A stretch of 64,000 nt of DNA from Pirellulales bacterium (lineage in GTDB: Bacteria > Planctomycetota > Planctomycetia > Pirellulales > JANQPP01). A program made the translations under genes and the position numbers. The stretch is from contig JANQPP010000190.1 in assembly GCA_028289405.1 (NCBI GenBank), positions 20,937 through 84,936 of the forward strand, written 5' to 3'. Within the stretch, counting starts at the first letter, position 1, and each line of letters starts with the position of its first letter. Shown here piece by piece: positions 1 to 64,000 of this stretch. Below the pieces are notes generated by a model. The model saw nothing but the letters and a program-made list of their open reading frames with translations. It did no database searches and was not told where the DNA came from.

Positions 1-323
1 ACCTGACAATGATCGGCGTCGTCCTATGAAGCGGTGTTTTCGATCGGGCGCAAGGGAATGCGGACCAGGCGCCATTTCTTGAAAGGCTCCATGTGGGCAT
101 GCCACGCGACGAGTGACAAGCTGCGGAGGCAAATCAAGGAAAAAAACTGCGCGCCAAGGGTGAATTTACTTGCCAACCTCCGCCCCTTCGTGGACACTGA
201 TGTATGTTGAGCCTTGGCAACGACTTCCCACATGAAGTAACCTTCGTGTCCATTTCCTGTTCAGAGGAAAAAACACGCCGCCGACCGTGAAAACCGCTTG
301 GACGCACCAGTGAGCCGGCCAAG
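1..323. other. Intergenic / no supported gene
   Basis: The left edge of the window up to the histidine kinase start. Minus-strand ORFs here run into the kinase gene antisense and have no recognisable domain. I see no tRNA, terminator or convincing promoter. It presumably contains the kinase promoter or the end of a gene lying outside the window. Confidence 0.5.
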
Positions 324-3239
324 GTGAATGAGTCCAATGTCCGGGAGCGGACGCCACGATCTGCCTCAGGGGGGCAAACTGCCGTGGAACCTGGACGAAA
401 CCGAAGCGAAGTTTCCCACACCTCTTCGCCGGCAGATCGCCCCGAAGTGAGCGATCCGGGTCTCTCGCACCATGCCGAGTCGGTCTCTCCGGAGGGCATC
501 CATTTTTCTCTTTCCTCCCAAGACGCGGTCGCATTGTACGAATCGCTCGTCGAGGGGATTCCGTTCAACGTCTTTTGCAAGGACACCAGAGGGCGGTTCA
601 CGTACTGCAATGATCTCTTCTGCCAGACGCTGGACAAGCCTCGCGAAGAGATCCTGGGAAAAACGGACTACGATTTTTTCCCGGAAAAGCTCGCTCGCAA
701 ATACCGTCGCGACGATGTCCGCGTGATGGAAACGGGAGAGTTGTTTTTCGATACCGAGAAACACAAGACCCCTCAGGGTGAGACCCACTACGTCGAGGTA
801 CGCAAGAGCCCCTGGAAAAACGCTCAGGGGCAAACCATCGGCGTGCATGGCGTCTTCCGCGACGTCACCTCACGGCGCCGCGTCGAACGCGCGCTAGGAG
901 ACTCCGAAGCACGATACCACTCGCTCGTCGAGAGCCTGCCGCTGACGACTTGGAGCAAGGACCTCAAGGGCCGATTCACCTTCGTGAATCAACGGTTTTG
1001 CGACATGCTCAAGCGTTCTCGGGATGAAGTGGTGGGCAAAACCGATTTTGACTTTTTCCCTCACGATCTCGCCGAAAAATACCGTGAAGATGACGCGAAA
1101 GTGATCGAATCGGGCGAAATCATGGAGGATATCGAAAAGTTTCAACGCAATAACGGCGACGATGGTTACGTCCATGTCCTCAAAGCGCCGATCTTGGATG
1201 CCCAGGGGGACGTCGTGGGAACACAAGGCGTGTTCTGGGACGTCACGGAGCAGAAACTCGCGGAGGTGGAATTACAACGCGCCAAGCAGGCTGCCGAGGA
1301 CGCGAGTCGAGCCAAAAGCCAATTCTTGGCCAACATGAGCCACGAAATCCGCACACCACTCAACGGAATCATCGGGATGTCCGAACTGCTGCTCGACACG
1401 CGACTCAACGCGCAGCAGCAAGAATACCTATTGCTGGTGTGCGACTCGGCCGAATCACTGTTGTCGATCATCAACGACATCCTCGATTTTTCCAAGATCG
1501 AAGCGGGCAAGCTGGACTTGGATATCTTCACTTTTGCACTACGCGAAAATCTCAGCGACACGATGCGGTTGCTCTCCTCCCGCGCGCACGGCAAAGGACT
1601 GGAGCTTTCCTATTACGTGAATTCCGCCGCGCCCGAATGGATCGCCGGAGATGCCGGTCGTTTACGGCAGATACTGTTGAACCTGGTCGGCAATGCCATC
1701 AAGTTCACGGAGCAAGGGGAGGTATCGCTCCGGGTAGATGTGGAAAGCCAAAACGACGTTGAGGCGTTGCTGCATTTCCGCGTGCAAGATACGGGAATTG
1801 GCATCCCAGCCGAAAAACAAAGCACGGTCTTCGACTCGTTTGAACAGGCCGATGGTTCGACCACACGGAAATATGGTGGCACGGGGCTGGGCCTGGCCAT
1901 TTCTACCCGGTTGGTCGCGCTCATGGATGGTCGCATTTGGCTGGAGAGCGAACTCGGCCAGGGTAGCGTGTTTCATTTCACGGCTCGCTTTCAGAAAGCC
2001 CCCATTCCAAAGGAAGACCAACCGGCAGGAATGGACCGTTTACGGAACCAGCGGGTCTTGGTCGTGGATGACCACGACACCAACCGCATGATTCTGGTCG
2101 AATTCCTCAAGGGCTGGAACATGGTCGCGGAAGCCGTGGAATCTCCGCGGGTCGCGCTGCAGAGAGTCAGGGCATCGGTCGACGAACATCAGCCGTACGA
2201 TTTCGTGCTGCTCGATGGGCATATGCCGGAAATGGATGGTCCAGAATTGGCCGAGCAGATACACGGTGTGCTGCGCGGCCTCTCCAAACCGATCATGCTC
2301 CTGCTGACCTCAGCCGGCCGAATGCTCAATGAAGAGGAACGCCAGCGGTTGGAAGTTGCCGCTTGCCTAACCAAACCGATCAAGCCATCTCATTTGCGAA
2401 ACGCCCTGCTGGGGACGCTCGCGGAGACTCCCGCCACGGCCGACTCTTCTAGCGGGGACAGCCAGAGCGAAGCCGTTGAGGGGAAAACCTTGCGCGTCCT
2501 GCTCGCCGAGGACAGCCTGGTCAATCAACGCCTCGCGGTGGCGCTGTTGAAAAATCAGAACTGCGAAACCATCGTCGCGGTAAATGGCCAAGAGGCCCTC
2601 GACCACTGGCGGAACGGCCACTTTGACTTAATTCTCATGGACATTCAGATGCCCGAAATGGATGGGCTGACCGCCACTCGCACGATCCGGGAAATTGAGC
2701 GGAGCACGAATCGGCATATCCCCATCATCGCCATGACCGCGCATGCCATGCAAGGCGACCGCGAACGTTGCCTCGAAGCCGGTACCGATGACTACCTCGC
2801 CAAACCCATCCGCCCGGATCAATTGCGGGACAAAATCCGGGACGTCATGGGACGAACTCTGGAGGTCAAGGCCACTTCATCCACTTCCGAGGAAGTTTCC
2901 GATGGGGACGGCATGATCGATTGGGAAGGGGTACTGCAGCGCGTGGGTGGCGACCGCGATCTCATGCGTGAAGTGATTGAAGCGTTTCTCGAGGAAGTGC
3001 CCGCCTCTCTTCGACAATTGGACGAAGCCATTGGCCAAGGGCAGCCGTCCGAAGTCCGTAGGCTGGCCCACACGGTCAAGAACGCTCTAGCCACCCTGGG
3101 AGCGGCATCCTCCAAAGATACCGCCTTCGAACTAGAACAGGCCGGTGGAGATGGTAAACTGTCTGCGGCAAAAGACCTCTTAAACAAACTGGAGTCCGAA
3201 GTGCGGCAAGTCATTACCGTATTACGGACCGTCGATTAG
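324..3239 (+). CDS. Hybrid sensor histidine kinase (PAS-PAS-HisKA-HATPase-REC-REC-HPt)
   Basis: Multi-step phosphorelay kinase of 971 aa, BarA/ArcB-like in layout. After a polar N-terminus (1-70) come two PAS domains (about 70-190 and 195-310). They are clearly duplicates of each other: both carry KD-x2-GRFT near the start and GKTD(Y/F)DFFP later. HisKA has the H-box around FLANMSHEIRTPLNG (His340). The HATPase shows NLVGNAIKF, DTGIGIP and GTGLGLAIS. Receiver 1 has phospho-Asp631 in LLDGHMPEMDG, receiver 2 has Asp773 in LMDIQMPEMDG, and a C-terminal HPt domain has His916 in RRLAHTVKNA. No transmembrane segment is visible, so it is probably cytosolic and senses through PAS. The start is GTG, the first start before a good protein sequence; its ribosome site is weak. 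A receiver-ATPase gene follows on the same strand 169 bases later and may be its partner (inference). Confidence 0.95.
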   Translation: MNESNVRERTPRSASGGQTAVEPGRNRSEVSHTSSPADRPEVSDPGLSHHAESVSPEGIHFSLSSQDAVALYESLVEGIPFNVFCKDTRGRFTYCNDLFCQTLDKPREEILGKTDYDFFPEKLARKYRRDDVRVMETGELFFDTEKHKTPQGETHYVEVRKSPWKNAQGQTIGVHGVFRDVTSRRRVERALGDSEARYHSLVESLPLTTWSKDLKGRFTFVNQRFCDMLKRSRDEVVGKTDFDFFPHDLAEKYREDDAKVIESGEIMEDIEKFQRNNGDDGYVHVLKAPILDAQGDVVGTQGVFWDVTEQKLAEVELQRAKQAAEDASRAKSQFLANMSHEIRTPLNGIIGMSELLLDTRLNAQQQEYLLLVCDSAESLLSIINDILDFSKIEAGKLDLDIFTFALRENLSDTMRLLSSRAHGKGLELSYYVNSAAPEWIAGDAGRLRQILLNLVGNAIKFTEQGEVSLRVDVESQNDVEALLHFRVQDTGIGIPAEKQSTVFDSFEQADGSTTRKYGGTGLGLAISTRLVALMDGRIWLESELGQGSVFHFTARFQKAPIPKEDQPAGMDRLRNQRVLVVDDHDTNRMILVEFLKGWNMVAEAVESPRVALQRVRASVDEHQPYDFVLLDGHMPEMDGPELAEQIHGVLRGLSKPIMLLLTSAGRMLNEEERQRLEVAACLTKPIKPSHLRNALLGTLAETPATADSSSGDSQSEAVEGKTLRVLLAEDSLVNQRLAVALLKNQNCETIVAVNGQEALDHWRNGHFDLILMDIQMPEMDGLTATRTIREIERSTNRHIPIIAMTAHAMQGDRERCLEAGTDDYLAKPIRPDQLRDKIRDVMGRTLEVKATSSTSEEVSDGDGMIDWEGVLQRVGGDRDLMREVIEAFLEEVPASLRQLDEAIGQGQPSEVRRLAHTVKNALATLGAASSKDTAFELEQAGGDGKLSAAKDLLNKLESEVRQVITVLRTVD

Positions 3240-3408
3240 GACGGCAATTATTCCTCCCATCGCCATGAAGACTTCGCCCGCGGGAAGCCTCTCTGGCAAA
3301 ATTATCGAAAACGCCTCACGGCTTGAGTCAAACCTGGCAACCGTTCCCGAACCAAGTCACGGATGGGAGCCGTGACCCCGGTCCGATGACATCAACTGGA
3401 GAACATGC

Positions 3409-4320
3409 ATGACGTTGGTACTGGTCGTCGACGATTCGGCGGTCGATCGCCGCTTGGCGGGCGGTTTGCTGGAAAAGGGAAGCAGCCTGGACCTCAGCTA
3501 TGCCGAGGATGGCGCTGCGGCACTTGCCTCGATGGCCATCACGGCGCCCGATATCGTCGTGACCGACATGCAAATGCCCCGGATGGATGGGCTGGAACTG
3601 GTCGATAATTTGCGGCGAGATTTTCCACGCATTCCCGTCATTCTCATGACCGCCCAAGGCAGCGAGGAGATCGCGGTCACGGCGTTGCAACGTGGAGCGG
3701 CCAGCTATGTCCCCAAGTCCACTTTGGCCCGCGATCTTTTGCAAACCGTGATGAGCGTGCTCTCCATGGCTCGTTCGGACGAATCTTACGAGCGGATGAT
3801 GCGCTGCCTGCGGGAGTGCAGTTGGACCTTCGAGTTGGAGAATGACTACAACTTAGTGGGCCCCTTGGTGCATCATTTACGGCGGACCGTGGCCGGGATG
3901 GGGTTGTGCGATGCCACGGCCACCGTGCAGATCGGCGTCGCTCTAGAAGAAGCGCTAAACAATGCCCTCTATCACGGCAATCTGGAGTTGACGTCCGAAC
4001 AACTACGGGACGTGGGCTACGATCTCATGGACGACCATGTTCCCAATGTTGTCGAGCAGCGGCGGAATCAGGAACCCTATCGCGACCGCCGCATTCACGT
4101 GGAAGCGAAGATCACGCGGAAAGAGGCGGAATTCGTGATTCGAGACGAGGGCCATGGCTTCGATCATGCCGCGATCCCGGCTCCGGACGAAACCATTACC
4201 TCTGCCGAAGGGGCGGGCCGTGGCCTCACGCATATGCGGCTGTTCATGGACGAAGTGACCTACAACGGGCCCGGCAACGAGGTCAAACTGGTCACACGCC
4301 CCAAAAATCCCCACTTTTGA
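3409..4320 (+). CDS. Response regulator with C-terminal HATPase (anti-sigma/RsbW-like) domain
   Basis: 303 aa. Receiver domain at 1-120 with acidic pair DD at 8-9, phospho-acceptor Asp53 (TDMQMPRMDG) and a conserved Lys in YVPKSTL. The second domain (about 150-300) is a GHKL ATPase of the HATPase_c_2 type used by anti-sigma/serine kinases: N-box EEALNNALYHG, G1-like DEGHGFD, G2-like GRGLTHMRLF. It has no HisKA H-box, so it is not itself a histidine kinase. A phosphorylatable receiver controlling an RsbW-like ATPase would link the phosphorelay to partner switching; this is inference. The start has GGAGA seven bases upstream. It converges with the giant repeat protein, leaving only 45 bases between stops. 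Confidence 0.9.
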   Translation: MTLVLVVDDSAVDRRLAGGLLEKGSSLDLSYAEDGAAALASMAITAPDIVVTDMQMPRMDGLELVDNLRRDFPRIPVILMTAQGSEEIAVTALQRGAASYVPKSTLARDLLQTVMSVLSMARSDESYERMMRCLRECSWTFELENDYNLVGPLVHHLRRTVAGMGLCDATATVQIGVALEEALNNALYHGNLELTSEQLRDVGYDLMDDHVPNVVEQRRNQEPYRDRRIHVEAKITRKEAEFVIRDEGHGFDHAAIPAPDETITSAEGAGRGLTHMRLFMDEVTYNGPGNEVKLVTRPKNPHF

Positions 4321-4365
4321 CGGATCGCCGTGCTGTGCATCGCGTCTCGCGTTGGCTCGCCTGAC

Positions 4366-7300
4366 TTAACGCGGCAATTCGGTTCCACCGTTGGGATGGA
4401 ATAGTCCCGGCTGATCCACGCCATCGGCATTCCAATCCCCGACCACTGGAATATCATCGCTCTCGCCCATACGGGCGAAGAGATCACTAGGGTCAAGCTT
4501 CCCGTTCTTGTCGAGATCGGCGTACCAATCCCCCTTCCGATAGACGCCGATTTCATCCACGCCGTTGCCATCGAAGTCTCCCACGATGGGCACATCGTCC
4601 GGTTGGCCATATTCGATGTATTTGTCTCCGTCACTCCAACGGCCATCCCCATCCATGTCCAAATGCCAGCGGCCTTGGCGGTAAATCGCGATGGTGTCGA
4701 TCCCGTCACCACTGAAATCCCCGGCGAGCGGCCAGTCCCCCGCGACACCAAAGGCGAACACGTGGTCGATCACATCGCCACGGAGCGGCCCGGTGGCGGT
4801 GAGCCGCAGGAGACGCTCTCCATCCGGAGCCAAGTGCCGCTCGGGGGGCACATTCTTCCAGGCCGGTTTCGTGGGATTCAGAGGATTTGGCAAGCCTGGC
4901 TCCACCTCGATGGCGACCGGATCTCCCGGCCATGCAGGACCAAAGATGCCAATATCAGTTTTGCCGTCACCGTCCCAGTCTCCGGTGACGGGCAGGTCGT
5001 CCCGATGGCCTAGTTTGGCCCACAGATCTCCCTCGTCCCAGATGCCATTTCCATTAACGTCGATATACCATTCACCCGAGATAAAGACCCCCACTTCGCT
5101 CACGCCATCGCCGTTGAAATCTCCCGTCACGGGGATGGAACCTTGGGTGCCAAAAATCGCCCGTTGCGGAGCCGGCTCCAGCATGGCTTGACGGCGGTCA
5201 GCGGATGCCTCCTCCGTTTGGATCTCCCAGCTAGCCTCGTGCAAATTCCGGCGATTCCAGGCAATCGAATTGATCTGAGGCGTCGCGGAACGGAAACCTA
5301 CCGGAACCAGAGTTCCCCGTGGGCGTCCCGCGTCGACCACGCTCAAATGCCACGTGTAGCCCATCACGGGACTGGAACCGCCAAACAATGGCGGAGGCTC
5401 CGGAGAGACCAACACCGGAGCAAAGGTCACCGGCAGGCGCGCTACCACGGGGATAATCGCCGGTGGCGAGTTTTCCGTGGGCACGGGATCTTCCGGTAGA
5501 AACCAAACCCGTGGTTCCACGACCAGAACTTCACTGAAATTGTTTTCCACCGAATCGACGCCCCGAGGCAACTGGATTCGAACGATGGCGTCGAACTGGG
5601 GATCGGTTGCCAAACCGGAAATAAACTCCGGTGAGATCTCTTCATCATCTTCATTGATCGCGATCCCGCCCGTGGAGCCAGGCGTGTCTTTGCTATCGAT
5701 GAATTCATCGGGATGGGATTGCAACACGGTGTAACTGCCAGGCCCGAGCCGCGAGAACATGTAGAACCCGCTGCTGTCGGTCACGGTTTGAATCAGATTC
5801 CCCGAGACATCCCGCAGAGGTCGGGCGTTGAAGTCCGCGAGCGTCAAGGTGACTCCCGCGATGGGCGCGTCGTCCGATGTGCGGCGGCCATCCCGCTGTA
5901 CCGGGATGTCGACCTCTTCACCGGAAATCAACGTGATGGCCGGGCCATCTTGGAACACATATCCGGAAATGCTCAGTGGTTCCGTCTCGCAAAATTCATA
6001 GTTCACCGCGTCCGTGCGCGATTCCAACTCGATTTGCTCGATACGGTTGGGCGGCAAAACGACTCCCCCCTCGCTGCCTGCCCGGGCGCTCCCTTCCAAG
6101 AATTCCTCGGGCTGAATCTCGACAACCGCATAGGTTCCGGGACGCAGCCCCGCGAAGCGGTACTCTCCGCCCGCATCGGTTGCCGTCCTCGCGATCTCCG
6201 TGCCGCTGGCGTCCAGCAACAAGATCGTGACTCCGGCGATGGTCTCGTCGCCAGGCTCATACGTACATCGCCCATCCTCGTCGACATGCACGCGGCCACT
6301 GATGCTGCTGGGGCGGATCTCCCAAAAGTCGTAGTCTCGGGCCACCGTTCCGGAACGCAAGGTGATCTGAGCCAGCAAGTCGTTCTCCGCCACCACGCCG
6401 CCCGCCGAACCTGGCCGCTCCGCCGAGTCCAAGAAACCGACCGGCTGAATTTCCCGCACGGCGTAAGTTCCCGGAAGCAGGTTGTCGAAGCGGTAATGCC
6501 CGTTGGCGTCCGTGCGGGTTGTCCGCACCACGTTGCCGGTGGTGTTGAGAAGCTCAATCGTCACGCCGGCAATTCCCGGTTCGTCCGCCTGGCGCGTGTT
6601 GTCGTCGTTGCGGTCCTCGAACACGTTCCCGCTCAATTGGCTCGGCTCGAATTCACAAAAATCGTATTCTTCGGCGTTGGTTCCGGAGGCCAATACGATG
6701 TCGTCGATCAGATCATCCCCGGCGACGGTTCCTCCCGCCGTGCCCACATGTTCGGAGCCATCCAGCAGGCCTGCCGGCTGCAATTCTCGGATGCCATATG
6801 TGCCGGGACGCAGACCTTCAAAGGCATAGATCCCATTCGCGTCCGTGACGGTCGTGCGGATGACATCCCCCGCGGCATCAAGAAGTTGGATGGTAACCCC
6901 TTCCACGGTGTCATCGTCCTCATGGAACACGCAGTCGCCATCTTGGGAAACAAAGACCCGGCCACTGATGCGGCTGGGCAGCACTTCCCAGAAGTCGTAG
7001 TTCAGTGCCTCCGCTCCGCCGTGGAGAAAAATCTCGCTAATGAAATCATTGGACGCCACGCCTCCGGAGGTCCCCGCGCGTTCTCCCGAATCCAAGTAGC
7101 CTGCCGGCTGGACTTCCCGCACGGCGTAGGTGCCGGGAAGGAGCCCCATGAACCAATATTCGCCGGTAGCATTGGTGGAAGTGGTGGCCAAAACATCGCC
7201 GCTGGCATCTAGCAGTTCGATGGTCACGCCCGAGATGCCGCTTTCGGAACCTCCAAATAGGCCGTTGCCGTCGCCATCGACAAAGACGCGGCCATGCAAG

Positions 7301-9096
7301 GAGGCGGGCGCGAATTCGCAGAAGTTGTATTCTTCCGCTTGCGTGCCCGAGCCAATGACAATATTCGTGATGAGGTCATCGCCGCCGATCGTGCCTCCGG
7401 CGGTACCGATGTGTTCACCTCCGTCGAGGTATCCCTCCGGCTGGATCTCGCGGACCGCGTACGTTCCCGGGGCAAGTCCGTCGAACGCATATTCGCCTTG
7501 TGAATTGGTGCGCGTGGTTTGCAGGACTTGTCCCGCCGCATTGAGCAATTCGATGACGACACCTTCCAACCGCTGCTCGTCGGCATCGGGAAGGCAATCT
7601 CCATCCCGGTCGGCATGCACGCGACCAGAAATACGACCGGGGCGGATTTCACCAAAGTCGTAGTTTTCCCCGTGCTGTCCGCCTGCCAGGGCGATGCCGG
7701 TGATTTCGTCTCCCGGGTTGTCGGCCTGCCCTCCCGCCGTGCCGGCGCGATCCAGTCCATCCAGGAAGCCCGCCGGCTGCTCCGCTTCCACCACGCGATA
7801 TTCGCCGGGCATCAGCCCCTCCACTGACCAAAAACCGTTTTCGTCCGTTTCGGTTTCCAGCGGTTCCGTGGATGGACCCACAATATTCACGGGAATAACG
7901 CGCAGCCTGACCCCCGTGATGCCTTCCTCTCCCGGGTCGCGCGAGCCGTCGTTGTCCCGGTCGTGATAGACATGGCCGCTGAGCCGCGCGGGCAGGATTT
8001 CCGCGAAGTTGTTGAAGCGGCTGTCCTCGCCTCCCCGCAGCTCAATCTCCGTGATCTCGTCGGTGCCAACCACTTGACCGCGTGTCTCCCCCGCGACTTG
8101 GCCGGCGGTCGCCCCGACGCTCACGTAAAGCACGGGCTGTCGTTGGACGACGCGATACACACCGGGCAACAGATCACGAAAAGCATAATCGCCTTGGGCA
8201 TTGCTGGTGGCGCGGAGTCCCGTATCCTCGAAGCCGTTCGCCGCTTCGCGCCAGAGTTCCAATTCCACGCTAGCCAGCCCCGCATCGGCGGGGAGGTCCT
8301 GCGTAAGATCAAAATCCTCATCGACGTAGACCCGTCCGGAAAGAGTGCTTGGCAGCGGCACTTGCTCCAAACTCATCACGGCACCGGCAGTGCGGTCGGT
8401 GCGGTCCTGAACATCTGGCGGCATGTAGTCGTCCGGCGGGAGGTCGAGCGTCGTGCCCGTTTGGGCAGCCGCCGTGGCGAAGTTGCCATCGAAGGCATCG
8501 AAAAAGATCGCTTCGCCTTCACTCGGATGATAGTGAGGGGCCTCGAATCGCGCGTGCAAGCGCGAGCCTTCGAATTCCCCCCCTTCGGCGAGGGCGGTGG
8601 CGCTAAACGAACCTTGCTCGTCCACGTCGACCGAGAACACCAGTTTTTCTCCGGCCTCGAATCCGGAAAAGCGAAAAACGACCAGCGACGATCCGTCCGC
8701 GATTTGCACGTCGGTGACTTCGAAGCCGTTGTGCTCCGCGATGACGAGTCCAACAGAATTGAAGGTGCCCAGTCCGCCTGGCTCGGTATCAAAGAAGACA
8801 TCTCCCAGCGTGACGGAACCGTCGAGCAGCTTGTCCCCGTCGATCGACAGTTCGGTCAAAGTGGTTCCAGCAGCGCCACCTTCAAAGGTGATTTCCAGGG
8901 TGTCCGCCGCCGCGTCATCTCCGCTGGCCTCCTCAAAATAGACGGCACCCACGTGGATGTCCGCCGCTAGCAGCACCCGGGGTTCAACCGGTTCGACGAC
9001 GCAACTGCGGTTTCGACAGTGTTGGTTGGCCTCCGCTCCTCCGCTGACGGATTCCGATTTTCGACGCCATCGCGTCCAAGCTCGCATGATTCCCAC
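4366..9096 (-). CDS. Giant secreted LEPR-xLL protein with SdrD/Cna-B-like repeats and FG-GAP-like C-terminus
   Basis: About 1576 aa from the preferred GTG start. The N-terminus carries PVEPRVLLAAD, a form of the LEPR-x-LL motif found near the start of large exported planctomycete proteins. A roughly 200-residue unassigned region is followed by eight SdrD B/Cna-B-like beta-sandwich domains of about 100-115 aa. Each opens with (S/H)G-x-V and has G-x-Y-x-F-x2-L-x-PG-x-Y in its centre. The C-terminal 270 residues hold at least five FG-GAP/VCBS-like units such as GDFNGDGVSEVGVF with DxDxDG calcium-type loops. No membrane anchor is seen. The ORF track begins at a TTG at 9192, but GTG at 9096 has AGGGAGG seven bases upstream and is favoured. 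Role: cell-surface or matrix protein, probably calcium-stabilised and adhesive (inference). It lies 92 bases downstream of the WD40 gene, probably co-transcribed. Confidence 0.88.
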   Translation of the reverse strand: MGIMRAWTRWRRKSESVSGGAEANQHCRNRSCVVEPVEPRVLLAADIHVGAVYFEEASGDDAAADTLEITFEGGAAGTTLTELSIDGDKLLDGSVTLGDVFFDTEPGGLGTFNSVGLVIAEHNGFEVTDVQIADGSSLVVFRFSGFEAGEKLVFSVDVDEQGSFSATALAEGGEFEGSRLHARFEAPHYHPSEGEAIFFDAFDGNFATAAAQTGTTLDLPPDDYMPPDVQDRTDRTAGAVMSLEQVPLPSTLSGRVYVDEDFDLTQDLPADAGLASVELELWREAANGFEDTGLRATSNAQGDYAFRDLLPGVYRVVQRQPVLYVSVGATAGQVAGETRGQVVGTDEITEIELRGGEDSRFNNFAEILPARLSGHVYHDRDNDGSRDPGEEGITGVRLRVIPVNIVGPSTEPLETETDENGFWSVEGLMPGEYRVVEAEQPAGFLDGLDRAGTAGGQADNPGDEITGIALAGGQHGENYDFGEIRPGRISGRVHADRDGDCLPDADEQRLEGVVIELLNAAGQVLQTTRTNSQGEYAFDGLAPGTYAVREIQPEGYLDGGEHIGTAGGTIGGDDLITNIVIGSGTQAEEYNFCEFAPASLHGRVFVDGDGNGLFGGSESGISGVTIELLDASGDVLATTSTNATGEYWFMGLLPGTYAVREVQPAGYLDSGERAGTSGGVASNDFISEIFLHGGAEALNYDFWEVLPSRISGRVFVSQDGDCVFHEDDDTVEGVTIQLLDAAGDVIRTTVTDANGIYAFEGLRPGTYGIRELQPAGLLDGSEHVGTAGGTVAGDDLIDDIVLASGTNAEEYDFCEFEPSQLSGNVFEDRNDDNTRQADEPGIAGVTIELLNTTGNVVRTTRTDANGHYRFDNLLPGTYAVREIQPVGFLDSAERPGSAGGVVAENDLLAQITLRSGTVARDYDFWEIRPSSISGRVHVDEDGRCTYEPGDETIAGVTILLLDASGTEIARTATDAGGEYRFAGLRPGTYAVVEIQPEEFLEGSARAGSEGGVVLPPNRIEQIELESRTDAVNYEFCETEPLSISGYVFQDGPAITLISGEEVDIPVQRDGRRTSDDAPIAGVTLTLADFNARPLRDVSGNLIQTVTDSSGFYMFSRLGPGSYTVLQSHPDEFIDSKDTPGSTGGIAINEDDEEISPEFISGLATDPQFDAIVRIQLPRGVDSVENNFSEVLVVEPRVWFLPEDPVPTENSPPAIIPVVARLPVTFAPVLVSPEPPPLFGGSSPVMGYTWHLSVVDAGRPRGTLVPVGFRSATPQINSIAWNRRNLHEASWEIQTEEASADRRQAMLEPAPQRAIFGTQGSIPVTGDFNGDGVSEVGVFISGEWYIDVNGNGIWDEGDLWAKLGHRDDLPVTGDWDGDGKTDIGIFGPAWPGDPVAIEVEPGLPNPLNPTKPAWKNVPPERHLAPDGERLLRLTATGPLRGDVIDHVFAFGVAGDWPLAGDFSGDGIDTIAIYRQGRWHLDMDGDGRWSDGDKYIEYGQPDDVPIVGDFDGNGVDEIGVYRKGDWYADLDKNGKLDPSDLFARMGESDDIPVVGDWNADGVDQPGLFHPNGGTELPR

Positions 9097-9188
9097 GGAT
9101 GAACCTCCCTGTTTCGACGGAGAACCCTCCCCTGAAAGGCAGACCGTCCTTGTCTTTCTCGCGGATACGGAATCCGTCCGCATATCGC

Positions 9189-10241
9189 TCAAAGCTCACG
9201 TAACCCTGGCACGGGTTTCAGAGCAGTCTCGTCATAAATCTGGCCGTCGCTCACGCGCCAGAGCCGCAGCGTGGTATCGAAACTTCCCGAGAACAACAGT
9301 CCGAGGGCAGGACTGAAGGCTAGTGCGGTCACGGACCCTTTGTGTTCCTCCAAACGCTGGACTTCCGCGCGATCCGTCAGATCCCAAATGCGGATCGTGT
9401 TGTCACTGCACCCACCCGCCAGCGTGTTCGGTTCGAGAAACGCCATCGAAAAAACGGTCGGTCCCCGGGCCGTCATCTCGAAGAGCGCTTCGCCCGTGGA
9501 GAGTTCCCACACGCGGATCCAGCCGCCTTCGCCGCCAGTTAGGAGCCGGCTTCCATCAGGAGAGAAAGCCAGGCACCGAACGCGACGCTGGTGCGCGGGA
9601 ATGTCTGTCAGAACTTCGCCACGGTCAACATCCCAGATCCGCACCTTGCCGTTCCTGCCGGCGGTCGCCAGTAATTTTCCATCAGGAGAAAACTCCAGCG
9701 CGCGAATATCGACGCAAGGACAATCCCATTGTCCCTGGACCGACAGATCCTCGGCGGAAAGCAAAGTCATACGGCTGCGAAAGCCGGCCACGGCCAATAC
9801 ATCGCCGCGTGGGCTAAAGCGCAGACAGTAGAGCGCGGCGGCATCGACTTCGTAAACTTCCCGCTGCCGCCCCGTTGCCACGTCCCACAACACAACGCGG
9901 CCATCATCCCCGGTGGAGGCTAAGACTTCGCCACCTGGGTGAAAGGCGACGGAACGCACCCAATCGCCGTGGCCGCGCAAGATCCGCAGTTCCTGCCGCG
10001 CCATGGGGTCCCACACGCGGACGGTATGATCATCACCCGCGGTCGCCACGACCTGGCCTTGAGGATGCACGGCGACATCGCTGATTACTGGAGCCGTGCC
10101 GCGCGTGGGAAGTTCCTCGGACTGGAGTACGGTGGCGGACTGCTCAAGCAATTGCCGCTGACCATGGGCGGTCGCGGCCATGCATAGGAATACGCAAGCC
10201 CATGCCACTCCCCAGCGGGAATCGAGTTGAGTCCCAAACAT
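9189..10241 (-). CDS. Exported WD40-repeat protein
   Basis: 350 aa beta-propeller protein. From the chosen ATG the N-terminus is a signal peptide (basic start, WACVFLCMAATAHG, then GQ). The rest contains about seven WD40 repeats, for example DDHTVRVWDP, DDGRVVLWDV, RNGKVRIWDV, EGGWIRVWEL and SDNTIRIWDL, each preceded by a GH- or H-containing turn. WD40 propellers are protein-interaction scaffolds; no catalytic domain is fused. The ORF track starts 32 codons earlier, but ATG at 10241 has AAGGAGGGG close upstream and begins directly with a signal peptide. The gene precedes the giant surface protein on the same strand. Confidence 0.92.
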   Translation of the reverse strand: MFGTQLDSRWGVAWACVFLCMAATAHGQRQLLEQSATVLQSEELPTRGTAPVISDVAVHPQGQVVATAGDDHTVRVWDPMARQELRILRGHGDWVRSVAFHPGGEVLASTGDDGRVVLWDVATGRQREVYEVDAAALYCLRFSPRGDVLAVAGFRSRMTLLSAEDLSVQGQWDCPCVDIRALEFSPDGKLLATAGRNGKVRIWDVDRGEVLTDIPAHQRRVRCLAFSPDGSRLLTGGEGGWIRVWELSTGEALFEMTARGPTVFSMAFLEPNTLAGGCSDNTIRIWDLTDRAEVQRLEEHKGSVTALAFSPALGLLFSGSFDTTLRLWRVSDGQIYDETALKPVPGLREL

Positions 10242-10722
10242 GGATTTCCCCTCCTTGGGAAATGCAAAGCCCATGGACGAAACTGGTGCTTTTCTCTCGT
10301 CCGTCGGCAAACGTCGGGCGGAAGAATCGGCACGCACCTAGGAAATATCGGCGACCGTGCGGAGGGTCGCCAACTTTACCCGCAGAACCGTCGAAGCCGC
10401 GTGTCCCCGTGCGGAGCTTGAATAAGTGGGAATTTACCCACCTTGCCAGGCGGTCATGCCGGGCGAATGGGGGCAGGCTCGCCACCCCCAGGATAATTCC
10501 ATGATGAATGGGACGCCTGCAGAAGCGGGTCGACGGGTCAGGATTCGGTCGTAGCGAAATGCATCATTTCACGGCTTTTGCGGAATGCATGAACCAGTGA
10601 AATTTGCCTGGTCTTGGAAGCTTTACGCAGCCGATTTCTCCTATGGACGCGGCGGTTCGGACAAACGCGCGTACGTGCACGCGTTTCCTTTCCGCGCCGA
10701 ATGATCCGAGGGAGTTATCCAA
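10242..10722. other. Divergent intergenic region
   Basis: 480 bases between the minus-strand WD40 gene and the plus-strand receiver gene. Nothing codes convincingly. It must hold both promoters; the only structure I see is the dyad listed separately just upstream of the receiver gene. Confidence 0.5.
10663..10686. promoter_or_regulatory. Dyad upstream of CheY-like gene
   Basis: A 24-base near-palindrome with seven-base arms AAACGCG and CGCGTTT around a CGTACGTGCA core, ending 36 bases before the receiver start codon. The position suits an operator or promoter-overlapping site. No regulator can be named. Confidence 0.3.
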
Positions 10723-11154
10723 ATGATGGCCGAGATTGCATTGGAAAAAGCGGTTGTATTGGCAGTCGACGATGAGCAATCGATTCTGGCGGAGTTGAAG
10801 GAAACCCTCGGAAAAGAAGACTACCTTTGTCACACATGCTCCTCGATGGAGTCGGCACTTGCCAAAGCCCAGGAAATCAAACCCGATCTGATCATTTCCG
10901 ACATCAATCTCGAAGGCCAAAGCGGGCTCGATTTGTGCGAGCAGTTGCGGCAGATTGATGGACTCGAAGATGTGCCCCTCTTGTTTCTTTCCGGGGCTCA
11001 GATCCCGGATGTCATTCGACGCGCGCATGCCGCTGGCGGCACCTACTACCTGCGAAAACCGTTTGATCCCGGGGTGCTGCTGGAGCTCGTCGACAAGGCG
11101 CTCTGGATGCCACACCTGGTGAGAAACCGATCCTCACAGGCCACGGTTGGCTAG
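10723..11154 (+). CDS. Single-domain response regulator (CheY-like)
   Basis: 143 aa, almost entirely a receiver domain. Acidic pair at DDE (16-18), phospho-acceptor Asp60 in LIISDINLEGQSG, Ser/Thr switch in FLSGA, and conserved Lys in YYLRKPFDP. No output domain, so it acts through protein contact or as a phosphorelay shuttle. No kinase adjoins it; the nearest is the hybrid kinase at the left of the window. Two ATG codons in a row follow a GAGGGAG ribosome site; the first is used here. Confidence 0.93.
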   Translation: MMAEIALEKAVVLAVDDEQSILAELKETLGKEDYLCHTCSSMESALAKAQEIKPDLIISDINLEGQSGLDLCEQLRQIDGLEDVPLLFLSGAQIPDVIRRAHAAGGTYYLRKPFDPGVLLELVDKALWMPHLVRNRSSQATVG

Positions 11155-11276
11155 GACGTGCCGCGCACCGATTGCACTTCGCGTCGCTATCCGCGTTGGT
11201 GGAGGCGAATGGCCGCGATGTGTTTGGCCATCCGCGTTCTAATTTGGCCCGTGGCACTTTACTCACTGGGCGCTCA

Positions 11277-11687
11277 ATGCCCACGTCCGATGTCTTGGCC
11301 GCAGCGCATCTTCGCATTGCTCGGCCCACCGACCGGTTGCCAGCGGTCGTCGATTTTTACACTCGGCTGTTGGATTTCTCCGTGTTGGGCCAATTCCAAG
11401 ACCATGATGGGTTTGACGCCGTCATGCTGGGGCACGCCGGCGCTGGCTACCACTTGGAGTTCACGATTCAAACAGGGCACGCAGTAGGAGATGCGCCCAC
11501 GCGGGACCACCTGCTCGTCTTCTATATTCCCGATGTCGAGGCTTGGCGGAAAATGACCAGCCGCATCGAGCGTAATGGAATCCCTTCCGTGCCCTCCTGG
11601 AACCCGTACTGGGATCGCCACGGAAAAAGGTATGAGGATCCGGACGGCTACCGTGTTGTTTTGCAGAACGGTACCTGGCCACGATAG
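11277..11687 (+). CDS. VOC (glyoxalase/bleomycin-resistance fold) family protein
   Basis: 136 aa from the preferred ATG. It shows the vicinal-oxygen-chelate pattern: an N-terminal beta-alpha-beta unit with VVDFYTRLLDF, a His-Glu pair in YHLEFTIQ, a second His in DHLLVFYIP, and the C-terminal YEDPDGYRVVLQN strand with a possible metal ligand. Substrate cannot be predicted. The ORF track opens 35 codons earlier at a TTG; that extension has no family similarity and is left out. The gene stands 122 bases after the receiver gene. Confidence 0.8.
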   Translation: MPTSDVLAAAHLRIARPTDRLPAVVDFYTRLLDFSVLGQFQDHDGFDAVMLGHAGAGYHLEFTIQTGHAVGDAPTRDHLLVFYIPDVEAWRKMTSRIERNGIPSVPSWNPYWDRHGKRYEDPDGYRVVLQNGTWPR

Positions 11688-11939
11688 GTGCCGCGCGGTT
11701 TTCTCCGGAGTCTGACGTTCACCTCGACAAAAGAATTCCCGATGGAAGCATTGCATCTCGTCTAGGCTTCCCCGAGAATGCCGGCGTCAAGTTTGAGCGG
11801 TGGCTTGGTGCCGGTTTGTCACGTGCCGTTGGATTCGCGGCGGCTCTGTCCGAAGGGGCGACGCCTTGGCGCATCAGCCCGGTTGCACTCCGCTCATCCC
11901 GTCTACCACTTCGGTTGCCACACGAATTTCAGAAAACAG

Positions 11940-12773
11940 ATGAAATATCTTCACGTCGTTTGGGCGCATATTTGTATCGGTATGTTGGTTTGTCAGTTTA
12001 CTGCGGAAGAGGCAGCGGCGGACGAAACGGACATCGTGCCCCTGGTTCACGCGCATGCCCACAATGATTACCACCATGATCGGCCTTTGCTCGATGCGCT
12101 CGCGCATGGCTTTTGTGGTGTTGAGGCGGATATTCACTTAGTGAATGGCCAACTTCTCGTCGCGCACGATCGGGAAGACTGCCGCCCCGAAAACACGCTG
12201 GAAGCCCTTTATTTGAGCCCTTTACATGAACGTTGCCGGCAAAATGGCGGTCGCGTTTATCCGGATGGCCCCTCCTTGACCTTGCTCATCGATATCAAGT
12301 CGGAGGGCGTGCCGACCTACAAAGCCTTGAGAGATGTGCTCGCCAATTACGCGGAGATCTTGACCAAGTTTCGAGAAGGAAACATCGATGAAGGCGCGGT
12401 CACCGTCATCATCTCCGGCAACCGTCCACAGGAATTGATGCGGTCAGAACCGCATCGCCTGGCGGCGGTGGACGGGCGGTTCTCGGACGTGGACAGTGAT
12501 ATTTCACGGAGTTTCATGCCACTGATCAGCGACAATTGGCGATCCCACTTTTCCTGGCGTGGTGCCAGCGACATGCCATTGGAAGAACGTCAAAAGCTGC
12601 ATGCCATCGTGAAGGCCTGCCACGCCCGAGGCCAGCGGGTCCGCTTGTGGGCAACGCCCGAATCAGAAGCGGTGTGGCAAGCCCTCCGGGAAGCGGGAGT
12701 GGATCTGCTCAACACGGACGATTTACCCCGTTTGCGGGAATTTTTGCTTCGCGATGAAGCCGGATCCCGATAA
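11940..12773 (+). CDS. Exported PI-PLC/GDPD-superfamily phosphodiesterase
   Basis: 277 aa from the internal ATG, which begins a signal peptide (MKYLHVVWAHICIGMLVCQF, then a polar stretch). The mature part opens with VHAHAHNDY, followed by a GVEADIHLVNGQLLVAHD motif. These supply the catalytic His and the metal-binding Glu/Asp of the PI-PLC/glycerophosphodiester phosphodiesterase TIM barrel, in the style of uncharacterised AIM6-like members. Later barrel elements LLIDIKSEG and LWATPESEAVWQALREAGVDLLNTDD fit. It should hydrolyse a phosphodiester outside the cytoplasm; the headgroup is unknown. It stops 63 bases before the myo-inositol oxygenase gene on the same strand, which hints at an inositol-containing substrate (inference). 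The longer ORF-track start adds 54 residues without family character. Confidence 0.85.
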   Translation: MKYLHVVWAHICIGMLVCQFTAEEAAADETDIVPLVHAHAHNDYHHDRPLLDALAHGFCGVEADIHLVNGQLLVAHDREDCRPENTLEALYLSPLHERCRQNGGRVYPDGPSLTLLIDIKSEGVPTYKALRDVLANYAEILTKFREGNIDEGAVTVIISGNRPQELMRSEPHRLAAVDGRFSDVDSDISRSFMPLISDNWRSHFSWRGASDMPLEERQKLHAIVKACHARGQRVRLWATPESEAVWQALREAGVDLLNTDDLPRLREFLLRDEAGSR

Positions 12774-12836
12774 ACTGATTGCCTTACCCGTATTTTTTCA
12801 TGCCTCCTTAAGCGAACCCCAAGCCAAGTCAAGCCG

Positions 12837-13745
12837 ATGGTCAGTCCGAAAAAGAACGGCTCTCAGGGGCCGCTGCGTGATCTCGATGAATGGGAAGATG
12901 ATCTGCTCCGCCGCTACCCTGAACCCGCCGAGTCCAGCAGCACTTCCGGATTTGAAGCCACGAATCCTGACAAGAAACCGGCTGAATTCCGCGATTATCG
13001 TGCGGAAGCCCGGCCTAGCGTGAAAGAGTTTTATCGCTTGAATCACCGCAACCAAACGGTGGAATTCGTGCGGGGCAAAAGAGAGGAGTTCCTCTCGCTG
13101 AGCCGACGAAAAATGGGAGTTTGGGAGGCCATCGAATACCTCAATCAACTCGTGGATGACAGCGACCCGGATACTGATCTGCCGCAAATCGAACATTTGC
13201 TGCAAACCTCGGAACGCATCCGGGCCGACGGCCATCCCCGCTGGTTCGTGTTGACCGGCCTCATCCACGACCTGGGAAAGATCTTGTGCTTAATGGGCGA
13301 ACCCCAATGGGCCGTGGTGGGCGATACGTTCCCCGTGGGATGCGCCTTTTCCGACAAGATCGTCTTCTCGGAGTTTTTCTCGGAGAACCCTGATGCCCAC
13401 AACCCCGCATATCAAACGAAATGCGGCATCTACGAGGAAGGCTGCGGACTGGACCGCGTATTGATGTCGTGGGGACATGACGAATATCTCTACCACGTCG
13501 TCAAGGAGCATCTGCCACTCGAAGCGTTATACATGATTCGCTTCCACTCGTTTTACCCGGGGCATCGCGAACGTGCCTACGAGCATCTGATGGACGACCA
13601 GGACCGCGAATACTTCCACTGGGTCCGAAAATTCAATCCGTACGACCTATACACCAAAAGTGGTGAGCGTCCTGACGTGAAACAACTCCGGCCCTATTAC
13701 GAAGAGCTCATCGGGGAATTCTTTCCCGAACCTCTCGCCTGGTAG
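12837..13745 (+). CDS. Myo-inositol oxygenase (MIOX)
   Basis: 302 aa, full family length. MIOX is a di-iron enzyme that cleaves myo-inositol with O2 to D-glucuronate. The whole core follows the animal enzyme: FRDY at 51, [70 protein letters not shown] and [11 protein letters not shown]. All six metal ligands can be placed: His120, His144, Asp145, His214, His237 and Asp270, matching mouse His98, His123, Asp124, His194, His220 and Asp253. The N-terminal 48 residues are polar and variable. MIOX is mainly eukaryotic and uncommon in bacteria. It follows an exported phosphodiesterase gene. No uronate isomerase or inositol transporter is nearby. Confidence 0.96.
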
Positions 13746-14317
13746 TCGAACCTTGCTCTTCCTTTCCAAAGCTCCTCTTCTCGGTGAACGCATGTAACTG
13801 AGTATAAGTCGACTGAAGCGCGATTTGGTTTCGGCGACTGGCAAAAAACACCGATGTCGAAAGAGGGTCGGACACGGTACCAATCGACCAAATATTTTTT
13901 GATCATGAATACGATCTCGCTTCGAGTCGACTCCGGGCGGAGTTCCGTAAAGCTCGAAATCATCAGGGATTACAGCGTACCGTCGGCTACCTGCAATGTG
14001 GGTTGACAAACATCTTGCGAGTCATGAGCATGGTGCGCTTTGCCGACGACTTATGCTGTGTGTTTTGCCATAATCGTGGCCGCCTTACGGGCAACCGGAC
14101 CAAAATCCTCCAGCGCTTTCCGGAGATTCAGCATCACGCTTCCAGTAAGCTGACGAGCTAGTGCGTCATGTTCCGCCATATGCGACATCACGGAACCTTG
14201 CGTCGAACCGCCGGGTTGCCAAGCTTGAATCGCGGCAGCGTTTCGGGGCAGAGAACTAGTGCGCTGGGATGGCGTCAGGTCGCGTTTCAAGACCGATCGC
14301 CATGGATTCGGAGCCGT
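13746..14317. other. Intergenic, one doubtful small ORF
   Basis: 570 bases between MIOX and ScpB. A 79-codon minus-strand ORF (14051-14290, TTG start; or from an internal ATG beginning MSHMAEHDALA) is the only candidate. It has a plausible helical C-terminus but no recognised family and a poor ribosome site, so it is not listed as a gene. No terminator was seen. Confidence 0.35.
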
Positions 14318-14905
14318 ATGTCGTCAAGCTTTTCATGTCCCGAGGCTGAGCATGAACCGGGGCCTGCCTATCGCGATGGAAGCCTCGCCCGCCTGGAAGC
14401 CGTGCTTTTTCTCTTGAAAGAGCCGTCCAATGGACGAAAACTAGCGCAACTGTGTCAAATTCGAGATGGCCACGAAGTCCGGCGGCTTGTCCGCCGTTTG
14501 AACACCTGTTACCAACATGCGGGCACGGCGTTTCGCGTGGAAGAAGTTGCTGGGGGATATCAACTCCTGACGCGCCCGGCGTTCAGTCCGTGGATTCAGC
14601 GTATTCGAGGGACAGCCGAGGGTATTCGCGTCTCTGGAGCGGCGATGGAAGCATTGACCATCGTGGCCTACCGTCAACCCGTGACGCGGGCCGAAGTGGA
14701 AGCGATCCGAGGAGGACAAAGCGGGGAAATCTTGCGGCAGTTGATGGAACGTGATTTGATCCGATTGGCCGGACGGGGCGATGAATTGGGAAGGCCGTTC
14801 CTGTATGCGACGACCAAAAAGTTTTTACGATTGTTCGGTTTGAGAACACTGAGCGATTTGCCGTCCACGGAGCTGACTCGACCGGACGAGGAACATGCCG
14901 CTTGA
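14318..14905 (+). CDS. scpB: Segregation and condensation protein ScpB
   Basis: 195 aa from the internal ATG. ScpB dimers are winged-helix kleisin partners of SMC-ScpA in chromosome condensation. Recognisable parts: LARLEAVLFLLKEPSNGRKLAQL (first winged helix), YQHAGTAFRVEEVAGGYQLLTRP, the highly conserved SGAAMEALTIVAYRQPVTRAEVEAIRG, and a final GRPFLYATTKKFLRLFGLRTLSDLP, close to the family signature GRP-x-LY-x-TT. The track start 50 codons upstream adds an arginine-rich stretch without similarity. scpA is not next to it here. Confidence 0.93.
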   Translation: MSSSFSCPEAEHEPGPAYRDGSLARLEAVLFLLKEPSNGRKLAQLCQIRDGHEVRRLVRRLNTCYQHAGTAFRVEEVAGGYQLLTRPAFSPWIQRIRGTAEGIRVSGAAMEALTIVAYRQPVTRAEVEAIRGGQSGEILRQLMERDLIRLAGRGDELGRPFLYATTKKFLRLFGLRTLSDLPSTELTRPDEEHAA

Positions 14906-15097
14906 GGTTTCCCCTACGGATTCCTCGCGACTCGTCGATCGGAGCAACCGTGGACCCTGGAATTCACCGCGTGTAAATCGGACAGATCGTGCACGAATTC
15001 GCCATAAAGTCAAACCGAGGGCTCCGCAATAGCGGATCCAGCAAGCCAACCATTCGTCGTCTGGGTTATTGTTGTTGAATTCAGGAGGGATTTACCC

Positions 15098-15406
15098 GTG
15101 AAGACCGCGTTCGAAGTTGAAATTTGGACCTTGGAGCATGCAGCCTTGGCACCGATGGGGCTAGGCGTCTGGCCCGCCTGCGATCTCGTGGCCGAACTAG
15201 AAGAGGAAGATGAAGAACTCGACGAAGAGGATGATGAATGGGACGACGAAGACGAAGAAGATGAGGAATTCGACGAAGAGGAGGAAGATTTCGAGGACAG
15301 CGAGTGGGAAGAAGTCGAAGACGACGACCTCGACGATGAATGGGATGATGAAGAAGACGACGACTGGGACGAAGAAGACGATGAAGAAGATTGGGATGAC
15401 GAATGA
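15098..15406 (+). CDS. Extremely acidic small protein
   Basis: 102 aa; GTG start with AGGAGGG about eight bases upstream, which makes it very likely real. The first 33 residues are ordinary (MKTAFEVEIWTLEHA...). The rest (34-102) is almost pure Glu/Asp, broken at intervals by Trp, Phe, Leu or Val. No signal peptide or family is recognised. Long acidic tails in other proteins bind basic partners, divalent metal or nucleic-acid-binding surfaces; which applies here is unknown. It lies 190 bases after scpB. Confidence 0.75.
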   Translation: MKTAFEVEIWTLEHAALAPMGLGVWPACDLVAELEEEDEELDEEDDEWDDEDEEDEEFDEEEEDFEDSEWEEVEDDDLDDEWDDEEDDDWDEEDDEEDWDDE

Positions 15407-16233
15407 GCGCGCACAACATCCCCCCCGTGCCGTGCTGCCGGCTGGGCCTCCCTTTTTCTCAATCGAAGAGTCTGCGGCGGGGTGAATGTGTGGCCCGTGT
15501 CAGACAAAGCCCGGGACGTTTTTCAGCCTCGCCCCGGTGTTGATTAGTTTTTTTGGGAGCCAAGTGACCCACGCACACGATGTTGCGACATACGCCGCCA
15601 TATCCCACATCACTTCCCCATGACGAGACAGATCGTTCGATCATTCCGCGCTTGTTCACTTCCGCGCGATGCACACTTGCCTCTCGCTAGCTCCGACGGT
15701 TCCATGCGACTCACGTTCCGTATGGCGAGCCAGGCCATCTCGTCGTTCTTCCCGCGAATTTGATCATGCTTCTCGACCCCGCTTCAGCCTGCTCGCGACC
15801 AAAAAATTCCGTGCGCACGTCTCTCGCCCAGCGCGACGAATCTAATAGCCTACCGTGTACTTAAATTGCTCGGCATTCAATATTGCACACGCCGACAGCC
15901 GCTCACCGTGGAATTAGGCAATATACGTGCTTTGTGATGCCGTGGGTAAAAGGCATTGTACGCGGCATGGTTTCTACTTGATTCGCGTCACATGACGTTT
16001 CTGTTAAAGGCGGCAATCCAGGGAATATGCTCCTTGTGCTATCGCGCGCAGGCATCATAATTGTCGCTTTCTGAACCGCGACCATTTTGTGCGGCTAGCA
16101 AAGTTTTCCTCACTTGGGGTCTAAGAAAAACTCAGGACCTGACGGTGAAGACTTTGCCTTTCGTATGGCGTGCTCGCCAATTCATGGACCATGTGCACCA
16201 AGATCGTAATTTGAACAGACGGAGATGAACTTC
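15407..16233. other. Long intergenic region
   Basis: About 830 bases between the acidic protein and the PEP-CTERM protein. No ORF is convincing on either strand and no tRNA-like fold was found. The right third is noticeably richer in A/T than the surroundings, consistent with a promoter for the PEP-CTERM gene. Confidence 0.5.
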
Positions 16234-17250
16234 ATGAAACGTAGTTTCACGAGTGACGGAATGAAGAGATGGGGATTGCTGGCGGCGATGATCTTGTTCA
16301 TGCCTTTAACCGCCAAAGCGCAGGTGCCTTGGACCATTCTGCGCGAGGATTTCGAGAAACTAGAACTCGGGTCCAACGTGGACGAACCAGAGATCGGAGA
16401 AGAGGTTTGGACCGCCTCGCCTCCCGATGATTGGACCATCGACAATTCTGGGTTGCCGGCGGGTGGCATCACCGAATGGCGAGGTTGGAGCTTTGCCAAT
16501 AAGGAATGGTGGACGGCAGCCGCAGGGGATCAAGACCGTTCGCAATTCGTCAACGCAAGCGGTACCGTCATGATTGCAGACCCGGATGAATGGGATGACA
16601 CCGCGAACGAAGGAGGGGTCAATGGCGATTGGTATGATACATTCATCACGACTCATACCATTGAAATGTCGATCGTTGAGCCCGAAACTGCCGTACTTCG
16701 CTTCGACTCGAGCTGGCGTGACGAATTCGATAGCAGTTACCAGCAGTCAGGAAACATTACCGTCAGTTATGATGGCGGCGAACCGATCGAAATCCTGCGT
16801 TGGCTGTCCGATCCGGACAGTCCCGATTTCAAGGATGATGCCCAGAACGAAACGATTGAGATTCCGCTGAATAATCCTGAGGGTGCCCAGACCATGGAGA
16901 TTACCTGGGGCATGTTCGATGCTGGCAACGACTGGTGGTGGGCTATCGACAACATCGCCGTGGACGCGGATGTCACCGGATTGGGTGATTTCAACTCTGA
17001 TGGAGTCGTGGACAGCGTGGACTTCGAAACTCTGCGGAGCAATTTTCGCCAGGGGCGCGTAAGTTATTCCGACGGTGACATCAACTTCGATCGTTTTATC
17101 GACCTGAACGATTTCGCCGCGTTTATTGGCTTCTTCAACGCGGAGCAAGGTGGGGCCGCTGCGGCGGTACCCGAACCGGGCAGCATGCTGTTGATGGGCC
17201 TAGGAGTTACCTGCCTGTTCTGGCTACAACGTCGCCAGCGGCGATCCTAG
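16234..17250 (+). CDS. PEP-CTERM protein with dockerin-like calcium repeats
   Basis: About 338 aa. Signal peptide MKRWGLLAAMILFMPLTAKA is close to the N-terminus. The central region is a beta-rich, Trp/Asp-rich domain (CUB/MAM or lectin-like in appearance, family not identified). Next are two EF-hand/dockerin-type loops, GDFNSDGVVDSVDFETL and GDINFDRFIDLNDF. The C-terminus VPEPGSMLLMGLGVTCLFW plus RRQRR is a classic PEP-CTERM sorting signal (VPEP, hydrophobic helix, basic tail), normally processed by an exosortase/archaeosortase-type enzyme that is not in this window. Start: the first ATG at 16225 abuts GGAG with no spacing, whereas ATG 16234 gives nine bases, so the latter is used. Confidence 0.9.
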   Translation: MKRSFTSDGMKRWGLLAAMILFMPLTAKAQVPWTILREDFEKLELGSNVDEPEIGEEVWTASPPDDWTIDNSGLPAGGITEWRGWSFANKEWWTAAAGDQDRSQFVNASGTVMIADPDEWDDTANEGGVNGDWYDTFITTHTIEMSIVEPETAVLRFDSSWRDEFDSSYQQSGNITVSYDGGEPIEILRWLSDPDSPDFKDDAQNETIEIPLNNPEGAQTMEITWGMFDAGNDWWWAIDNIAVDADVTGLGDFNSDGVVDSVDFETLRSNFRQGRVSYSDGDINFDRFIDLNDFAAFIGFFNAEQGGAAAAVPEPGSMLLMGLGVTCLFWLQRRQRRS

Positions 17251-17271
17251 TTGTCGCCATGATGGAGAACC

Positions 17272-17315
17272 AACGGCGGCGGGGTTTCAACGGAGATCCC
17301 GTCGCCGTTTTTTTT
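17272..17315 (+). terminator. Rho-independent terminator
   Basis: Stem AACGGCG-g-CGGG pairs with CCCG-t-CGCCGTT across a short loop, followed directly by a run of eight or nine T. It lies 21 bases after the PEP-CTERM stop. Confidence 0.9.
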
Positions 17316-17339
17316 GCGCGCGTTTCGACCGTTCCTGCC

Positions 17340-17774
17340 TCAGATGCGGATCACTGCCGCACTCTTGAGAATTTCCTCCACGGGAACGACCGGGCCTGTT
17401 CCACTTCCCGGGCAAATTTCGCAGGTGGATCGCCAGGCGGCTTCACTCCGCAAGTTGCTATCCCAGAAGGGCCAAGTACGGCATTGCCGTGGGCGATCTT
17501 CGTAGACCGTGCATTTGCGTTTTTCGTTATCGAAGAACACGCAGTCACCGTTGTCGTATTCCGAGAGGCTCTTGCGAATACCGATCTTTCGGACAAAACG
17601 TTGCTCGAATTCCGCGATGTCAAGTTCCAGCCGCCGAGCCAGCCCGCGAATTTCTTCCGCGTTGACCCACACATACCCCGGCGCGCCGGTGCAACAATCT
17701 CCGCATTGCGTGCATTGAAATCGGAGGCCAGACTGAAACCAAGGTTGATCACTCACGCAGAAGTGGCTCCTCAT
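17340..17774 (-). CDS. YkgJ-family cysteine-cluster protein
   Basis: 144 aa. It has the Cys pattern of the YkgJ/UPF0153 family (thought to bind zinc or an iron-sulphur cluster): CTQCGDCC near residue 20, then GDCVFFDNEKRKCTVYEDRPRQCRTWPFW, and a last Cys pair CEICPG. The function of the family is unknown. ATG start; it follows the cysteine desulfurase gene by 50 bases and is probably the last gene of the moa operon. The overlapping plus-strand ORF of 245 codons is a shadow. Confidence 0.88.
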   Translation of the reverse strand: MRSHFCVSDQPWFQSGLRFQCTQCGDCCTGAPGYVWVNAEEIRGLARRLELDIAEFEQRFVRKIGIRKSLSEYDNGDCVFFDNEKRKCTVYEDRPRQCRTWPFWDSNLRSEAAWRSTCEICPGSGTGPVVPVEEILKSAAVIRI

Positions 17775-17824
17775 CGCTTTGAATTTTCAGTAAACGGGCA
17801 TCTGCCGCCGTGCCGAAAATCGGT

Positions 17825-19006
17825 TCAGGTGGACACATTCCTCGCCGCGAATAATTCTTGCAGGCACTCTAGCAGCGTGGTGATTTGTCTGGCCGTATTG
17901 AATGGCCCCGTGCTCACGCGGACCGTGCCGCCACGAGCAATGGTCCCCAGAGCTTCGTGCATCCGCGGCGCGCAATGCAGTCCGGAGCGGACCTGAATGC
18001 GGGCGGCGCTATCGAGCAGGATAGCCATCTCCTGCGGTTCGATACCCTCCACCGAGAAACTCGTCACGCCCACGCGTTGCTCCGAATGTGGGGGGCCATA
18101 TACCTGAATACCGGAAATTTCCGAGAGGCCCTCGACAAGTTGCGCGGTTAACGCTTGTTCGTGTTGACGCAGAGAATCGATTCCCCGTTCCGCGATGAAT
18201 CGCACGCCGGCCCCCAATCCGACGATGCCCGGCACGTTGAGATTGCCTGATTCGAATTTGTGGGGAAGCGCGTCCGGCTGGGTGTCATTTTCGCTTTGCG
18301 TCCCTGTTCCGCCGAATCGTGAGGGCAGCACATCTTTCGCCATTTCTGGCCGCAAGTAAAGGAATCCCGTGCCTAGCGGCCCCAGGAGTCCTTTGTGTCC
18401 CGAAGCGGCCAGAAAATCGACGGGGACTTGCCGTACATCCCACTCCACATGGCCGATTGACTGGGCGGCATCCACGAGCAATGCCACACCGGCTTCCCGC
18501 GCGATTTGGGAAATCGCCTCGACGGGCTGTAGCGCTCCGGTCACGTTCGAGGCATGAGACAGGGCGATGAGCCGCGTTTGAGGCCGTAAAGCTCGGCGAA
18601 TATCTTCCGGATCGACGGTGCCTGGTATGTCACATTCCACGTAGGAGACCATGACGTCGCGAGATTCTCGCAAAAACCGCAACGGGCGGAGCACGGAATT
18701 ATGCTCGACGACTGAAGTGACGACGTGATCACCCGGACGAACGTACCCCAGCAGTGCCATGTTCAGCGCGTCCGTGCCATTGCAAGTGAACACGATATGC
18801 TCGGCTTGGGGAGCATGGATCAGTTGGGCGAGGGCGCGCCGCGTGCCGGAGATCAGATTTTCCACCTCCAGCGCATCCGCGTAGGCGGCGCGTCCGGCAG
18901 GAGCCCCTAGGCGGCGCTGATAGTCGTCGACCGCCTGATAAACGGCTTCCGGTTTGGGCCAACTCGTCGCGGCGTTGTCGAAGTAAATGCGGTCCGGTTT
19001 CGTCAT
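17825..19006 (-). CDS. Cysteine desulfurase family protein (class V aminotransferase)
   Basis: 393 aa PLP enzyme of the NifS/IscS/SufS type. Start motif YFDNAATSWPKP, His101 in EHNS, Asp in LLVDAAQSIGH, PLP lysine Lys205 in SGHKGLLGP, and catalytic Cys345 in RSGLHCAP close to the C-terminus. RSGLHCAP is the short-loop group II (SufS/CsdA) style. It would mobilise sulphur from cysteine as a persulfide. Its gene starts 24 bases after moaA, suggesting that it supplies the sulphur eventually placed on MoaD or the cofactor (inference). No scaffold gene (SufU/IscU) adjoins it. Confidence 0.93.
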   Translation of the reverse strand: MTKPDRIYFDNAATSWPKPEAVYQAVDDYQRRLGAPAGRAAYADALEVENLISGTRRALAQLIHAPQAEHIVFTCNGTDALNMALLGYVRPGDHVVTSVVEHNSVLRPLRFLRESRDVMVSYVECDIPGTVDPEDIRRALRPQTRLIALSHASNVTGALQPVEAISQIAREAGVALLVDAAQSIGHVEWDVRQVPVDFLAASGHKGLLGPLGTGFLYLRPEMAKDVLPSRFGGTGTQSENDTQPDALPHKFESGNLNVPGIVGLGAGVRFIAERGIDSLRQHEQALTAQLVEGLSEISGIQVYGPPHSEQRVGVTSFSVEGIEPQEMAILLDSAARIQVRSGLHCAPRMHEALGTIARGGTVRVSTGPFNTARQITTLLECLQELFAARNVST

Positions 19007-19030
19007 GATTCACGCTGGCGAGTCGCGGTC

Positions 19031-20038
19031 TCAGCCGCCAATTTGGTACATGGCCCGCTCTGGCTTGATGAAATCGGGTGTGTCGATGCCATGTCCGATC
19101 TTCTTTTCCCGGACGCAATCCCGGACCAGGCCGATCAATTCTTCGTCCGTGGCACCGCCGCGCAGGAGAGCCCGGGCATCCCATTCCGCGGTGGAAAAAA
19201 GACAGTTACGGACTTGGCCTTCAGCGGTAATCCGCAGACGGTTGCAATCATGACAGAAAGGCTGCGAGATCGGATTAATGAAGCCGATGCGGCCGCGTCC
19301 ATCGATGAATTGGTAGTCCCGCGCGGGCTGGCTTGGGTCGGCAACCGGGAGCGGCTCCAGTGGTCCAAACTCTGCTTCGAGCAGCCGGCGAATCTCCGAG
19401 CCTTCCAAAACCTGTTCCGTCTGCCAACGATTTTCCGCGTCGAGCGGCATGAATTCGATAAAACGCAGCTCCAGGGCATGTTGGCGGGCAAACGCTCCTA
19501 GGGGCACGACTTCCGCTTCGGTCAATCCTCGGATGGCCACGGCGTTGAGCCGAATCTTGTCGAAACCGGCTTCTTGCGCCGCGAATATCCCATCCAGTAC
19601 GCGTTCCAGCCCTTCACGGCGGGCAATCGCGCGAAACGTCTCTTCACTCAGCCCGTCCAGGCTGATGTTTACCCGTTGCAGGCCGGCTTCCCGTAACTCG
19701 CGAGCCTGTTCCGCCAGCAAGATGCCATTGGTGGTCAAAGCCAAGTCTTCAATTCCAGGAATTTGGGACAAGCTGCGTACCAATCCCGCCAAGTCCTGCC
19801 GCACCAAGGGTTCCCCTCCGGTGAGGCGTAATTTGTGGATGCCGACACGGGCCAGGGCGCGGACAAACCGCGTGATCTCCTCGAAAGTAAGGATTTCCTC
19901 CCGAGGCTTGAAACGAATGTTTTCATTGGGCATGCAATAGAAGCAGCGGATATTACAGCGATCCGTCACGCTGATCCGCAGATTGCCATGCACGCGGCCA
20001 AAGCGGTCGACCAATGGAGCGAAAGTATCATTAATCAT
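19031..20038 (-). CDS. moaA: GTP 3',8-cyclase MoaA
   Basis: 335 aa radical-SAM enzyme, first step of molybdopterin synthesis (GTP to 3',8-cyclo-GTP). N-terminal cluster Cys28-x3-Cys32-x2-Cys35 in DRCNIRCFYC, LRLTGGEPLVR, the C-terminal cluster in HDCNRLRITAEGQVRNCLFS, and the terminal Gly-Gly that is inserted into the active site. The chosen ATG overlaps the end of moaE by eight bases (translational coupling); the track start 16 codons earlier lies inside moaE. The usual partner moaC is not in the window. Confidence 0.97.
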   Translation of the reverse strand: MINDTFAPLVDRFGRVHGNLRISVTDRCNIRCFYCMPNENIRFKPREEILTFEEITRFVRALARVGIHKLRLTGGEPLVRQDLAGLVRSLSQIPGIEDLALTTNGILLAEQARELREAGLQRVNISLDGLSEETFRAIARREGLERVLDGIFAAQEAGFDKIRLNAVAIRGLTEAEVVPLGAFARQHALELRFIEFMPLDAENRWQTEQVLEGSEIRRLLEAEFGPLEPLPVADPSQPARDYQFIDGRGRIGFINPISQPFCHDCNRLRITAEGQVRNCLFSTAEWDARALLRGGATDEELIGLVRDCVREKKIGHGIDTPDFIKPERAMYQIGG

Positions 20039-20474
20039 GGGCGGTGTGCTCTTTGGCTGCTGGTATTCCAGGATGAACCCATTCACTGGTCCCGTCGGCC
20101 CAATTCTCTTTTTTCCAGATGGGTACCACTTCCTTCAAGGTATCGATCAGCCATTTTCCCGCCTCGAAGGCGGCTTGGCGATGAGGGCTGCTCACCGCGA
20201 CAGCCACGCTTGCCTCCCCCAGGGGCACATGCCCTAGCCGGTGCACGATCGCGCATTCCACCAGAGACCATCGACTTCGCGCCTCTTCCTCCAACTGCCG
20301 CAGTTTCGAACGGGCCATCTCCGGATAGCATTCGTAATCCAATGAAGCCGTTTGGCGCCCTGCGGTGAATTCCCGCGTGGTCCCGAGAAATAACACCACC
20401 GCGCCTGCAGCGGGGGACGAAACGTGTCGCAAAACGGCGGCCTCGTCAATGGGCCGTTCTACCAACTCAATCAT
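20031..20474 (-). CDS. moaE: Molybdopterin synthase catalytic subunit MoaE
   Basis: 147 aa. With MoaD it converts precursor Z (cPMP) to molybdopterin. Family blocks: GAVVLFLGTTREFTAG, LDYECYPEMA, IVHRLGHVPLGEASVAVAVSSPHR, FEAGKWLIDTLKEVVPIWKKE (active-site lysine) and the end EWVHPG. It overlaps moaA by eight bases and lies 109 bases after moaD. Confidence 0.97.
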   Translation of the reverse strand: MIELVERPIDEAAVLRHVSSPAAGAVVLFLGTTREFTAGRQTASLDYECYPEMARSKLRQLEEEARSRWSLVECAIVHRLGHVPLGEASVAVAVSSPHRQAAFEAGKWLIDTLKEVVPIWKKENWADGTSEWVHPGIPAAKEHTAHD

Positions 20475-20583
20475 CTGGCAACTCTTCGTTGGAGCAAATC
20501 TCGCTAAATCGCGGCGGTGATAACGCTTAATTGGGCTTTATGACCGCGGTGCCGGAGAGGCAACCCTTCCGTGAAGGCGGGCA

Positions 20584-20829
20584 CTAACCGCCGCTAACGG
20601 GAGGAATACAAGCCAACTCGGCCCCTTCTGGAACCACGGCTTCAGGCGCCGCGAATTCCTGATTCAAGGCCACTTGCGTGCGGGCCAACACTTCCCGCAC
20701 GGATGGATAGCGCTCGGCGAGCGTATGTTTCATTTGGGCCACCGTCGTGCCGGGAGGCAAATCCAATTCGACACATGCTTCTCCCATCATTTCCTTCAAC
20801 GCGGCAAACATCTGGACGCGAACTTTCAC
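20584..20829 (-). CDS. moaD: Molybdopterin synthase sulphur carrier subunit MoaD
   Basis: 81 aa ubiquitin-fold protein ending in PPVSGG, the Gly-Gly tail that is adenylated by MoeB and converted to a thiocarboxylate. Starts MKVRVQMFAALKE and has LPPGTTVAQM, as in the family. It overlaps the upstream oxidoreductase stop by four bases (ATGA). moeB is not in the window. Confidence 0.95.
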   Translation of the reverse strand: MKVRVQMFAALKEMMGEACVELDLPPGTTVAQMKHTLAERYPSVREVLARTQVALNQEFAAPEAVVPEGAELACIPPVSGG

Positions 20830-23762
20830 GTGATCGTTAACTCTTGGCTACGCGTGGTGAGCAGGGACGCCAGTTCTGGTTTTAGCCCGTAAGACAGGGC
20901 AAGTAACTTCAGGGGATGGATGGTCGGTTTCGAGGTCCCTTGCTCCATCTGGATCTTGCACGCGGTGCATTCGGTAGTTCCGACCTGGACGGAGGGTTGC
21001 CGTAACTCGGAGATTAGCCCCCAGCCAGCCCGGAGGCTGGTACGATAATTTTCACGTTTCAATCCAAACACGCCCGCCATCCCGGAACAGCCCTTTTCAA
21101 TCCGATTCACGCGTAGTTCGGGGATGAGCCGTAACAAACCCTCTCCCGGTACTCCCGACCCCAACGCCCTGACGTGGCAAGGCAGATGATAGCCGGCTAC
21201 CAGATTGAGCGGCCTCAAATCCCGTGACAGTTTTCCGTTTTGGTGAAGCCGCCAAAGATACGTACACGCCTCGGTGGTGTGCTCCGCGACTAACCGGGCT
21301 TCCTGATCACCGAGCAACTGAGGGTATTCGTGCTTCAGGCATATCGCCGCCGAAGGTTCCGAGACGATAATATCATAACCTTGCCGCACGGCGTCAGCCA
21401 ATAATGCCACGTTCTTGGCGGCCATCTTACGGGCTGGTTCGACCAACCCTTGGGAAATCATGGACATTCCCGAGGGAAGCTGTTTCGGATGGACATACAC
21501 CGCGATGCCGTGGTGTTCCAAAATGGAAACCAAGGATTCGGCCAGCGGCGGGTCGAAGTAGTTGGCCTGCAAGTCGAGGAAGTAGAGAACTTTGCTTCCG
21601 CTCCGCCGGGTGGGCCGCGTCAAACGTTGCCGCGCCGCGAGGCTCAGATAACTGCGATTGGCGAATCGAGGGAGCTTCCGCGCCGGCGCGAGCCATAGCA
21701 GCCTGCCCAAGGCCAGCCGCCCGATACGGTGGCCGATCAGCCAATTGCTGAGCGAGGGCAATTGGCTTCCCCAAGCAGATAACAGATCGAGCCGTGCCAG
21801 CAGCCAATCACTAAAGGACAATCCGTGCGTTGCCACGTAGGCGGCTTTGGCTTCCAACATGAGCTTGGGAATGTTCACGCCCGCCGGACACTCGACCCGG
21901 CACATGTGACAGTGGACGCATAAATCCGCCACATTTTTCATCTCGCCTTGGGAAACCACATCCGGTTCCAGCCGCCCCGATAGAATCCCCCGCATCAAAT
22001 TCGCTTTGGCACGGGGAGACGCTTCCTCGGCGGATGTGATGTGGAAAACAGGGCACATACGGGCGTCCCCTTTCTGCACCCGGCAGGTTCCACAGCCATT
22101 GCAACTCTGCGTGGAGTCGGCAAGTTCCCGGGAATCCCAATGGAGTTGCAACGAGATCTTTGGAGTGGTTTCCCCGTTCCGATCCGGCGGCATCCGTAGC
22201 GACATTTCTAGTGGCCGTGCCGTGTCACTGACGACTTTCCCGGGATTCAAAATATTGTGTGGATCAAAGATCCGTTTGATTTCCCGAAACGTTTCAAATA
22301 AGGGACCATATTGTTTTTGCAGAAACCGCGTGCGGCTCAGCCCGTCGCCGTGTTCTCCGCTAATCGTTCCGCCGCTTTGAAGTACGATCGAGTACAATTC
22401 CTCCGCCAGATTTTGGGCCGAGGTGACTTCCTCCGGACGGGACAAATCGACCATCGGGCGAAGATGGATTTGGCCGTGTCCCGCATGGGCAAATAAGGTG
22501 GCGATGATCTGCCGCCGTTTCAGCAAATTTTGGACATCGACCAAAAATTCCGGAAGGGCTTCCGGCGGCACGGCCACGTCCTCCACGAAAGGAACGGGCC
22601 GGGAAAATCCCTTCATGCCATGCAGCACCGCCACCACCCGGCGGGCCAACTGCCAATAAAGTTCCACCTCCTCCGGTTCCATGGTATGGCGTGTCTCGAA
22701 TGACCCTTCGGACCGGCGAACACAATCCGTGATCTCCCACAGTGTGTCCCGCAAAGCCAGGGGATCGTCTCCCTGAATCTCCACCATGAGCGCCGCTTCC
22801 GCGCCGTTGGGAATCACGATGTGGTAAAGAGGTTCGGCTTCCATGGCCAAACGGAGATGCCGGCGGTCGATCAGGTCGCACGCCGAGGGGCCAAAGGAAA
22901 CCACCGCTTGCACGGCCTGAGCTGCCTTTTCCAGGCGATCGAAAAACAACAGAGCCACACCACGCCGCGATGACACACGCTGCAAACCCACTTCGATTTC
23001 CGTGATCAGGGCCAACGTGCCTTCGGACCCGCAGAGAAGTTTGGGCAAGTCGATCCATTCGCCATCCAGCACGCCGTCCAACTGGTAGCCCGCCGTGTTC
23101 ACCAGGGATCGTGGCCGATGCCGCAGCCAATCCTCGGAGGATCTTTCGAGGGTGGATTTGACCTTCCCTCCCAATTCCCGCCGTAAAGTAGCGTCCGTGG
23201 AATTTCCCTGGATATCGGAGACCTTTTCCCGGCGTAACCGAAGCCGGCGGCCAGATGCCAGAACGACTTCCAATCCCCGAACATGGTGACGTGCCGACCC
23301 ATATTTCAACCAGCGGCTGCCGGAAGCATCGACCGAAACCACGCCTCCCATGGTGGTGACCGGACTCATGGCCGGGTCGGGGCCGAAAATTTTCCCTTGG
23401 GGAGCCAGTTGGCGGTTGAGGTGGGCATGGACCACGCCTGGCTGGACCCGTGCCGTGTCGCCACTCACGCCCACGACGCGCCGCATGTATTTGGAAAAAT
23501 CGATCACCAGGCCGGTGCCCAGCGATCCTCCGGCCAACCCGGTGCCGGCCCCGCGGGCATGGAGTGGAATCTGGTGCTCGGCGGCGTACTGCACGCAAGA
23601 GACAACATCCGCCGCGTGTCGGGGCCGGACCACGCCCAGGGGTGGAACCTCGTGGAGGCTCGCGTCGGTGGAATACATCTGCATGAAGACGTCGTCGCAG
23701 CGAATATCCCCCGCCAGCAGGCCCCGCAGATCATCCTGGATTTTTTGTCGATCGGGATCCAT
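20826..23762 (-). CDS. FAD-linked oxidase / Fe-S oxidoreductase fusion (D-lactate/glycolate dehydrogenase-like)
   Basis: 978 aa single-chain fusion of a GlcD-like and a GlpC/LldE-like half. FAD_binding_4 at about 35-220 with PLHARGAGTGLAGGSLG and DASGSRWLKYGSARHHVRG; FAD-oxidase C domain to about 520, ending AGHGQIHLRP, SGEHGDGLSR and FDPHNILNPGKV. Then two 4Fe-4S motifs, CNGCGTC...MCP and CVHCHMCRVECPAG, and a C-terminal CCG region with YHLPCHVRALGSG, EKGCSGMAG and CTACKIQMEQG. It would oxidise a 2-hydroxyacid (D-lactate, glycolate or similar) and pass electrons through Fe-S clusters to a membrane acceptor. First gene of the apparent moaD-moaE-moaA run, although it does not itself use molybdenum cofactor. 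Confidence 0.93.
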   Translation of the reverse strand: MDPDRQKIQDDLRGLLAGDIRCDDVFMQMYSTDASLHEVPPLGVVRPRHAADVVSCVQYAAEHQIPLHARGAGTGLAGGSLGTGLVIDFSKYMRRVVGVSGDTARVQPGVVHAHLNRQLAPQGKIFGPDPAMSPVTTMGGVVSVDASGSRWLKYGSARHHVRGLEVVLASGRRLRLRREKVSDIQGNSTDATLRRELGGKVKSTLERSSEDWLRHRPRSLVNTAGYQLDGVLDGEWIDLPKLLCGSEGTLALITEIEVGLQRVSSRRGVALLFFDRLEKAAQAVQAVVSFGPSACDLIDRRHLRLAMEAEPLYHIVIPNGAEAALMVEIQGDDPLALRDTLWEITDCVRRSEGSFETRHTMEPEEVELYWQLARRVVAVLHGMKGFSRPVPFVEDVAVPPEALPEFLVDVQNLLKRRQIIATLFAHAGHGQIHLRPMVDLSRPEEVTSAQNLAEELYSIVLQSGGTISGEHGDGLSRTRFLQKQYGPLFETFREIKRIFDPHNILNPGKVVSDTARPLEMSLRMPPDRNGETTPKISLQLHWDSRELADSTQSCNGCGTCRVQKGDARMCPVFHITSAEEASPRAKANLMRGILSGRLEPDVVSQGEMKNVADLCVHCHMCRVECPAGVNIPKLMLEAKAAYVATHGLSFSDWLLARLDLLSAWGSQLPSLSNWLIGHRIGRLALGRLLWLAPARKLPRFANRSYLSLAARQRLTRPTRRSGSKVLYFLDLQANYFDPPLAESLVSILEHHGIAVYVHPKQLPSGMSMISQGLVEPARKMAAKNVALLADAVRQGYDIIVSEPSAAICLKHEYPQLLGDQEARLVAEHTTEACTYLWRLHQNGKLSRDLRPLNLVAGYHLPCHVRALGSGVPGEGLLRLIPELRVNRIEKGCSGMAGVFGLKRENYRTSLRAGWGLISELRQPSVQVGTTECTACKIQMEQGTSKPTIHPLKLLALSYGLKPELASLLTTRSQELTIT

Positions 23763-23922
23763 GCTTTTGCCGCAATACGAGGCATGATCGCACGATAACG
23801 CTTAGGCCGTTTCGCCAGTTGGGGCTTGCTACTCTCTAGAAATCGAATAGCGCCTCGCCGTGGCAGCCCATTCACCAGGCAACGGAGTTCCAACGTTCAG
23901 AGTGGTCCGGCGTCCAACACCG

Positions 23923-24399
23923 TCACGTGGAACGCTTCGTGGACAAGCGGGCAGCTTCTTGGCGATACTTTTCATGCGTTGACAGGTCAAATGGCCGGTG
24001 CTCTTCTTTGTCTTCGACAAATCGGTACGCGGCACTACATCGATAGCACACCAGCGCTTCTCCCATGGAGAAATACAGCAACACATCGACAAGTGCCGTG
24101 GCTGCTAGGATACCAAAGGCCAAATAGATGCGGTATTGGAGCCAGGCGATCATGCTGGCCAGCAGCGCCACCACGACCAAGCCCACACCCACTCGCTGCG
24201 GAAAGTCTTTCCGCACGAATAGATCCGGGCTTTGACAGACCAGGCAACGACGCAGTCTCTCTCCTTCCAGCGATCCCGGTGAAATCTGAATCTCTTGTCC
24301 GCAGTTGGGACACGGCAGCGCTTTGGTGGCTGCGGAAACGTCGAGCCGTTGGGCGTGTTCGCATGCAGGGCAGGCGAAAGTCACGTTAACATCACGCAT
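23923..24399 (-). CDS. Zinc-ribbon membrane protein
   Basis: 158 aa from the ATG giving MRDVNVTFACPACEHAQ. Two zinc-ribbon-like Cys pairs (CPACEH and CPNCGQEI) at 10-35, a further CLVCQ, two adjacent transmembrane helices (VGLVVVALLASMIAWLQY and FGILAATALVDVLLYF), then a CYRCSAAYRFV pair and a charged tail ending near RHQEA-type sequence. No function known. The 404-codon ORF in the track runs upstream across the neighbouring membrane-protein gene in another frame; that part is a shadow. It follows the membrane-protein gene by 101 bases. Confidence 0.8.
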   Translation of the reverse strand: MRDVNVTFACPACEHAQRLDVSAATKALPCPNCGQEIQISPGSLEGERLRRCLVCQSPDLFVRKDFPQRVGVGLVVVALLASMIAWLQYRIYLAFGILAATALVDVLLYFSMGEALVCYRCSAAYRFVEDKEEHRPFDLSTHEKYRQEAARLSTKRST

Positions 24400-24500
24400 C
24401 GCGGAAAACCGCCTTTTTTGCCATCGAAAAATTCGGAAAGATGCAGCCAGAATGTGCCGCCTGAAGCAAGCACGAAACGTGGCCTCCCGAAAATTACTGC

Positions 24501-25247
24501 TCACGCGGCAAGCACACTGCCCGCCAGTTCTCCCAAAAACGTAAAGATGACCCCCACGTAGAGTACTCCCGTGGCACTTTGTGTGTTGGGGATGCGCAAA
24601 ATCCGCCATACGAAGAAGGCCACCCCAGCGGTCCCCAGCAGGCCCGCTCCCCAGCGAACCGCCAACAGCAGGGCATCGAAGAATCCAACTTGAATTCCTA
24701 CGGAGAGATTCGGCCAGGTTTCGCCCGCCGCGGTCACGCTTCTCGCGACGACGGCAAACGCCATCAGCAGCACGAGCCGCTTGAGCGGTCTCAGATTCAT
24801 CCCCGGCGAATTCAGATACCAGTGTCCCAGGAACATCGCTGCCAGCGTACTCCCCAACAGCAAGCCGCCAGTGACGTGCGCCGCGGCCGCGAGCCACGCC
24901 TCCGTCGTTGTAAACGACATCGAACTGTTGCCCGGAATCTGCATCAGCGTGAACAGGGAAAACACGGAGATGGCAGCCAACAATTTTCGACCGGCTCCCG
25001 CGATCTCGTAGAGCCATACCGCCGATGCCACGTAACTCAAAACCGAGAGGACCAATGCCCAGGGCCAGAAGAGCAGGTCCGGAAAACCCCAGGCCACCAT
25101 CCCCAGCAATACGGCGATGCCGAGCAAGACATAGCAATGCACGCGAAAGTAACCGGCGGGCACTTGATCCGCTGGCACGAGCGCCATGGCCAAACTCAAC
25201 CCCAACAGCACTCGCAAGGCAAATTCAATCAGGATTTCCAATCCCAC
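24501..25247 (-). CDS. Polytopic membrane protein of unknown function
   Basis: 248 aa with about seven or eight hydrophobic helices (ALRVLLGLSLAMAL, YVLLGIAVLLGMVAWG, WALVLSVLSYVASAVWLY, LLAAISVFSLFTLM, VTGGLLLGSTLAAMFLG, LVLLMAFAVVA, LLGTAGVAFFVWRIL, LYVGVIFTFLGELAGSVLAA). The motif TGGLLLGSTLAAMFLGHWYL with its His in a membrane helix recalls heme- or quinone-associated integral proteins, but no family can be named. GTG start. It precedes the zinc-ribbon membrane protein, so the two may be co-transcribed. Confidence 0.8.
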   Translation of the reverse strand: MGLEILIEFALRVLLGLSLAMALVPADQVPAGYFRVHCYVLLGIAVLLGMVAWGFPDLLFWPWALVLSVLSYVASAVWLYEIAGAGRKLLAAISVFSLFTLMQIPGNSSMSFTTTEAWLAAAAHVTGGLLLGSTLAAMFLGHWYLNSPGMNLRPLKRLVLLMAFAVVARSVTAAGETWPNLSVGIQVGFFDALLLAVRWGAGLLGTAGVAFFVWRILRIPNTQSATGVLYVGVIFTFLGELAGSVLAA

Positions 25248-25306
25248 CTTTACCGCCGTTTTCCGCTACTAAGATCAGTTTTTTTGTCACCGAGAAACTA
25301 CAGCCG

Positions 25307-25951
25307 CTAGATCGAGCGTTTGTTCCCATAAATGAGGTTCATTACCTCGGAGCGGCTCGAAAGGTGCGAACGGAAGAGTCCCTTCATGGCGGAAGTGACA
25401 CAAAGGCTGCCCGGCTTGCGGATTCCGCGAATGGTCATGCAAGTATGTTCCGCCTCGATCACCACGGCCACGCCCTTGGCATGCAACTCTTCCACCAACG
25501 CCGTGGCGATCGTCTCGGTCATCCGCTCCTGGACTTGGGGACGGCGGCTCACGACCTCCACCACGCGGCCCAGCTTGCTTAGCCCCACCACGCGGCCATT
25601 GGGCACATAGGCGATGTGCGCCTTGCCCAAAAAAGGGAGCATATGGTGTTCACACATGCTATGAAAGCTGATGTCCTTTACGAGCACCATTTCGTCATAT
25701 TCTTCCGTGAAGAACTTCTGCAAGTGTGTCCGGGGCTCCTGCCGGAGTCCAGAAAACATCTCCGCGTACATCCGAGCTACCCGGGCGGGCGTCTCCAAGA
25801 GTCCTTCCCGGTCGGGATCCTCGCCCACGGCGAGCAAAATCTCACGCACGGCCCGTTCGATGCGGGCATGATCTACTTCGAAAGAAGCTGCCTCATCCGC
25901 AGCTTCCCGAGAACAAGCTTCGATATCTACAGCCATCGCACCATCAATCAT
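25307..25951 (-). CDS. folE: GTP cyclohydrolase I FolE
   Basis: 214 aa, type IA enzyme converting GTP to 7,8-dihydroneopterin triphosphate for folate. Zinc and active-site residues are in [12 protein letters not shown] and [17 protein letters not shown]; also [23 protein letters not shown] and the end SRSEVMNLI. The N-terminus is slightly extended; a second possible start is the ATG five codons in. It is transcribed away from the EEP gene. Confidence 0.97.
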
Positions 25952-26177
25952 CTTTTGCAGGGAGCAGAAAAGCGCGCCGCATTGTTCAACCGTTTCTCCA
26001 GAGAACGGCTTCGTGATGTCTTTTACGACGTATCATTTGTGGCAACCATCGGAAGGCCCCCATTTTGAGATACCTTCCCGTCGCTTATTATTTCCGTTCG
26101 CGGACGAAATGGCGAGCCGCTGGACACGACTTTCCGAGAATTCGCATCTTTCCTGTTTCGTTTTCAGCCGCAATCTC

Positions 26178-26918
26178 GTGATATTTCGCCTGGTTAGCTA
26201 CAACATCCACAAAGGGATCGGCGGCGTTGACCGCCGCTATCGCCCCGACCGGATCATCGAGACGCTGCGTCACTACGCTGGCGATGTAGTCCTCCTACAA
26301 GAGGTCGACGATGGTGTGCCCCGGTCACGGCACCACCGGCAGGTGGATTATCTGGGCGATGCCCTGGAAATGCCCCATCGGGCGTATCAGCGTAACGTCA
26401 AATTGCGACATGGCCATTACGGCAACGCGATTCTGAGCCGCTGGCCCTTGCATGAGATCCATGAAATCGATCTCACAATCCGCTGGAAGAAACGCCGCGG
26501 CGCCCTGGTGGTCCGGCTCGACCTCTCCGAGCGGCGTGCCGCTTGCAGTTTGAATATTGTGAACGTGCATCTCGGGCTCGCGGGTTTCGAGCGGGCTATT
26601 CAGATTCGCCGGATCCTCGCCGACATGGCGCTAGAGCGATTGGCCGAAAAAGGACCGCTGATCGTAGCGGGCGATTTCAATGATGGCGGAGACCGGCTCG
26701 GGACCCGCTGGCTCCTGCCTGCCGGCTTCGAGGCAGGCTTGGGGAAGGTCCGCACGTTTCCCGCCGTGCTGCCGGTGCGGCCCTTGGACCGCATCTTCTA
26801 CCGTGGCGACCTGCGGCTGCTGCGCGGCTTCGCCGGACATACCAAACTGGCCCGCCAAGCGTCCGACCATCTCCCCGTGGTGGCCGAATTCGAGTTACCT
26901 CCCCATCGACACCACTGA
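26178..26918 (+). CDS. Endonuclease/exonuclease/phosphatase (EEP) family protein
   Basis: 246 aa from a GTG giving MIFRLVSYNIHKG, which is where the EEP fold begins (Asn-His/Lys motif in SYNIHKGIGG). Metal Glu is in LLQEVDDGV, later catalytic motifs IVNVHLGL, VAGDFNDGGD, and the closing SDHLPVVAEFEL. Members hydrolyse phosphodiester or phosphomonoester bonds in DNA, lipids or small molecules; the specificity is not predictable. The track ORF extends 55 codons upstream into sequence with no family similarity. The ribosome site for the GTG is weak, so the start is uncertain. Confidence 0.85.
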   Translation: MIFRLVSYNIHKGIGGVDRRYRPDRIIETLRHYAGDVVLLQEVDDGVPRSRHHRQVDYLGDALEMPHRAYQRNVKLRHGHYGNAILSRWPLHEIHEIDLTIRWKKRRGALVVRLDLSERRAACSLNIVNVHLGLAGFERAIQIRRILADMALERLAEKGPLIVAGDFNDGGDRLGTRWLLPAGFEAGLGKVRTFPAVLPVRPLDRIFYRGDLRLLRGFAGHTKLARQASDHLPVVAEFELPPHRHH

Positions 26919-26934
26919 GAGAAATATCTCGGGA

Positions 26935-28203
26935 TCACAACGTGGTGACCCGTCGGGCACGGGCGACGTAATCCGGATCAATCGAAATGCCAAAACCCGG
27001 CCCGCTGGGCACGCGGATCACTCCGTTTTCGCATTGCAGCGAGGACGTATCGCAGTGCATGGGAATCGAGTTCGTTCCTTTGAATTCTTGGTGCGGCCCC
27101 GGATTGGGAATGTAGGACGCGAAATGCACCACGTGGAGATAGCCCAACCCCGAACCGGACATGTGCACCGTGCAAGGCATGCCCGCCGCTTCCGCCATCC
27201 GGGCTACTCGCGTGCAGCGGAGATATCCTCCGAAGTAGTGCAGATCGGGTTGCACCACATCAACCGCCCGATTCTCGATCGCCCAGCGGAATCGCCGCAG
27301 GCTGAATTCCTGCTCCCCGCCGGCGACCGGAATTTCCAGTTCGTCGGCCACTTGCTTGGTTTCCCAAAGATGATCAAAGGGGCAAGGCTCTTCAAAAAAT
27401 CCGTATTCGTATTCTTCCATCATCCGGCCCAAACGCACGGCGTGAGGCACGTCGTAAGAACTGTTCGAATCGGCGTAGAGCGTCATGTCCGGGCCGAACG
27501 TCTCCCGCACTAGGGGAATCAGCGCCTCGGAACGCCCCGGCAACGAGTCCCGGTTGTTGCTCATCCGCCCGCCGAGGCGAAACTTGATCGCCCCCGCGCC
27601 GGTTTCTTCCACTAACTGCCGCAAGTAGTCGACCTCCTCTTCGGGCCGATTTCCCCGGTTTCCGCTGGCCCGATAGACGGGAATATCGCGCCGGACCACG
27701 CCTCCCAGCAGATTCCCTACCGACTTTCGCGTGACCTGTCCCAGCAGATCCAGAATTGCCATCTCCGCCGCCGCCACGCAGACCCAAAAGGCGAGACCTT
27801 GCAGCTTGTAATTGCTGCGGTGGCGGTATAGCTCTCGCAGGTGATCCTCCAGGTGCCGGGCATCCTTTCCCACGAAAAACGGGGCCACGCGTCGCAAGAA
27901 CAGCGGATAGGTTTCCCGCAACCGCGAGGCATTGGCCACCACGACGCCTTCCGCCCCGTCCCGGGAACGCGCCCTCACCAGAAACTCGGGCGCATGGTGC
28001 AATAAGTCCAAAGATTCGATCACGACCGGAGGCGTGGACGATCCGACGTCGAGTATGGGCCGCTCCATTGCCCGCTGGAGTTCCTCCGCCGAGGGTTTCT
28101 CGGCTCGCGCCGAAACCGCAGTGCCAGCCAGAGCAGCCGCGCCGCCCCCCACCAGCGAACCCAAGAACCCACGCCGCGAAACGTCCGAAAAAAGCTGAGT
28201 CAT
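26935..28203 (-). CDS. Tat-exported mandelate racemase/muconate-lactonizing enzyme family protein
   Basis: 422 aa. N-terminus has a twin-arginine signal, SRRGFLGSLVGGGAAALAGT, so the protein is exported folded. The enolase-superfamily barrel follows: a KFRLGG Lys/Arg strand (GAIKFRLGG), metal ligands Asp in LYADSNSS, Glu in FFEEPCP and Glu in VAGGEQE, and a general-base His in CTVHMSGSG. It would abstract a proton alpha to a carboxylate, as in sugar-acid dehydratases or racemases. Substrate unknown. Exported members are common among carbohydrate-degrading planctomycetes (general knowledge). Confidence 0.9.
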   Translation of the reverse strand: MTQLFSDVSRRGFLGSLVGGGAAALAGTAVSARAEKPSAEELQRAMERPILDVGSSTPPVVIESLDLLHHAPEFLVRARSRDGAEGVVVANASRLRETYPLFLRRVAPFFVGKDARHLEDHLRELYRHRSNYKLQGLAFWVCVAAAEMAILDLLGQVTRKSVGNLLGGVVRRDIPVYRASGNRGNRPEEEVDYLRQLVEETGAGAIKFRLGGRMSNNRDSLPGRSEALIPLVRETFGPDMTLYADSNSSYDVPHAVRLGRMMEEYEYGFFEEPCPFDHLWETKQVADELEIPVAGGEQEFSLRRFRWAIENRAVDVVQPDLHYFGGYLRCTRVARMAEAAGMPCTVHMSGSGLGYLHVVHFASYIPNPGPHQEFKGTNSIPMHCDTSSLQCENGVIRVPSGPGFGISIDPDYVARARRVTTL

Positions 28204-28387
28204 GTGGCAAACCGCCCCGATATTTTCACAGTGGATGACGACCGAGCCGCGTTAACCCGCTGGCTCGTTTGGATGATGGCCAAGCCGCCCGCGGAAGCCG
28301 ATCATAGCAGAATCGAAGATGGCATTCCCGTCTGAAAACACCGAGCCCTGGGCGGCGTGTTAGGAGCGGGCATGCTACGCAAGGAAC

Positions 28388-28672
28388 TCAATTGAATCCG
28401 GGCAATTCAAACGGCTCAAAACACTCCCAGATCAGCTTTTCATCGGCGTAGAGTCGCATCAGCGCCTCGGGAACGCCATGAATCACGACGACCTCGTCGT
28501 GGAATTCGATGGTTACCATGCAGGTCCGGGTGTCCACCCCGATACCCGTCATTCTCCAGGAGGCGCCCTGGGGCAACTCAAGTTCCTCGCACCAGGGTTC
28601 GATCCACAACTTCAGCGGATCGTCCCGTTCATTGATCATCTCAATCAAGACGATTTCTTCTTGGATCTTCAT
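28388..28672 (-). CDS. Small conserved-looking hypothetical protein
   Basis: 94 aa from the ATG beginning MKIQEEIVLIEM (102 aa if a GTG overlapping the aminotransferase stop by four bases is used). Acidic, single-domain, beta-strand-rich (CMVTIEFHDEVVVIHGVPEA), no signal peptide. No family recognised. Its immediate coupling to the aminotransferase gene on the same strand suggests co-translation. Confidence 0.65.
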   Translation of the reverse strand: MKIQEEIVLIEMINERDDPLKLWIEPWCEELELPQGASWRMTGIGVDTRTCMVTIEFHDEVVVIHGVPEALMRLYADEKLIWECFEPFELPGFN

Positions 28673-28692
28673 GGAAGCCCCATCCCCGGTCG

Positions 28693-29820
28693 TCACGCCG
28701 CGCCCTGCCGGGCTAGGGCGCGGAGGATGTCGATGCCCCGCTTCAGCGTCTCGTCGCAGGCGGCGTAGGAGATGCGGAAGTGCGTGTCTCGGTCGCTGAA
28801 GACTTGCCCGGGAATGACCAGCAGCTCTTTTTCAATGGCGGCTTTCACGAAGCTCTCACCGGTCCCCCAGGGAACGCGGGGAAACAGATAAAACGCCCCG
28901 CCGGGAACGGCAAGTTCGTAGTCCTCCTGGAGCCCCGATATGATCAGATCCCGCTTGCGGCGATACTCGGCCACGTACGGTGCGGGATCCACGTCAAGTG
29001 CCGCCAGTCCGGCCCATTGTGCGGGCTGCGGAGCGCAGACGAACGTGTATTGCTGCAACTTCTGCATGCTCTCGATTACCTCGCGGGGACCGTGCGCGAA
29101 GCCGAGCCGCCAGCCGGTCATGGCGTGGCTCTTGCTGAAGCCGTCGATGACCAGCGTGCGAGGATTGTACGCGAGAGGTGAAATGAACTCCTCGTCGTAC
29201 GTGAAGGGGCGATAAATCTCGTCGCTAATTAGCAGCAGGTCCCGCTCTTGCGCCAGTTCCGCCAAGCCTTGGACTTCTTCCTGCGTGGCGAGAATCCCGG
29301 TGGGATTGCTGGGGCTGTTGAGCAGAATCACCTTCGTGCGGGGCGTGAGCGCGGCCCGCACCTTGTCCAAATCGAGGCGGAATTCGGGATAGGTCTCCAC
29401 CTTCACGCTGGTTCCGCCCGCCATGGCGAACAGCGCCGGGTACATCACGAAATAGGGATCGAAAAAGAGCACTTCGTCACCGGGATCGATGGTGGCCATC
29501 AGCGCCAAAACGAGCCCGCCGCTGGTACCGCTGGTGACCAGCAGTTCGCGATCCTCGCCCGGAACCTCCGGCGCGAGGGTCTCACGCAGGCGGTCCCGAA
29601 GTTCGGGAATCCCCTGCGTGACCGTGTAGCTATTCTGGCCGGATTCGATGGACTCCACGGCAGCACGGCGGACCGGTTCCGGCACGTCGAAATCGGGCTG
29701 GCCAATGGAGAGATTGACGGGATTTTTGAGTGAGCGCGCCAGTTCGAAGACCCGGCGGATGCCGGAAGTTTCAAAGGCGTTAACCCGTTGCGAGAGCCAA
29801 GAGCGTGCCATGGGCGTCAT
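28693..29820 (-). CDS. Class I/II pyridoxal-phosphate aminotransferase
   Basis: About 375 aa, aspartate/alanine aminotransferase type (fold I). Motifs: NLSIGQPDFDVPEPV, TSGTSGGLVLALMATIDPGDEVLFFDPYF, LLNSPSNPTGILATQEEVQ, ISDEIYRPFTYD, the PLP-lysine segment VIDGFSKSHAMTGWRLGFAHG, and the C-terminal FRISYAACDETLKRGIDIL. Amino-donor specificity cannot be read from the sequence. The first ATG in good context is used; the track start is 18 codons earlier at a GTG. It follows the two tiny membrane-protein genes. Confidence 0.93.
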   Translation of the reverse strand: MTPMARSWLSQRVNAFETSGIRRVFELARSLKNPVNLSIGQPDFDVPEPVRRAAVESIESGQNSYTVTQGIPELRDRLRETLAPEVPGEDRELLVTSGTSGGLVLALMATIDPGDEVLFFDPYFVMYPALFAMAGGTSVKVETYPEFRLDLDKVRAALTPRTKVILLNSPSNPTGILATQEEVQGLAELAQERDLLLISDEIYRPFTYDEEFISPLAYNPRTLVIDGFSKSHAMTGWRLGFAHGPREVIESMQKLQQYTFVCAPQPAQWAGLAALDVDPAPYVAEYRRKRDLIISGLQEDYELAVPGGAFYLFPRVPWGTGESFVKAAIEKELLVIPGQVFSDRDTHFRISYAACDETLKRGIDILRALARQGAA

Positions 29821-29952
29821 ATCCCAATTGGGGTGGAACGGATCATGGAGAGAAATGGGCGATGCGCGATACACAATCGCCGCGTCCCCTCATGGAGACA
29901 TCCTACCGCAAGCGGCGGTTCGGGTGGATGTTGCTCCGCGCCATGGGCACCG

Positions 29953-30060
29953 CTATTTACGCGAGGTGGACCAAATCAGCAGGTAGAGGGCTACCAAGCC
30001 GCCCGCCGCCATCACGGCCAAGATAATCCATTCCAGCACGCCGACATTGAAACCCAGCAT
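29953..30060 (-). CDS. 35-residue single-helix membrane protein
   Basis: Too short for the ORF track. ATG to TAG, 35 aa: starts MLGFNVGVLEWIILAVMAAG, continues as one hydrophobic helix and ends with a short polar/basic tail (WSTSRK). It follows the 27-residue micro-protein by 22 bases on the same strand, with a weak upstream ribosome site. Possible structural subunit of a membrane complex; no family named. Confidence 0.55.
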   Translation of the reverse strand: MLGFNVGVLEWIILAVMAAGGLVALYLLIWSTSRK

Positions 30061-30082
30061 TTCAGTACGCCCCGTAAAATCG

Positions 30083-30166
30083 CTATCCTCGGAAGGCCAC
30101 TCGATAGAGAAGATAGAGTATAAGCAAGCCGAGAATTAAACTTTCCGCTACCCCGAGTCCGAACAT
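30083..30166 (-). CDS. 27-residue single-helix membrane protein, TatA-N-terminus-like
   Basis: Too short for the ORF track. ATG preceded by AGGGAG with a six-base spacer, a strong ribosome site. It reads MFGLGVAESLILGLLILYLL and ends YRVAFRG. The opening MFGLGVxE resembles the start of TatA/TatB proteins (MFGLGxxEL), but the amphipathic helix of a Tat component is missing. It begins 25 bases after the helicase stop. Function unknown. Confidence 0.65.
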   Translation of the reverse strand: MFGLGVAESLILGLLILYLLYRVAFRG

Positions 30167-30191
30167 TTTGTCTCCCTAAAGGCGGAGTTCA

Positions 30192-32582
30192 CTACAGATC
30201 GGCCACGGCTTGCGCCTGAACCAGCGTCTTTTCGGTGCTCGTGGGATCGACCGCTTGGCAACAGACGGTCAGCCGCTGTTTGATATCTTCGAGATCATCG
30301 TGCCAATCTTGGTCCGAAATGTCGGGCGGGCAGAGTTGCTGGAATTCTCCTACTAGCAGGATCAGCCGCAGCAAGTGACGAAAGATCAGCCCTTCCTGTT
30401 TCTGTAATCCCTTGCTCGTGATGTATTTGTTGAAATCGCCGCCATATTCCAAAATCTCTCCGGCGGCCCAGACAGGCACGACGCGAACCTCGCCCACGCC
30501 GGGAAAATCGTGTTCAAACTGGATGCGGAGCTTGTCGGCCAAGGTTAAAACCCAGACCCGTTCGCCGAACTCGTCGCGGGGATCTTCGTCCTCCTCGCTC
30601 GGAGCAAGCTGCTCCGCCGTGACGAGCCCCAGGCGCAGCAGTTGCTCATCCAGGCGGGTCGTGGCCAAGGGACCCGGCGGAAGCTGATCTTGGGGAGGGA
30701 CGCGGACATACCGCGCCACCGTGCCCGGCATTTCCAGTACGCTTTCCATGGCCTGCAAACGCTCTTCCTGGCTAGCGATGCCCAGATGATTCGCCAGAAA
30801 GACCCCGTACAGGGGATGGATGCTCCGCAGCATGATGAGCTTGTCCAACTCCGGCCTGGGATGCGCCTTTTCCGGCTGGTAGCGCGGCGGACCGTCTTCT
30901 TCCGTGTCGCTTCCGTTGTCTTTGTCGTGTGAGGAGGCTTCCGCCGAGCTAAGCAAGCCGGAGAGCAGTCCCGAGGTGGCCGGCTTCTCGCTCGCTTCGG
31001 ACAGAGGTTCCGCTTCATCGCCGGTCGGTGGCGGAGGTTCCAATTCGACGTACCCAGCCCGCCAGAGCGTGAGCAGCATGCGGTCGAGGTAGCGCAACTG
31101 CTGCTCGGTGTGTTTGCTGTCGAGGAGCCGCTTATGAATCAAGGCCCGCAACGGAGAGACCTCGGGCGATGCCAGCAGGTAATAGGCCAGCAACCGCCAA
31201 GGGATCGTCCCCTTGCTGGAAAGATTGCCTGGCGGTGAGGTCCGCAGTTTTTCGAATTGAGCTTGCGTCCAGTATTGTTCTCCAGTGCGGCGTTTGGGCA
31301 TCTTCTTTTTCAGGGTCTTTTTCGCCTTGCGCAGCCCCGGATCCTTGGTGTCCTCGGGGATTTGGTCATACTTCTCCTTCCAGCGGAGGATTTTTACATC
31401 ATCTTCGTGAGCCAGAGCGAAGACATACCCTTGCGTATCGAACTGAGGACGTCCGGCACGGCCAAAAATCTGATGCGCCGAGCTGGCTTCGATAATCTTC
31501 TTCTTGCCGGGCGGGCCCTTCATCAGGTTAGGCATCACGACCGATCTGGCAGGCAAGTTGATGCCGGCGGACAAGGTTTCCGTGCAGGTGGCCAGCGACA
31601 GCAGCTTGGCTTGATATAGCTCCTCCACCAGGCGGCGGTACTTGGGAAGCATGCCGGCGTGATGCACGCCGATGCCCCTCAAGAGGAGACGTTTGAGTTT
31701 CGGTCCCGCCCCTTGGGACAGGTCGGCCTCCTCCAGCCGGTCGGACAACTGCTTTTGCTGGACGTCGGTGATGAACCGTTTTCCTTTTAGCTGCTCAGCG
31801 ACTTGCCAGCATTCTTCCCGGTTAAAACAAAAGATCAGCGCCGGCGTGCGGGAATTCGCGTCTTCGCTGGAATACATGGATTCCAATTGCTCGGTGAGCA
31901 GTTTGTCGGGCACCCATTCGAAGGTCAGCGGGACCTTGCGTTCCTCGCTGCGCACCAGCTCCAAATGCCGCTGGTGGCTTTGTCGCAGCCAGGCGAGAAA
32001 GTCGACGGAGTTGCCCACCGTGGCCGAAAGGAGCAAAAGCCTGACGTGGGGCGGAAGAAGCCCCAGCGACAATTCCCAGACGATACCCCGCTCACGGTCA
32101 TTGAAGCTATGAAACTCGTCCATCACGACGGACGACACGTCTTGAAAATCGAAGGCTTCGCGGTGGAGCAGACGATTCAGCAGGATCTCCGCGACGACCA
32201 CGAGCACCCGGGCATCCGGGTTGACGCGGCGGTTGCCTGTCACCAACCCCACGTCTTCGGGTGAAAATCCCCAGCGGACCGCCGATGCCTGCAACTCCTG
32301 AAACTTTTGTTCGGTGAGGGCGATCAGCGGAGTGGTGTAGTAAGTGGTTTCCCTCCGGTGCAGGGCTTCAAACACGGCCGCTTCCGCGATGAGCGTCTTG
32401 CCGGTTCCCGTTGGCGCGCAAACCATGACCCCCTGATCCGAAGAGAACCAGGCGAGCAGGGCCTCTTCTTGGACCGGATATGGTTCGTACGGGAGTTGAT
32501 CCAGGTATTGCGTGGCCAAATCGTCCCGCGTGGGTAGATCGGTGGTCGGCGTATCAGCGGGGGACGGTCCATCGGACGTCAT
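30192..32582 (-). CDS. Ski2-like DEAD/DEAH-box helicase
   Basis: 796 aa from ATG 32582, which has an AGAGG ribosome site (the track start adds eight residues). Superfamily 2 motifs: Q-like [12 protein letters not shown], Walker [15 protein letters not shown], motif Ib region [19 protein letters not shown] box [13 protein letters not shown], motif [12 protein letters not shown], then motifs V-VI ([25 protein letters not shown]) with the Ski2 hallmark KGPPGKKKI between them. After the helicase core are about 350 residues including a low-complexity acidic linker (around [12 protein letters not shown]) and a winged-helix-like C-terminus. Bacterial Ski2-like proteins are generally tied to RNA processing or DNA repair; which applies here is not known. 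Confidence 0.92.
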
Positions 32583-32960
32583 GAGAGACCTCTCAAGGGG
32601 CGGCACGAAAAGCGGGGACCATTGTAGCCGTCATGAACAGGGCGAGATATGTGCGAGGCTGGTTTGAATCTTCCTGGCACCAGGACACGTTTTCCGAGAA
32701 ATCGTCGGCGATCCCTTCTATGTCGGACACTGGTGTTATCTGATTGACTCGATGTATGTGATCGATGAGTGGGCGCAATTCGGCTCAAGGGCCAGGACTT
32801 GGAGAACTTCGGCAACTTCTCATTTTTTTGGCAAGTCCTTATTTTTGAAAGAGTTACAAAATGCAATTAGAGAACATAGTGAGATTCGGGGCTCCATGGC
32901 GCGGCACCTGCTAAATAACGAGACATGACCCATGAAAACTCGTTTAAGGGAGTCCGAATC

Positions 32961-33515
32961 ATGAAGATGCTGAACAACCGCAAAACAGGGATCGCGTTGG
33001 CCATGGCCGCTTTGCTGGGCGTGGGAGCTTTCACCAATTCCGCCGAAGCCGGGCACAAGCGGGCCTATCACCACGGCTACTGTGGCTTTCGAGGCGAGTC
33101 GCAGATGATCCAGGCACTCGATTACTTGTATGCCACCTACGAAGACCCGTGTCTTTCGTTGCGGTATGTCATTCTGGCTAAAAGCCGGGTGGCGCGGGCT
33201 TGGGCACACGTATGCAATCGAGATTCGCGGGACCTGCTCAAGTATGCCAAGCATTGCCTGAACGACTATATCCGATTTCGACGTCCGTGCGACTTGCGGA
33301 GCGCCATCGAAAAGATCGAGGCCGCGCTCGAGTTTGAGCGAGGGGTTTTCCAAAGCCAACACGACATTCACGATCACTACCCCACAACCTTTCGCTCCGG
33401 TTATCGAGATAGGTACTTCGGACCCGATCGCTATCGCGGTCGAGTGGATTACCGCTCTCCTCTGCCCCGGTGGTTGCAGGCCTATTCCATTATCGCCCGC
33501 GGTCTGAGCGATTGA
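32961..33515 (+). CDS. Secreted hypothetical protein
   Basis: 184 aa. ATG with AAGGGAG upstream and a clear signal peptide (MLNNRKTGIALAMAALLGVG... cleavage after AEA). The mature protein is helical and rich in Arg/His/Tyr/Cys, with repeated Tyr-Arg blocks at the C-terminus (YRDRYFGPDRYRGRVDYR). No family recognised. The first ATG of the track, 12 codons earlier, lacks a ribosome site. Confidence 0.75.
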   Translation: MKMLNNRKTGIALAMAALLGVGAFTNSAEAGHKRAYHHGYCGFRGESQMIQALDYLYATYEDPCLSLRYVILAKSRVARAWAHVCNRDSRDLLKYAKHCLNDYIRFRRPCDLRSAIEKIEAALEFERGVFQSQHDIHDHYPTTFRSGYRDRYFGPDRYRGRVDYRSPLPRWLQAYSIIARGLSD

Positions 33516-33559
33516 AACGCTGCGATTCGGGCTGCGCGGCAAGCGGTTGACATCTTTCG

Positions 33560-33604
33560 GAGGGCGGCGTTCCGGTGCATGTCGGAACGTCGCCCTTCTT
33601 TGTA
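33560..33604 (+). terminator. Rho-independent terminator
   Basis: Stem GGGCG-g-CGTTCCG pairs with CGGAACG-t-CGCCC around a short loop, then CTTCTTTGT. It lies about 45 bases after the secreted hypothetical protein. Confidence 0.85.
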
Positions 33605-33759
33605 TTTGCAGGTCTTGCTCGTAAAGCCTCCACCGGGTTCGGCACCTATTCCGCCCCTACGCGGCATCGTATACTGCGTTTTCGCACGTGAGTTTAATTT
33701 TTTTCGTGCTTTGCTAGATCCCGTCTCACCAGCCGGACAACGGCATCTCGGGTTGCCTC

Positions 33760-34017
33760 ATGATCAACAAAGAATTGCTGGATATTTTGGTCTGCCCGGA
33801 ATCACGGACCCGTTTGCAGGTGGCCGATGAGGAACTGCTCGGTCGCGTAAATGCCGCGATCTCGGCGGGCACCTTGGTCAATCGCGCGGGTCAAACAGTG
33901 ACACAAGCCTGCGACGGCGGATTGGTGCGGGAGGATGGCCAAGTCCTGTATCCGGTGGTAGAAGAAATACCTATCCTGCTCGTGGACGAGGGAATTCCGT
34001 TGGATCAATTGCGGTGA
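33760..34017 (+). CDS. Trm112-like small protein
   Basis: 85 aa. Starts INKELLDILVCPESRTRL, then GLVREDGQVLYPVVEEIPILLVDE, the Trm112/YcaR (UPF0434) pattern. In eukaryotes and archaea Trm112 is an activator of methyltransferases; bacterial YcaR-like members are poorly understood. The zinc-binding Cys pair of eukaryotic Trm112 is incomplete here (one Cys in LVCPE, one in QACDGG). ATG start. Confidence 0.85.
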   Translation: MINKELLDILVCPESRTRLQVADEELLGRVNAAISAGTLVNRAGQTVTQACDGGLVREDGQVLYPVVEEIPILLVDEGIPLDQLR

Positions 34018-34090
34018 GGCGGCCCCACAGCGCTCAGGAAAATGTCGCGCATGCATATCTTTTAGGTGCTAACGAGTGAGTGACCTACGA

Positions 34091-34438
34091 ATGTCGAACG
34101 AAAGCACGATTTTCGAAAAGATCATTCGCCGTGAAATCCCCGCGGACATCGTGTTCGAGGATGAAAAATGCCTGGCGTTTCGTGACGTCTCGCCGCAAGC
34201 GCCGACCCATGTGCTGCTCATTCCGAAAAAGCCCATCGCTTCCACGGCAGACTTAACGGATGAAGATGGACCGTTACTTTCGCACCTTTGGCTCGTGATT
34301 CCCGATTTGGCTCGGCAACTTGGGCTGAACACCGGATATCGCGTAGTGGTCAATTGTGGGGTGGATGGCGGACAGACGGTGCCGCATCTCCACTTTCACA
34401 TCCTCGGTGGCCGCAGTTTGGGGTGGCCTCCCGGTTGA
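34091..34438 (+). CDS. HIT-family nucleotide-binding protein
   Basis: 115 aa. Histidine triad motif HLHFHILGG near the C-terminus, with [17 protein letters not shown] and [11 protein letters not shown] as in HinT-like hydrolases of AMP-amine and related substrates. The better start is the second ATG; the track begins five codons earlier. It follows the Trm112-like gene. Confidence 0.93.
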
Positions 34439-34785
34439 ATCTCACCTTTCCCTGGATCAATCGCGATCCGCATGAAGCGTTCGAAAGATCGTGATCGCGA
34501 TGGGGGAAAACGACGTTCGCCAATGTCTGCTCCATGAGTGCCCAGGCAATCGTGCCGGTTGTCCGGTTTGGAACGGAAAATACGTCCGCTAAAACCACGC
34601 GCGAAGGGTCATCGTCGGGATCCTCATGTCTATAATTTAATGTGGGCGTTGAAGTGGGGAAAACCTCGCGGTTTGCGCCGCAAATCACCTTGTCCGAAGA
34701 AATGGGCGCTGCTACATTTTTCGAAGTGGGGTGATTGTGGCGAAAGAACGCGATTAATCGCAATATCGTGCCGAAGGGGAGTTCC
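34439..34785. other. Intergenic
   Basis: About 350 bases between the HIT gene and the first CBS gene. No coding or RNA feature stands out. It should contain the promoter for the CBS-korAB group. Confidence 0.45.
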
Positions 34786-35259
34786 TTGCCCGTGCCCGAT
34801 TTGAAGCTTGAACTCGACGCGGAAAAGATCGGTGCCGCATACCCGGAGCAACCGGTGATCGTGGCGCCGGAAACGACGATTCATGAAGTATTTCAACTCC
34901 TCAACGCCGAGGGGGTAGGAAGTGTTTTAGTTTGCGAGGCGGGCTCCCTCGTGGGAATTTTCACGGAACGCGATGCCTTGAAACTCATGGCTTCGCGGGC
35001 TTCCCTCGAAGGGCCGATTCGCCAGGTGATGAGTCGTTCGATTGTGACTATTCGTGAAGACGAAAGCGTGGCAGAGGCCGTGAAACGCATGGCGGAAGGA
35101 GGGTACCGCCGACTGCCTATCGTGAACGGCAAAGGGTGCCCCACCGGCGTGGCGGGCGTGGCAGGGATTCTGCATTATTTAGCCGATCATTTTCCACGCA
35201 CGATCTACAACCTCCCCCCCGATCCCCAGGCCATATCTCGGGAACGCGAAGGCGCCTGA
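34786..35259 (+). CDS. CBS-domain protein (upstream of korA)
   Basis: About 157 aa with one CBS pair (Bateman module). CBS1 has VIVAPETTIHEVFQLLNAEGVGSVLVC and GIFTERDALKLM; CBS2 has VMSRSIVTIREDESVAEAVKRMAEGGYRRLPIV. Bateman modules bind AMP, ATP or similar ligands. Start uncertain: TTG 34786 lies four bases after AAGGGGAG, GTG 34792 ten bases after it; the track start is at a distant GTG. It lies 111 bases before korA and has a relative downstream of korB. Confidence 0.82.
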   Translation: MPVPDLKLELDAEKIGAAYPEQPVIVAPETTIHEVFQLLNAEGVGSVLVCEAGSLVGIFTERDALKLMASRASLEGPIRQVMSRSIVTIREDESVAEAVKRMAEGGYRRLPIVNGKGCPTGVAGVAGILHYLADHFPRTIYNLPPDPQAISREREGA

Positions 35260-35370
35260 GCATAAAGATGCAGTACGATTCTCAACGCTTAGACCGGTCG
35301 AGACGGGGAGGCGTTGGCCTCACTGCCACGGGCGGCCAAGTTCTACCTTTCTCCCCTCAAAAAATAGAAG

Positions 35371-37227
35371 ATGGCGACCACAGAAACAAAAATTAGCAAG
35401 CCCAAGGTCCAACTTGATCGCGTCACCGTTCGCTTCTGCGGCGATTCGGGTGACGGGATGCAGCTCGCGGGCAATCAGCTCACGAACACTTCCGCCCTCA
35501 TGGGGAATGACGTCGCGACTTTCCCGGACTTTCCGGCGGAAATTCGCGCCCCACGCGGCACGAAAGCGGGCGTGAGCGGATTCCAAATCCATTTCGCAAG
35601 CCAAGAAATTCACACTCCGGGCGACGATGTGGACGCCCTGGTCGCCATGAATCCGGCGGCCTTGGTCACTAATATTCGAGACCTCCGGACCAACGGCATC
35701 CTAGTCGTCGATCAAGATTCCTTCGACAAAAAAGGGCTGGGGCAGGCTGGGTACTCCTCCAATCCTCTGGAAGACAACAGTCTTAATGGGTACCAGTTGC
35801 ACACCATTCCCATTACCCAGTTGACACGCAACGCGGTCGATGGGCTGGGATTGAGCCAGAAGGAATCGGACCGTTGCCGCAACTTCTTCGCGATGGGCCT
35901 GATTTTTTGGCTCTACGATCGCCCACTCGATCCCACGTTGCGGTATATCGATGAGAAATTCGGCAAACGGCCGCAAATCGCTGACGCGAATCGCCGGGCG
36001 TTGAAGTCCGGTTTCCATTACGGGGAAACTGCCGAAGCGGTCGCCACGCAGTTCCACGTAGAGCCCGCCCGGCTCGAACCGGGCACCTACCGCAATATTA
36101 TGGGGAACACGGCCCTGGCTTGGGGCTTGATCGCCGCCGCTCATCTGAGTCAAAAGCGGTTATTTCTGGGGGCTTACCCCATTACCCCGGCGAGCGACAT
36201 TCTGCACGAGTTGAGCCGGCACAAACGGTTCAACGTGTTGACCTTTCAAGCGGAGGACGAAATTGCCGCGGTGACTGCCACGCTAGGCGCGGCTTTCGCG
36301 GGAGAAATGGCCGTGACCGCTTCTAGTGGTCCTGGCATCGCTTTGAAGGCGGAGGCGATCGGTTTGGCGGTCATGACCGAACTGCCCATGATTGTGATCG
36401 ATGTGCAGCGGGGTGGTCCCTCCACGGGTTTGCCCACGAAAACAGAACAGGCTGACTTGCTGCAGGCGATGTTCGGTCGTAACGGAGAATGTCCCGCGGC
36501 CGTGATCGCGGCCCGTAGTCCGGCCGATTGTTTCGACGTCGCCCAAGAAGCTTGGCGTTTGGCCGTGCGATACATGATGCCCGTCTTCTTGTTGACCGAT
36601 GGCTACATCGCTAACGGATCGGAGCCTTGGCGGATTCCGGACGTCGACAGCCTGGAAAAAATTCCGATCGAACATCCCGGCGCCGCGGAGAATGGTGAAC
36701 CATTCTTGCCCTATCAACGGGACGAACGGCTTTCCCGTCCATGGGCACTTCCCGGTACGCCAGGACTGATGCACCGGATCGGCGGACTCGAAAAACAAGA
36801 CATCACTGGCAATGTGAGTTATGATCCGCTCAACCACCAGCATATGACCGACGTGCGGGCCCAGAAGGTGGCCAATATCGCGAACGACATCCCGCTCCAA
36901 TCCGTACAGGGTCCCGAAGAAGGGAAATTGCTCGTAGTTAGTTGGGGCGGCACCTATGGAGCCTGCGCGACCGCCGTGCAGCGTGCGCAGGCTGCCGGTA
37001 AATCGGTGGCCCATTGCCACCTGCGCTACTTAAATCCCTTCCCCCGCAACTTCGCCGAGATTCTCCCGCGATTTGAAAAAATCCTCGTTCCGGAACTCAA
37101 CATGGGACAACTGCGGCTCTTGTTGCGGGATCGATTTCTCATTGACGCAGTCGGATTGAACAAGGTCCAAGGCCGACCTTTCAGCGTCCAAGAAGTGCTC
37201 GAAAAAATCGAGGAAATTACGGAATAG
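35371..37227 (+). CDS. korA: 2-oxoacid:ferredoxin oxidoreductase, fused gamma-alpha subunit (KorA-like)
   Basis: 618 aa. The N-terminal 190 residues are the gamma domain (VRFCGDSGDGMQLAGNQLT, FPAEIRAPRGTKAGVSGFQ), followed by the alpha/pyrimidine-binding domain (GNTALAWGLIAAAHLSQ, GAYPITPASDILHEL, EDEIAAVTATLGAAFAGE, SSGPGIALKAEAIG) and a C-terminal transketolase-like part (LLVVSWGGTYGAC, PELNMGQLRLLLRD). The gamma-alpha fusion with a separate beta fits 2-oxoglutarate:ferredoxin oxidoreductase (KorAB) and its relatives. ATG start. A ferredoxin domain or delta subunit is absent, so a separate ferredoxin is expected. Confidence 0.95.
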   Translation: MATTETKISKPKVQLDRVTVRFCGDSGDGMQLAGNQLTNTSALMGNDVATFPDFPAEIRAPRGTKAGVSGFQIHFASQEIHTPGDDVDALVAMNPAALVTNIRDLRTNGILVVDQDSFDKKGLGQAGYSSNPLEDNSLNGYQLHTIPITQLTRNAVDGLGLSQKESDRCRNFFAMGLIFWLYDRPLDPTLRYIDEKFGKRPQIADANRRALKSGFHYGETAEAVATQFHVEPARLEPGTYRNIMGNTALAWGLIAAAHLSQKRLFLGAYPITPASDILHELSRHKRFNVLTFQAEDEIAAVTATLGAAFAGEMAVTASSGPGIALKAEAIGLAVMTELPMIVIDVQRGGPSTGLPTKTEQADLLQAMFGRNGECPAAVIAARSPADCFDVAQEAWRLAVRYMMPVFLLTDGYIANGSEPWRIPDVDSLEKIPIEHPGAAENGEPFLPYQRDERLSRPWALPGTPGLMHRIGGLEKQDITGNVSYDPLNHQHMTDVRAQKVANIANDIPLQSVQGPEEGKLLVVSWGGTYGACATAVQRAQAAGKSVAHCHLRYLNPFPRNFAEILPRFEKILVPELNMGQLRLLLRDRFLIDAVGLNKVQGRPFSVQEVLEKIEEITE

Positions 37228-37260
37228 AGCTTAAACCATATTAATTATCGCCACGAAACC

Positions 37261-38286
37261 ATGGAAACCACGGAAACCTCTCTGCCCGTCCTAAAACCTG
37301 CGGACTACGCTTCGGATCAAGATGTCCGGTGGTGCCCCGGATGTGGGGACTACTCCATCCTCGCGCAAATGAAGAAGGTGCTTTCCAGTACGGGTGCCTC
37401 GCGCGAGAATACGGTCTTCATCTCCGGCATCGGCTGTTCAAGCCGTTTTCCATACTACATGAATACGTACGGCATCCACTCCATCCATGGGCGGGCGCCC
37501 GCCGTCGCTACTGGGCTCAAGACCGTCCGCCCCGATTTGAATGTGTGGGTGATCACGGGAGACGGGGATGGGCTCAGCATCGGTGGCAATCACTTGATGC
37601 ACGCCATTCGCCGCAACCTGGATTTCAACATCGTCCTGTTTAATAACCGCATTTACGGCCTCACGAAGGGCCAATATTCACCGACGTCACCGCTGGGAAA
37701 GGTCACCAAGAGCACGCCGATGGGCGCGATCGACAACCCCCTGCATCCGCTTTCCATTGCCATTGGATGCGAAGCCGCTTTCGTCGCCCGGTCAATCGAC
37801 GTGAATATTAAACATTTGGGGGAAACACTGCAGCGGGCGGCGGCTCACTCTGGCACCTCCTTCGTGGAAGTGTATCAAAATTGCAACGTCTTCAACGACG
37901 GTGCTTTCGACTATGCCACGAATCGAGATACGAAGCAGGACACGACGGTCGAATTGCAGCACGGCAAGCCGCTGATATTTGGAAAAAACCGTGATAAAGG
38001 AATCCGGCTTAATGGCATGGAACCGGAAGTCGTCGAATTAGGCAAAGGAATCACCGAGGATGACCTACTGTTTCACGACGAGAAAAGCCCTGAGCCTACA
38101 TTGGCCTACTTGTTGAGCCGTATGCGGCAACCAGAATTTCCTGAACCGATCGGCGTATTTCGCTGTGTCGACCGCACTCGGTACGATGACCTGATGAACC
38201 AGCAGGTCCAAGAAGCTCGTGAGAAGGCAGGGCCTGGGGACTTGAGAGATATATTTCATTCAGGTGAAACTTGGACCGTCCAATAA
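37261..38286 (+). CDS. korB: 2-oxoacid:ferredoxin oxidoreductase beta subunit (KorB-like)
   Basis: 341 aa. Thiamine-diphosphate subunit: WCPGCGDYSILAQMKKVL, ISGIGCSSRFPYYMNTYG, VWVITGDGDGLSIGGNH and FNNRIYGLTKGQYSPTS. The Cys pair in the opening motif and a later Cys (QNCNVF) are the expected 4Fe-4S ligands. It forms with KorA the enzyme that decarboxylates 2-oxoglutarate to succinyl-CoA and reduces ferredoxin. 33 bases after korA. Confidence 0.95.
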   Translation: METTETSLPVLKPADYASDQDVRWCPGCGDYSILAQMKKVLSSTGASRENTVFISGIGCSSRFPYYMNTYGIHSIHGRAPAVATGLKTVRPDLNVWVITGDGDGLSIGGNHLMHAIRRNLDFNIVLFNNRIYGLTKGQYSPTSPLGKVTKSTPMGAIDNPLHPLSIAIGCEAAFVARSIDVNIKHLGETLQRAAAHSGTSFVEVYQNCNVFNDGAFDYATNRDTKQDTTVELQHGKPLIFGKNRDKGIRLNGMEPEVVELGKGITEDDLLFHDEKSPEPTLAYLLSRMRQPEFPEPIGVFRCVDRTRYDDLMNQQVQEAREKAGPGDLRDIFHSGETWTVQ

Positions 38287-38301
38287 AGGAAGCCCGACAC
38301 G

Positions 38302-38811
38302 ATGATCTGTCCTGACTGCGGGTACGAAAATATCCCGGGTGCCGACCACTGTGATGCGTGTGGCCAACCGCTGGCTCCACTGAGCACGCCGGATCCTGGA
38401 ACGGATATCGAACGGCGCCTCATCGAGGAGCCCCTCAAGGATGTCGGCGTGGGCGATCCGCTGTTAGTGGCCCCTCAAACTCCGGTCGGCGAAGTTCTCC
38501 AAAAGCTCGTTGATGCCAAAGTTGGGTGTGCCCTGGTAGCCGATGGAGATGTGCTCCTTGGCATTTTCACCGAACGGGACGCTTTGCGACGCCTCAACAC
38601 GCGCGCCAATGAGCTTTCTCAGGAACCGGTTTCAAAGTTCATGACGGAGTATCCGCAAGTGCTGGACGTCTCGGATAATATCGTCTATGCGGTTCACGCC
38701 ATGAACCAGGGCGGTTACCGCCATATCCCGCTACTATCTGACCAAAAGATCGATGGCATCGTCTCCGTGCGGGATATCCTTAGCTACATGACTCAGTGCC
38801 TACCTGGCTGA
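38302..38811 (+). CDS. Zinc-ribbon plus CBS-pair protein (downstream of korB)
   Basis: 169 aa. N-terminal zinc ribbon with Cys3, Cys6, Cys17 and Cys20 (ICPDCGYEN ... HCDACGQPL), then a CBS pair: LLVAPQTPVGEVLQKLVDAKVGCALV, LGIFTERDALRRL and FMTEYPQVLDVSDNIVYAVHAMNQGGYRHIPLL. It is clearly related to the CBS protein upstream of korA. 15 bases after korB and therefore almost certainly co-transcribed. Confidence 0.9.
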   Translation: MICPDCGYENIPGADHCDACGQPLAPLSTPDPGTDIERRLIEEPLKDVGVGDPLLVAPQTPVGEVLQKLVDAKVGCALVADGDVLLGIFTERDALRRLNTRANELSQEPVSKFMTEYPQVLDVSDNIVYAVHAMNQGGYRHIPLLSDQKIDGIVSVRDILSYMTQCLPG

Positions 38812-39146
38812 CGTGCCTTTCTGGCTGGCCTCCGAATGATCGTTCGTGCAAAACCTCTGTTGCACGAAAACGAGCTTTACATGATCTCGAAACGTCGAGG
38901 CTCCGCACGACTTTTTTAGGCACCGGTAGTTCCCGCCCACGTCATGCACTCCCGCTACTCGATTCTGTTGTAGGCGGGTCTTTTTCCGGCGTGACTGATA
39001 TCTCCCATTCATGCGTCGGACATTTTCGCGACGTATGTTATTCTGACAGACCAGATTCGGCATGTCCGGATAATGACTTTGGCGGGGTCCAGTAATGATT
39101 CCGCTGCAAGATCCTCCAGCGCAAAGGCGGAGCGACTGGAACACAG
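38812..39146. other. Intergenic region with inverted repeat
   Basis: 335 bases after the CBS gene. It contains a perfect nine-base inverted repeat, listed separately. Nothing else coding or structural was seen; the promoter of the PP-loop gene must be in it. Confidence 0.45.
38839..38863. repeat. Nine-base inverted repeat, hairpin after the kor cluster
   Basis: TTCGTGCAA and TTGCACGAA separated by seven bases, 28 bases after the last gene of the CBS-korAB group. No T-run on the plus strand follows, so it may be a transcript-end or processing hairpin rather than a classical terminator. Confidence 0.5.
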
Positions 39147-40349
39147 ATGCGTATTGAAGACCTGGACCTTGAGTCCGCGAATAGTGGCTCCCGGGCACGT
39201 GCTACGGTCGTTTGGGAGAACTCGGAGCGGGCGCCCTGCTCCCTATATTTCGAAGTTCCCGAAGAGTTCTCGACATGGCTGCAACCCAGGCCAGAGGCGT
39301 TTCTGCTAGCGGCGTTGGTTCCCGCGATGCGGCATGGAGAAAAACGTCTCAAATTGGCTGGGGAGTTGTGTCCAAGGCTTTACGACGGCCTGGAAACCGC
39401 GGCCGCCTTGTTGCGCTGCTGGTATCCCCGCAAATATGGCGCGGTCCAGATTGAACCGGCAGGGATCCGGCGTTCTCCCGAATACTCCGCGCGACGGCAT
39501 GCGGCTTGCTTTCTCTCCGGGGGCGTGGATTCCCTGGCCACTCTCCGGCAGAACAAATTGACCTATTCCGGGGAACACCCCTTCGCGATCCAATCGGGCA
39601 TTATCGTTCGCGGTTTCGATATCCACGAACAGGCCACGGCGCAGTGGAACTTGGCTCTGGCTGCACTGCGTGAAGTAGCTCGAGACGCGGAGATTTCGCT
39701 GATACCTGTCTTCACGAATCTCCGAGAGTTGGAAGGGGACTTACAAGTTTGGGTCGAAGCGTTTCATGGTGCCGCTTTAGCTGCCGTTTCGCAGGTCTTG
39801 GTTTCCCAAATCGATCGGGCATACATTGGTTCCACGTACGATCTTCGGAGCCTGGAGCCTTGGGGTTCGCACCCGCTGTTGGATGTCTGCTACGGAACGA
39901 CCGACCTGGAAATGCACCATGATCTCATCCGCATGTCGCGTTTGGACAAGTTACGGCTGCTGGCGGATTGGCCGGTCGGGCTGAACCATATGCGTGTCTG
40001 CACGCATGACGCGGAGCGCGAACTGAACTGTGGTCAATGCGAAAAATGTTTACGAACCATGACCGGACTATGTGCTTTGGGAGCGTTAAATCATTGTCAG
40101 GCATTCCAGAAAGACGATGTCACGGCGGACATGTTGTTGCGGATGCCGTTTTGGGCCGAGTGGCAGGTGCACCGGTATCAAGACATCTTCCATTGCCTCG
40201 AAGGCACCGGGCGGCAGGACCTCATGGACGCTATCTCACGTCAAATACGCTTCTTTCGCAGAAAAGAGCGGATCAAGCGCCTCGATCGCAAATTCTTGGC
40301 GGGCGGACTCACTTTCTGTTTCCAGAAGATGCGAGCGGCCTTCCGGTGA
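39147..40349 (+). CDS. PP-loop ATP-pyrophosphatase-type protein of unknown function
   Basis: 400 aa. P-loop of the ATP-pyrophosphatase kind, FLSGGVDSLATL (residues 122-133), as in QueC, TtcA, NAD synthetase and asparagine synthetase. A Cys-rich motif LNCGQCEKCLRTMTG lies near 290, reminiscent of the QueC zinc site. About 115 residues precede the P-loop, longer than QueC. It probably adenylates a carboxylate or amide and is a member of an unnamed QueC-like group. No queuosine or polysaccharide genes lie next to it. Confidence 0.75.
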   Translation: MRIEDLDLESANSGSRARATVVWENSERAPCSLYFEVPEEFSTWLQPRPEAFLLAALVPAMRHGEKRLKLAGELCPRLYDGLETAAALLRCWYPRKYGAVQIEPAGIRRSPEYSARRHAACFLSGGVDSLATLRQNKLTYSGEHPFAIQSGIIVRGFDIHEQATAQWNLALAALREVARDAEISLIPVFTNLRELEGDLQVWVEAFHGAALAAVSQVLVSQIDRAYIGSTYDLRSLEPWGSHPLLDVCYGTTDLEMHHDLIRMSRLDKLRLLADWPVGLNHMRVCTHDAERELNCGQCEKCLRTMTGLCALGALNHCQAFQKDDVTADMLLRMPFWAEWQVHRYQDIFHCLEGTGRQDLMDAISRQIRFFRRKERIKRLDRKFLAGGLTFCFQKMRAAFR

Positions 40350-40658
40350 TCGAATCCCCCGCACCCGCCCTTTTTGTTTCCTTGCCTCCGAAGAACTATT
40401 TTTTGTCGACAGATCGTTGTATCCCGTTCATCATCGTGCACACCGTCGGGACAAAAAAAGCGAAAAAAGTGGTTATTCCGGCCTGGCGGATGAATTCCCG
40501 CCCCGCGAGGGCGATAGGCCAGATGTCAACGACCGTCGTGGGCTACATTTGAATGGTTTTGGGTCGAGCCATCTCATTGGCGAATGTAGTTGGCCCAGCT
40601 TGCAGCGAGACTCCGCTTATTGGCGGAGGGGCCCACGCGACTTCAGAAAGGTTGGGAA
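40350..40658. other. Intergenic
   Basis: About 310 bases between the PP-loop gene and the PilZ gene. Overlapping plus-strand ORFs in other frames look like shadows. No RNA feature seen. Confidence 0.4.
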
Positions 40659-41153
40659 ATGTTCTTCACGCGGGAAAAAGGGAAGCAATATGAGCTTCAG
40701 GGGTACCTGCGTCGCATTTGCGATTTGACAAGCCCCAATCTGCCCAGGATGGATGAAGATCGGGATCATGACCGTCAAAATCGGACAATTCCCGTCTTGC
40801 TGACGCCCTGGGATCAGGGCATGCCCGTGGTCGGCGAAACCACGACCGCGCTCACGCGGGATATTAGCGACAGCGGCCTGTCATTGACCATGGCTCAGCC
40901 GTGCCACGTGGAAGAAGTTGTCGTGGGCTTTTGGCTGCCCGATGTACAGGGTTATGAACCGTGGTTTTTCCAAGGATGCGTGCGTCACAACGTGGCGATC
41001 GGAGGATGGTTTTGGGCGCTGGGTATCGAAGCTAAGCAACTCTTGGCAGTGAGTGCGATACCCGAGTTGGAATTGCTCCTGCCAATGGTCAAAAGGCTTT
41101 TGCCATCTCAAGGAGCGAAACTGAACTCGCCTACAGCGCCAGCCGGTCGTTGA
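40659..41153 (+). CDS. PilZ-like domain protein
   Basis: 164 aa from ATG 40659. The central part resembles PilZ: an Arg-rich lead (DEDRDHDRQNRTIPVLL), TRDISDSGLSLTM, which corresponds to the D/N-x-S-x2-G motif, and GFWLPDVQGYEPWFFQGCVRHNV. PilZ binds cyclic di-GMP, but the RxxxR part of the ligand motif is imperfect (RDHDRQNR), so ligand binding is not assured. Converges with the secretin-N protein at 27 bases. Confidence 0.65.
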   Translation: MFFTREKGKQYELQGYLRRICDLTSPNLPRMDEDRDHDRQNRTIPVLLTPWDQGMPVVGETTTALTRDISDSGLSLTMAQPCHVEEVVVGFWLPDVQGYEPWFFQGCVRHNVAIGGWFWALGIEAKQLLAVSAIPELELLLPMVKRLLPSQGAKLNSPTAPAGR

Positions 41154-41180
41154 AAGGCTTTCGTGGCTGCGTAGGAACCT

Positions 41181-43958
41181 TCAACGTCCTTGCCGCTGCG
41201 ATCCACCCCGGCTTCTTCCGCCAGAATCGCGCCCGCCGCCTCGTCCCCCGAATCCGCGAAAGAACTCCATCCGGCGACGGAATTCCTCAATACGCTGCTG
41301 GCGTTCCCGATCGGAATCGTTGCCGCTCGAACGGCCACGTGAATCTCTGGAGCTTCGGTTGCCACTACGGGAATTCGACGAAGCCTCGCTGACGTTTTCG
41401 CCCAACAAGGAAACCAAAGCCTGCTGCACGGAGTTACTGTTCGCGCCTTGCAAAGCCACCACGCGAACCGTGCTCGATTCCGTCACGCCCGCGGCATCGA
41501 GTTGGGCCACCAGTTCCCGCACTTCTTGAAACAAGGGATCAGGGGCCGCGACGACCAAAGAATTCGAACGTTCGTCCACGCCGACGGTCATCCCAGGTTC
41601 CTTGGCGGCGGAAGTACCGCTATCCACGCTGCCACGTCCACCATTATCATCGCGACCGCGACGTCCTCCGAAACCCGGAAAGCCGGGGAAACTTCTTTGT
41701 CCCTGTTGACCTCGGCTGTTGTTCTCCACGACGACAAGCCGGTCCTTGTAAACCTCCTTGACGACTTCGGCGACTTCGCTGGCACTGGTGTGCGTGATGG
41801 GAATGAGTCGCGCCTTGGGCTGGACGAGCACCTCTTCCGGGCTGCCAGGCTGATCCAGCACTTCCAAAAGATCTCGCATCCACCGCACGTCCGCTTGGCT
41901 GGCCCGGACGATGAGGGCGTTCAGCCGTGCGTCGGGCTGCACATAGATGCTGGAATCCCCATGAAGAACCGATGGCCCTCGTGCTGCCACTCCACGCAGG
42001 GAGGGCCGCTCCTCTTCGGCGTCGCGAGAAACATTACTGGCCACATTTGATAACATCTGACGAACCGTCGTGGCCACTAATTCCGCCCTGGCATGTTTAA
42101 GATAAAACACCGTGAAGATGCCTTCCGTCCGGCGTCCCGGCTGGAACAGGTCGTTCGCCATTTCTTCCAATTGATCGAGCGCGTCAAGATCGTCGGAGGT
42201 GATGACCAGCCCTCGAGGCGTGGGCGTGAGAAAGATCGGAGCCTCGTCCCTATCTTTCGCGACCGACGAATCTCGTGGCTGGAGTGCTTCTTCAGAGGAT
42301 TGGTCCTCGACATTCGTGGCAATTTGTCGCGCCGAGGCGGCGGAGACGAATTCCCAGCGGGGAACAACGGCAAGACGCTGTTCACGCGTATTTCCCTTGG
42401 CCGAATCGTTGCGGCTGGGACGATTCGATGAACCCTGTCCCTGGGGAATGGAGTTCGGCTCTGGTGGAAGACTGCGATCTGGCGTCAATTCTTGAATCGA
42501 GGAACGTTGGCGACGCGCCGGGATGGAGAGGTTATTGGTCGGTGTGAGGACATGAATGCGATTAGGGCCTATTTGAGACCATAATTGTTGCAATTGTTGG
42601 GCCGTGGACGTCGCTTCTGGTCCCGTGAAGGGAAGCGTACGGATTTTGCGACGCCCAGCGACTTCAGCGCCACGCCCATCCAACGGCTCCCCCATTTTCC
42701 GTAACAATTCACGAATTTGTGCGATTTGCGCGGGTGTGCCCCGGATCAACAACTGCCGCGTGGCGTAGTCCGCGTCGACCAACGGCGCGCTCGTCGAAGG
42801 TTCATCGCCGGTCCCGGCGAACAGGTTGCTGATCGAGAAGGCGGCGGTTTCCGGATCGAGTGTACGCAATCGGATGACCTCGAATTCACGGCGATGTTCA
42901 CGGAGCTGTTGGAGTGTGGCCCGAATGCTGGCATGCTGCCCCGGTGGGGCGAGCACGGCGAGGCTGTTCGTCGTTTCGTGTAGCGCCAAACGGACGCTGG
43001 GCACTCCCGCCAAGAGCGTTTGCAAAATTTGCAGGGCCATCTTAGGATCCGTTCCCTCTAGCGGATACACCTCGAATTGTGGCGCGTCCACCACTTTTGC
43101 CGCCGAGGGTTGCATGGCGTCCAAGAATTCCTGAGTACGCCGCTGCACGTCCTTGGGGCCGTAGACAAAGAGATCTTCTTTGGATTCGGACAATACCAGG
43201 CGGATCGAGGAATTGGGGGACGCCATCGATTCGGCGGAGACTCCCAATATCTGCTGCAACAAATTCACGATTTCTTGCGCACGCCATGCGGGAACCGTAT
43301 AGCGCCGTACGCCTCCTCGCTCTTCCGACTCCAGCGCCGTGATTACTTTGTGGATTGTGCGCAACCGACCGGCCGTCTCGGTCACGTATAGTTGTCCGGA
43401 GCGCGGCAGCTCCGTGATTTTTCCTTGCGGACCAAGAAGTTCCGTAATTTCCGCTCGCGCAACTTCTGGGGCCAAGCTCTCTAGCGAAATCAGAGCACGG
43501 ACCAGTTCATACTCGCCGCGCTGATCGAGTTCATCCAAAGAGATCTCGGGCACCAGGTTCGGAGGAATCTCTTCATCAAGGGGGATCAGCATCAACAAGC
43601 GGTCACGCCGTACCAGCGTGTAGCCCTTGGTCAAGAGGACTCCATTGAGCAGGTCCAACGCATTCGGTACCGAATAGTCACGATAGTCGGAGTAGTTGAA
43701 AGTGCCCACGGGCGGGTGGTCCATGACGAGGGACATCTCCGCTTCGTCCGCGAACCATTGAATCACGTCCGCCCATGGCTGATGCCGGAATTGAAAATTC
43801 AGGCGAACATCTTCCAATGGCACCATGTTCTTGGACCGGTTCTGCTTTGTTTCGGAGTTGGTCTCCTCCGCCAAAATGAATGGCGAAAGACTTGGCCACA
43901 TGAGAAGTACCATCAGCCCGGAAAACCGCAGGGCCGTAATTCGCGCGGCGTTGTTCAA
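41181..43958 (-). CDS. Exported secretin-N-repeat protein without a visible barrel
   Basis: 925 aa. TTG start behind AAGGGG; signal peptide around ALRFSGLMVLLMWPSLSPFILA. The chain carries a string of GspD/secretin N1-like modules: FQFRHQPWADVIQWFADEA (N0-like), LISLESLAPEVARAEITELL, PLEGTDPKMALQILQTLL, RTLPFTGPEATSTAQQL, FYLKHARAELVATTVRQML, THTSASEVAEVVKEVY and ALQGANSNSVQQALVSLL. Most end in a D-x-R-x-N-x-L-hydrophobic strand such as QPDARLNALIVRAS. The C-terminal 60 residues are low-complexity Arg/Gly/Ser/Asp (GFGGRGGGRDSGGRSRGG). I cannot find the conserved C-terminal secretin beta-barrel. Periplasmic function, partners unknown. Confidence 0.85.
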   Translation of the reverse strand: MNNAARITALRFSGLMVLLMWPSLSPFILAEETNSETKQNRSKNMVPLEDVRLNFQFRHQPWADVIQWFADEAEMSLVMDHPPVGTFNYSDYRDYSVPNALDLLNGVLLTKGYTLVRRDRLLMLIPLDEEIPPNLVPEISLDELDQRGEYELVRALISLESLAPEVARAEITELLGPQGKITELPRSGQLYVTETAGRLRTIHKVITALESEERGGVRRYTVPAWRAQEIVNLLQQILGVSAESMASPNSSIRLVLSESKEDLFVYGPKDVQRRTQEFLDAMQPSAAKVVDAPQFEVYPLEGTDPKMALQILQTLLAGVPSVRLALHETTNSLAVLAPPGQHASIRATLQQLREHRREFEVIRLRTLDPETAAFSISNLFAGTGDEPSTSAPLVDADYATRQLLIRGTPAQIAQIRELLRKMGEPLDGRGAEVAGRRKIRTLPFTGPEATSTAQQLQQLWSQIGPNRIHVLTPTNNLSIPARRQRSSIQELTPDRSLPPEPNSIPQGQGSSNRPSRNDSAKGNTREQRLAVVPRWEFVSAASARQIATNVEDQSSEEALQPRDSSVAKDRDEAPIFLTPTPRGLVITSDDLDALDQLEEMANDLFQPGRRTEGIFTVFYLKHARAELVATTVRQMLSNVASNVSRDAEEERPSLRGVAARGPSVLHGDSSIYVQPDARLNALIVRASQADVRWMRDLLEVLDQPGSPEEVLVQPKARLIPITHTSASEVAEVVKEVYKDRLVVVENNSRGQQGQRSFPGFPGFGGRRGRDDNGGRGSVDSGTSAAKEPGMTVGVDERSNSLVVAAPDPLFQEVRELVAQLDAAGVTESSTVRVVALQGANSNSVQQALVSLLGENVSEASSNSRSGNRSSRDSRGRSSGNDSDRERQQRIEEFRRRMEFFRGFGGRGGGRDSGGRSRGGSQRQGR

Positions 43959-44349
43959 TGTTTTCCCCTTGAAACGGTCCGAGCCATTTTCATCAGTTAT
44001 CGGATGCCAACCCCCACCAGATGGCTGCTGGAATACTCAACAGCCTGCCGCATCACACGAACGTGATGCTCAAAATGGCGTCTCAAGCCGTTTTTTCAGC
44101 AACCTGCTAGACACCTTCGACTATTAACCCCAATTGATTCCCCTGGTGTCGGGGCAACTCGCCAATGCGCCAACGGCGATTACTTTCCTCGTGATCACTC
44201 GAAGGCTCAACGCCAGATCTCCGTCTGTAGGCTAGTCACTCGAGACCGGTGAATGTACATTTGTGCGCCGAACTTTTCGCTGGACCTTGGTACAATTCCG
44301 CGACGGAGTATAAGGCACAACGACCATCATCTTGTTCAGCAAGGAAATC
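43959..44349. other. Divergent intergenic region
   Basis: About 390 bases between the minus-strand secretin-N gene and the plus-strand cyclophilin. Must carry both promoters. No RNA or ORF evidence. Confidence 0.45.
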
Positions 44350-45486
44350 ATGAATCGTCACCTGCATCTCACCGCAATTTTTTCGGCCATGTTTTTAGTT
44401 TCGGCGCCGCTGAGGGCGCAGGAAACGGCGTCCGAGACCGCGCCGGCACAAGAAGAGACATCCACATCGGCGGTCGGCGGCGATTACGATGCGGCACTCC
44501 AGGACTTTGAACGTATCTTTGGTGAGTGGCAAGAACTCCTTACGAAGTTGCGCACGTTGCATGAGAAGTACCAAGTCGAAAAACGGCCGGCGCAGCGGCA
44601 GCAAATGAGCACTCAGCGCGAGGCTCTCGTCGCGCGGGGCAGTAAACTCTTACCCCAATTGTTCGCCTCCGCCGAAAAAACGTACCTCGCGCGGCCGGGT
44701 GCAAACGAGCGCATTAGCGACTTGCTCGTGGAAGCGGTCACGCAGGGGTTGAGTACGCAACATTACGAACGGTCGCTCCGCATCGCGCGGATGCTCATCG
44801 AGCATGGTCACGAGGACAATCGCTTGCTCGTCTACGCGGGCATCGCGGCGTTTGGCGCCGAGGACTACCAGGCTTCCCAAGAGCTTTTTGAGCAGGCAAT
44901 CTCCGAAGATGTCTTGAGTGAGGACGGTCACAAATACTATCGCGAGGCGAAACTTCGCGCCGCCGAGGCCCGGGCCGATGATTTGCCCCGCGTGAAATTG
45001 ACGACCAGCAAGGGGGACGTGGTGCTTGAGTTATTCGAGAACGAAGCGCCCAATACGGTGGCGAATTTCATTTCGCTCGTGGAAAAAGGGTTCTACAACG
45101 ACCTCACCTTTCATCGCGTCATTGACGCCTTCATGGCCCAAGGAGGTTGCCCCAAGGGGAATGGATCAGGCGGGCCGGGATACTTCATTCCCTGTGAATG
45201 CTACCGAGAAGACTATCGCCTGCATTTTCTGGGCAGCCTGAGCATGGCCAAGCGTCCCGAACGGGACACCGGCGGGTCTCAGTTCTACATCTGTTACGCG
45301 GCAACGGACCATCTCGACGGCAAGCACACCGTGTTTGGCCGCGTCATCGAGGGGATGGATCTCGTGGATCAATTCACGCGCCGCACGCCCGAGACTCCCT
45401 CCGTCACTCCCGAGCGCATCCTGAAAGCGGAAGTTCTCCGTAAGCGAGACCATCCCTATGTCCCCAAGACCTTGCCCGCTTATTGA
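44350..45486 (+). CDS. Exported cyclophilin-type peptidyl-prolyl isomerase with helical N-terminal domain
   Basis: 378 aa. Signal peptide [24 protein letters not shown]. Residues about 30-200 are helical and TPR-like ([55 protein letters not shown]). The cyclophilin domain follows: [98 protein letters not shown]. It should catalyse proline isomerisation in exported proteins. The track start lies six codons upstream; AGGA lies before the chosen ATG. The stop overlaps the ribD stop. Confidence 0.92.
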
Positions 45487-46643
45487 GGATCCGCAGGGTC
45501 GAGGTTTTGCGAAGAATCGTCGGACGGGGCAGGCGTATAGCTGACGCGGCCGGTGATGTATGCGTCGTTGTCGAGTTGCACGATACGTGGCGACTCCAAA
45601 CGAGGGCACCGATCCGGTCCGGCGTATCCTGTTCCCGCGATGGGAACATACGCATCCTGCCCTCCGAGAAGTTGCGTTCCGATGAAGGCATGCACTTCAT
45701 CGATGAATTGCCCGTCGAGAAAGGTACCGAAAACCCGAGAACCGCCCTCGACAAGAATGTTGGTCATGCCGCGTCGGCCCAATTCATTTAATAGTGCCGT
45801 CAACTGATCCCGCGGCGAGGAATTCGGCAAGGCAATGGCCTCTATGCCCCACCGGTTCAAAGTCTTTTCCGCATGCGGTGCATGCACCTCGTGCATGGCG
45901 ACAAGTACGGGAACGTCCCCCGCGGTCTGCACGAGTTGACTCGTCTCCGGCAAATCGCCGGTCGTCGTCAGCACGATCCGCGTGGCGATTCTGGGGCCGG
46001 GTGGGCGCGCCGTGAGCCGGGGATCATCTTGTAGCACCGTGCCGCGACCGACCAATATGCCATCGACACGTCCGCGCAGTTCATGCACGACTTTTCGCGA
46101 CGCTTCCCCCGAAATCCATTGGCTCCGCCCAGTACGACTGGCCAGTTTGCCATCCAGGGTCATCGCCCATTTCGCCAACACCCACGGTTGGCCCACGCGT
46201 TGCAATTTCAAATACGGCGCGTTGATCCGGGCAGCTTCCTCTTCGAGTAAGCCCGAAACTACATCGATGCCGTGCTGCCGCAGTTCGGCGAGTCCTTTTC
46301 CCTGAACGTGGGGGAAGGGATCCCGTTGGGCCACGACCACGCGGCGGATGCCCGCAGCGATGAGGCTCCGCGTGCAAGGAGGGGTTTTTCCCTGGTGGCA
46401 ACAGGGTTCCAGTGTTACGTAGGCCGTGGCTCCAGCAGCGGCATCCCCTGCCGCCCGGAGCGCCTCGACTTCAGCATGCGGCCCTCCAAAGAGGCGATGC
46501 CAGCCTTCACCCACGACTTTTCCACCAACAACCAGAACACAGCCGACCATGGGATTCGGCTCGACGCTGCCTTGTCCGCGAGCGGCGAGTTGTAGAGCCC
46601 GTTCCATGAACCGCGCGTCGATGTCGGGGTCAGAAAGCGACAA
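45480..46643 (-). CDS. ribD: Bifunctional riboflavin deaminase-reductase RibD
   Basis: 387 aa. N-terminal deaminase with zinc motifs HAEVEAL and [14 protein letters not shown]; then reductase domain: [44 protein letters not shown] and [14 protein letters not shown]. It performs the second and third steps of riboflavin synthesis. The TTG start lacks a strong ribosome site; ATG 46607 is a second choice. No other rib genes are adjacent. Its last seven bases overlap the end of the cyclophilin gene tail-to-tail. Confidence 0.95.
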
Positions 46644-46729
46644 CGTCTACCAACTTCGCTTCCGGAGGACAGGGAATGTTCCGATCATGGATGCGGCTGC
46701 CAAGTGCTCGGTTGTGTGCATGGAGCGGG

Positions 46730-48901
46730 TCAGTCGCTCCCTGGAGTCCAAATCGCCGCGGGCCGTCCGCTCTCGGCGCGTTCTTGGTCAGGAGTCCACA
46801 CACGGTTTTCTTGTGGCGCGGCGGCTGACGGAGCTTGCTCGGACATTTCGGCCGTCACGCCTTCCATGCTTCCGTCGGGCTGCATGCGAATCATGCCCAT
46901 CTTGACGAGTAAGTCCTGGAGCATGCCCATGGCTTCGGTGTCATGTTGATGGTTTTCGACGAACTCTTTGATCAACCGTTGGAAGTTTTCCGCGTCTCCC
47001 GATTCCGCGCGACGCCGCATTTCATGAAGAGAAATGCTCGCATGCAGCCGTGAGCCACGTTCCACGCCAGCCTTGGCCTTCGCGAGCCATTCCAATGCCG
47101 GCTCCAGTTCTGACTCCGACTCCGCCAAGGAAAGATGCACCAACGGCATGATTCCCGGCCGTGTTTCCAATTGAGGGCGCCGTATGATTTCCCCCGCCAC
47201 TCGGCGGGATAACGCATGAAAGGCGACGGACATGGCGCTCTCGAACAAGCTCGTCAATTCGTCGTCCGACAATTTGCCTACGTCCACGCGCAGTAAGGAC
47301 GGCAATGGAACTGGAGGGACTTTGCCATCCTCCGGAGCGTTATTGGGAGCTTCCGGCCAGTTATGTGCACGGCGGATTTCATCGAAGTCAATTTGCGCGG
47401 CATGCTGGGGCGGCAATGCCAATTCGATCAGCGTCAGCAGGGCTTCGAGGGCACGTTGCGCGAAAGGATCCGAGCTTTGCGCGGCCTGGTCCGGGGTGCG
47501 ATGCCCCAAAATCCGGAAACGGACCCCAGGCAACACGTCGTGCAGATTCGTCTTTAAATCCTCTACCGCGAGGGCCAGGCGAGCTTCCCAGTCCGCATGA
47601 GGAGGAAATTCCCGGAACGTGTTGAGCAAGAGGGACAAGGGAGAGAGTTTTCCCGCGATTTCTTCCTGAGTCTCCGGGGCCGCACCTTCCGCCACGATGT
47701 GCGAGAGCAATTCCTCCAAGAATTGCTTCGCCCGGTCGGCACGATCACGCCATTTCACCGCGTGGACAACCAAGCGCGGTTCGCGGTCGGTTTGCCGCCC
47801 GTACAGAAAAACCGTGGCCACATGCTGCGGCACCGTCTCCGCATTAACCGGTTCCTCTTCACGAGGAATGGGTCGATCGAATAGTTCGAAGGCCAAGCGC
47901 GGCCGGGGTTCCGTGTCCTCCTCTTCATCAGGAGAGGGCAATTCCATGCGCCGTATCCGACGTTCGGCGGCCAGCAGTTCCTCGCAGCGGTCCATATCCG
48001 AAAATTCGGACGTGAGTTTTACGGCCTCGACTCCGTTAACGGTGTCTTCTTCATCGAGCGCCTCGGCCCGCAGTAGCGCCGTTACCACATCTTCACTGGA
48101 GTTGCTCTTGCGGGCAAATTCGCGCCAGGCCGCGGCGGCTTTTTTTTCTTCCGCGATCCACTCACGCGCGATCGCCAGTCCGCGCCACGGATCGGCGACT
48201 TGCGGCCACTTCGCGGAAAGCTCCGTGAACTGTTCGCAGGCGGAATTCCATCGAAGTTGCCGCGCTGCCTGCGAGGCAGCCTCGAAGGCTTCACGATAGG
48301 GCGCATCCTCCGGGCAGGCACCAATCTGTGGCTCCTCCTTCAACGCCAAGGGCACCGTCGAGGAGCCAAGCAATTCCATGAGAATCGATAACTCGTACGA
48401 AGATTCTTCGCCGCGCAAGGACTGCGCGAGGACGAGGAAATGCATGGCCGGAGCAAGCCTGCCATGCTCGGCGAGGCGAATGCCCAAAGGAGCGATGGCC
48501 GGCACGAGCATTCCGATTTGCTCACCCTCGGCATGCTCCGCCGCGGAGTAGAATTCGAGGATCGCTTGCGCCGGATCGTCGAGTAGCGCGCTCGTGATGG
48601 CGAGGTTCGTCCTGGCCAGGGGGTTCTCGGGAAACTGGTCCAGAAAAGCGTTGCTGGTCTGGCGAGCCGCTTCCCATTCACGAAGTTGTATTTCGGATCG
48701 AGTTTTGAACGCGAACAGGCAAGGACGGTCTGGATGCCGTCCCAGCAGATGCTCACACCGGGAAAGACACGCTGATGGCTGGTCCGATTGCTCGAGCCGT
48801 GCCAGCTTTTCCAGCTCACCTAACAAGTCGTGCCGACAAGGGCAAAACTTGACTTTGCGGCCAGTACCTCCCGGGCACGGCCCGTAAGCGTCCAATGACA
48901 T
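46730..48901 (-). CDS. SEC-C-motif protein with TPR-like repeats
   Basis: 723 aa from the ATG behind AAAGGAG; the track ORF begins 97 codons earlier at poor starts. The N-terminus YGPCPGGTGRKVKFCPC is a SEC-C-type zinc motif. Residues about 20-370 look like helical repeat (TPR-like) units such as LARTNLAITSALLDDPAQAILEFYSAAEHA. Several low-complexity Glu/Pro segments follow (SPDEEEDTEPRPRLAF). The C-terminus continues helical. Role unknown; SEC-C motifs bind zinc and often mediate protein contact. Confidence 0.78.
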   Translation of the reverse strand: MSLDAYGPCPGGTGRKVKFCPCRHDLLGELEKLARLEQSDQPSACLSRCEHLLGRHPDRPCLFAFKTRSEIQLREWEAARQTSNAFLDQFPENPLARTNLAITSALLDDPAQAILEFYSAAEHAEGEQIGMLVPAIAPLGIRLAEHGRLAPAMHFLVLAQSLRGEESSYELSILMELLGSSTVPLALKEEPQIGACPEDAPYREAFEAASQAARQLRWNSACEQFTELSAKWPQVADPWRGLAIAREWIAEEKKAAAAWREFARKSNSSEDVVTALLRAEALDEEDTVNGVEAVKLTSEFSDMDRCEELLAAERRIRRMELPSPDEEEDTEPRPRLAFELFDRPIPREEEPVNAETVPQHVATVFLYGRQTDREPRLVVHAVKWRDRADRAKQFLEELLSHIVAEGAAPETQEEIAGKLSPLSLLLNTFREFPPHADWEARLALAVEDLKTNLHDVLPGVRFRILGHRTPDQAAQSSDPFAQRALEALLTLIELALPPQHAAQIDFDEIRRAHNWPEAPNNAPEDGKVPPVPLPSLLRVDVGKLSDDELTSLFESAMSVAFHALSRRVAGEIIRRPQLETRPGIMPLVHLSLAESESELEPALEWLAKAKAGVERGSRLHASISLHEMRRRAESGDAENFQRLIKEFVENHQHDTEAMGMLQDLLVKMGMIRMQPDGSMEGVTAEMSEQAPSAAAPQENRVWTPDQERAESGRPAAIWTPGSD

Positions 48902-49348
48902 CAGCGGCACTCCTTTTGAACTTCGACCACCTAACTGCCAATCTCCGCCGAATGGCGCGACGCGCAGCGTTGATCGTATCACAGCCGCACGGTACCCGCG
49001 AGCCTGGCTCGTCCATGGTCGCGGAGATTGGTGACCTGGAGGTCGAAAGAATAATGCCCGGAGCCTTTGATTGGATTGTCTATCGGCGTAACAACGCGGA
49101 GCGACGCCAGAGCACGTGAACACTCGGGCTTGTCCACACGCACAAACAAAAACGGGGTGAGATTTCGCCAGAAATCCCACCCCGCGTATCAATCACTTGG
49201 GCATGGCCAGGCCAATCACTTGGTCCCAGCCAGCTCATGCGACAAAGGAGCCCAGGAATCAAACCTCGGTGATCGATGCAACGATCGTCAAATCACGACC
49301 GGAAGTTGCAACACTTCGCGGAGGCCTGCGGGCTTGGATCACGAACTC
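48902..49348. other. Intergenic region with terminator
   Basis: About 450 bases between the metal-binding protein gene and the SEC-C gene, both on the minus strand. It contains the strong hairpin at 49153-49184. A plus-strand ORF of 74 codons antisense to the SEC-C upstream region is not supported. Confidence 0.45.
49143..49184 (-). terminator. Rho-independent terminator (minus strand)
   Basis: Arms CGGGGTG and CACCCCG plus inner GATTTC/GAAATC, one mismatch, four-base loop. On the minus strand it is followed by TTTTTGTTTG. It ends the transcript of the CPxSG/CCxxC protein gene, 165 bases upstream on that strand. Confidence 0.85.
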
Positions 49349-49963
49349 CTATTTCTTTTCGGTTTCAAACTGAGGTAGCTTAGCGATGTACTTCTCCGGA
49401 TCGCTTTTGAATGCCGCCGGGCAGCCTTCGCAGCAGAAGAAGACCTTCTCACCTTTGTGCTTGACCATCGCCGCCGGGTTGATCGCCTTGCCACTCAAGG
49501 GGCACTTGGTTTGCAAGGTGAAGCCCTTCTTCAGGTTGGCGAAGATCGCGGCCACTTGCTCGTCGCCTTCCATCTTTTTCGCCTTGGCTTGGCAATTCTC
49601 GCAGCAGAAAGCGACTTTCGTGCCGGCGACTTCGATCGCCGTCTCATCGTTTAACTTGCCGCCGGAGAACGGACAGCCGACTTGCACGATCTGTTTGGTC
49701 AGCAAGAGTTGATGCGCGGCCTTGGCAGCGAACTTTTTGGCATCCTTCTTGAACGCCTTGGGGCAGTTCGGGCAGCAGAAGAAGACCTGCTTGCCCAGAT
49801 AATCGGCGGTGTGCTCCGCTTTGCAAGCCTGTCCGGACAAGGGGCACTTGGCATCCTTGGCCAGTTCCTTCGCCTTTTCATCGGCAGCAACGGCGGCCGC
49901 AAGTGAAACACATGCTCCGAGGAATCCAGCCAACGCCACGCGTGTAAAGATTTTTTTGGTCAT
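49349..49963 (-). CDS. Exported protein with three CPxSG ... FCCxxC metal-binding repeats
   Basis: 204 aa. Signal peptide from MTKKIFTRVALAGFLGACVSLAAAVAA (start chosen 14 codons into the ORF for this reason). Three tandem modules follow: CPLSGQACK...VFFCCPNCPKAFK, CPFSGGKLN...VAFCCENCQAKAK, and CPLSGKAIN...VFFCCEGCPAAFK. Each has a Cys, then a CCxxC pair, like TRASH/YHS-type metal domains that bind copper or other heavy metal. The spacing between modules is about 55-65 residues. Probably periplasmic metal binding. Beside another Cys-rich exported protein. Confidence 0.88.
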   Translation of the reverse strand: MTKKIFTRVALAGFLGACVSLAAAVAADEKAKELAKDAKCPLSGQACKAEHTADYLGKQVFFCCPNCPKAFKKDAKKFAAKAAHQLLLTKQIVQVGCPFSGGKLNDETAIEVAGTKVAFCCENCQAKAKKMEGDEQVAAIFANLKKGFTLQTKCPLSGKAINPAAMVKHKGEKVFFCCEGCPAAFKSDPEKYIAKLPQFETEKK

Positions 49964-50222
49964 TTGCTTTCTCACTTTTCCTAAAAAAACGTAATGCTTC
50001 CCCACGGACTAGAAATTCAGCCGTGGTGTCCATGAAATGGTTTGAGTTTAGAAACTAAACCGAACAACATCCGCCGTCTTTCGCTTCCATTGACCTTGAG
50101 GCGCCGATGGATGACCAAAAGCGACGGTTTGGACCATTGGTTCCAAAAACCACCCTGAACGAGCCATTCGGCTATCGCGGTGGTAATGGACGGTCAGGCA
50201 GAACAGAGAGATGTCTTGCGGA

Positions 50223-50732
50223 CTAATTCCGCCAAACACACAGGACCGGCAAGATAAGAGTTCCGGACCATATGGATCGGTTCATTCCCAGCGAATATTG
50301 TTGGTAGGTTCGCGAAGGGTCGGCGATCGCCGTTTCCAGGGTACTGGAAACGAAGGCTTGGCGTTGGGAAGACTGTGGCGCGAAGTGCCGCGTGGGCGTG
50401 GCGACCTCCACGGGCAAGCTTGATGAAATCATGCACCGGCAGATGCCGCGCAAACCTGTTTCTTCGACGGGATCCTGCTCGCTAGAATTACGGCCACAAC
50501 AGCTTTTCTTCACGGGCCGTGAAGGTTCTTGGGAGCGAGTTCCCGCGCAACATTCGCCCTCCTTGGATTGAGGGGCATAAGCGTTGGAGGTACAGCAGCC
50601 ACAGCAAGCTTCTGAAGATTCGGCGGCGCATGCCGAAGCGGGAAGCAGCAAGGGTCCTACCTGGGCGAGGCCCAACCCTTGGATCGCGACCAAACACCAG
50701 GCCACGGTCTGCTTAATCACTCCGACCTCCAT
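50223..50732 (-). CDS. Cys-rich exported hypothetical protein
   Basis: 169 aa. Hydrophobic N-terminus MEVGVIKQTVAWCLVAIQGL to a cleavage-like ASACAA. Then a Cys-rich segment with CCGCC, ECC, SCC and CRC groups (about residues 42-100). The remaining third is polar. It lies about 220 bases from the CPxSG protein on the same strand. Possibly metal-binding. No family recognised. Confidence 0.6.
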   Translation of the reverse strand: MEVGVIKQTVAWCLVAIQGLGLAQVGPLLLPASACAAESSEACCGCCTSNAYAPQSKEGECCAGTRSQEPSRPVKKSCCGRNSSEQDPVEETGLRGICRCMISSSLPVEVATPTRHFAPQSSQRQAFVSSTLETAIADPSRTYQQYSLGMNRSIWSGTLILPVLCVWRN

Positions 50733-51001
50733 TTTTTCGTTTCGCCACTTTTCAATCGTGGCCGGCTTGGCCAGTCCGATTGCTCACATGCCGCGTCTCA
50801 CTATCGATCGTCGATCGGCACTCCACAATCCAGAGGAATCCATCACTATTTTGCCGAATTTTCGGCACAAGGGAATACCCGACGTTCCTTTGTTCGGCAT
50901 AAACGGCCTCAAGAATCGAAACTTGTTGCCGCCAATGAGGAGAATGCGTCTTGGCACAAACAGGCGTTTGTTGCCGGACGCCGACGCAAAGTCAAAGAAA
51001 A

Positions 51002-51829
51002 TCAAAGGTTACGCGTGATATGGTCTTGCGGCAAAGTTCGCAGACGGAGGTTTCGCCAACGACATCGAGTGGTCGTTTCTACATCTTCGACCGCTTGGAT
51101 TTCCAAGGCAATTCTTCCGCCCTGGCCGGTAGCCCGCGAAACGTGAAGGGGATCGTACCTTATATCTTGGAAGCTGGCTCCATCAAAATCGCTCACCAAG
51201 AGACCATTGATCCGTGTGGAAATTCGCACGGGATCACCGCTGACGCGGATGTTGATCTCATTCCACGCGTCTCGCTTCCACGCATTCAGCCACGTCTCGG
51301 GCGTGATCAAGGGCTCGGGACCCATCATCGCGGACCGGGGCCGGGCGATCAGGTCCAAGAGTTCTCCGCCTGGTGCATAATCTCCCAAGATCTCCCAGGA
51401 CCTATCGGTGAATCCGCCCAACCCGATTCCATGGACATATCCCACTCCGCCTCGGTCCCGATAGTCGACCGCGACACGAAAACCTTGATGTTCATCGTTG
51501 AAACGCACGTAGATCCCCGCGCAGATCCCCCAATCGGGCTGGACTTCGATAGCCAATTCGAAATCGCGGTAGGACTGTTCTGAAACCAATAAAGATCGCG
51601 AAATCGTCCCCTGAACGGGGGCCATGGAGGTCAAGACCCCACGCTCCATGTTCCATGTGTTTCGCGCCTCCTCGGATTCCGTGTCAGGCAGCACGTGCCA
51701 GCAGGTGAGCGAATCCGATTTAAACAAGGCTGACGAGGGCTTCGCGGATTGAGCCACGGCCATCCGGGGCAGGACCGAGATTAGAGCAATCAACCCAATC
51801 GCGACGAAACGCCAAGACCGGAATTTCAA
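51002..51829 (-). CDS. Exported DUF1080-like (3-keto-disaccharide hydrolase family) protein
   Basis: 275 aa. Preferred start is a TTG five bases after GGAGG, giving the signal peptide KFRSWRFVAIGLIALISVLPRMAVAQ. Mature part is a concanavalin-like beta-sandwich with the pattern of DUF1080: SLTCWHVLPD, NTWNMERGVLTS, YRDFELAIEVQPDWGICAGIYVRFN, WNEINIRVSGDPVRISTRINGLLVSDFD and GRIALEIQA. Such proteins act on carbohydrates outside the cell and are numerous in planctomycetes (general knowledge). Exact substrate unknown. Confidence 0.8.
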   Translation of the reverse strand: MKFRSWRFVAIGLIALISVLPRMAVAQSAKPSSALFKSDSLTCWHVLPDTESEEARNTWNMERGVLTSMAPVQGTISRSLLVSEQSYRDFELAIEVQPDWGICAGIYVRFNDEHQGFRVAVDYRDRGGVGYVHGIGLGGFTDRSWEILGDYAPGGELLDLIARPRSAMMGPEPLITPETWLNAWKRDAWNEINIRVSGDPVRISTRINGLLVSDFDGASFQDIRYDPLHVSRATGQGGRIALEIQAVEDVETTTRCRWRNLRLRTLPQDHITRNL

Positions 51830-51909
51830 AGGCTCCTCCACGCGATGCAAATGAAGCCAAGCAATTCGGACGCACGATTTGCGACACCTGCTCGGTGCAA
51901 GTTGGCCGC

Positions 51910-52554
51910 CTACTCGCCCGTACCCGACGGACGTTTCGTGTTTCCAGAGCGTGTTTTCGCCGGAGCAGCCTTTTTCGCCTTCCCGGTCGCGCGCCGCACG
52001 GTCGTGGTCGTCGACTCTCCGGAAGGGGACGATTTTTTGCGTTGGGGTTTCGCGGATTTTTTTCTGCTTGCCGGCTGTTTCTTATTGGTTTGTTTGCCGC
52101 GTTTGGCCGTGGAGGATTTTTTACGCGTGGACTTCTTCTTCGCCGCCCGCTTCCGCGACTTCTTTGCCGCCGGCTTCTGTTTTTCGGCGGAGGACTTCGC
52201 GGACTTTTTTCCAGGCCGTTTCTTCGGCAGCTTTTTTCTTGAAGCCTTTTTCGAAACGCTCTTTTTCTTGACCGCCTTCTTTGGCGATTTCTTAGCCCCT
52301 TTGCCGCTGGGAGCCAGTTTGCGGCGTTCCTCAGGAGTCAGTTCATCTTCCAGCGTGGTGACTCCCGCCAACAGAGCCACGCGGACCAACTCCGTCGCCG
52401 TGGTAATTTCAGCGCTACGCATCGCGCTGGTGCGTTGATTATCCACGGTGCTCACCGCCTTTTGGAGCACCTGGGCCACTTCCTTGGTGGACAGTCCGAG
52501 CGAAATCAGGCGAACGACCTGCCGCTCCGCTGGGGTAAATGCCGGTATTCTCAA
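51910..52554 (-). CDS. LuxR-type HTH protein with histone-H1-like lysine-rich tail
   Basis: 214 aa. Residues 1-70 form a LuxR/FixJ-type helix-turn-helix: FTPAERQVVRLISLGLSTKE, VAQVLQKAVSTVDNQRTSAM and a following helix TATELVRVALLAG. From about residue 85 to the end the protein is a Lys/Ser/Ala/Pro/Arg tail with SPKK and KKAxK-type repeats, like histone H1 C-termini and AlgP/Hc1-type bacterial tails. TTG is the only start upstream of the HTH because a stop codon lies five codons before it; AGGCGAG lies just upstream. DNA-binding is expected from both parts. Confidence 0.88.
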   Translation of the reverse strand: MRIPAFTPAERQVVRLISLGLSTKEVAQVLQKAVSTVDNQRTSAMRSAEITTATELVRVALLAGVTTLEDELTPEERRKLAPSGKGAKKSPKKAVKKKSVSKKASRKKLPKKRPGKKSAKSSAEKQKPAAKKSRKRAAKKKSTRKKSSTAKRGKQTNKKQPASRKKSAKPQRKKSSPSGESTTTTVRRATGKAKKAAPAKTRSGNTKRPSGTGE

Positions 52555-52788
52555 GACGTCACTCGCCTAGAGAGAGTAGGGTTGCCGCCTCCTGGACATT
52601 CCTCATTTCTAATGCAGACGCGGCATCCTGTAAATCATCTGCCCCAAGAAACATAGGAAAGATTGGTCCCAAACCTCGCCCTAGCGTTTTGGACCGCATC
52701 CTGAGGCCGAGAGCGCGGCCAAGACAAAGACTATTGGCCACTGCGAGATGCGGTGGGCTCCCCGCGTCCTGGGGCGGTTTATGGTGTA

Positions 52789-54480
52789 TCAATTCTGCGC
52801 CTTGGCCTGCGCCGTGGTCCCGCTGGTCCGGCGATAAATCTCCCTGAGGGCAGATTGTATGCAGCCATCCTGATCCATGCGCACCGGGCTCACCGCCGTG
52901 AAAGAATCCGTGGCTGGTTTGTGAGCGGTGCGCACCACCAGGTGCGGATCAACCCCTTGTTTGCTGATCCGCTGGCCCGAGGGTGAATAGAAAAGAGCGG
53001 TGGTCAAACGCAATCCCACGCCGGATCGTTCGAGGGGAAAGATTCCCTGCACTGAGCCCTTACCGTAGCTGCGGCTACCCACCAAGATTCCCCGCCCGTG
53101 ATCGCGGATCGCGGCCGCGAAGATTTCGCTGGCGCTGGCGCTGTCGTGATCGATCAAGACCACGATCGGGACCCGCCATGTTCCTGGCCGACGGGCGGTG
53201 TAATTGAAGTCTTCCTGTCGGCTGCGGCCTTGGGTGGAAACCAGTACGCCGTTTTGCACGAATTTATCCGCCAATTCCACGGCCGCGGTGAGCAGACCTC
53301 CAGGATTTCCGCGCAGATCCATGATCAGCCACTTCATGCCTTGGTCATGAAGTTTCCACAGCACGGAGTTGACTTCGCGGCTGGTCGTTTTCTGGAAACC
53401 GCTGAGTTTGAAATATGCGATTCCTTGCTGCGGATCGAGGATTTTGGCATCTTCCACGCTGGGTACTTCCACATGCTTCCGCACGACCCGCACGGTGCGT
53501 GGTCGAGAACCGGGAGTGGCGACCACCAGCCGCGCGGTACTGCCCTCGTTTCCTTGCAGAAGGTTCGCTCCTTCGTCCACGTCCAATCCGGCCGTCACGC
53601 GACCGTTGACCGAGAGAATATGGTCTCCCGCACGCAACCCCGCTTGGCTGGCCGGGCTGGCTGGAATCACTTTGACGACCAACAGGCCTTCTTGCACTGC
53701 TTTGAGCTCGATTCCTAATCCCACGAAATTGCCTTCGATCTGGGAATAGATTTCATCGAGTTGAGCCTCGGTCAGGAAACCCGAGTAGTCGTCCAGACCT
53801 CCGACGGCACCGCACAAGAATTCGAACACGGAGGCCGATGGAGGAATGCCCGCCTGTCGGGCCAATTCCGCGGCACGTGAGACGTATTGCACCGCATCAT
53901 AACGATCCCGCACCGGCATCTGCTGGGACAAGTCTCGGAACGCCTGTTCCAACCGGGACAAAGCAGCCAGGTTGACTTCAGGATACATGTCCCGGAACTG
54001 CTCATCTCGCGCGGCCACGATCAGGCTTTCAGCCCCTCGCCGGGCAAGGTGGTCCCAGCGAGGATCCTCGACGTGATGCGCGTCAACTTTCAGCAGCGCG
54101 TCGGAATAAACCCGGAGCGCCTCATCTCTGGAAACCGTCCTCACGACTTGGCGGAAAGAAGCGTCTCCATACCGCCGGGCGACGTCGACGTGCATTTTTG
54201 CCAGTTCGACCCGCTGTTCGAGCCGCTCATCTCCCGGGTAACGACGAAGCGCGTCCTCGTAGTAGGAGAGCGCGTCGTACCAGAGATGACTGGCCTCCAA
54301 TTCATGACCACGACTGAGGATGCCGTCCAGCGCCAAAACCGGTTCGGCTGGCGTCGGCCGCAGAATCGTGACCGTGGAGGCCGGCTGTCCGTGGCCGGGG
54401 GTCGCTCCCCAGCCCAGCGCGAGGATGAGGGTCAGAAATGAAAGGGAAAAGCGCAAGGGGATCATAAAACTACGTCGCAT
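52789..54480 (-). CDS. Exported carboxy-terminal processing protease (S41 family) with PDZ domain
   Basis: 563 aa from ATG 54480 (track ORF is 70 codons longer). Signal peptide MIPLRFSLSFLTLILALGWG. A TPR-like helical region (about 40-190) precedes the protease. The PDZ domain lies in VGLGIELKAVQEGLLVVKVIPASPASQAGLRAGDHILSVNG. S41 core: MKWLIMDLRGNPGGLL, then catalytic Ser in DHDSASASEIFAAAIRDHG and Lys in SRSYGKGSVQ about 23 residues later. It cleaves exported proteins near their C-termini. Confidence 0.93.
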   Translation of the reverse strand: MRRSFMIPLRFSLSFLTLILALGWGATPGHGQPASTVTILRPTPAEPVLALDGILSRGHELEASHLWYDALSYYEDALRRYPGDERLEQRVELAKMHVDVARRYGDASFRQVVRTVSRDEALRVYSDALLKVDAHHVEDPRWDHLARRGAESLIVAARDEQFRDMYPEVNLAALSRLEQAFRDLSQQMPVRDRYDAVQYVSRAAELARQAGIPPSASVFEFLCGAVGGLDDYSGFLTEAQLDEIYSQIEGNFVGLGIELKAVQEGLLVVKVIPASPASQAGLRAGDHILSVNGRVTAGLDVDEGANLLQGNEGSTARLVVATPGSRPRTVRVVRKHVEVPSVEDAKILDPQQGIAYFKLSGFQKTTSREVNSVLWKLHDQGMKWLIMDLRGNPGGLLTAAVELADKFVQNGVLVSTQGRSRQEDFNYTARRPGTWRVPIVVLIDHDSASASEIFAAAIRDHGRGILVGSRSYGKGSVQGIFPLERSGVGLRLTTALFYSPSGQRISKQGVDPHLVVRTAHKPATDSFTAVSPVRMDQDGCIQSALREIYRRTSGTTAQAKAQN

Positions 54481-55066
54481 TGATGGCCTACAACAGGTAG
54501 GAGCTTGCCCAAGCCGTAGCCCATCCTCTGGCTTTCGCACACAATCCCTTGCCGCCCCAGTCACGAATTGGGGCACTGTGCGCGCTCGGACGTCAGTGTG
54601 TATCCAAACGGTTTGACGCGCCGACGGGCGGAAAATGCCTCCGTGCCCTCGGCCTTGCACCAATATACGTCGCGGTTTGGCCACGGTCAAAAAAAGTTGG
54701 GGAGCGGTAGATGATTTTCACTAACCGGAAAGCCGTATATCCGCTAGCCGCCGTGCCATCTGTATCAGCCGCATCTGATCGATGGGATCAGGCTGACCAC
54801 GTGTCTCGTCGCCGCGTGCAAACAGCCCGCATAACACGACAAAGTTACCGTGGTCGCTGTAACTTGTGGTGAAACCTTACCGCGGCAAACTCCAGCTCGC
54901 CACCAATTTGCAAGCACCGGTACGGTAAGGGGAAGTGCGCGCCGCGAGAAAAAAGAATCTCTTGATGAGCTGGGCCGCGCTGACGGCGTCATGGATCCTA
55001 CATGCTGTACAACGCGCACCCTTGGTGGACAAGGACTAAACCGCAAACGCAGGTCTCGCGCGTTGA
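54481..55066. other. Intergenic
   Basis: About 590 bases between the S41 protease start and the LOG protein stop, both on the minus strand. Small ORFs on both strands look like noise; no tRNA or terminator was found. The protease promoter must lie here. Confidence 0.45.
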
Positions 55067-56092
55067 CTATGGCGACACTTCGCAATTCAGGAAATCGATA
55101 AGCTGACGCAATCGACCGTAACTGCGACGATTGAAACGAAATGCCAAACGCGGCAAATCGGCGAGATCCGGCTCGTCTTTCTCGTCCGGATACGCCTCGC
55201 GAAGCTCAAATCCACCTTCCAGCAGAATATCCTCAAACTCTTCGCGAATCCGCTGCATGTGTTGCTTGCTCGGTTTGCTTTGCAAACGCAGTACAAGCGT
55301 GTTCTTCACGTATCGCATGCTGTGGTAGACGCGATAAAACCGCAGGATTTCCTCGACCGCTTCTTCCACCGAATCGGTGATTTTATAGAGCATCAAGTCT
55401 TCCGGCGAAATCATCTTTTCGGAAAGGAGCGTCTCCCGCACGAACTCGTGGAAACGAGGCCAAAACGTGCCGCCTGGTGCGTCCAGAAACACGACAGGCA
55501 CGGGATCGCGTTTGCCGGTTTGCAGCAGAGTCAGCACTTCCAAACCTTCGTCCAAGGTACCGAAGCCGCCGGGAAGCAGGCACAAGGCGTGGCATTCCTT
55601 CACGAAGATGAGCTTGCGCGTGAAAAAATACTTCATGTGCACCAGCTTCGGGTCGCCGGCGATGACCGGGTTGGATTCTTGCTCGAAAGGCAGCATGATG
55701 TTGACACCCATCGAGTGGTCCCTTCCGGCTCCGACGTGGCCGGCCTCCATGATTCCGCTCGCCGCGCCAGTCACGACCAGCCAATCGTGTTCCGCCATTG
55801 CCTTGCCAAATTCCACGGCCTGGGCATAGGCCGGTTTATCCGGAGGTGTCCGGGCGGAACCGAAGATCGTCACCTTGCGGATCCGCCGGTAGGGAGTGAA
55901 AACCTTGAATGCGTACCGCAACTCCCTGAGGGCACGGCTTAAAATCTTCAAATCACCCGTGGATGTTTGGTCAGCCTCTAATTTCTCTGCCGAACGTTTG
56001 ATTTGGTCGATGAGTTCCGCCACGCGCCGCCCGGGTGGGGGTGTCGGATTCGTGGAGTTTTCCGTCGTGGAAAAGGGCTCGGGAGCACGCAT
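55067..56092 (-). CDS. LOG-family Rossmann protein (lysine-decarboxylase-like fold)
   Basis: 341 aa. Core [18 protein letters not shown] is the LOG signature PGG-x-GT-x2-E, preceded by [18 protein letters not shown]. Small LOG proteins split cytokinin or nucleotide 5'-monophosphates; the large group includes PpnN nucleosidases. This one is longer than the minimal roughly 190-residue form, with about 100 extra residues on the N-terminus and a C-terminal extension. Probably a nucleotide 5'-monophosphate N-glycosidase (inference). GTG/ATG start as in track. Confidence 0.88.
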
Positions 56093-56473
56093 GGATCACC
56101 AAATTCAACCGCGATGAACAGTTAGAGCAAATGGTCTTCTAGCCACGCCATGGGCCAGACCCGCCACATCAGATTGTCGGATTTGGCATTGCCATGCCGC
56201 GAGATGCAGCCGCTCTATTATACTTGACAACGCATTGACAAATACTTGCCGCGCTGCGGGGAGTGCATGAGATTGGATCGAATCGCAGTAATCAAGCGAA
56301 TCCGAACGGCTGCGAGGATTATAGAGGGAAGCAGGCGTTATGAGAAAATCCACCGGATAGGACGATGATGTCTAGACTTCCAGTGTGAGTCCTTCCCACC
56401 GATTTCGATGCTGTTCGCGCCACATAGGGTTCCGTAAATTCCAGCCGCTCGTTTTTGCTCCGAAAGTGAAGTC
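56093..56473. other. Divergent intergenic region
   Basis: About 380 bases between the LOG gene and the class IV aminotransferase. Two TTGACA-like hexamers occur near 56223-56239 but without a good -10 partner. No gene seen. Confidence 0.4.
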
Positions 56474-57436
56474 ATGGAGACACCTGGCCGAACTGTATGG
56501 CTAAATGGCAAGCTGATTCCCGAAGCCGAGGCCCATGTCTCTATTTATGATGCCAGTCTCCAATCGGGGGATACTGTTTTCGAGTCGTGCCGGACATTTG
56601 GCCAGCGTCCGTTCCGGCTGGATGACCACTTAGAGCGGCTCCACAATTCCCTGTGCCTGGTGGAAATGGCGCAGCCTTACAGCAAGGACGCGCTCGGCGC
56701 CGCAGTGAATGCCGTGCTGCAGGAGAATTTGCCCACAGAAGCGGCAGACGTCGATTGGCAAATCCAGGTCAACATTTTTCGTGGCCTGGGAACACCCTAC
56801 GACTGTCTGCCACGATCGCCAATGGGGCCGATCGTCTTTATCAGTTGCTGGCCACTGATCAATGTGATGGGCCGGTTCGCCGAGTACTATGACGAGGGGG
56901 TGAAGTTAGTCGTTCCGCCGCAGCGTGCGCTCCCTGCCGGACTCTGGCCGGGGAAGGCGAAAACGCGAAGCCGCATCCATTTTCGAATGGCCCAACTTCA
57001 AGCACAGCGGATTTCCGAGAATTGCTGGCCTCTCCTCCTCGATCCGGACGGGTATCTGGCCGAAGGGCCGACTTGGAGCGTGTTGGTGGTCAAAGCCGGC
57101 AAGATTTTGGCGCCGGAGCCTCGAAATGTTCTGCCAGGGGTGAGTTCGAGCGTGGCTCGTGAATTGGCCGAACGTTGCGGTTTGCCTTTCGTCGAGACGA
57201 ATCTCGACTATTTCGACGCCAATACGGCTGACGAACTGCTTTGCCTGGCAACGTCGTTTTGCCTGGTCCAGGCGACGAGCTTCGAAGGCCAAGCCATTGG
57301 CAACCAGCAGCCGGGCCCGATTTGTCGACAACTCACTGCGGCCTGGTCCGACCTGGTGGGCATCGACTTCGTATCTCAAGCCCAAAGCTATCGCGAGCGC
57401 TACTCTGATTGGGAAAGCCGCCAACGCTCCTCATAA
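56474..57436 (+). CDS. Class IV aminotransferase (BCAT / D-amino acid transaminase / ADC lyase fold)
   Basis: 320 aa. Family features: VSIYDASLQSGDTVFESCRT, RPFRLDDHLERLHNSL, PLP-lysine in PGKAKTRSRIHFRM, YLAEGPTWSVLVVKAGKILAPEPRNVLPGVSSSV, and DYFDANTADELLCLATSFCL. Branched-chain aminotransferase, D-alanine aminotransferase and aminodeoxychorismate lyase cannot be told apart from this alone. Plus strand, opposite to the rpoC gene that follows. Confidence 0.9.
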   Translation: METPGRTVWLNGKLIPEAEAHVSIYDASLQSGDTVFESCRTFGQRPFRLDDHLERLHNSLCLVEMAQPYSKDALGAAVNAVLQENLPTEAADVDWQIQVNIFRGLGTPYDCLPRSPMGPIVFISCWPLINVMGRFAEYYDEGVKLVVPPQRALPAGLWPGKAKTRSRIHFRMAQLQAQRISENCWPLLLDPDGYLAEGPTWSVLVVKAGKILAPEPRNVLPGVSSSVARELAERCGLPFVETNLDYFDANTADELLCLATSFCLVQATSFEGQAIGNQQPGPICRQLTAAWSDLVGIDFVSQAQSYRERYSDWESRQRSS

Positions 57437-57558
57437 GCAGACGCGCCGCCGAACGACTGAACCAACCGGCACGAAGCTTTGACCCGCCACGGAAAATAGC
57501 TCCGTGCCGTCAGGCAAAATCGATGGAACAATTTTTATCGCACGGAGAGGTTTTGCCC

Positions 57559-60500
57559 TCATTCTCCGGGAGAAGTTGAAGGCCCGCCACCGCTTCCAAA
57601 TAGCGCTTCCAAACCTCCATCGGAGGCGGGGGCTTCCTTGGGGCTTTCCTGTTCCGCCGGAGCGGCCTGATTGCCATCGTCTCCATCCAACAGCGGGAAG
57701 GAACGGGACAAGATCTCCTCTTTTTCTCGGGCCAATTGCTCCAGGGCCTCCGGTCGAATGCGGACCTCCGATTCCTGGAAGATGCGGAAACCGGTACCCG
57801 CCGGAATTAGGTGGCCCAAGATCACGTTCTCTTTCAGGCCCACCAGATCGTCAACCTTACCGGCCAAAGCCGCTTCGGTGAGGACCTTGGTGGTTTCTTG
57901 GAAACTCGCGGCGGAAATAAAGCTCGAGCTTTGCACCGACGCCTTCGTGATCCCCAGCAGTTGCGTACTGGCGGTCGCGTATTTGGGTTTCGAGCTCTTC
58001 GCCGGATCCCCACCGAGGGCTTCAATCTGCGCGTTTTCTTGTTCAAACACTTCGCGGGGGATGATCGCGCCTTCGGAGAAGCTGCTGTCCCCTTTGTGGC
58101 TAATCTTCACGCAATCGGCCAAGCTTTGATTCGCCGACCGAAATTCAAATTTATCCATCACGCTGCCGGGCAGGAGCGTCGAATCACCGGGCGACTCGAT
58201 CCGGACCTTGCGGAGCATTTGCGAGACGATGATTTCGATGTGCTTGTCATCGATTTCGACCCGCTGGCTGCGGTAGACGTTCTGAATTTCTCGCACCAGA
58301 TATTGCTGTACGGCTTCCTCGCCGGAAATGCGGAGGATGTCGTGAGGAACGAGCGGCCCGTCCACCAAGGCTTCTCCCGCGCGGACATAATCGCTGGCAT
58401 GCACGCGCAAATGCTTGCCGTGCGAGACGAGATGTTCGCGTTCGATGCCACTTTCGCTCCGGACGATAATGGTCCGCTTGCCACGCCGTTTTTCGCCAAG
58501 CAATTCCACAAAGCCATCGATCTCGGCGATGACCGCGGGATCCTTCGGCTTCCGCGCTTCGAAGATTTCCGTGACACGAGGCAAACCACCGGTAATATCT
58601 TGGGTGCCGGCCGCTTCGCGAGGCGTTTTGGACAGCAACGTACCGGCCGTGACGACATCACCCGGAGAAACCTCGATATGGGCTTTTTCCGGCAGGTAGT
58701 AGAAGTCCAAGATCTTGCCGCTTTCGTCTTCCAAGACGATTTGCGGGTGATAGTCCCCCTTGTGCTCGATCACCATGCGGCGGAGGTGGCCACTGGGGTC
58801 TTTTTCAACCCGCATGGTTTCCCCTTCCATAAGATCCTCGAAGCGGACCTTTCCGCCAACCTCCGCCAGAATGGGAATACTGTGGGGATCCCATTGGCAG
58901 AGTACCTCGCCAGCCTTGACCTCTTGGTCTTCTTCCACGAGGAGATGGGCACCGGTGGGAATTTCGTATTTCTCCAGTTCTCGATCCTTGTCGTCGAGAA
59001 TCAAGATTTCCCCGTTACGCGTGAGGACTACTTGCTGGTCTTCGTCGTTTCGCACGACTTTGAGCCGTGTATAACGTACGCGGCCCGATTTCTTGGCGCG
59101 GATCTCGCTTTCTTCGACGGCCCGGGCCGCCGTACCGCCGATGTGGAAAGTACGCATCGTAAGCTGTGTTCCCGGCTCACCGATGCTTTGGGCAGCAATG
59201 ATGCCCACTGCCATCCCTTCTTCCACCAAGGAACCGGTGGACAGGTCCATTCCGTAGCAGCGACGGCAAATCCCCAGGGGAGCTTCGCACGTCATGCCGC
59301 TGCGGACCTGGATCCGTTCGAGTCCGAGCTGTTCGATGCGCTGGGCAATCTCGCCGGTGATCAAGTCGTTTTCACGGACGATCACTTCGTCCGTGATGGG
59401 ATTGACGATGTTCGCCCGGCTCACACGGCCACGAATCGAGTCCGCCAGCCGCACTTCCACTTTTTCGCCGCGGTAGATCACGCCCTTGGTAATCCCCTGC
59501 GTGGTGCCGCAGTCGTCCATGGTGATGACCACGTTTTGGGCCACGTCCGCCAGCTTCCGGGTCAGGTAGCCGGAGTCCGCCGTTTTGAGGGCGGTGTCGG
59601 CCAAACCTTTGCGGGCACCATGCGTGGAACTGAAGTATTCCAGCACGGAGAGACCCTCACGGAAGTTCGCCTTGATCGGCGTTTCAATGATCTTTCCGGA
59701 CGGCTTGGCCATCAGCCCGCGCATTCCGGCGAGCTGCCGAATTTGTTCCACACCGCCTCGGGCACCGGAATGAGCCATCAAGTAAATCGGATTGACGTAG
59801 CCCGGGAAGCGATGGTCGTGTTCCAACTCGCCCATCATCTCGGTGGTAATCCGTTCACGGGCATGCGTCCAGGCGTCGAGCACCTGGTTGTAGCGTTCGC
59901 CCTCGGTGATGATGCCACGCTGATAAAGTTTCATGATCTTGAGCACGCCTTTTTCCGCTTCACTGATGATGCGGACCTTGCTCGGCGGCGTGATGAGATC
60001 ATCGGTGGCGAAGGACAGCCCGCTATGCGTACTTTCGCCAAAGCCGAGCTTATTCATCCCGTCCAACAAATCGATGGTCGCGCGGCGTCCCAAGATTTGG
60101 TAGCAATCGGAAATCACCTTCGCCAATTCGCTGGACCGCATGGGGATGTTGTAATACGGCATGCGATCGGGAAGGGCCAGGTTGAACAGCACGCGTCCCA
60201 CCGTCGTCTTGACGATGCCCCCAGTGGCGACCTCTTCGTCCGAATCGGTTTTCAGTGGACGATTGGGGGGCAACCGGACTTGGATTTGGGCATGCGTATC
60301 GACCTTCCCCAAAGAATAGGCCAGTTGCACTTCTTGAAGTGAACTGAACACCATGTTCTCTCCTTTTCTGCCGGAGAGAGCCATCGTGATGTAATAACAG
60401 CCCATCACGATATCTTGCGAAGGGCTAATGATCGGAGCGCCGTTGGCGGGGCTGAAGATGTTGTTCGTGGACATCATCAGCGTATGCGCTTCGACCTGCG

Positions 60501-61920
60501 CTTCGATGGACAGAGGAAGGTGCACGGCCATTTGATCGCCGTCAAAGTCCGCGTTGAAGCCCTTGCATACCAACGGATGCAACTTGATCGCGTTTCCTTC
60601 GACTAGCATCGGCTCGAAAGCCTGGATGCCCATGCGGTGCAGCGTGGGGGCCCGATTTAGCAGCACGGGGTGGTTGTGAATCACCTCTTCCAGGATGTCC
60701 CAGACCTCGTCATCCTTCCGCTCGAGCATCTTCTTCGCGCTTTTGATCGTATCGGCATGGCCAAGTTCCTTGAGCCGCCGAATGATGAACGGCTGATACA
60801 ACTCCAGCGCGATTTTCTTGGGCAGGCCGCATTGGTGCAGGCGCAGGCTGGGTCCGACGACGATCACGCTTCGCGCGGAATAGTCCACGCGTTTGCCGAG
60901 CAGGTTTTCCCGGAACCGCCCTTGCTTTCCCTTGATCATGTCGGTCAGCGACTTCAGGGGACGGTTGCTGGATCCCAGCACCGGTCGCTTGCAGCGGTTG
61001 TTGTCGAATAGGGCGTCCACCGACTGCTGGAGCATCCGCTTTTCGTTGCGGATGATGACCTCCGGCGCATTGAGGTCCACCAGCTTTTTCAGCCGGTTAT
61101 TGCGGTTGATAATACGGCGGTAGAGATCGTTCAGGTCGCTGGTGGCGAAATTGCCCGAGTCCAGCAGGACCAACGGACGCAGGTCCGGCGGGATCACGGG
61201 AATCACGTCGAGGACCATCCATTCCGGTTTGTTGTCGCTATCGCGGATCGATTCCACGATTTTCAGCCGGTTGATGAGATCTTTCTTTTTCTGTTTGGAG
61301 TTCGTCTCCGCCAGTTCTTTGCGCAAGTCCACGGACAACTGCACCAGGTCCAAACCGATGAGCAGTTGACGCACGGCTTCGGCGCCCATGTCGGCCTTGA
61401 AGGCGCTCTCTCCATACTGTTCCCGCGCGGTACGATATTCTTCCTCGGTCAACAATTGCCGTGGCTTGAGCGGCGTATCGCCCGCCTCGATCACGACGTA
61501 GTCCTGGAAGTAGATGACCTTTTCCAGGCTCGAGGTTTTCATGTCGAGCAGGTTGCCGAGCCGGCTGGGCATGGCCTTGAAAAACCAGATATGCACGACG
61601 GGGGCCGCCAATTCGATGTGCCCCATGCGCTTGCGGCGGACCCGGCTGTGCGTCACCTTCACACCGCAGCGGTCGCAAATCATGCCCTTGTATTTCATGC
61701 CGCGGTATTTGCCGCAGGAGCATTCCCAATCCTTTTCCGGGCCGAAGATCCGCTCACAGAAGAGGCCGTCCTTTTCCGGCCGATAGGTGCGGTAGTTGAT
61801 CGTCTCGGGCTTCTTGACTTCGCCAAACGACCAGCTACGGATATCGTGTGGACGCGCCAAGCTAATCTTCACCGACGCGTAATCGTTAATTCGATCGTAA
61901 GAGCTTTCAACACTGCTCAC
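57559..61920 (-). CDS. rpoC: RNA polymerase beta' subunit RpoC
   Basis: 1453 aa, GTG start with AAAGGAG nine bases upstream. Zinc site 1 at Cys67, Cys69, Cys82 and Cys85 ([20 protein letters not shown]). Active-centre magnesium loop NADFDGDQ at 456-463. Later zinc site in [17 protein letters not shown]. The C-terminus has a Pro/Ala/Gly-rich tail (about the last 40 residues) beyond the usual end, seen as [14 protein letters not shown]. It follows rpoB on the same strand by 114 bases. Confidence 0.98.
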
Positions 61921-62034
61921 TGTGATGCGCTCCTTTACTCAGCATTTGCAGGATCGAGGAATTCAGGCAAAACAAAGCGACACGAACGGCTTTGCCTACC
62001 CCGGGAAATCTCCTCCATGACTGGCGGATACCCC

Positions 62035-64000
62035 TTACACATGCCGTTTTTCGAGCTGCATGTTCAGCCCAAGTCCTCGGATCTCGTTGGTTAGCACGTC
62101 GAAGCTGGCCGGCGTACCCGCTTCGAGTGTGTTTTCGCCCTTGACCATGGATTCGTAGATCTTCGTGCGACCTTCCACATCGTCGCTCTTCACGGTAAGA
62201 AGTTCTTGTAAGACATAGGCAGCGCCATAGGCCTCCAATGCCCAGACTTCCATTTCCCCGAAGCGTTGGCCACCGAAGCGGGCTTTTCCTCCCAGGGGCT
62301 GCTGGGTGATCAAGGAGTAGGGGCCCGTGGAACGTGCATGCACCTTGTCGTCGACCAGGTGATGCAATTTCAACATATAGATGTAACCGACCGTGGTCTG
62401 CTGTTCCAGCTTTTCCCCGGTGCGTCCGTCGTGAAGTTGGGCTTTACCATTGACTGGTAGGTTGGCCTCTTTCAGGCAGGCGTGAATGTCTTCTTCGCTC
62501 GCCCCGTTGAACACAGGAGTCACGGCTTGGAAGCCACAAATCGCGCCAGCCCAGCCCAGGTGCGTTTCCAAAATCTGGCCGACATTCATCCGGCTGGGGA
62601 CGCCCAAGGGATTCAGCATGATTTGCAAAGGAGTTCCATCGGCGAGGAAAGGCATGTCTTCTTGCGGCAGGATCTTGGCGATCACCCCCTTGTTACCGTG
62701 GCGGCCCGCCATCTTGTCTCCCACGGAGATCACGCGTTTGGCGGCGATATAGACCTTCACCATCTGCAAAACACCGCTGCGCAGTTCGTCGCCCCGTTTC
62801 ATCGAGTTCAAAACGCGGTCCCGATCATCAATGGCCGCTTCCACAGCCGGCCAATGCTCCTTGTGGACACGCTCGAGTTCTTTTTTCGTTTTGTCGTTCG
62901 GCGCCTCGATCGCGGCGATACGGAAGCGTTGCGCCTGTTCGGCCAGATATTTCTCTTCGGCATTCCGTTGAATAGGATTGCCGTCCTCATCCGTGATCGG
63001 GTTGCCGAACACGCCTTGAATCGCCTCGGCCATCGTGGCGAAAGCCTCCGCGATTTTGGAGTTACCCTCGGTCTCCGCCGCTTTCAGGGATTGCTCGAAA
63101 GCCTTTCTTTCATCCTCGGAAAGACTCATCCGCCGCGAAAATCGCTGCGTATCGATCACGATTCCTTCCACGCCGGAAGGCACTTCCAGGGAATCATTCT
63201 TCACATCTTCGCCGGCGCGACCGAAAATGGCGTGCAGCAGCTTTTCCTCCGGCGTCAATTCGGTCTTCGATTTGGGGGAGACCTTGCCGACCAGAATGTC
63301 ACCCGGGCGGACATACGTACCAACGCGGACGATCCCGGATTCATCGAGATTTCTCAGTGCTTTCTCGCTGACATTGGGGATATCGCGTGTGAACTCCTCA
63401 CGGCCAAGCTTGGTCTCCCGAATTTCGATATCGAATTCTTCGATATGGATCGAGGTATAGGTGTCCTTTTTGACCAACTCTTCGCTGATGATGATGGCAT
63501 CCTCGAAGTTGAAGCCGTCCCAGGACATGAAGCCGACTAAGACGTTGCGTCCCAAGGCCAATTCACCCTGATACGTCGCGGCGCCATCGGCGATGACTTG
63601 TCCCGCTTCCACTTTCTGGCCCAATTCCACGATCGGCTTCTGGTTGAGGCAGGTTCTCTCATTCAGGCCCATGAATTTGTTGAGCCGGTAAACGTCCGAT
63701 CCGATTTCAATTCGAGAAGCATCCACATGGGTAATCGTCCCTTTTCTTTGAGCACGGACGAGCATACCCGAATTACGGGCTACATCTTTCTCCATGCCCG
63801 TGGCGACGACGGGTGGCTCCGCGACTAGCAGCGGCACGGCCTGCCTCTGCATGTTTGAGCCCATCAGCGCGCGATTCGCGTCATCATGCTCCAAGAAAGG
63901 AATCAATCCCGCCGATACTCCGACCATCTGTGCGGGAGCGACATCGACGTAATCGATCTTATCCACGGGCACCAACTGGAAGTCGGATCGATAGCGGGCC
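62035..64000 (-). CDS. rpoB: RNA polymerase beta subunit RpoB (3' part, runs off the window)
   Basis: Only the C-terminal 655 or so residues are inside the window; the reading frame stays open to base 64000 ([20 protein letters not shown]), so the apparent start of the ORF-track entry is not a start. Beta motifs: [134 protein letters not shown] split over the usual blocks. Order rpoB-rpoC is as usual. Confidence 0.97.

Follow-up and report, generated by a model that had tools for sequence, protein, structure and literature searches.

Histone H1-like, lysine-rich extensions on bacterial DNA-binding proteins raise the question of whether their carriers organize chromatin or regulate transcription. 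We address this question for a protein that joins a helix-turn-helix (HTH) domain of the GerE/LuxR type to a polycationic tail and is encoded within a 64,000-nucleotide stretch of a Pirellulales genome (hereafter, the window). The source genome (6.4 Mb in 219 contigs) is the sole representative of its family among the genomes compared.

The gene and its flanks

The 214-codon gene, referred to here as the HTH-tail gene, occupies positions 51910-52554 on the minus strand and starts with TTG at 52554. The features considered below are the following, in the direction of transcription.

52789-54690, minus strand: S41 protease with PDZ, flanking the HTH-tail gene
52555..52788, minus strand: 234-bp intergenic leader before the TTG (from the sequence)
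52315..52554, minus strand: head, residues 1-80, GerE/LuxR-type HTH (Pfam GerE, homologues, AlphaFold2, Foldseek)
51910..52314, minus strand: tail, residues 81-214 plus stop, Lys/Ser/Ala/Arg-rich polycation (composition, codon-position GC, pLDDT)
51002-51850, minus strand: 3-keto-disaccharide-hydrolase-type protein, flanking the HTH-tail gene

An in-frame TAG lies four codons 5' of the TTG, which is the only ATG, GTG or TTG codon that keeps the HTH intact; the in-frame GTG and ATG located inside the recognition helix would truncate the domain. The TTG start appears credible because it aligns with the start of the homologues, which has the form MxxLTPxER. The coordinates, strand, start codon and fusion described in an earlier note on this DNA, as well as its argument that the fusion is independent of start choice, are thus borne out by the sequence. 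The plus-strand antisense ORF 51845-52438 was rejected as the true gene, because dozens of homologues match the head encoded on the minus strand.

The leader contains a weak AGG ribosome-binding-like site, and no promoter-like site was found in it. A possible short upstream ORF (window positions 52559-52654, minus strand, MFLGADDLQDAASALEMRNVQEAATLLSLGE) ends 4 nt before the TTG and might be translationally coupled to the HTH-tail gene; its peptide has no homologue in the loci compared. The upstream 31-aa peptide was discounted as a missing N-terminus of the HTH-tail protein, being encoded in a separate frame and having no homologues.

A diverged GerE-type head

The head matches the Pfam GerE profile (PF00196) over residues 6-60 with 25.2 bits (cut-off 23.5; E 1.3e-5), and the same profile is matched by all 19 members of the head-family alignment (A3). 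Dozens of homologues are ~34-51% identical to the head, and its best solved relatives are EsrB, FixJ, EL222 and the SsrB/RcsB DNA-binding domains. AlphaFold2, supplied with 18 relatives, models residues 1-80 at pLDDT ~89-98 and predicts helices at 8-18, 23-30, 34-47 (recognition), 53-63 (dimer) and 74-80, so that the predicted head has the four-helix GerE fold. The closest solved fold in Foldseek is Bacillus subtilis GerE (1fse; TM 0.90 to the target, rmsd 1.1 A); since most of the query is disordered tail, the E-value is modest (1.8e-3).

Despite this assignment, several features of the family have been lost. Four near-invariant positions are altered in the head (L6 to F, C21 to L, H40 to Q and K41 to R), and the LG found in the family after the recognition helix is likewise missing. 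The DNA preference of the head has probably changed relative to that of the family, since positions 40 and 41 sit in the predicted recognition helix.

In a phylogenetic tree of 69 rows and 76 columns, a small number of columns that calls for caution, the head groups with G008/L079 (support 99/87), and together they nest in a group from one other family (f9) whose members likewise lack the DGWN end typical of most relatives (100/96). The placement is unsure because the head's own branch measures 2.1 changes per site. Taken with the loss of conserved residues, this branch length suggests that sequence recognition by the head could be altered or lost. Its closest neighbour in the tree, L079 (a member of another family of the order), has a short basic stub at its C-terminus, KDRKGQAKRSRRPRQPR, which would fit an origin of the tail by extension of a basic end.

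The same divergence bears on a rather improbable explanation, namely, that the fusion is a nearly neutral or degenerating lineage-specific change, in which a short GerE gene was deprived of its usual C-terminus and gained low-complexity basic sequence of little function while the head drifts. The very long branch and the lost head residues would be expected under such drift, as would a unique tail without motif enrichment; yet the GerE profile still recognizes the head, which is modelled with the confidence given above, and the reading frame of the tail has been kept open for 134 codons, with 53 Lys/Arg against only 3 acidic residues and a neighbour-like GC3.

A polycationic tail of H1-like composition

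The 134-residue tail consists largely of Lys (41), Ser (20), Ala (18), Arg (12), Thr (11) and Pro (10), with 3 Glu and no Asp, and carries a net charge of +50. It is predicted to be disordered, as judged from pLDDT values of 51-58 and no predicted secondary structure. The tail is coding in its annotated frame, considering that GC by codon position (0.43/0.59/0.65) peaks at position 3, as in most neighbouring genes. A frameshift or wrong-frame artefact was accordingly rejected: besides the fit of codon-position GC, the homologous C-terminal motif does not occur in the other two frames.

The earlier note described an H1-like tail bearing SPKK. The basic composition is real and one SPKK is present, but this number is at chance level (0.37 on average in composition-preserving shuffles, 32% of which contain at least one), and KKxxK is not significantly enriched either (6 versus 3.5 expected in such shuffles, p 0.12). 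Given that no H1 motif exceeds its frequency in shuffles, the tail is H1-like in composition only. Apart from a weak 14-bp DNA array, we found no tandem repeats in the tail and, in particular, no tandem KPAA. It is a long, disordered, Lys/Ala/Pro/Ser-rich basic domain of the kind found in AlgP, PhaF and H1, with a single chance-level SPKK in place of repeated SPKK or KPAA. The possibility that the tail is a domain common to other proteins of the same genome was dismissed (best match E 0.08, in a search weakened by the low-complexity bias filter).

The tail is confined to one genome

Searching 397 genomes of the same order with the head yielded matches in 47 genomes, corresponding to ~70 proteins, whose frames were read. 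Nearly all of these are stand-alone GerE proteins of ~85-110 aa, with a head homologous to that of the HTH-tail protein and no N-terminal receiver or sensor domain. Most end in a conserved short KRKSGRKNDGWN motif, within a fuller C-terminal end of the form LTxxEKRKSGRKNDGWN or a near variant; the motif is absent from the HTH-tail protein and also from its relatives in the nearest family (f9). The earlier note had named absence of the tail from close relatives as evidence against its proposal, and for the relatives compared this is what we observed: a Lys-rich tail is found in none of the ~70 relatives (47 genomes), which belong to other taxonomic families of the order than the HTH-tail genome.

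A full-length query against the same 397 genomes recovered no tailed relative, and a tail-only query against 147 related genomes gave no similar tail among the capped set of candidates scored, although low-complexity corrections weaken this search. Class- and phylum-level genome samples added no tailed protein, so that the search for further HTH-plus-tail proteins that the earlier note envisaged produced no second case; the phylum-level matches are mostly ordinary proteins of receiver-GerE size that end right after the HTH. A second genome collection contributed 20 clear planctomycete-type relatives (several from the same genomes as in the 397-genome search), one of which is labelled Opitutaceae, and these are tailless wherever read. 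The named relatives of the head come from Pirellulales and other Planctomycetota MAGs. The full protein had no match in a genome-contig collection, whereas the head alignment retrieved from viral contigs one typical short protein ending in DGWN. Among the genomes compared, the tail is confined to one.

These searches bring out small stand-alone GerE proteins as a family that shares a conserved GRKNDGWN end and is widespread in planctomycetes, and for which a limited literature search found no description. In Pirellulales, members with the strongly conserved (E)KRKSGRKNDGWN end are widespread (e.g., L083:3989-4249; loci L078-L097 and L003-L072), and a genome can contain as many as five paralogues (G222).

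Regulator or architectural protein

The distribution of the tail argues against its proposed link to the condensed nucleoids of planctomycetes: present in one genome only, it cannot explain condensation that planctomycetes share. A tomography study of these nucleoids implicates DNA density and cations and, among candidate proteins, mentions HU homologues only (PMC3440768). It is unlikely that the protein is chiefly nucleoid-architectural, with the tail bridging or condensing DNA genome-wide and the head only guiding or clustering it. The composition of the tail does resemble that of H1 and AlgP tails, the nucleoids of planctomycetes are condensed and histone searches there gave only divergent HU (PMC3440768), and the relaxed conservation seen in the recognition helix would be in keeping with a protein that binds DNA largely without specificity; however, condensation is described across planctomycetes, SPKK occurs at the level of chance, and both HU genes of the genome lack a Lys tail. 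Of the earlier proposal of a sequence-recognizing head that delivers a compacting tail, the fusion of an HTH of the sequence-recognizing type to a disordered polycationic tail stands, but nothing specifically supports chromatin compaction. A further reading, a lineage-specific architectural transcription factor whose GerE head has relaxed recognition and whose disordered +50 tail condenses or bridges DNA around its sites (site-nucleated compaction), seems quite doubtful.

We favour, with a probability of roughly 0.55, a small GerE-type regulator, comparable with CarD and AlgP, whose lineage gained a 134-residue polycationic tail that raises non-specific DNA affinity. The GerE assignment and fold, the large stand-alone GerE family of the same start and extent, the coding, disordered and strongly basic tail, and the basic stub of L079 speak for this reading; the loss of C21, H40, K41 and LG, the branch of 2.1 changes per site and the lack of conserved neighbours hinting at a target speak against it. 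In such a regulator, the GerE head would dimerize via helix 53-63 and insert helix 34-47 into the major groove, while the tail (~+50 per chain) would lie along the adjacent phosphate backbone without sequence preference, raising affinity, residence time and search efficiency. The tail could also let the dimer touch a second DNA segment, but the protein would mainly serve to control transcription locally, at putative target genes.

Comparison with known systems

Like B. subtilis GerE and the stand-alone proteins of Pirellulales, the HTH-tail protein has a single ~75-residue GerE HTH and no receiver or ligand-binding domain; with the Pirellulales family it further shares the start and the extra LTxxE helix. 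Both lack the 134-residue basic tail, and the Pirellulales proteins keep H40/K41, LG and the short C-terminal KRKSGRKNDGWN motif that the HTH-tail protein has lost. Lys-rich tails are also known from actinobacteria, where HupS carries one. Actinobacterial TopA has lysine repeats (PMC7398561). HupS and TopA resemble the HTH-tail protein in having such a tail on a DNA-binding protein or enzyme, but their heads are unrelated.

Myxococcus xanthus CarD combines a structured N-terminal domain with a ~140-residue intrinsically disordered basic DNA-binding C-terminal domain (PMC4374960). It is thus a bacterial regulator that, like the HTH-tail protein, has a structured head and a long disordered basic tail; however, its head is an RNA-polymerase-binding domain rather than an HTH, and the AT-hooks and acidic segment of its tail have no counterpart in the HTH-tail protein. 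In Myxococcus, the C-terminal domain of CarD can be substituted by other disordered domains of basic character. Pseudomonas AlgP (AlgR3) and PhaF carry a disordered Lys/Ala/Pro-rich H1-like C-terminal domain on a small protein, and AlgP indicates that a bacterial H1-like tail may serve granule positioning instead (PMC9239181). Their tails differ in consisting of KPAA tandem repeats, and the N-terminal domain of AlgP is alpha-helical and not described as GerE. By analogy, the tail of the HTH-tail protein might bind another polyanion (RNA, the ribosome, polyphosphate or a storage granule) and tether it to the DNA-bound head, but we regard this as very unlikely, since the tail has no KPAA repeats such as those in AlgP and PhaF and none of the immediately neighbouring genes is a granule gene.

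Overall, the HTH-tail protein is an unusual local variant of a small DNA-binding protein common in its relatives and provides no evidence for a chromatin system. Should the tail act in the proposed way, the protein would be an independent example from bacteria in which an H1-like disordered tail upgrades a short DNA-binding domain, and the tailless relatives would be natural controls for it.

Other observations on the locus and genome

No conserved neighbours are shared with the f9 relatives in the immediate flanks. Downstream of the tailless GerE gene of one related family lies a conserved lipoprotein-like gene whose product is rich in Ser, Pro and Gly and has the motif GC..GP(M/V)DLVYGPQRI (L080:4271-5219, L081:4259-5138 and L078:1374-2067). 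Origin of the tail by fusion of a downstream neighbour was rejected, as the f9 loci continue with an unrelated Ser/Pro-rich lipoprotein-like gene that is not Lys-rich. About 3 kb from the HTH-tail gene, the window encodes a large SEC-C/TPR-like protein without a Pfam match (46730-49192), a 25% identical homologue of which adjoins the HTH gene in L085 (1594-3687), in one genome only.

Neither of the two HU-family genes of the source genome has a long Lys tail. One (L138:1501-1983) encodes a ~70-residue acidic, Pro/Ser-rich C-terminal extension, opposite in charge to the tail of the HTH protein, and the product of the other begins with a short MAKAAAAKK stretch.
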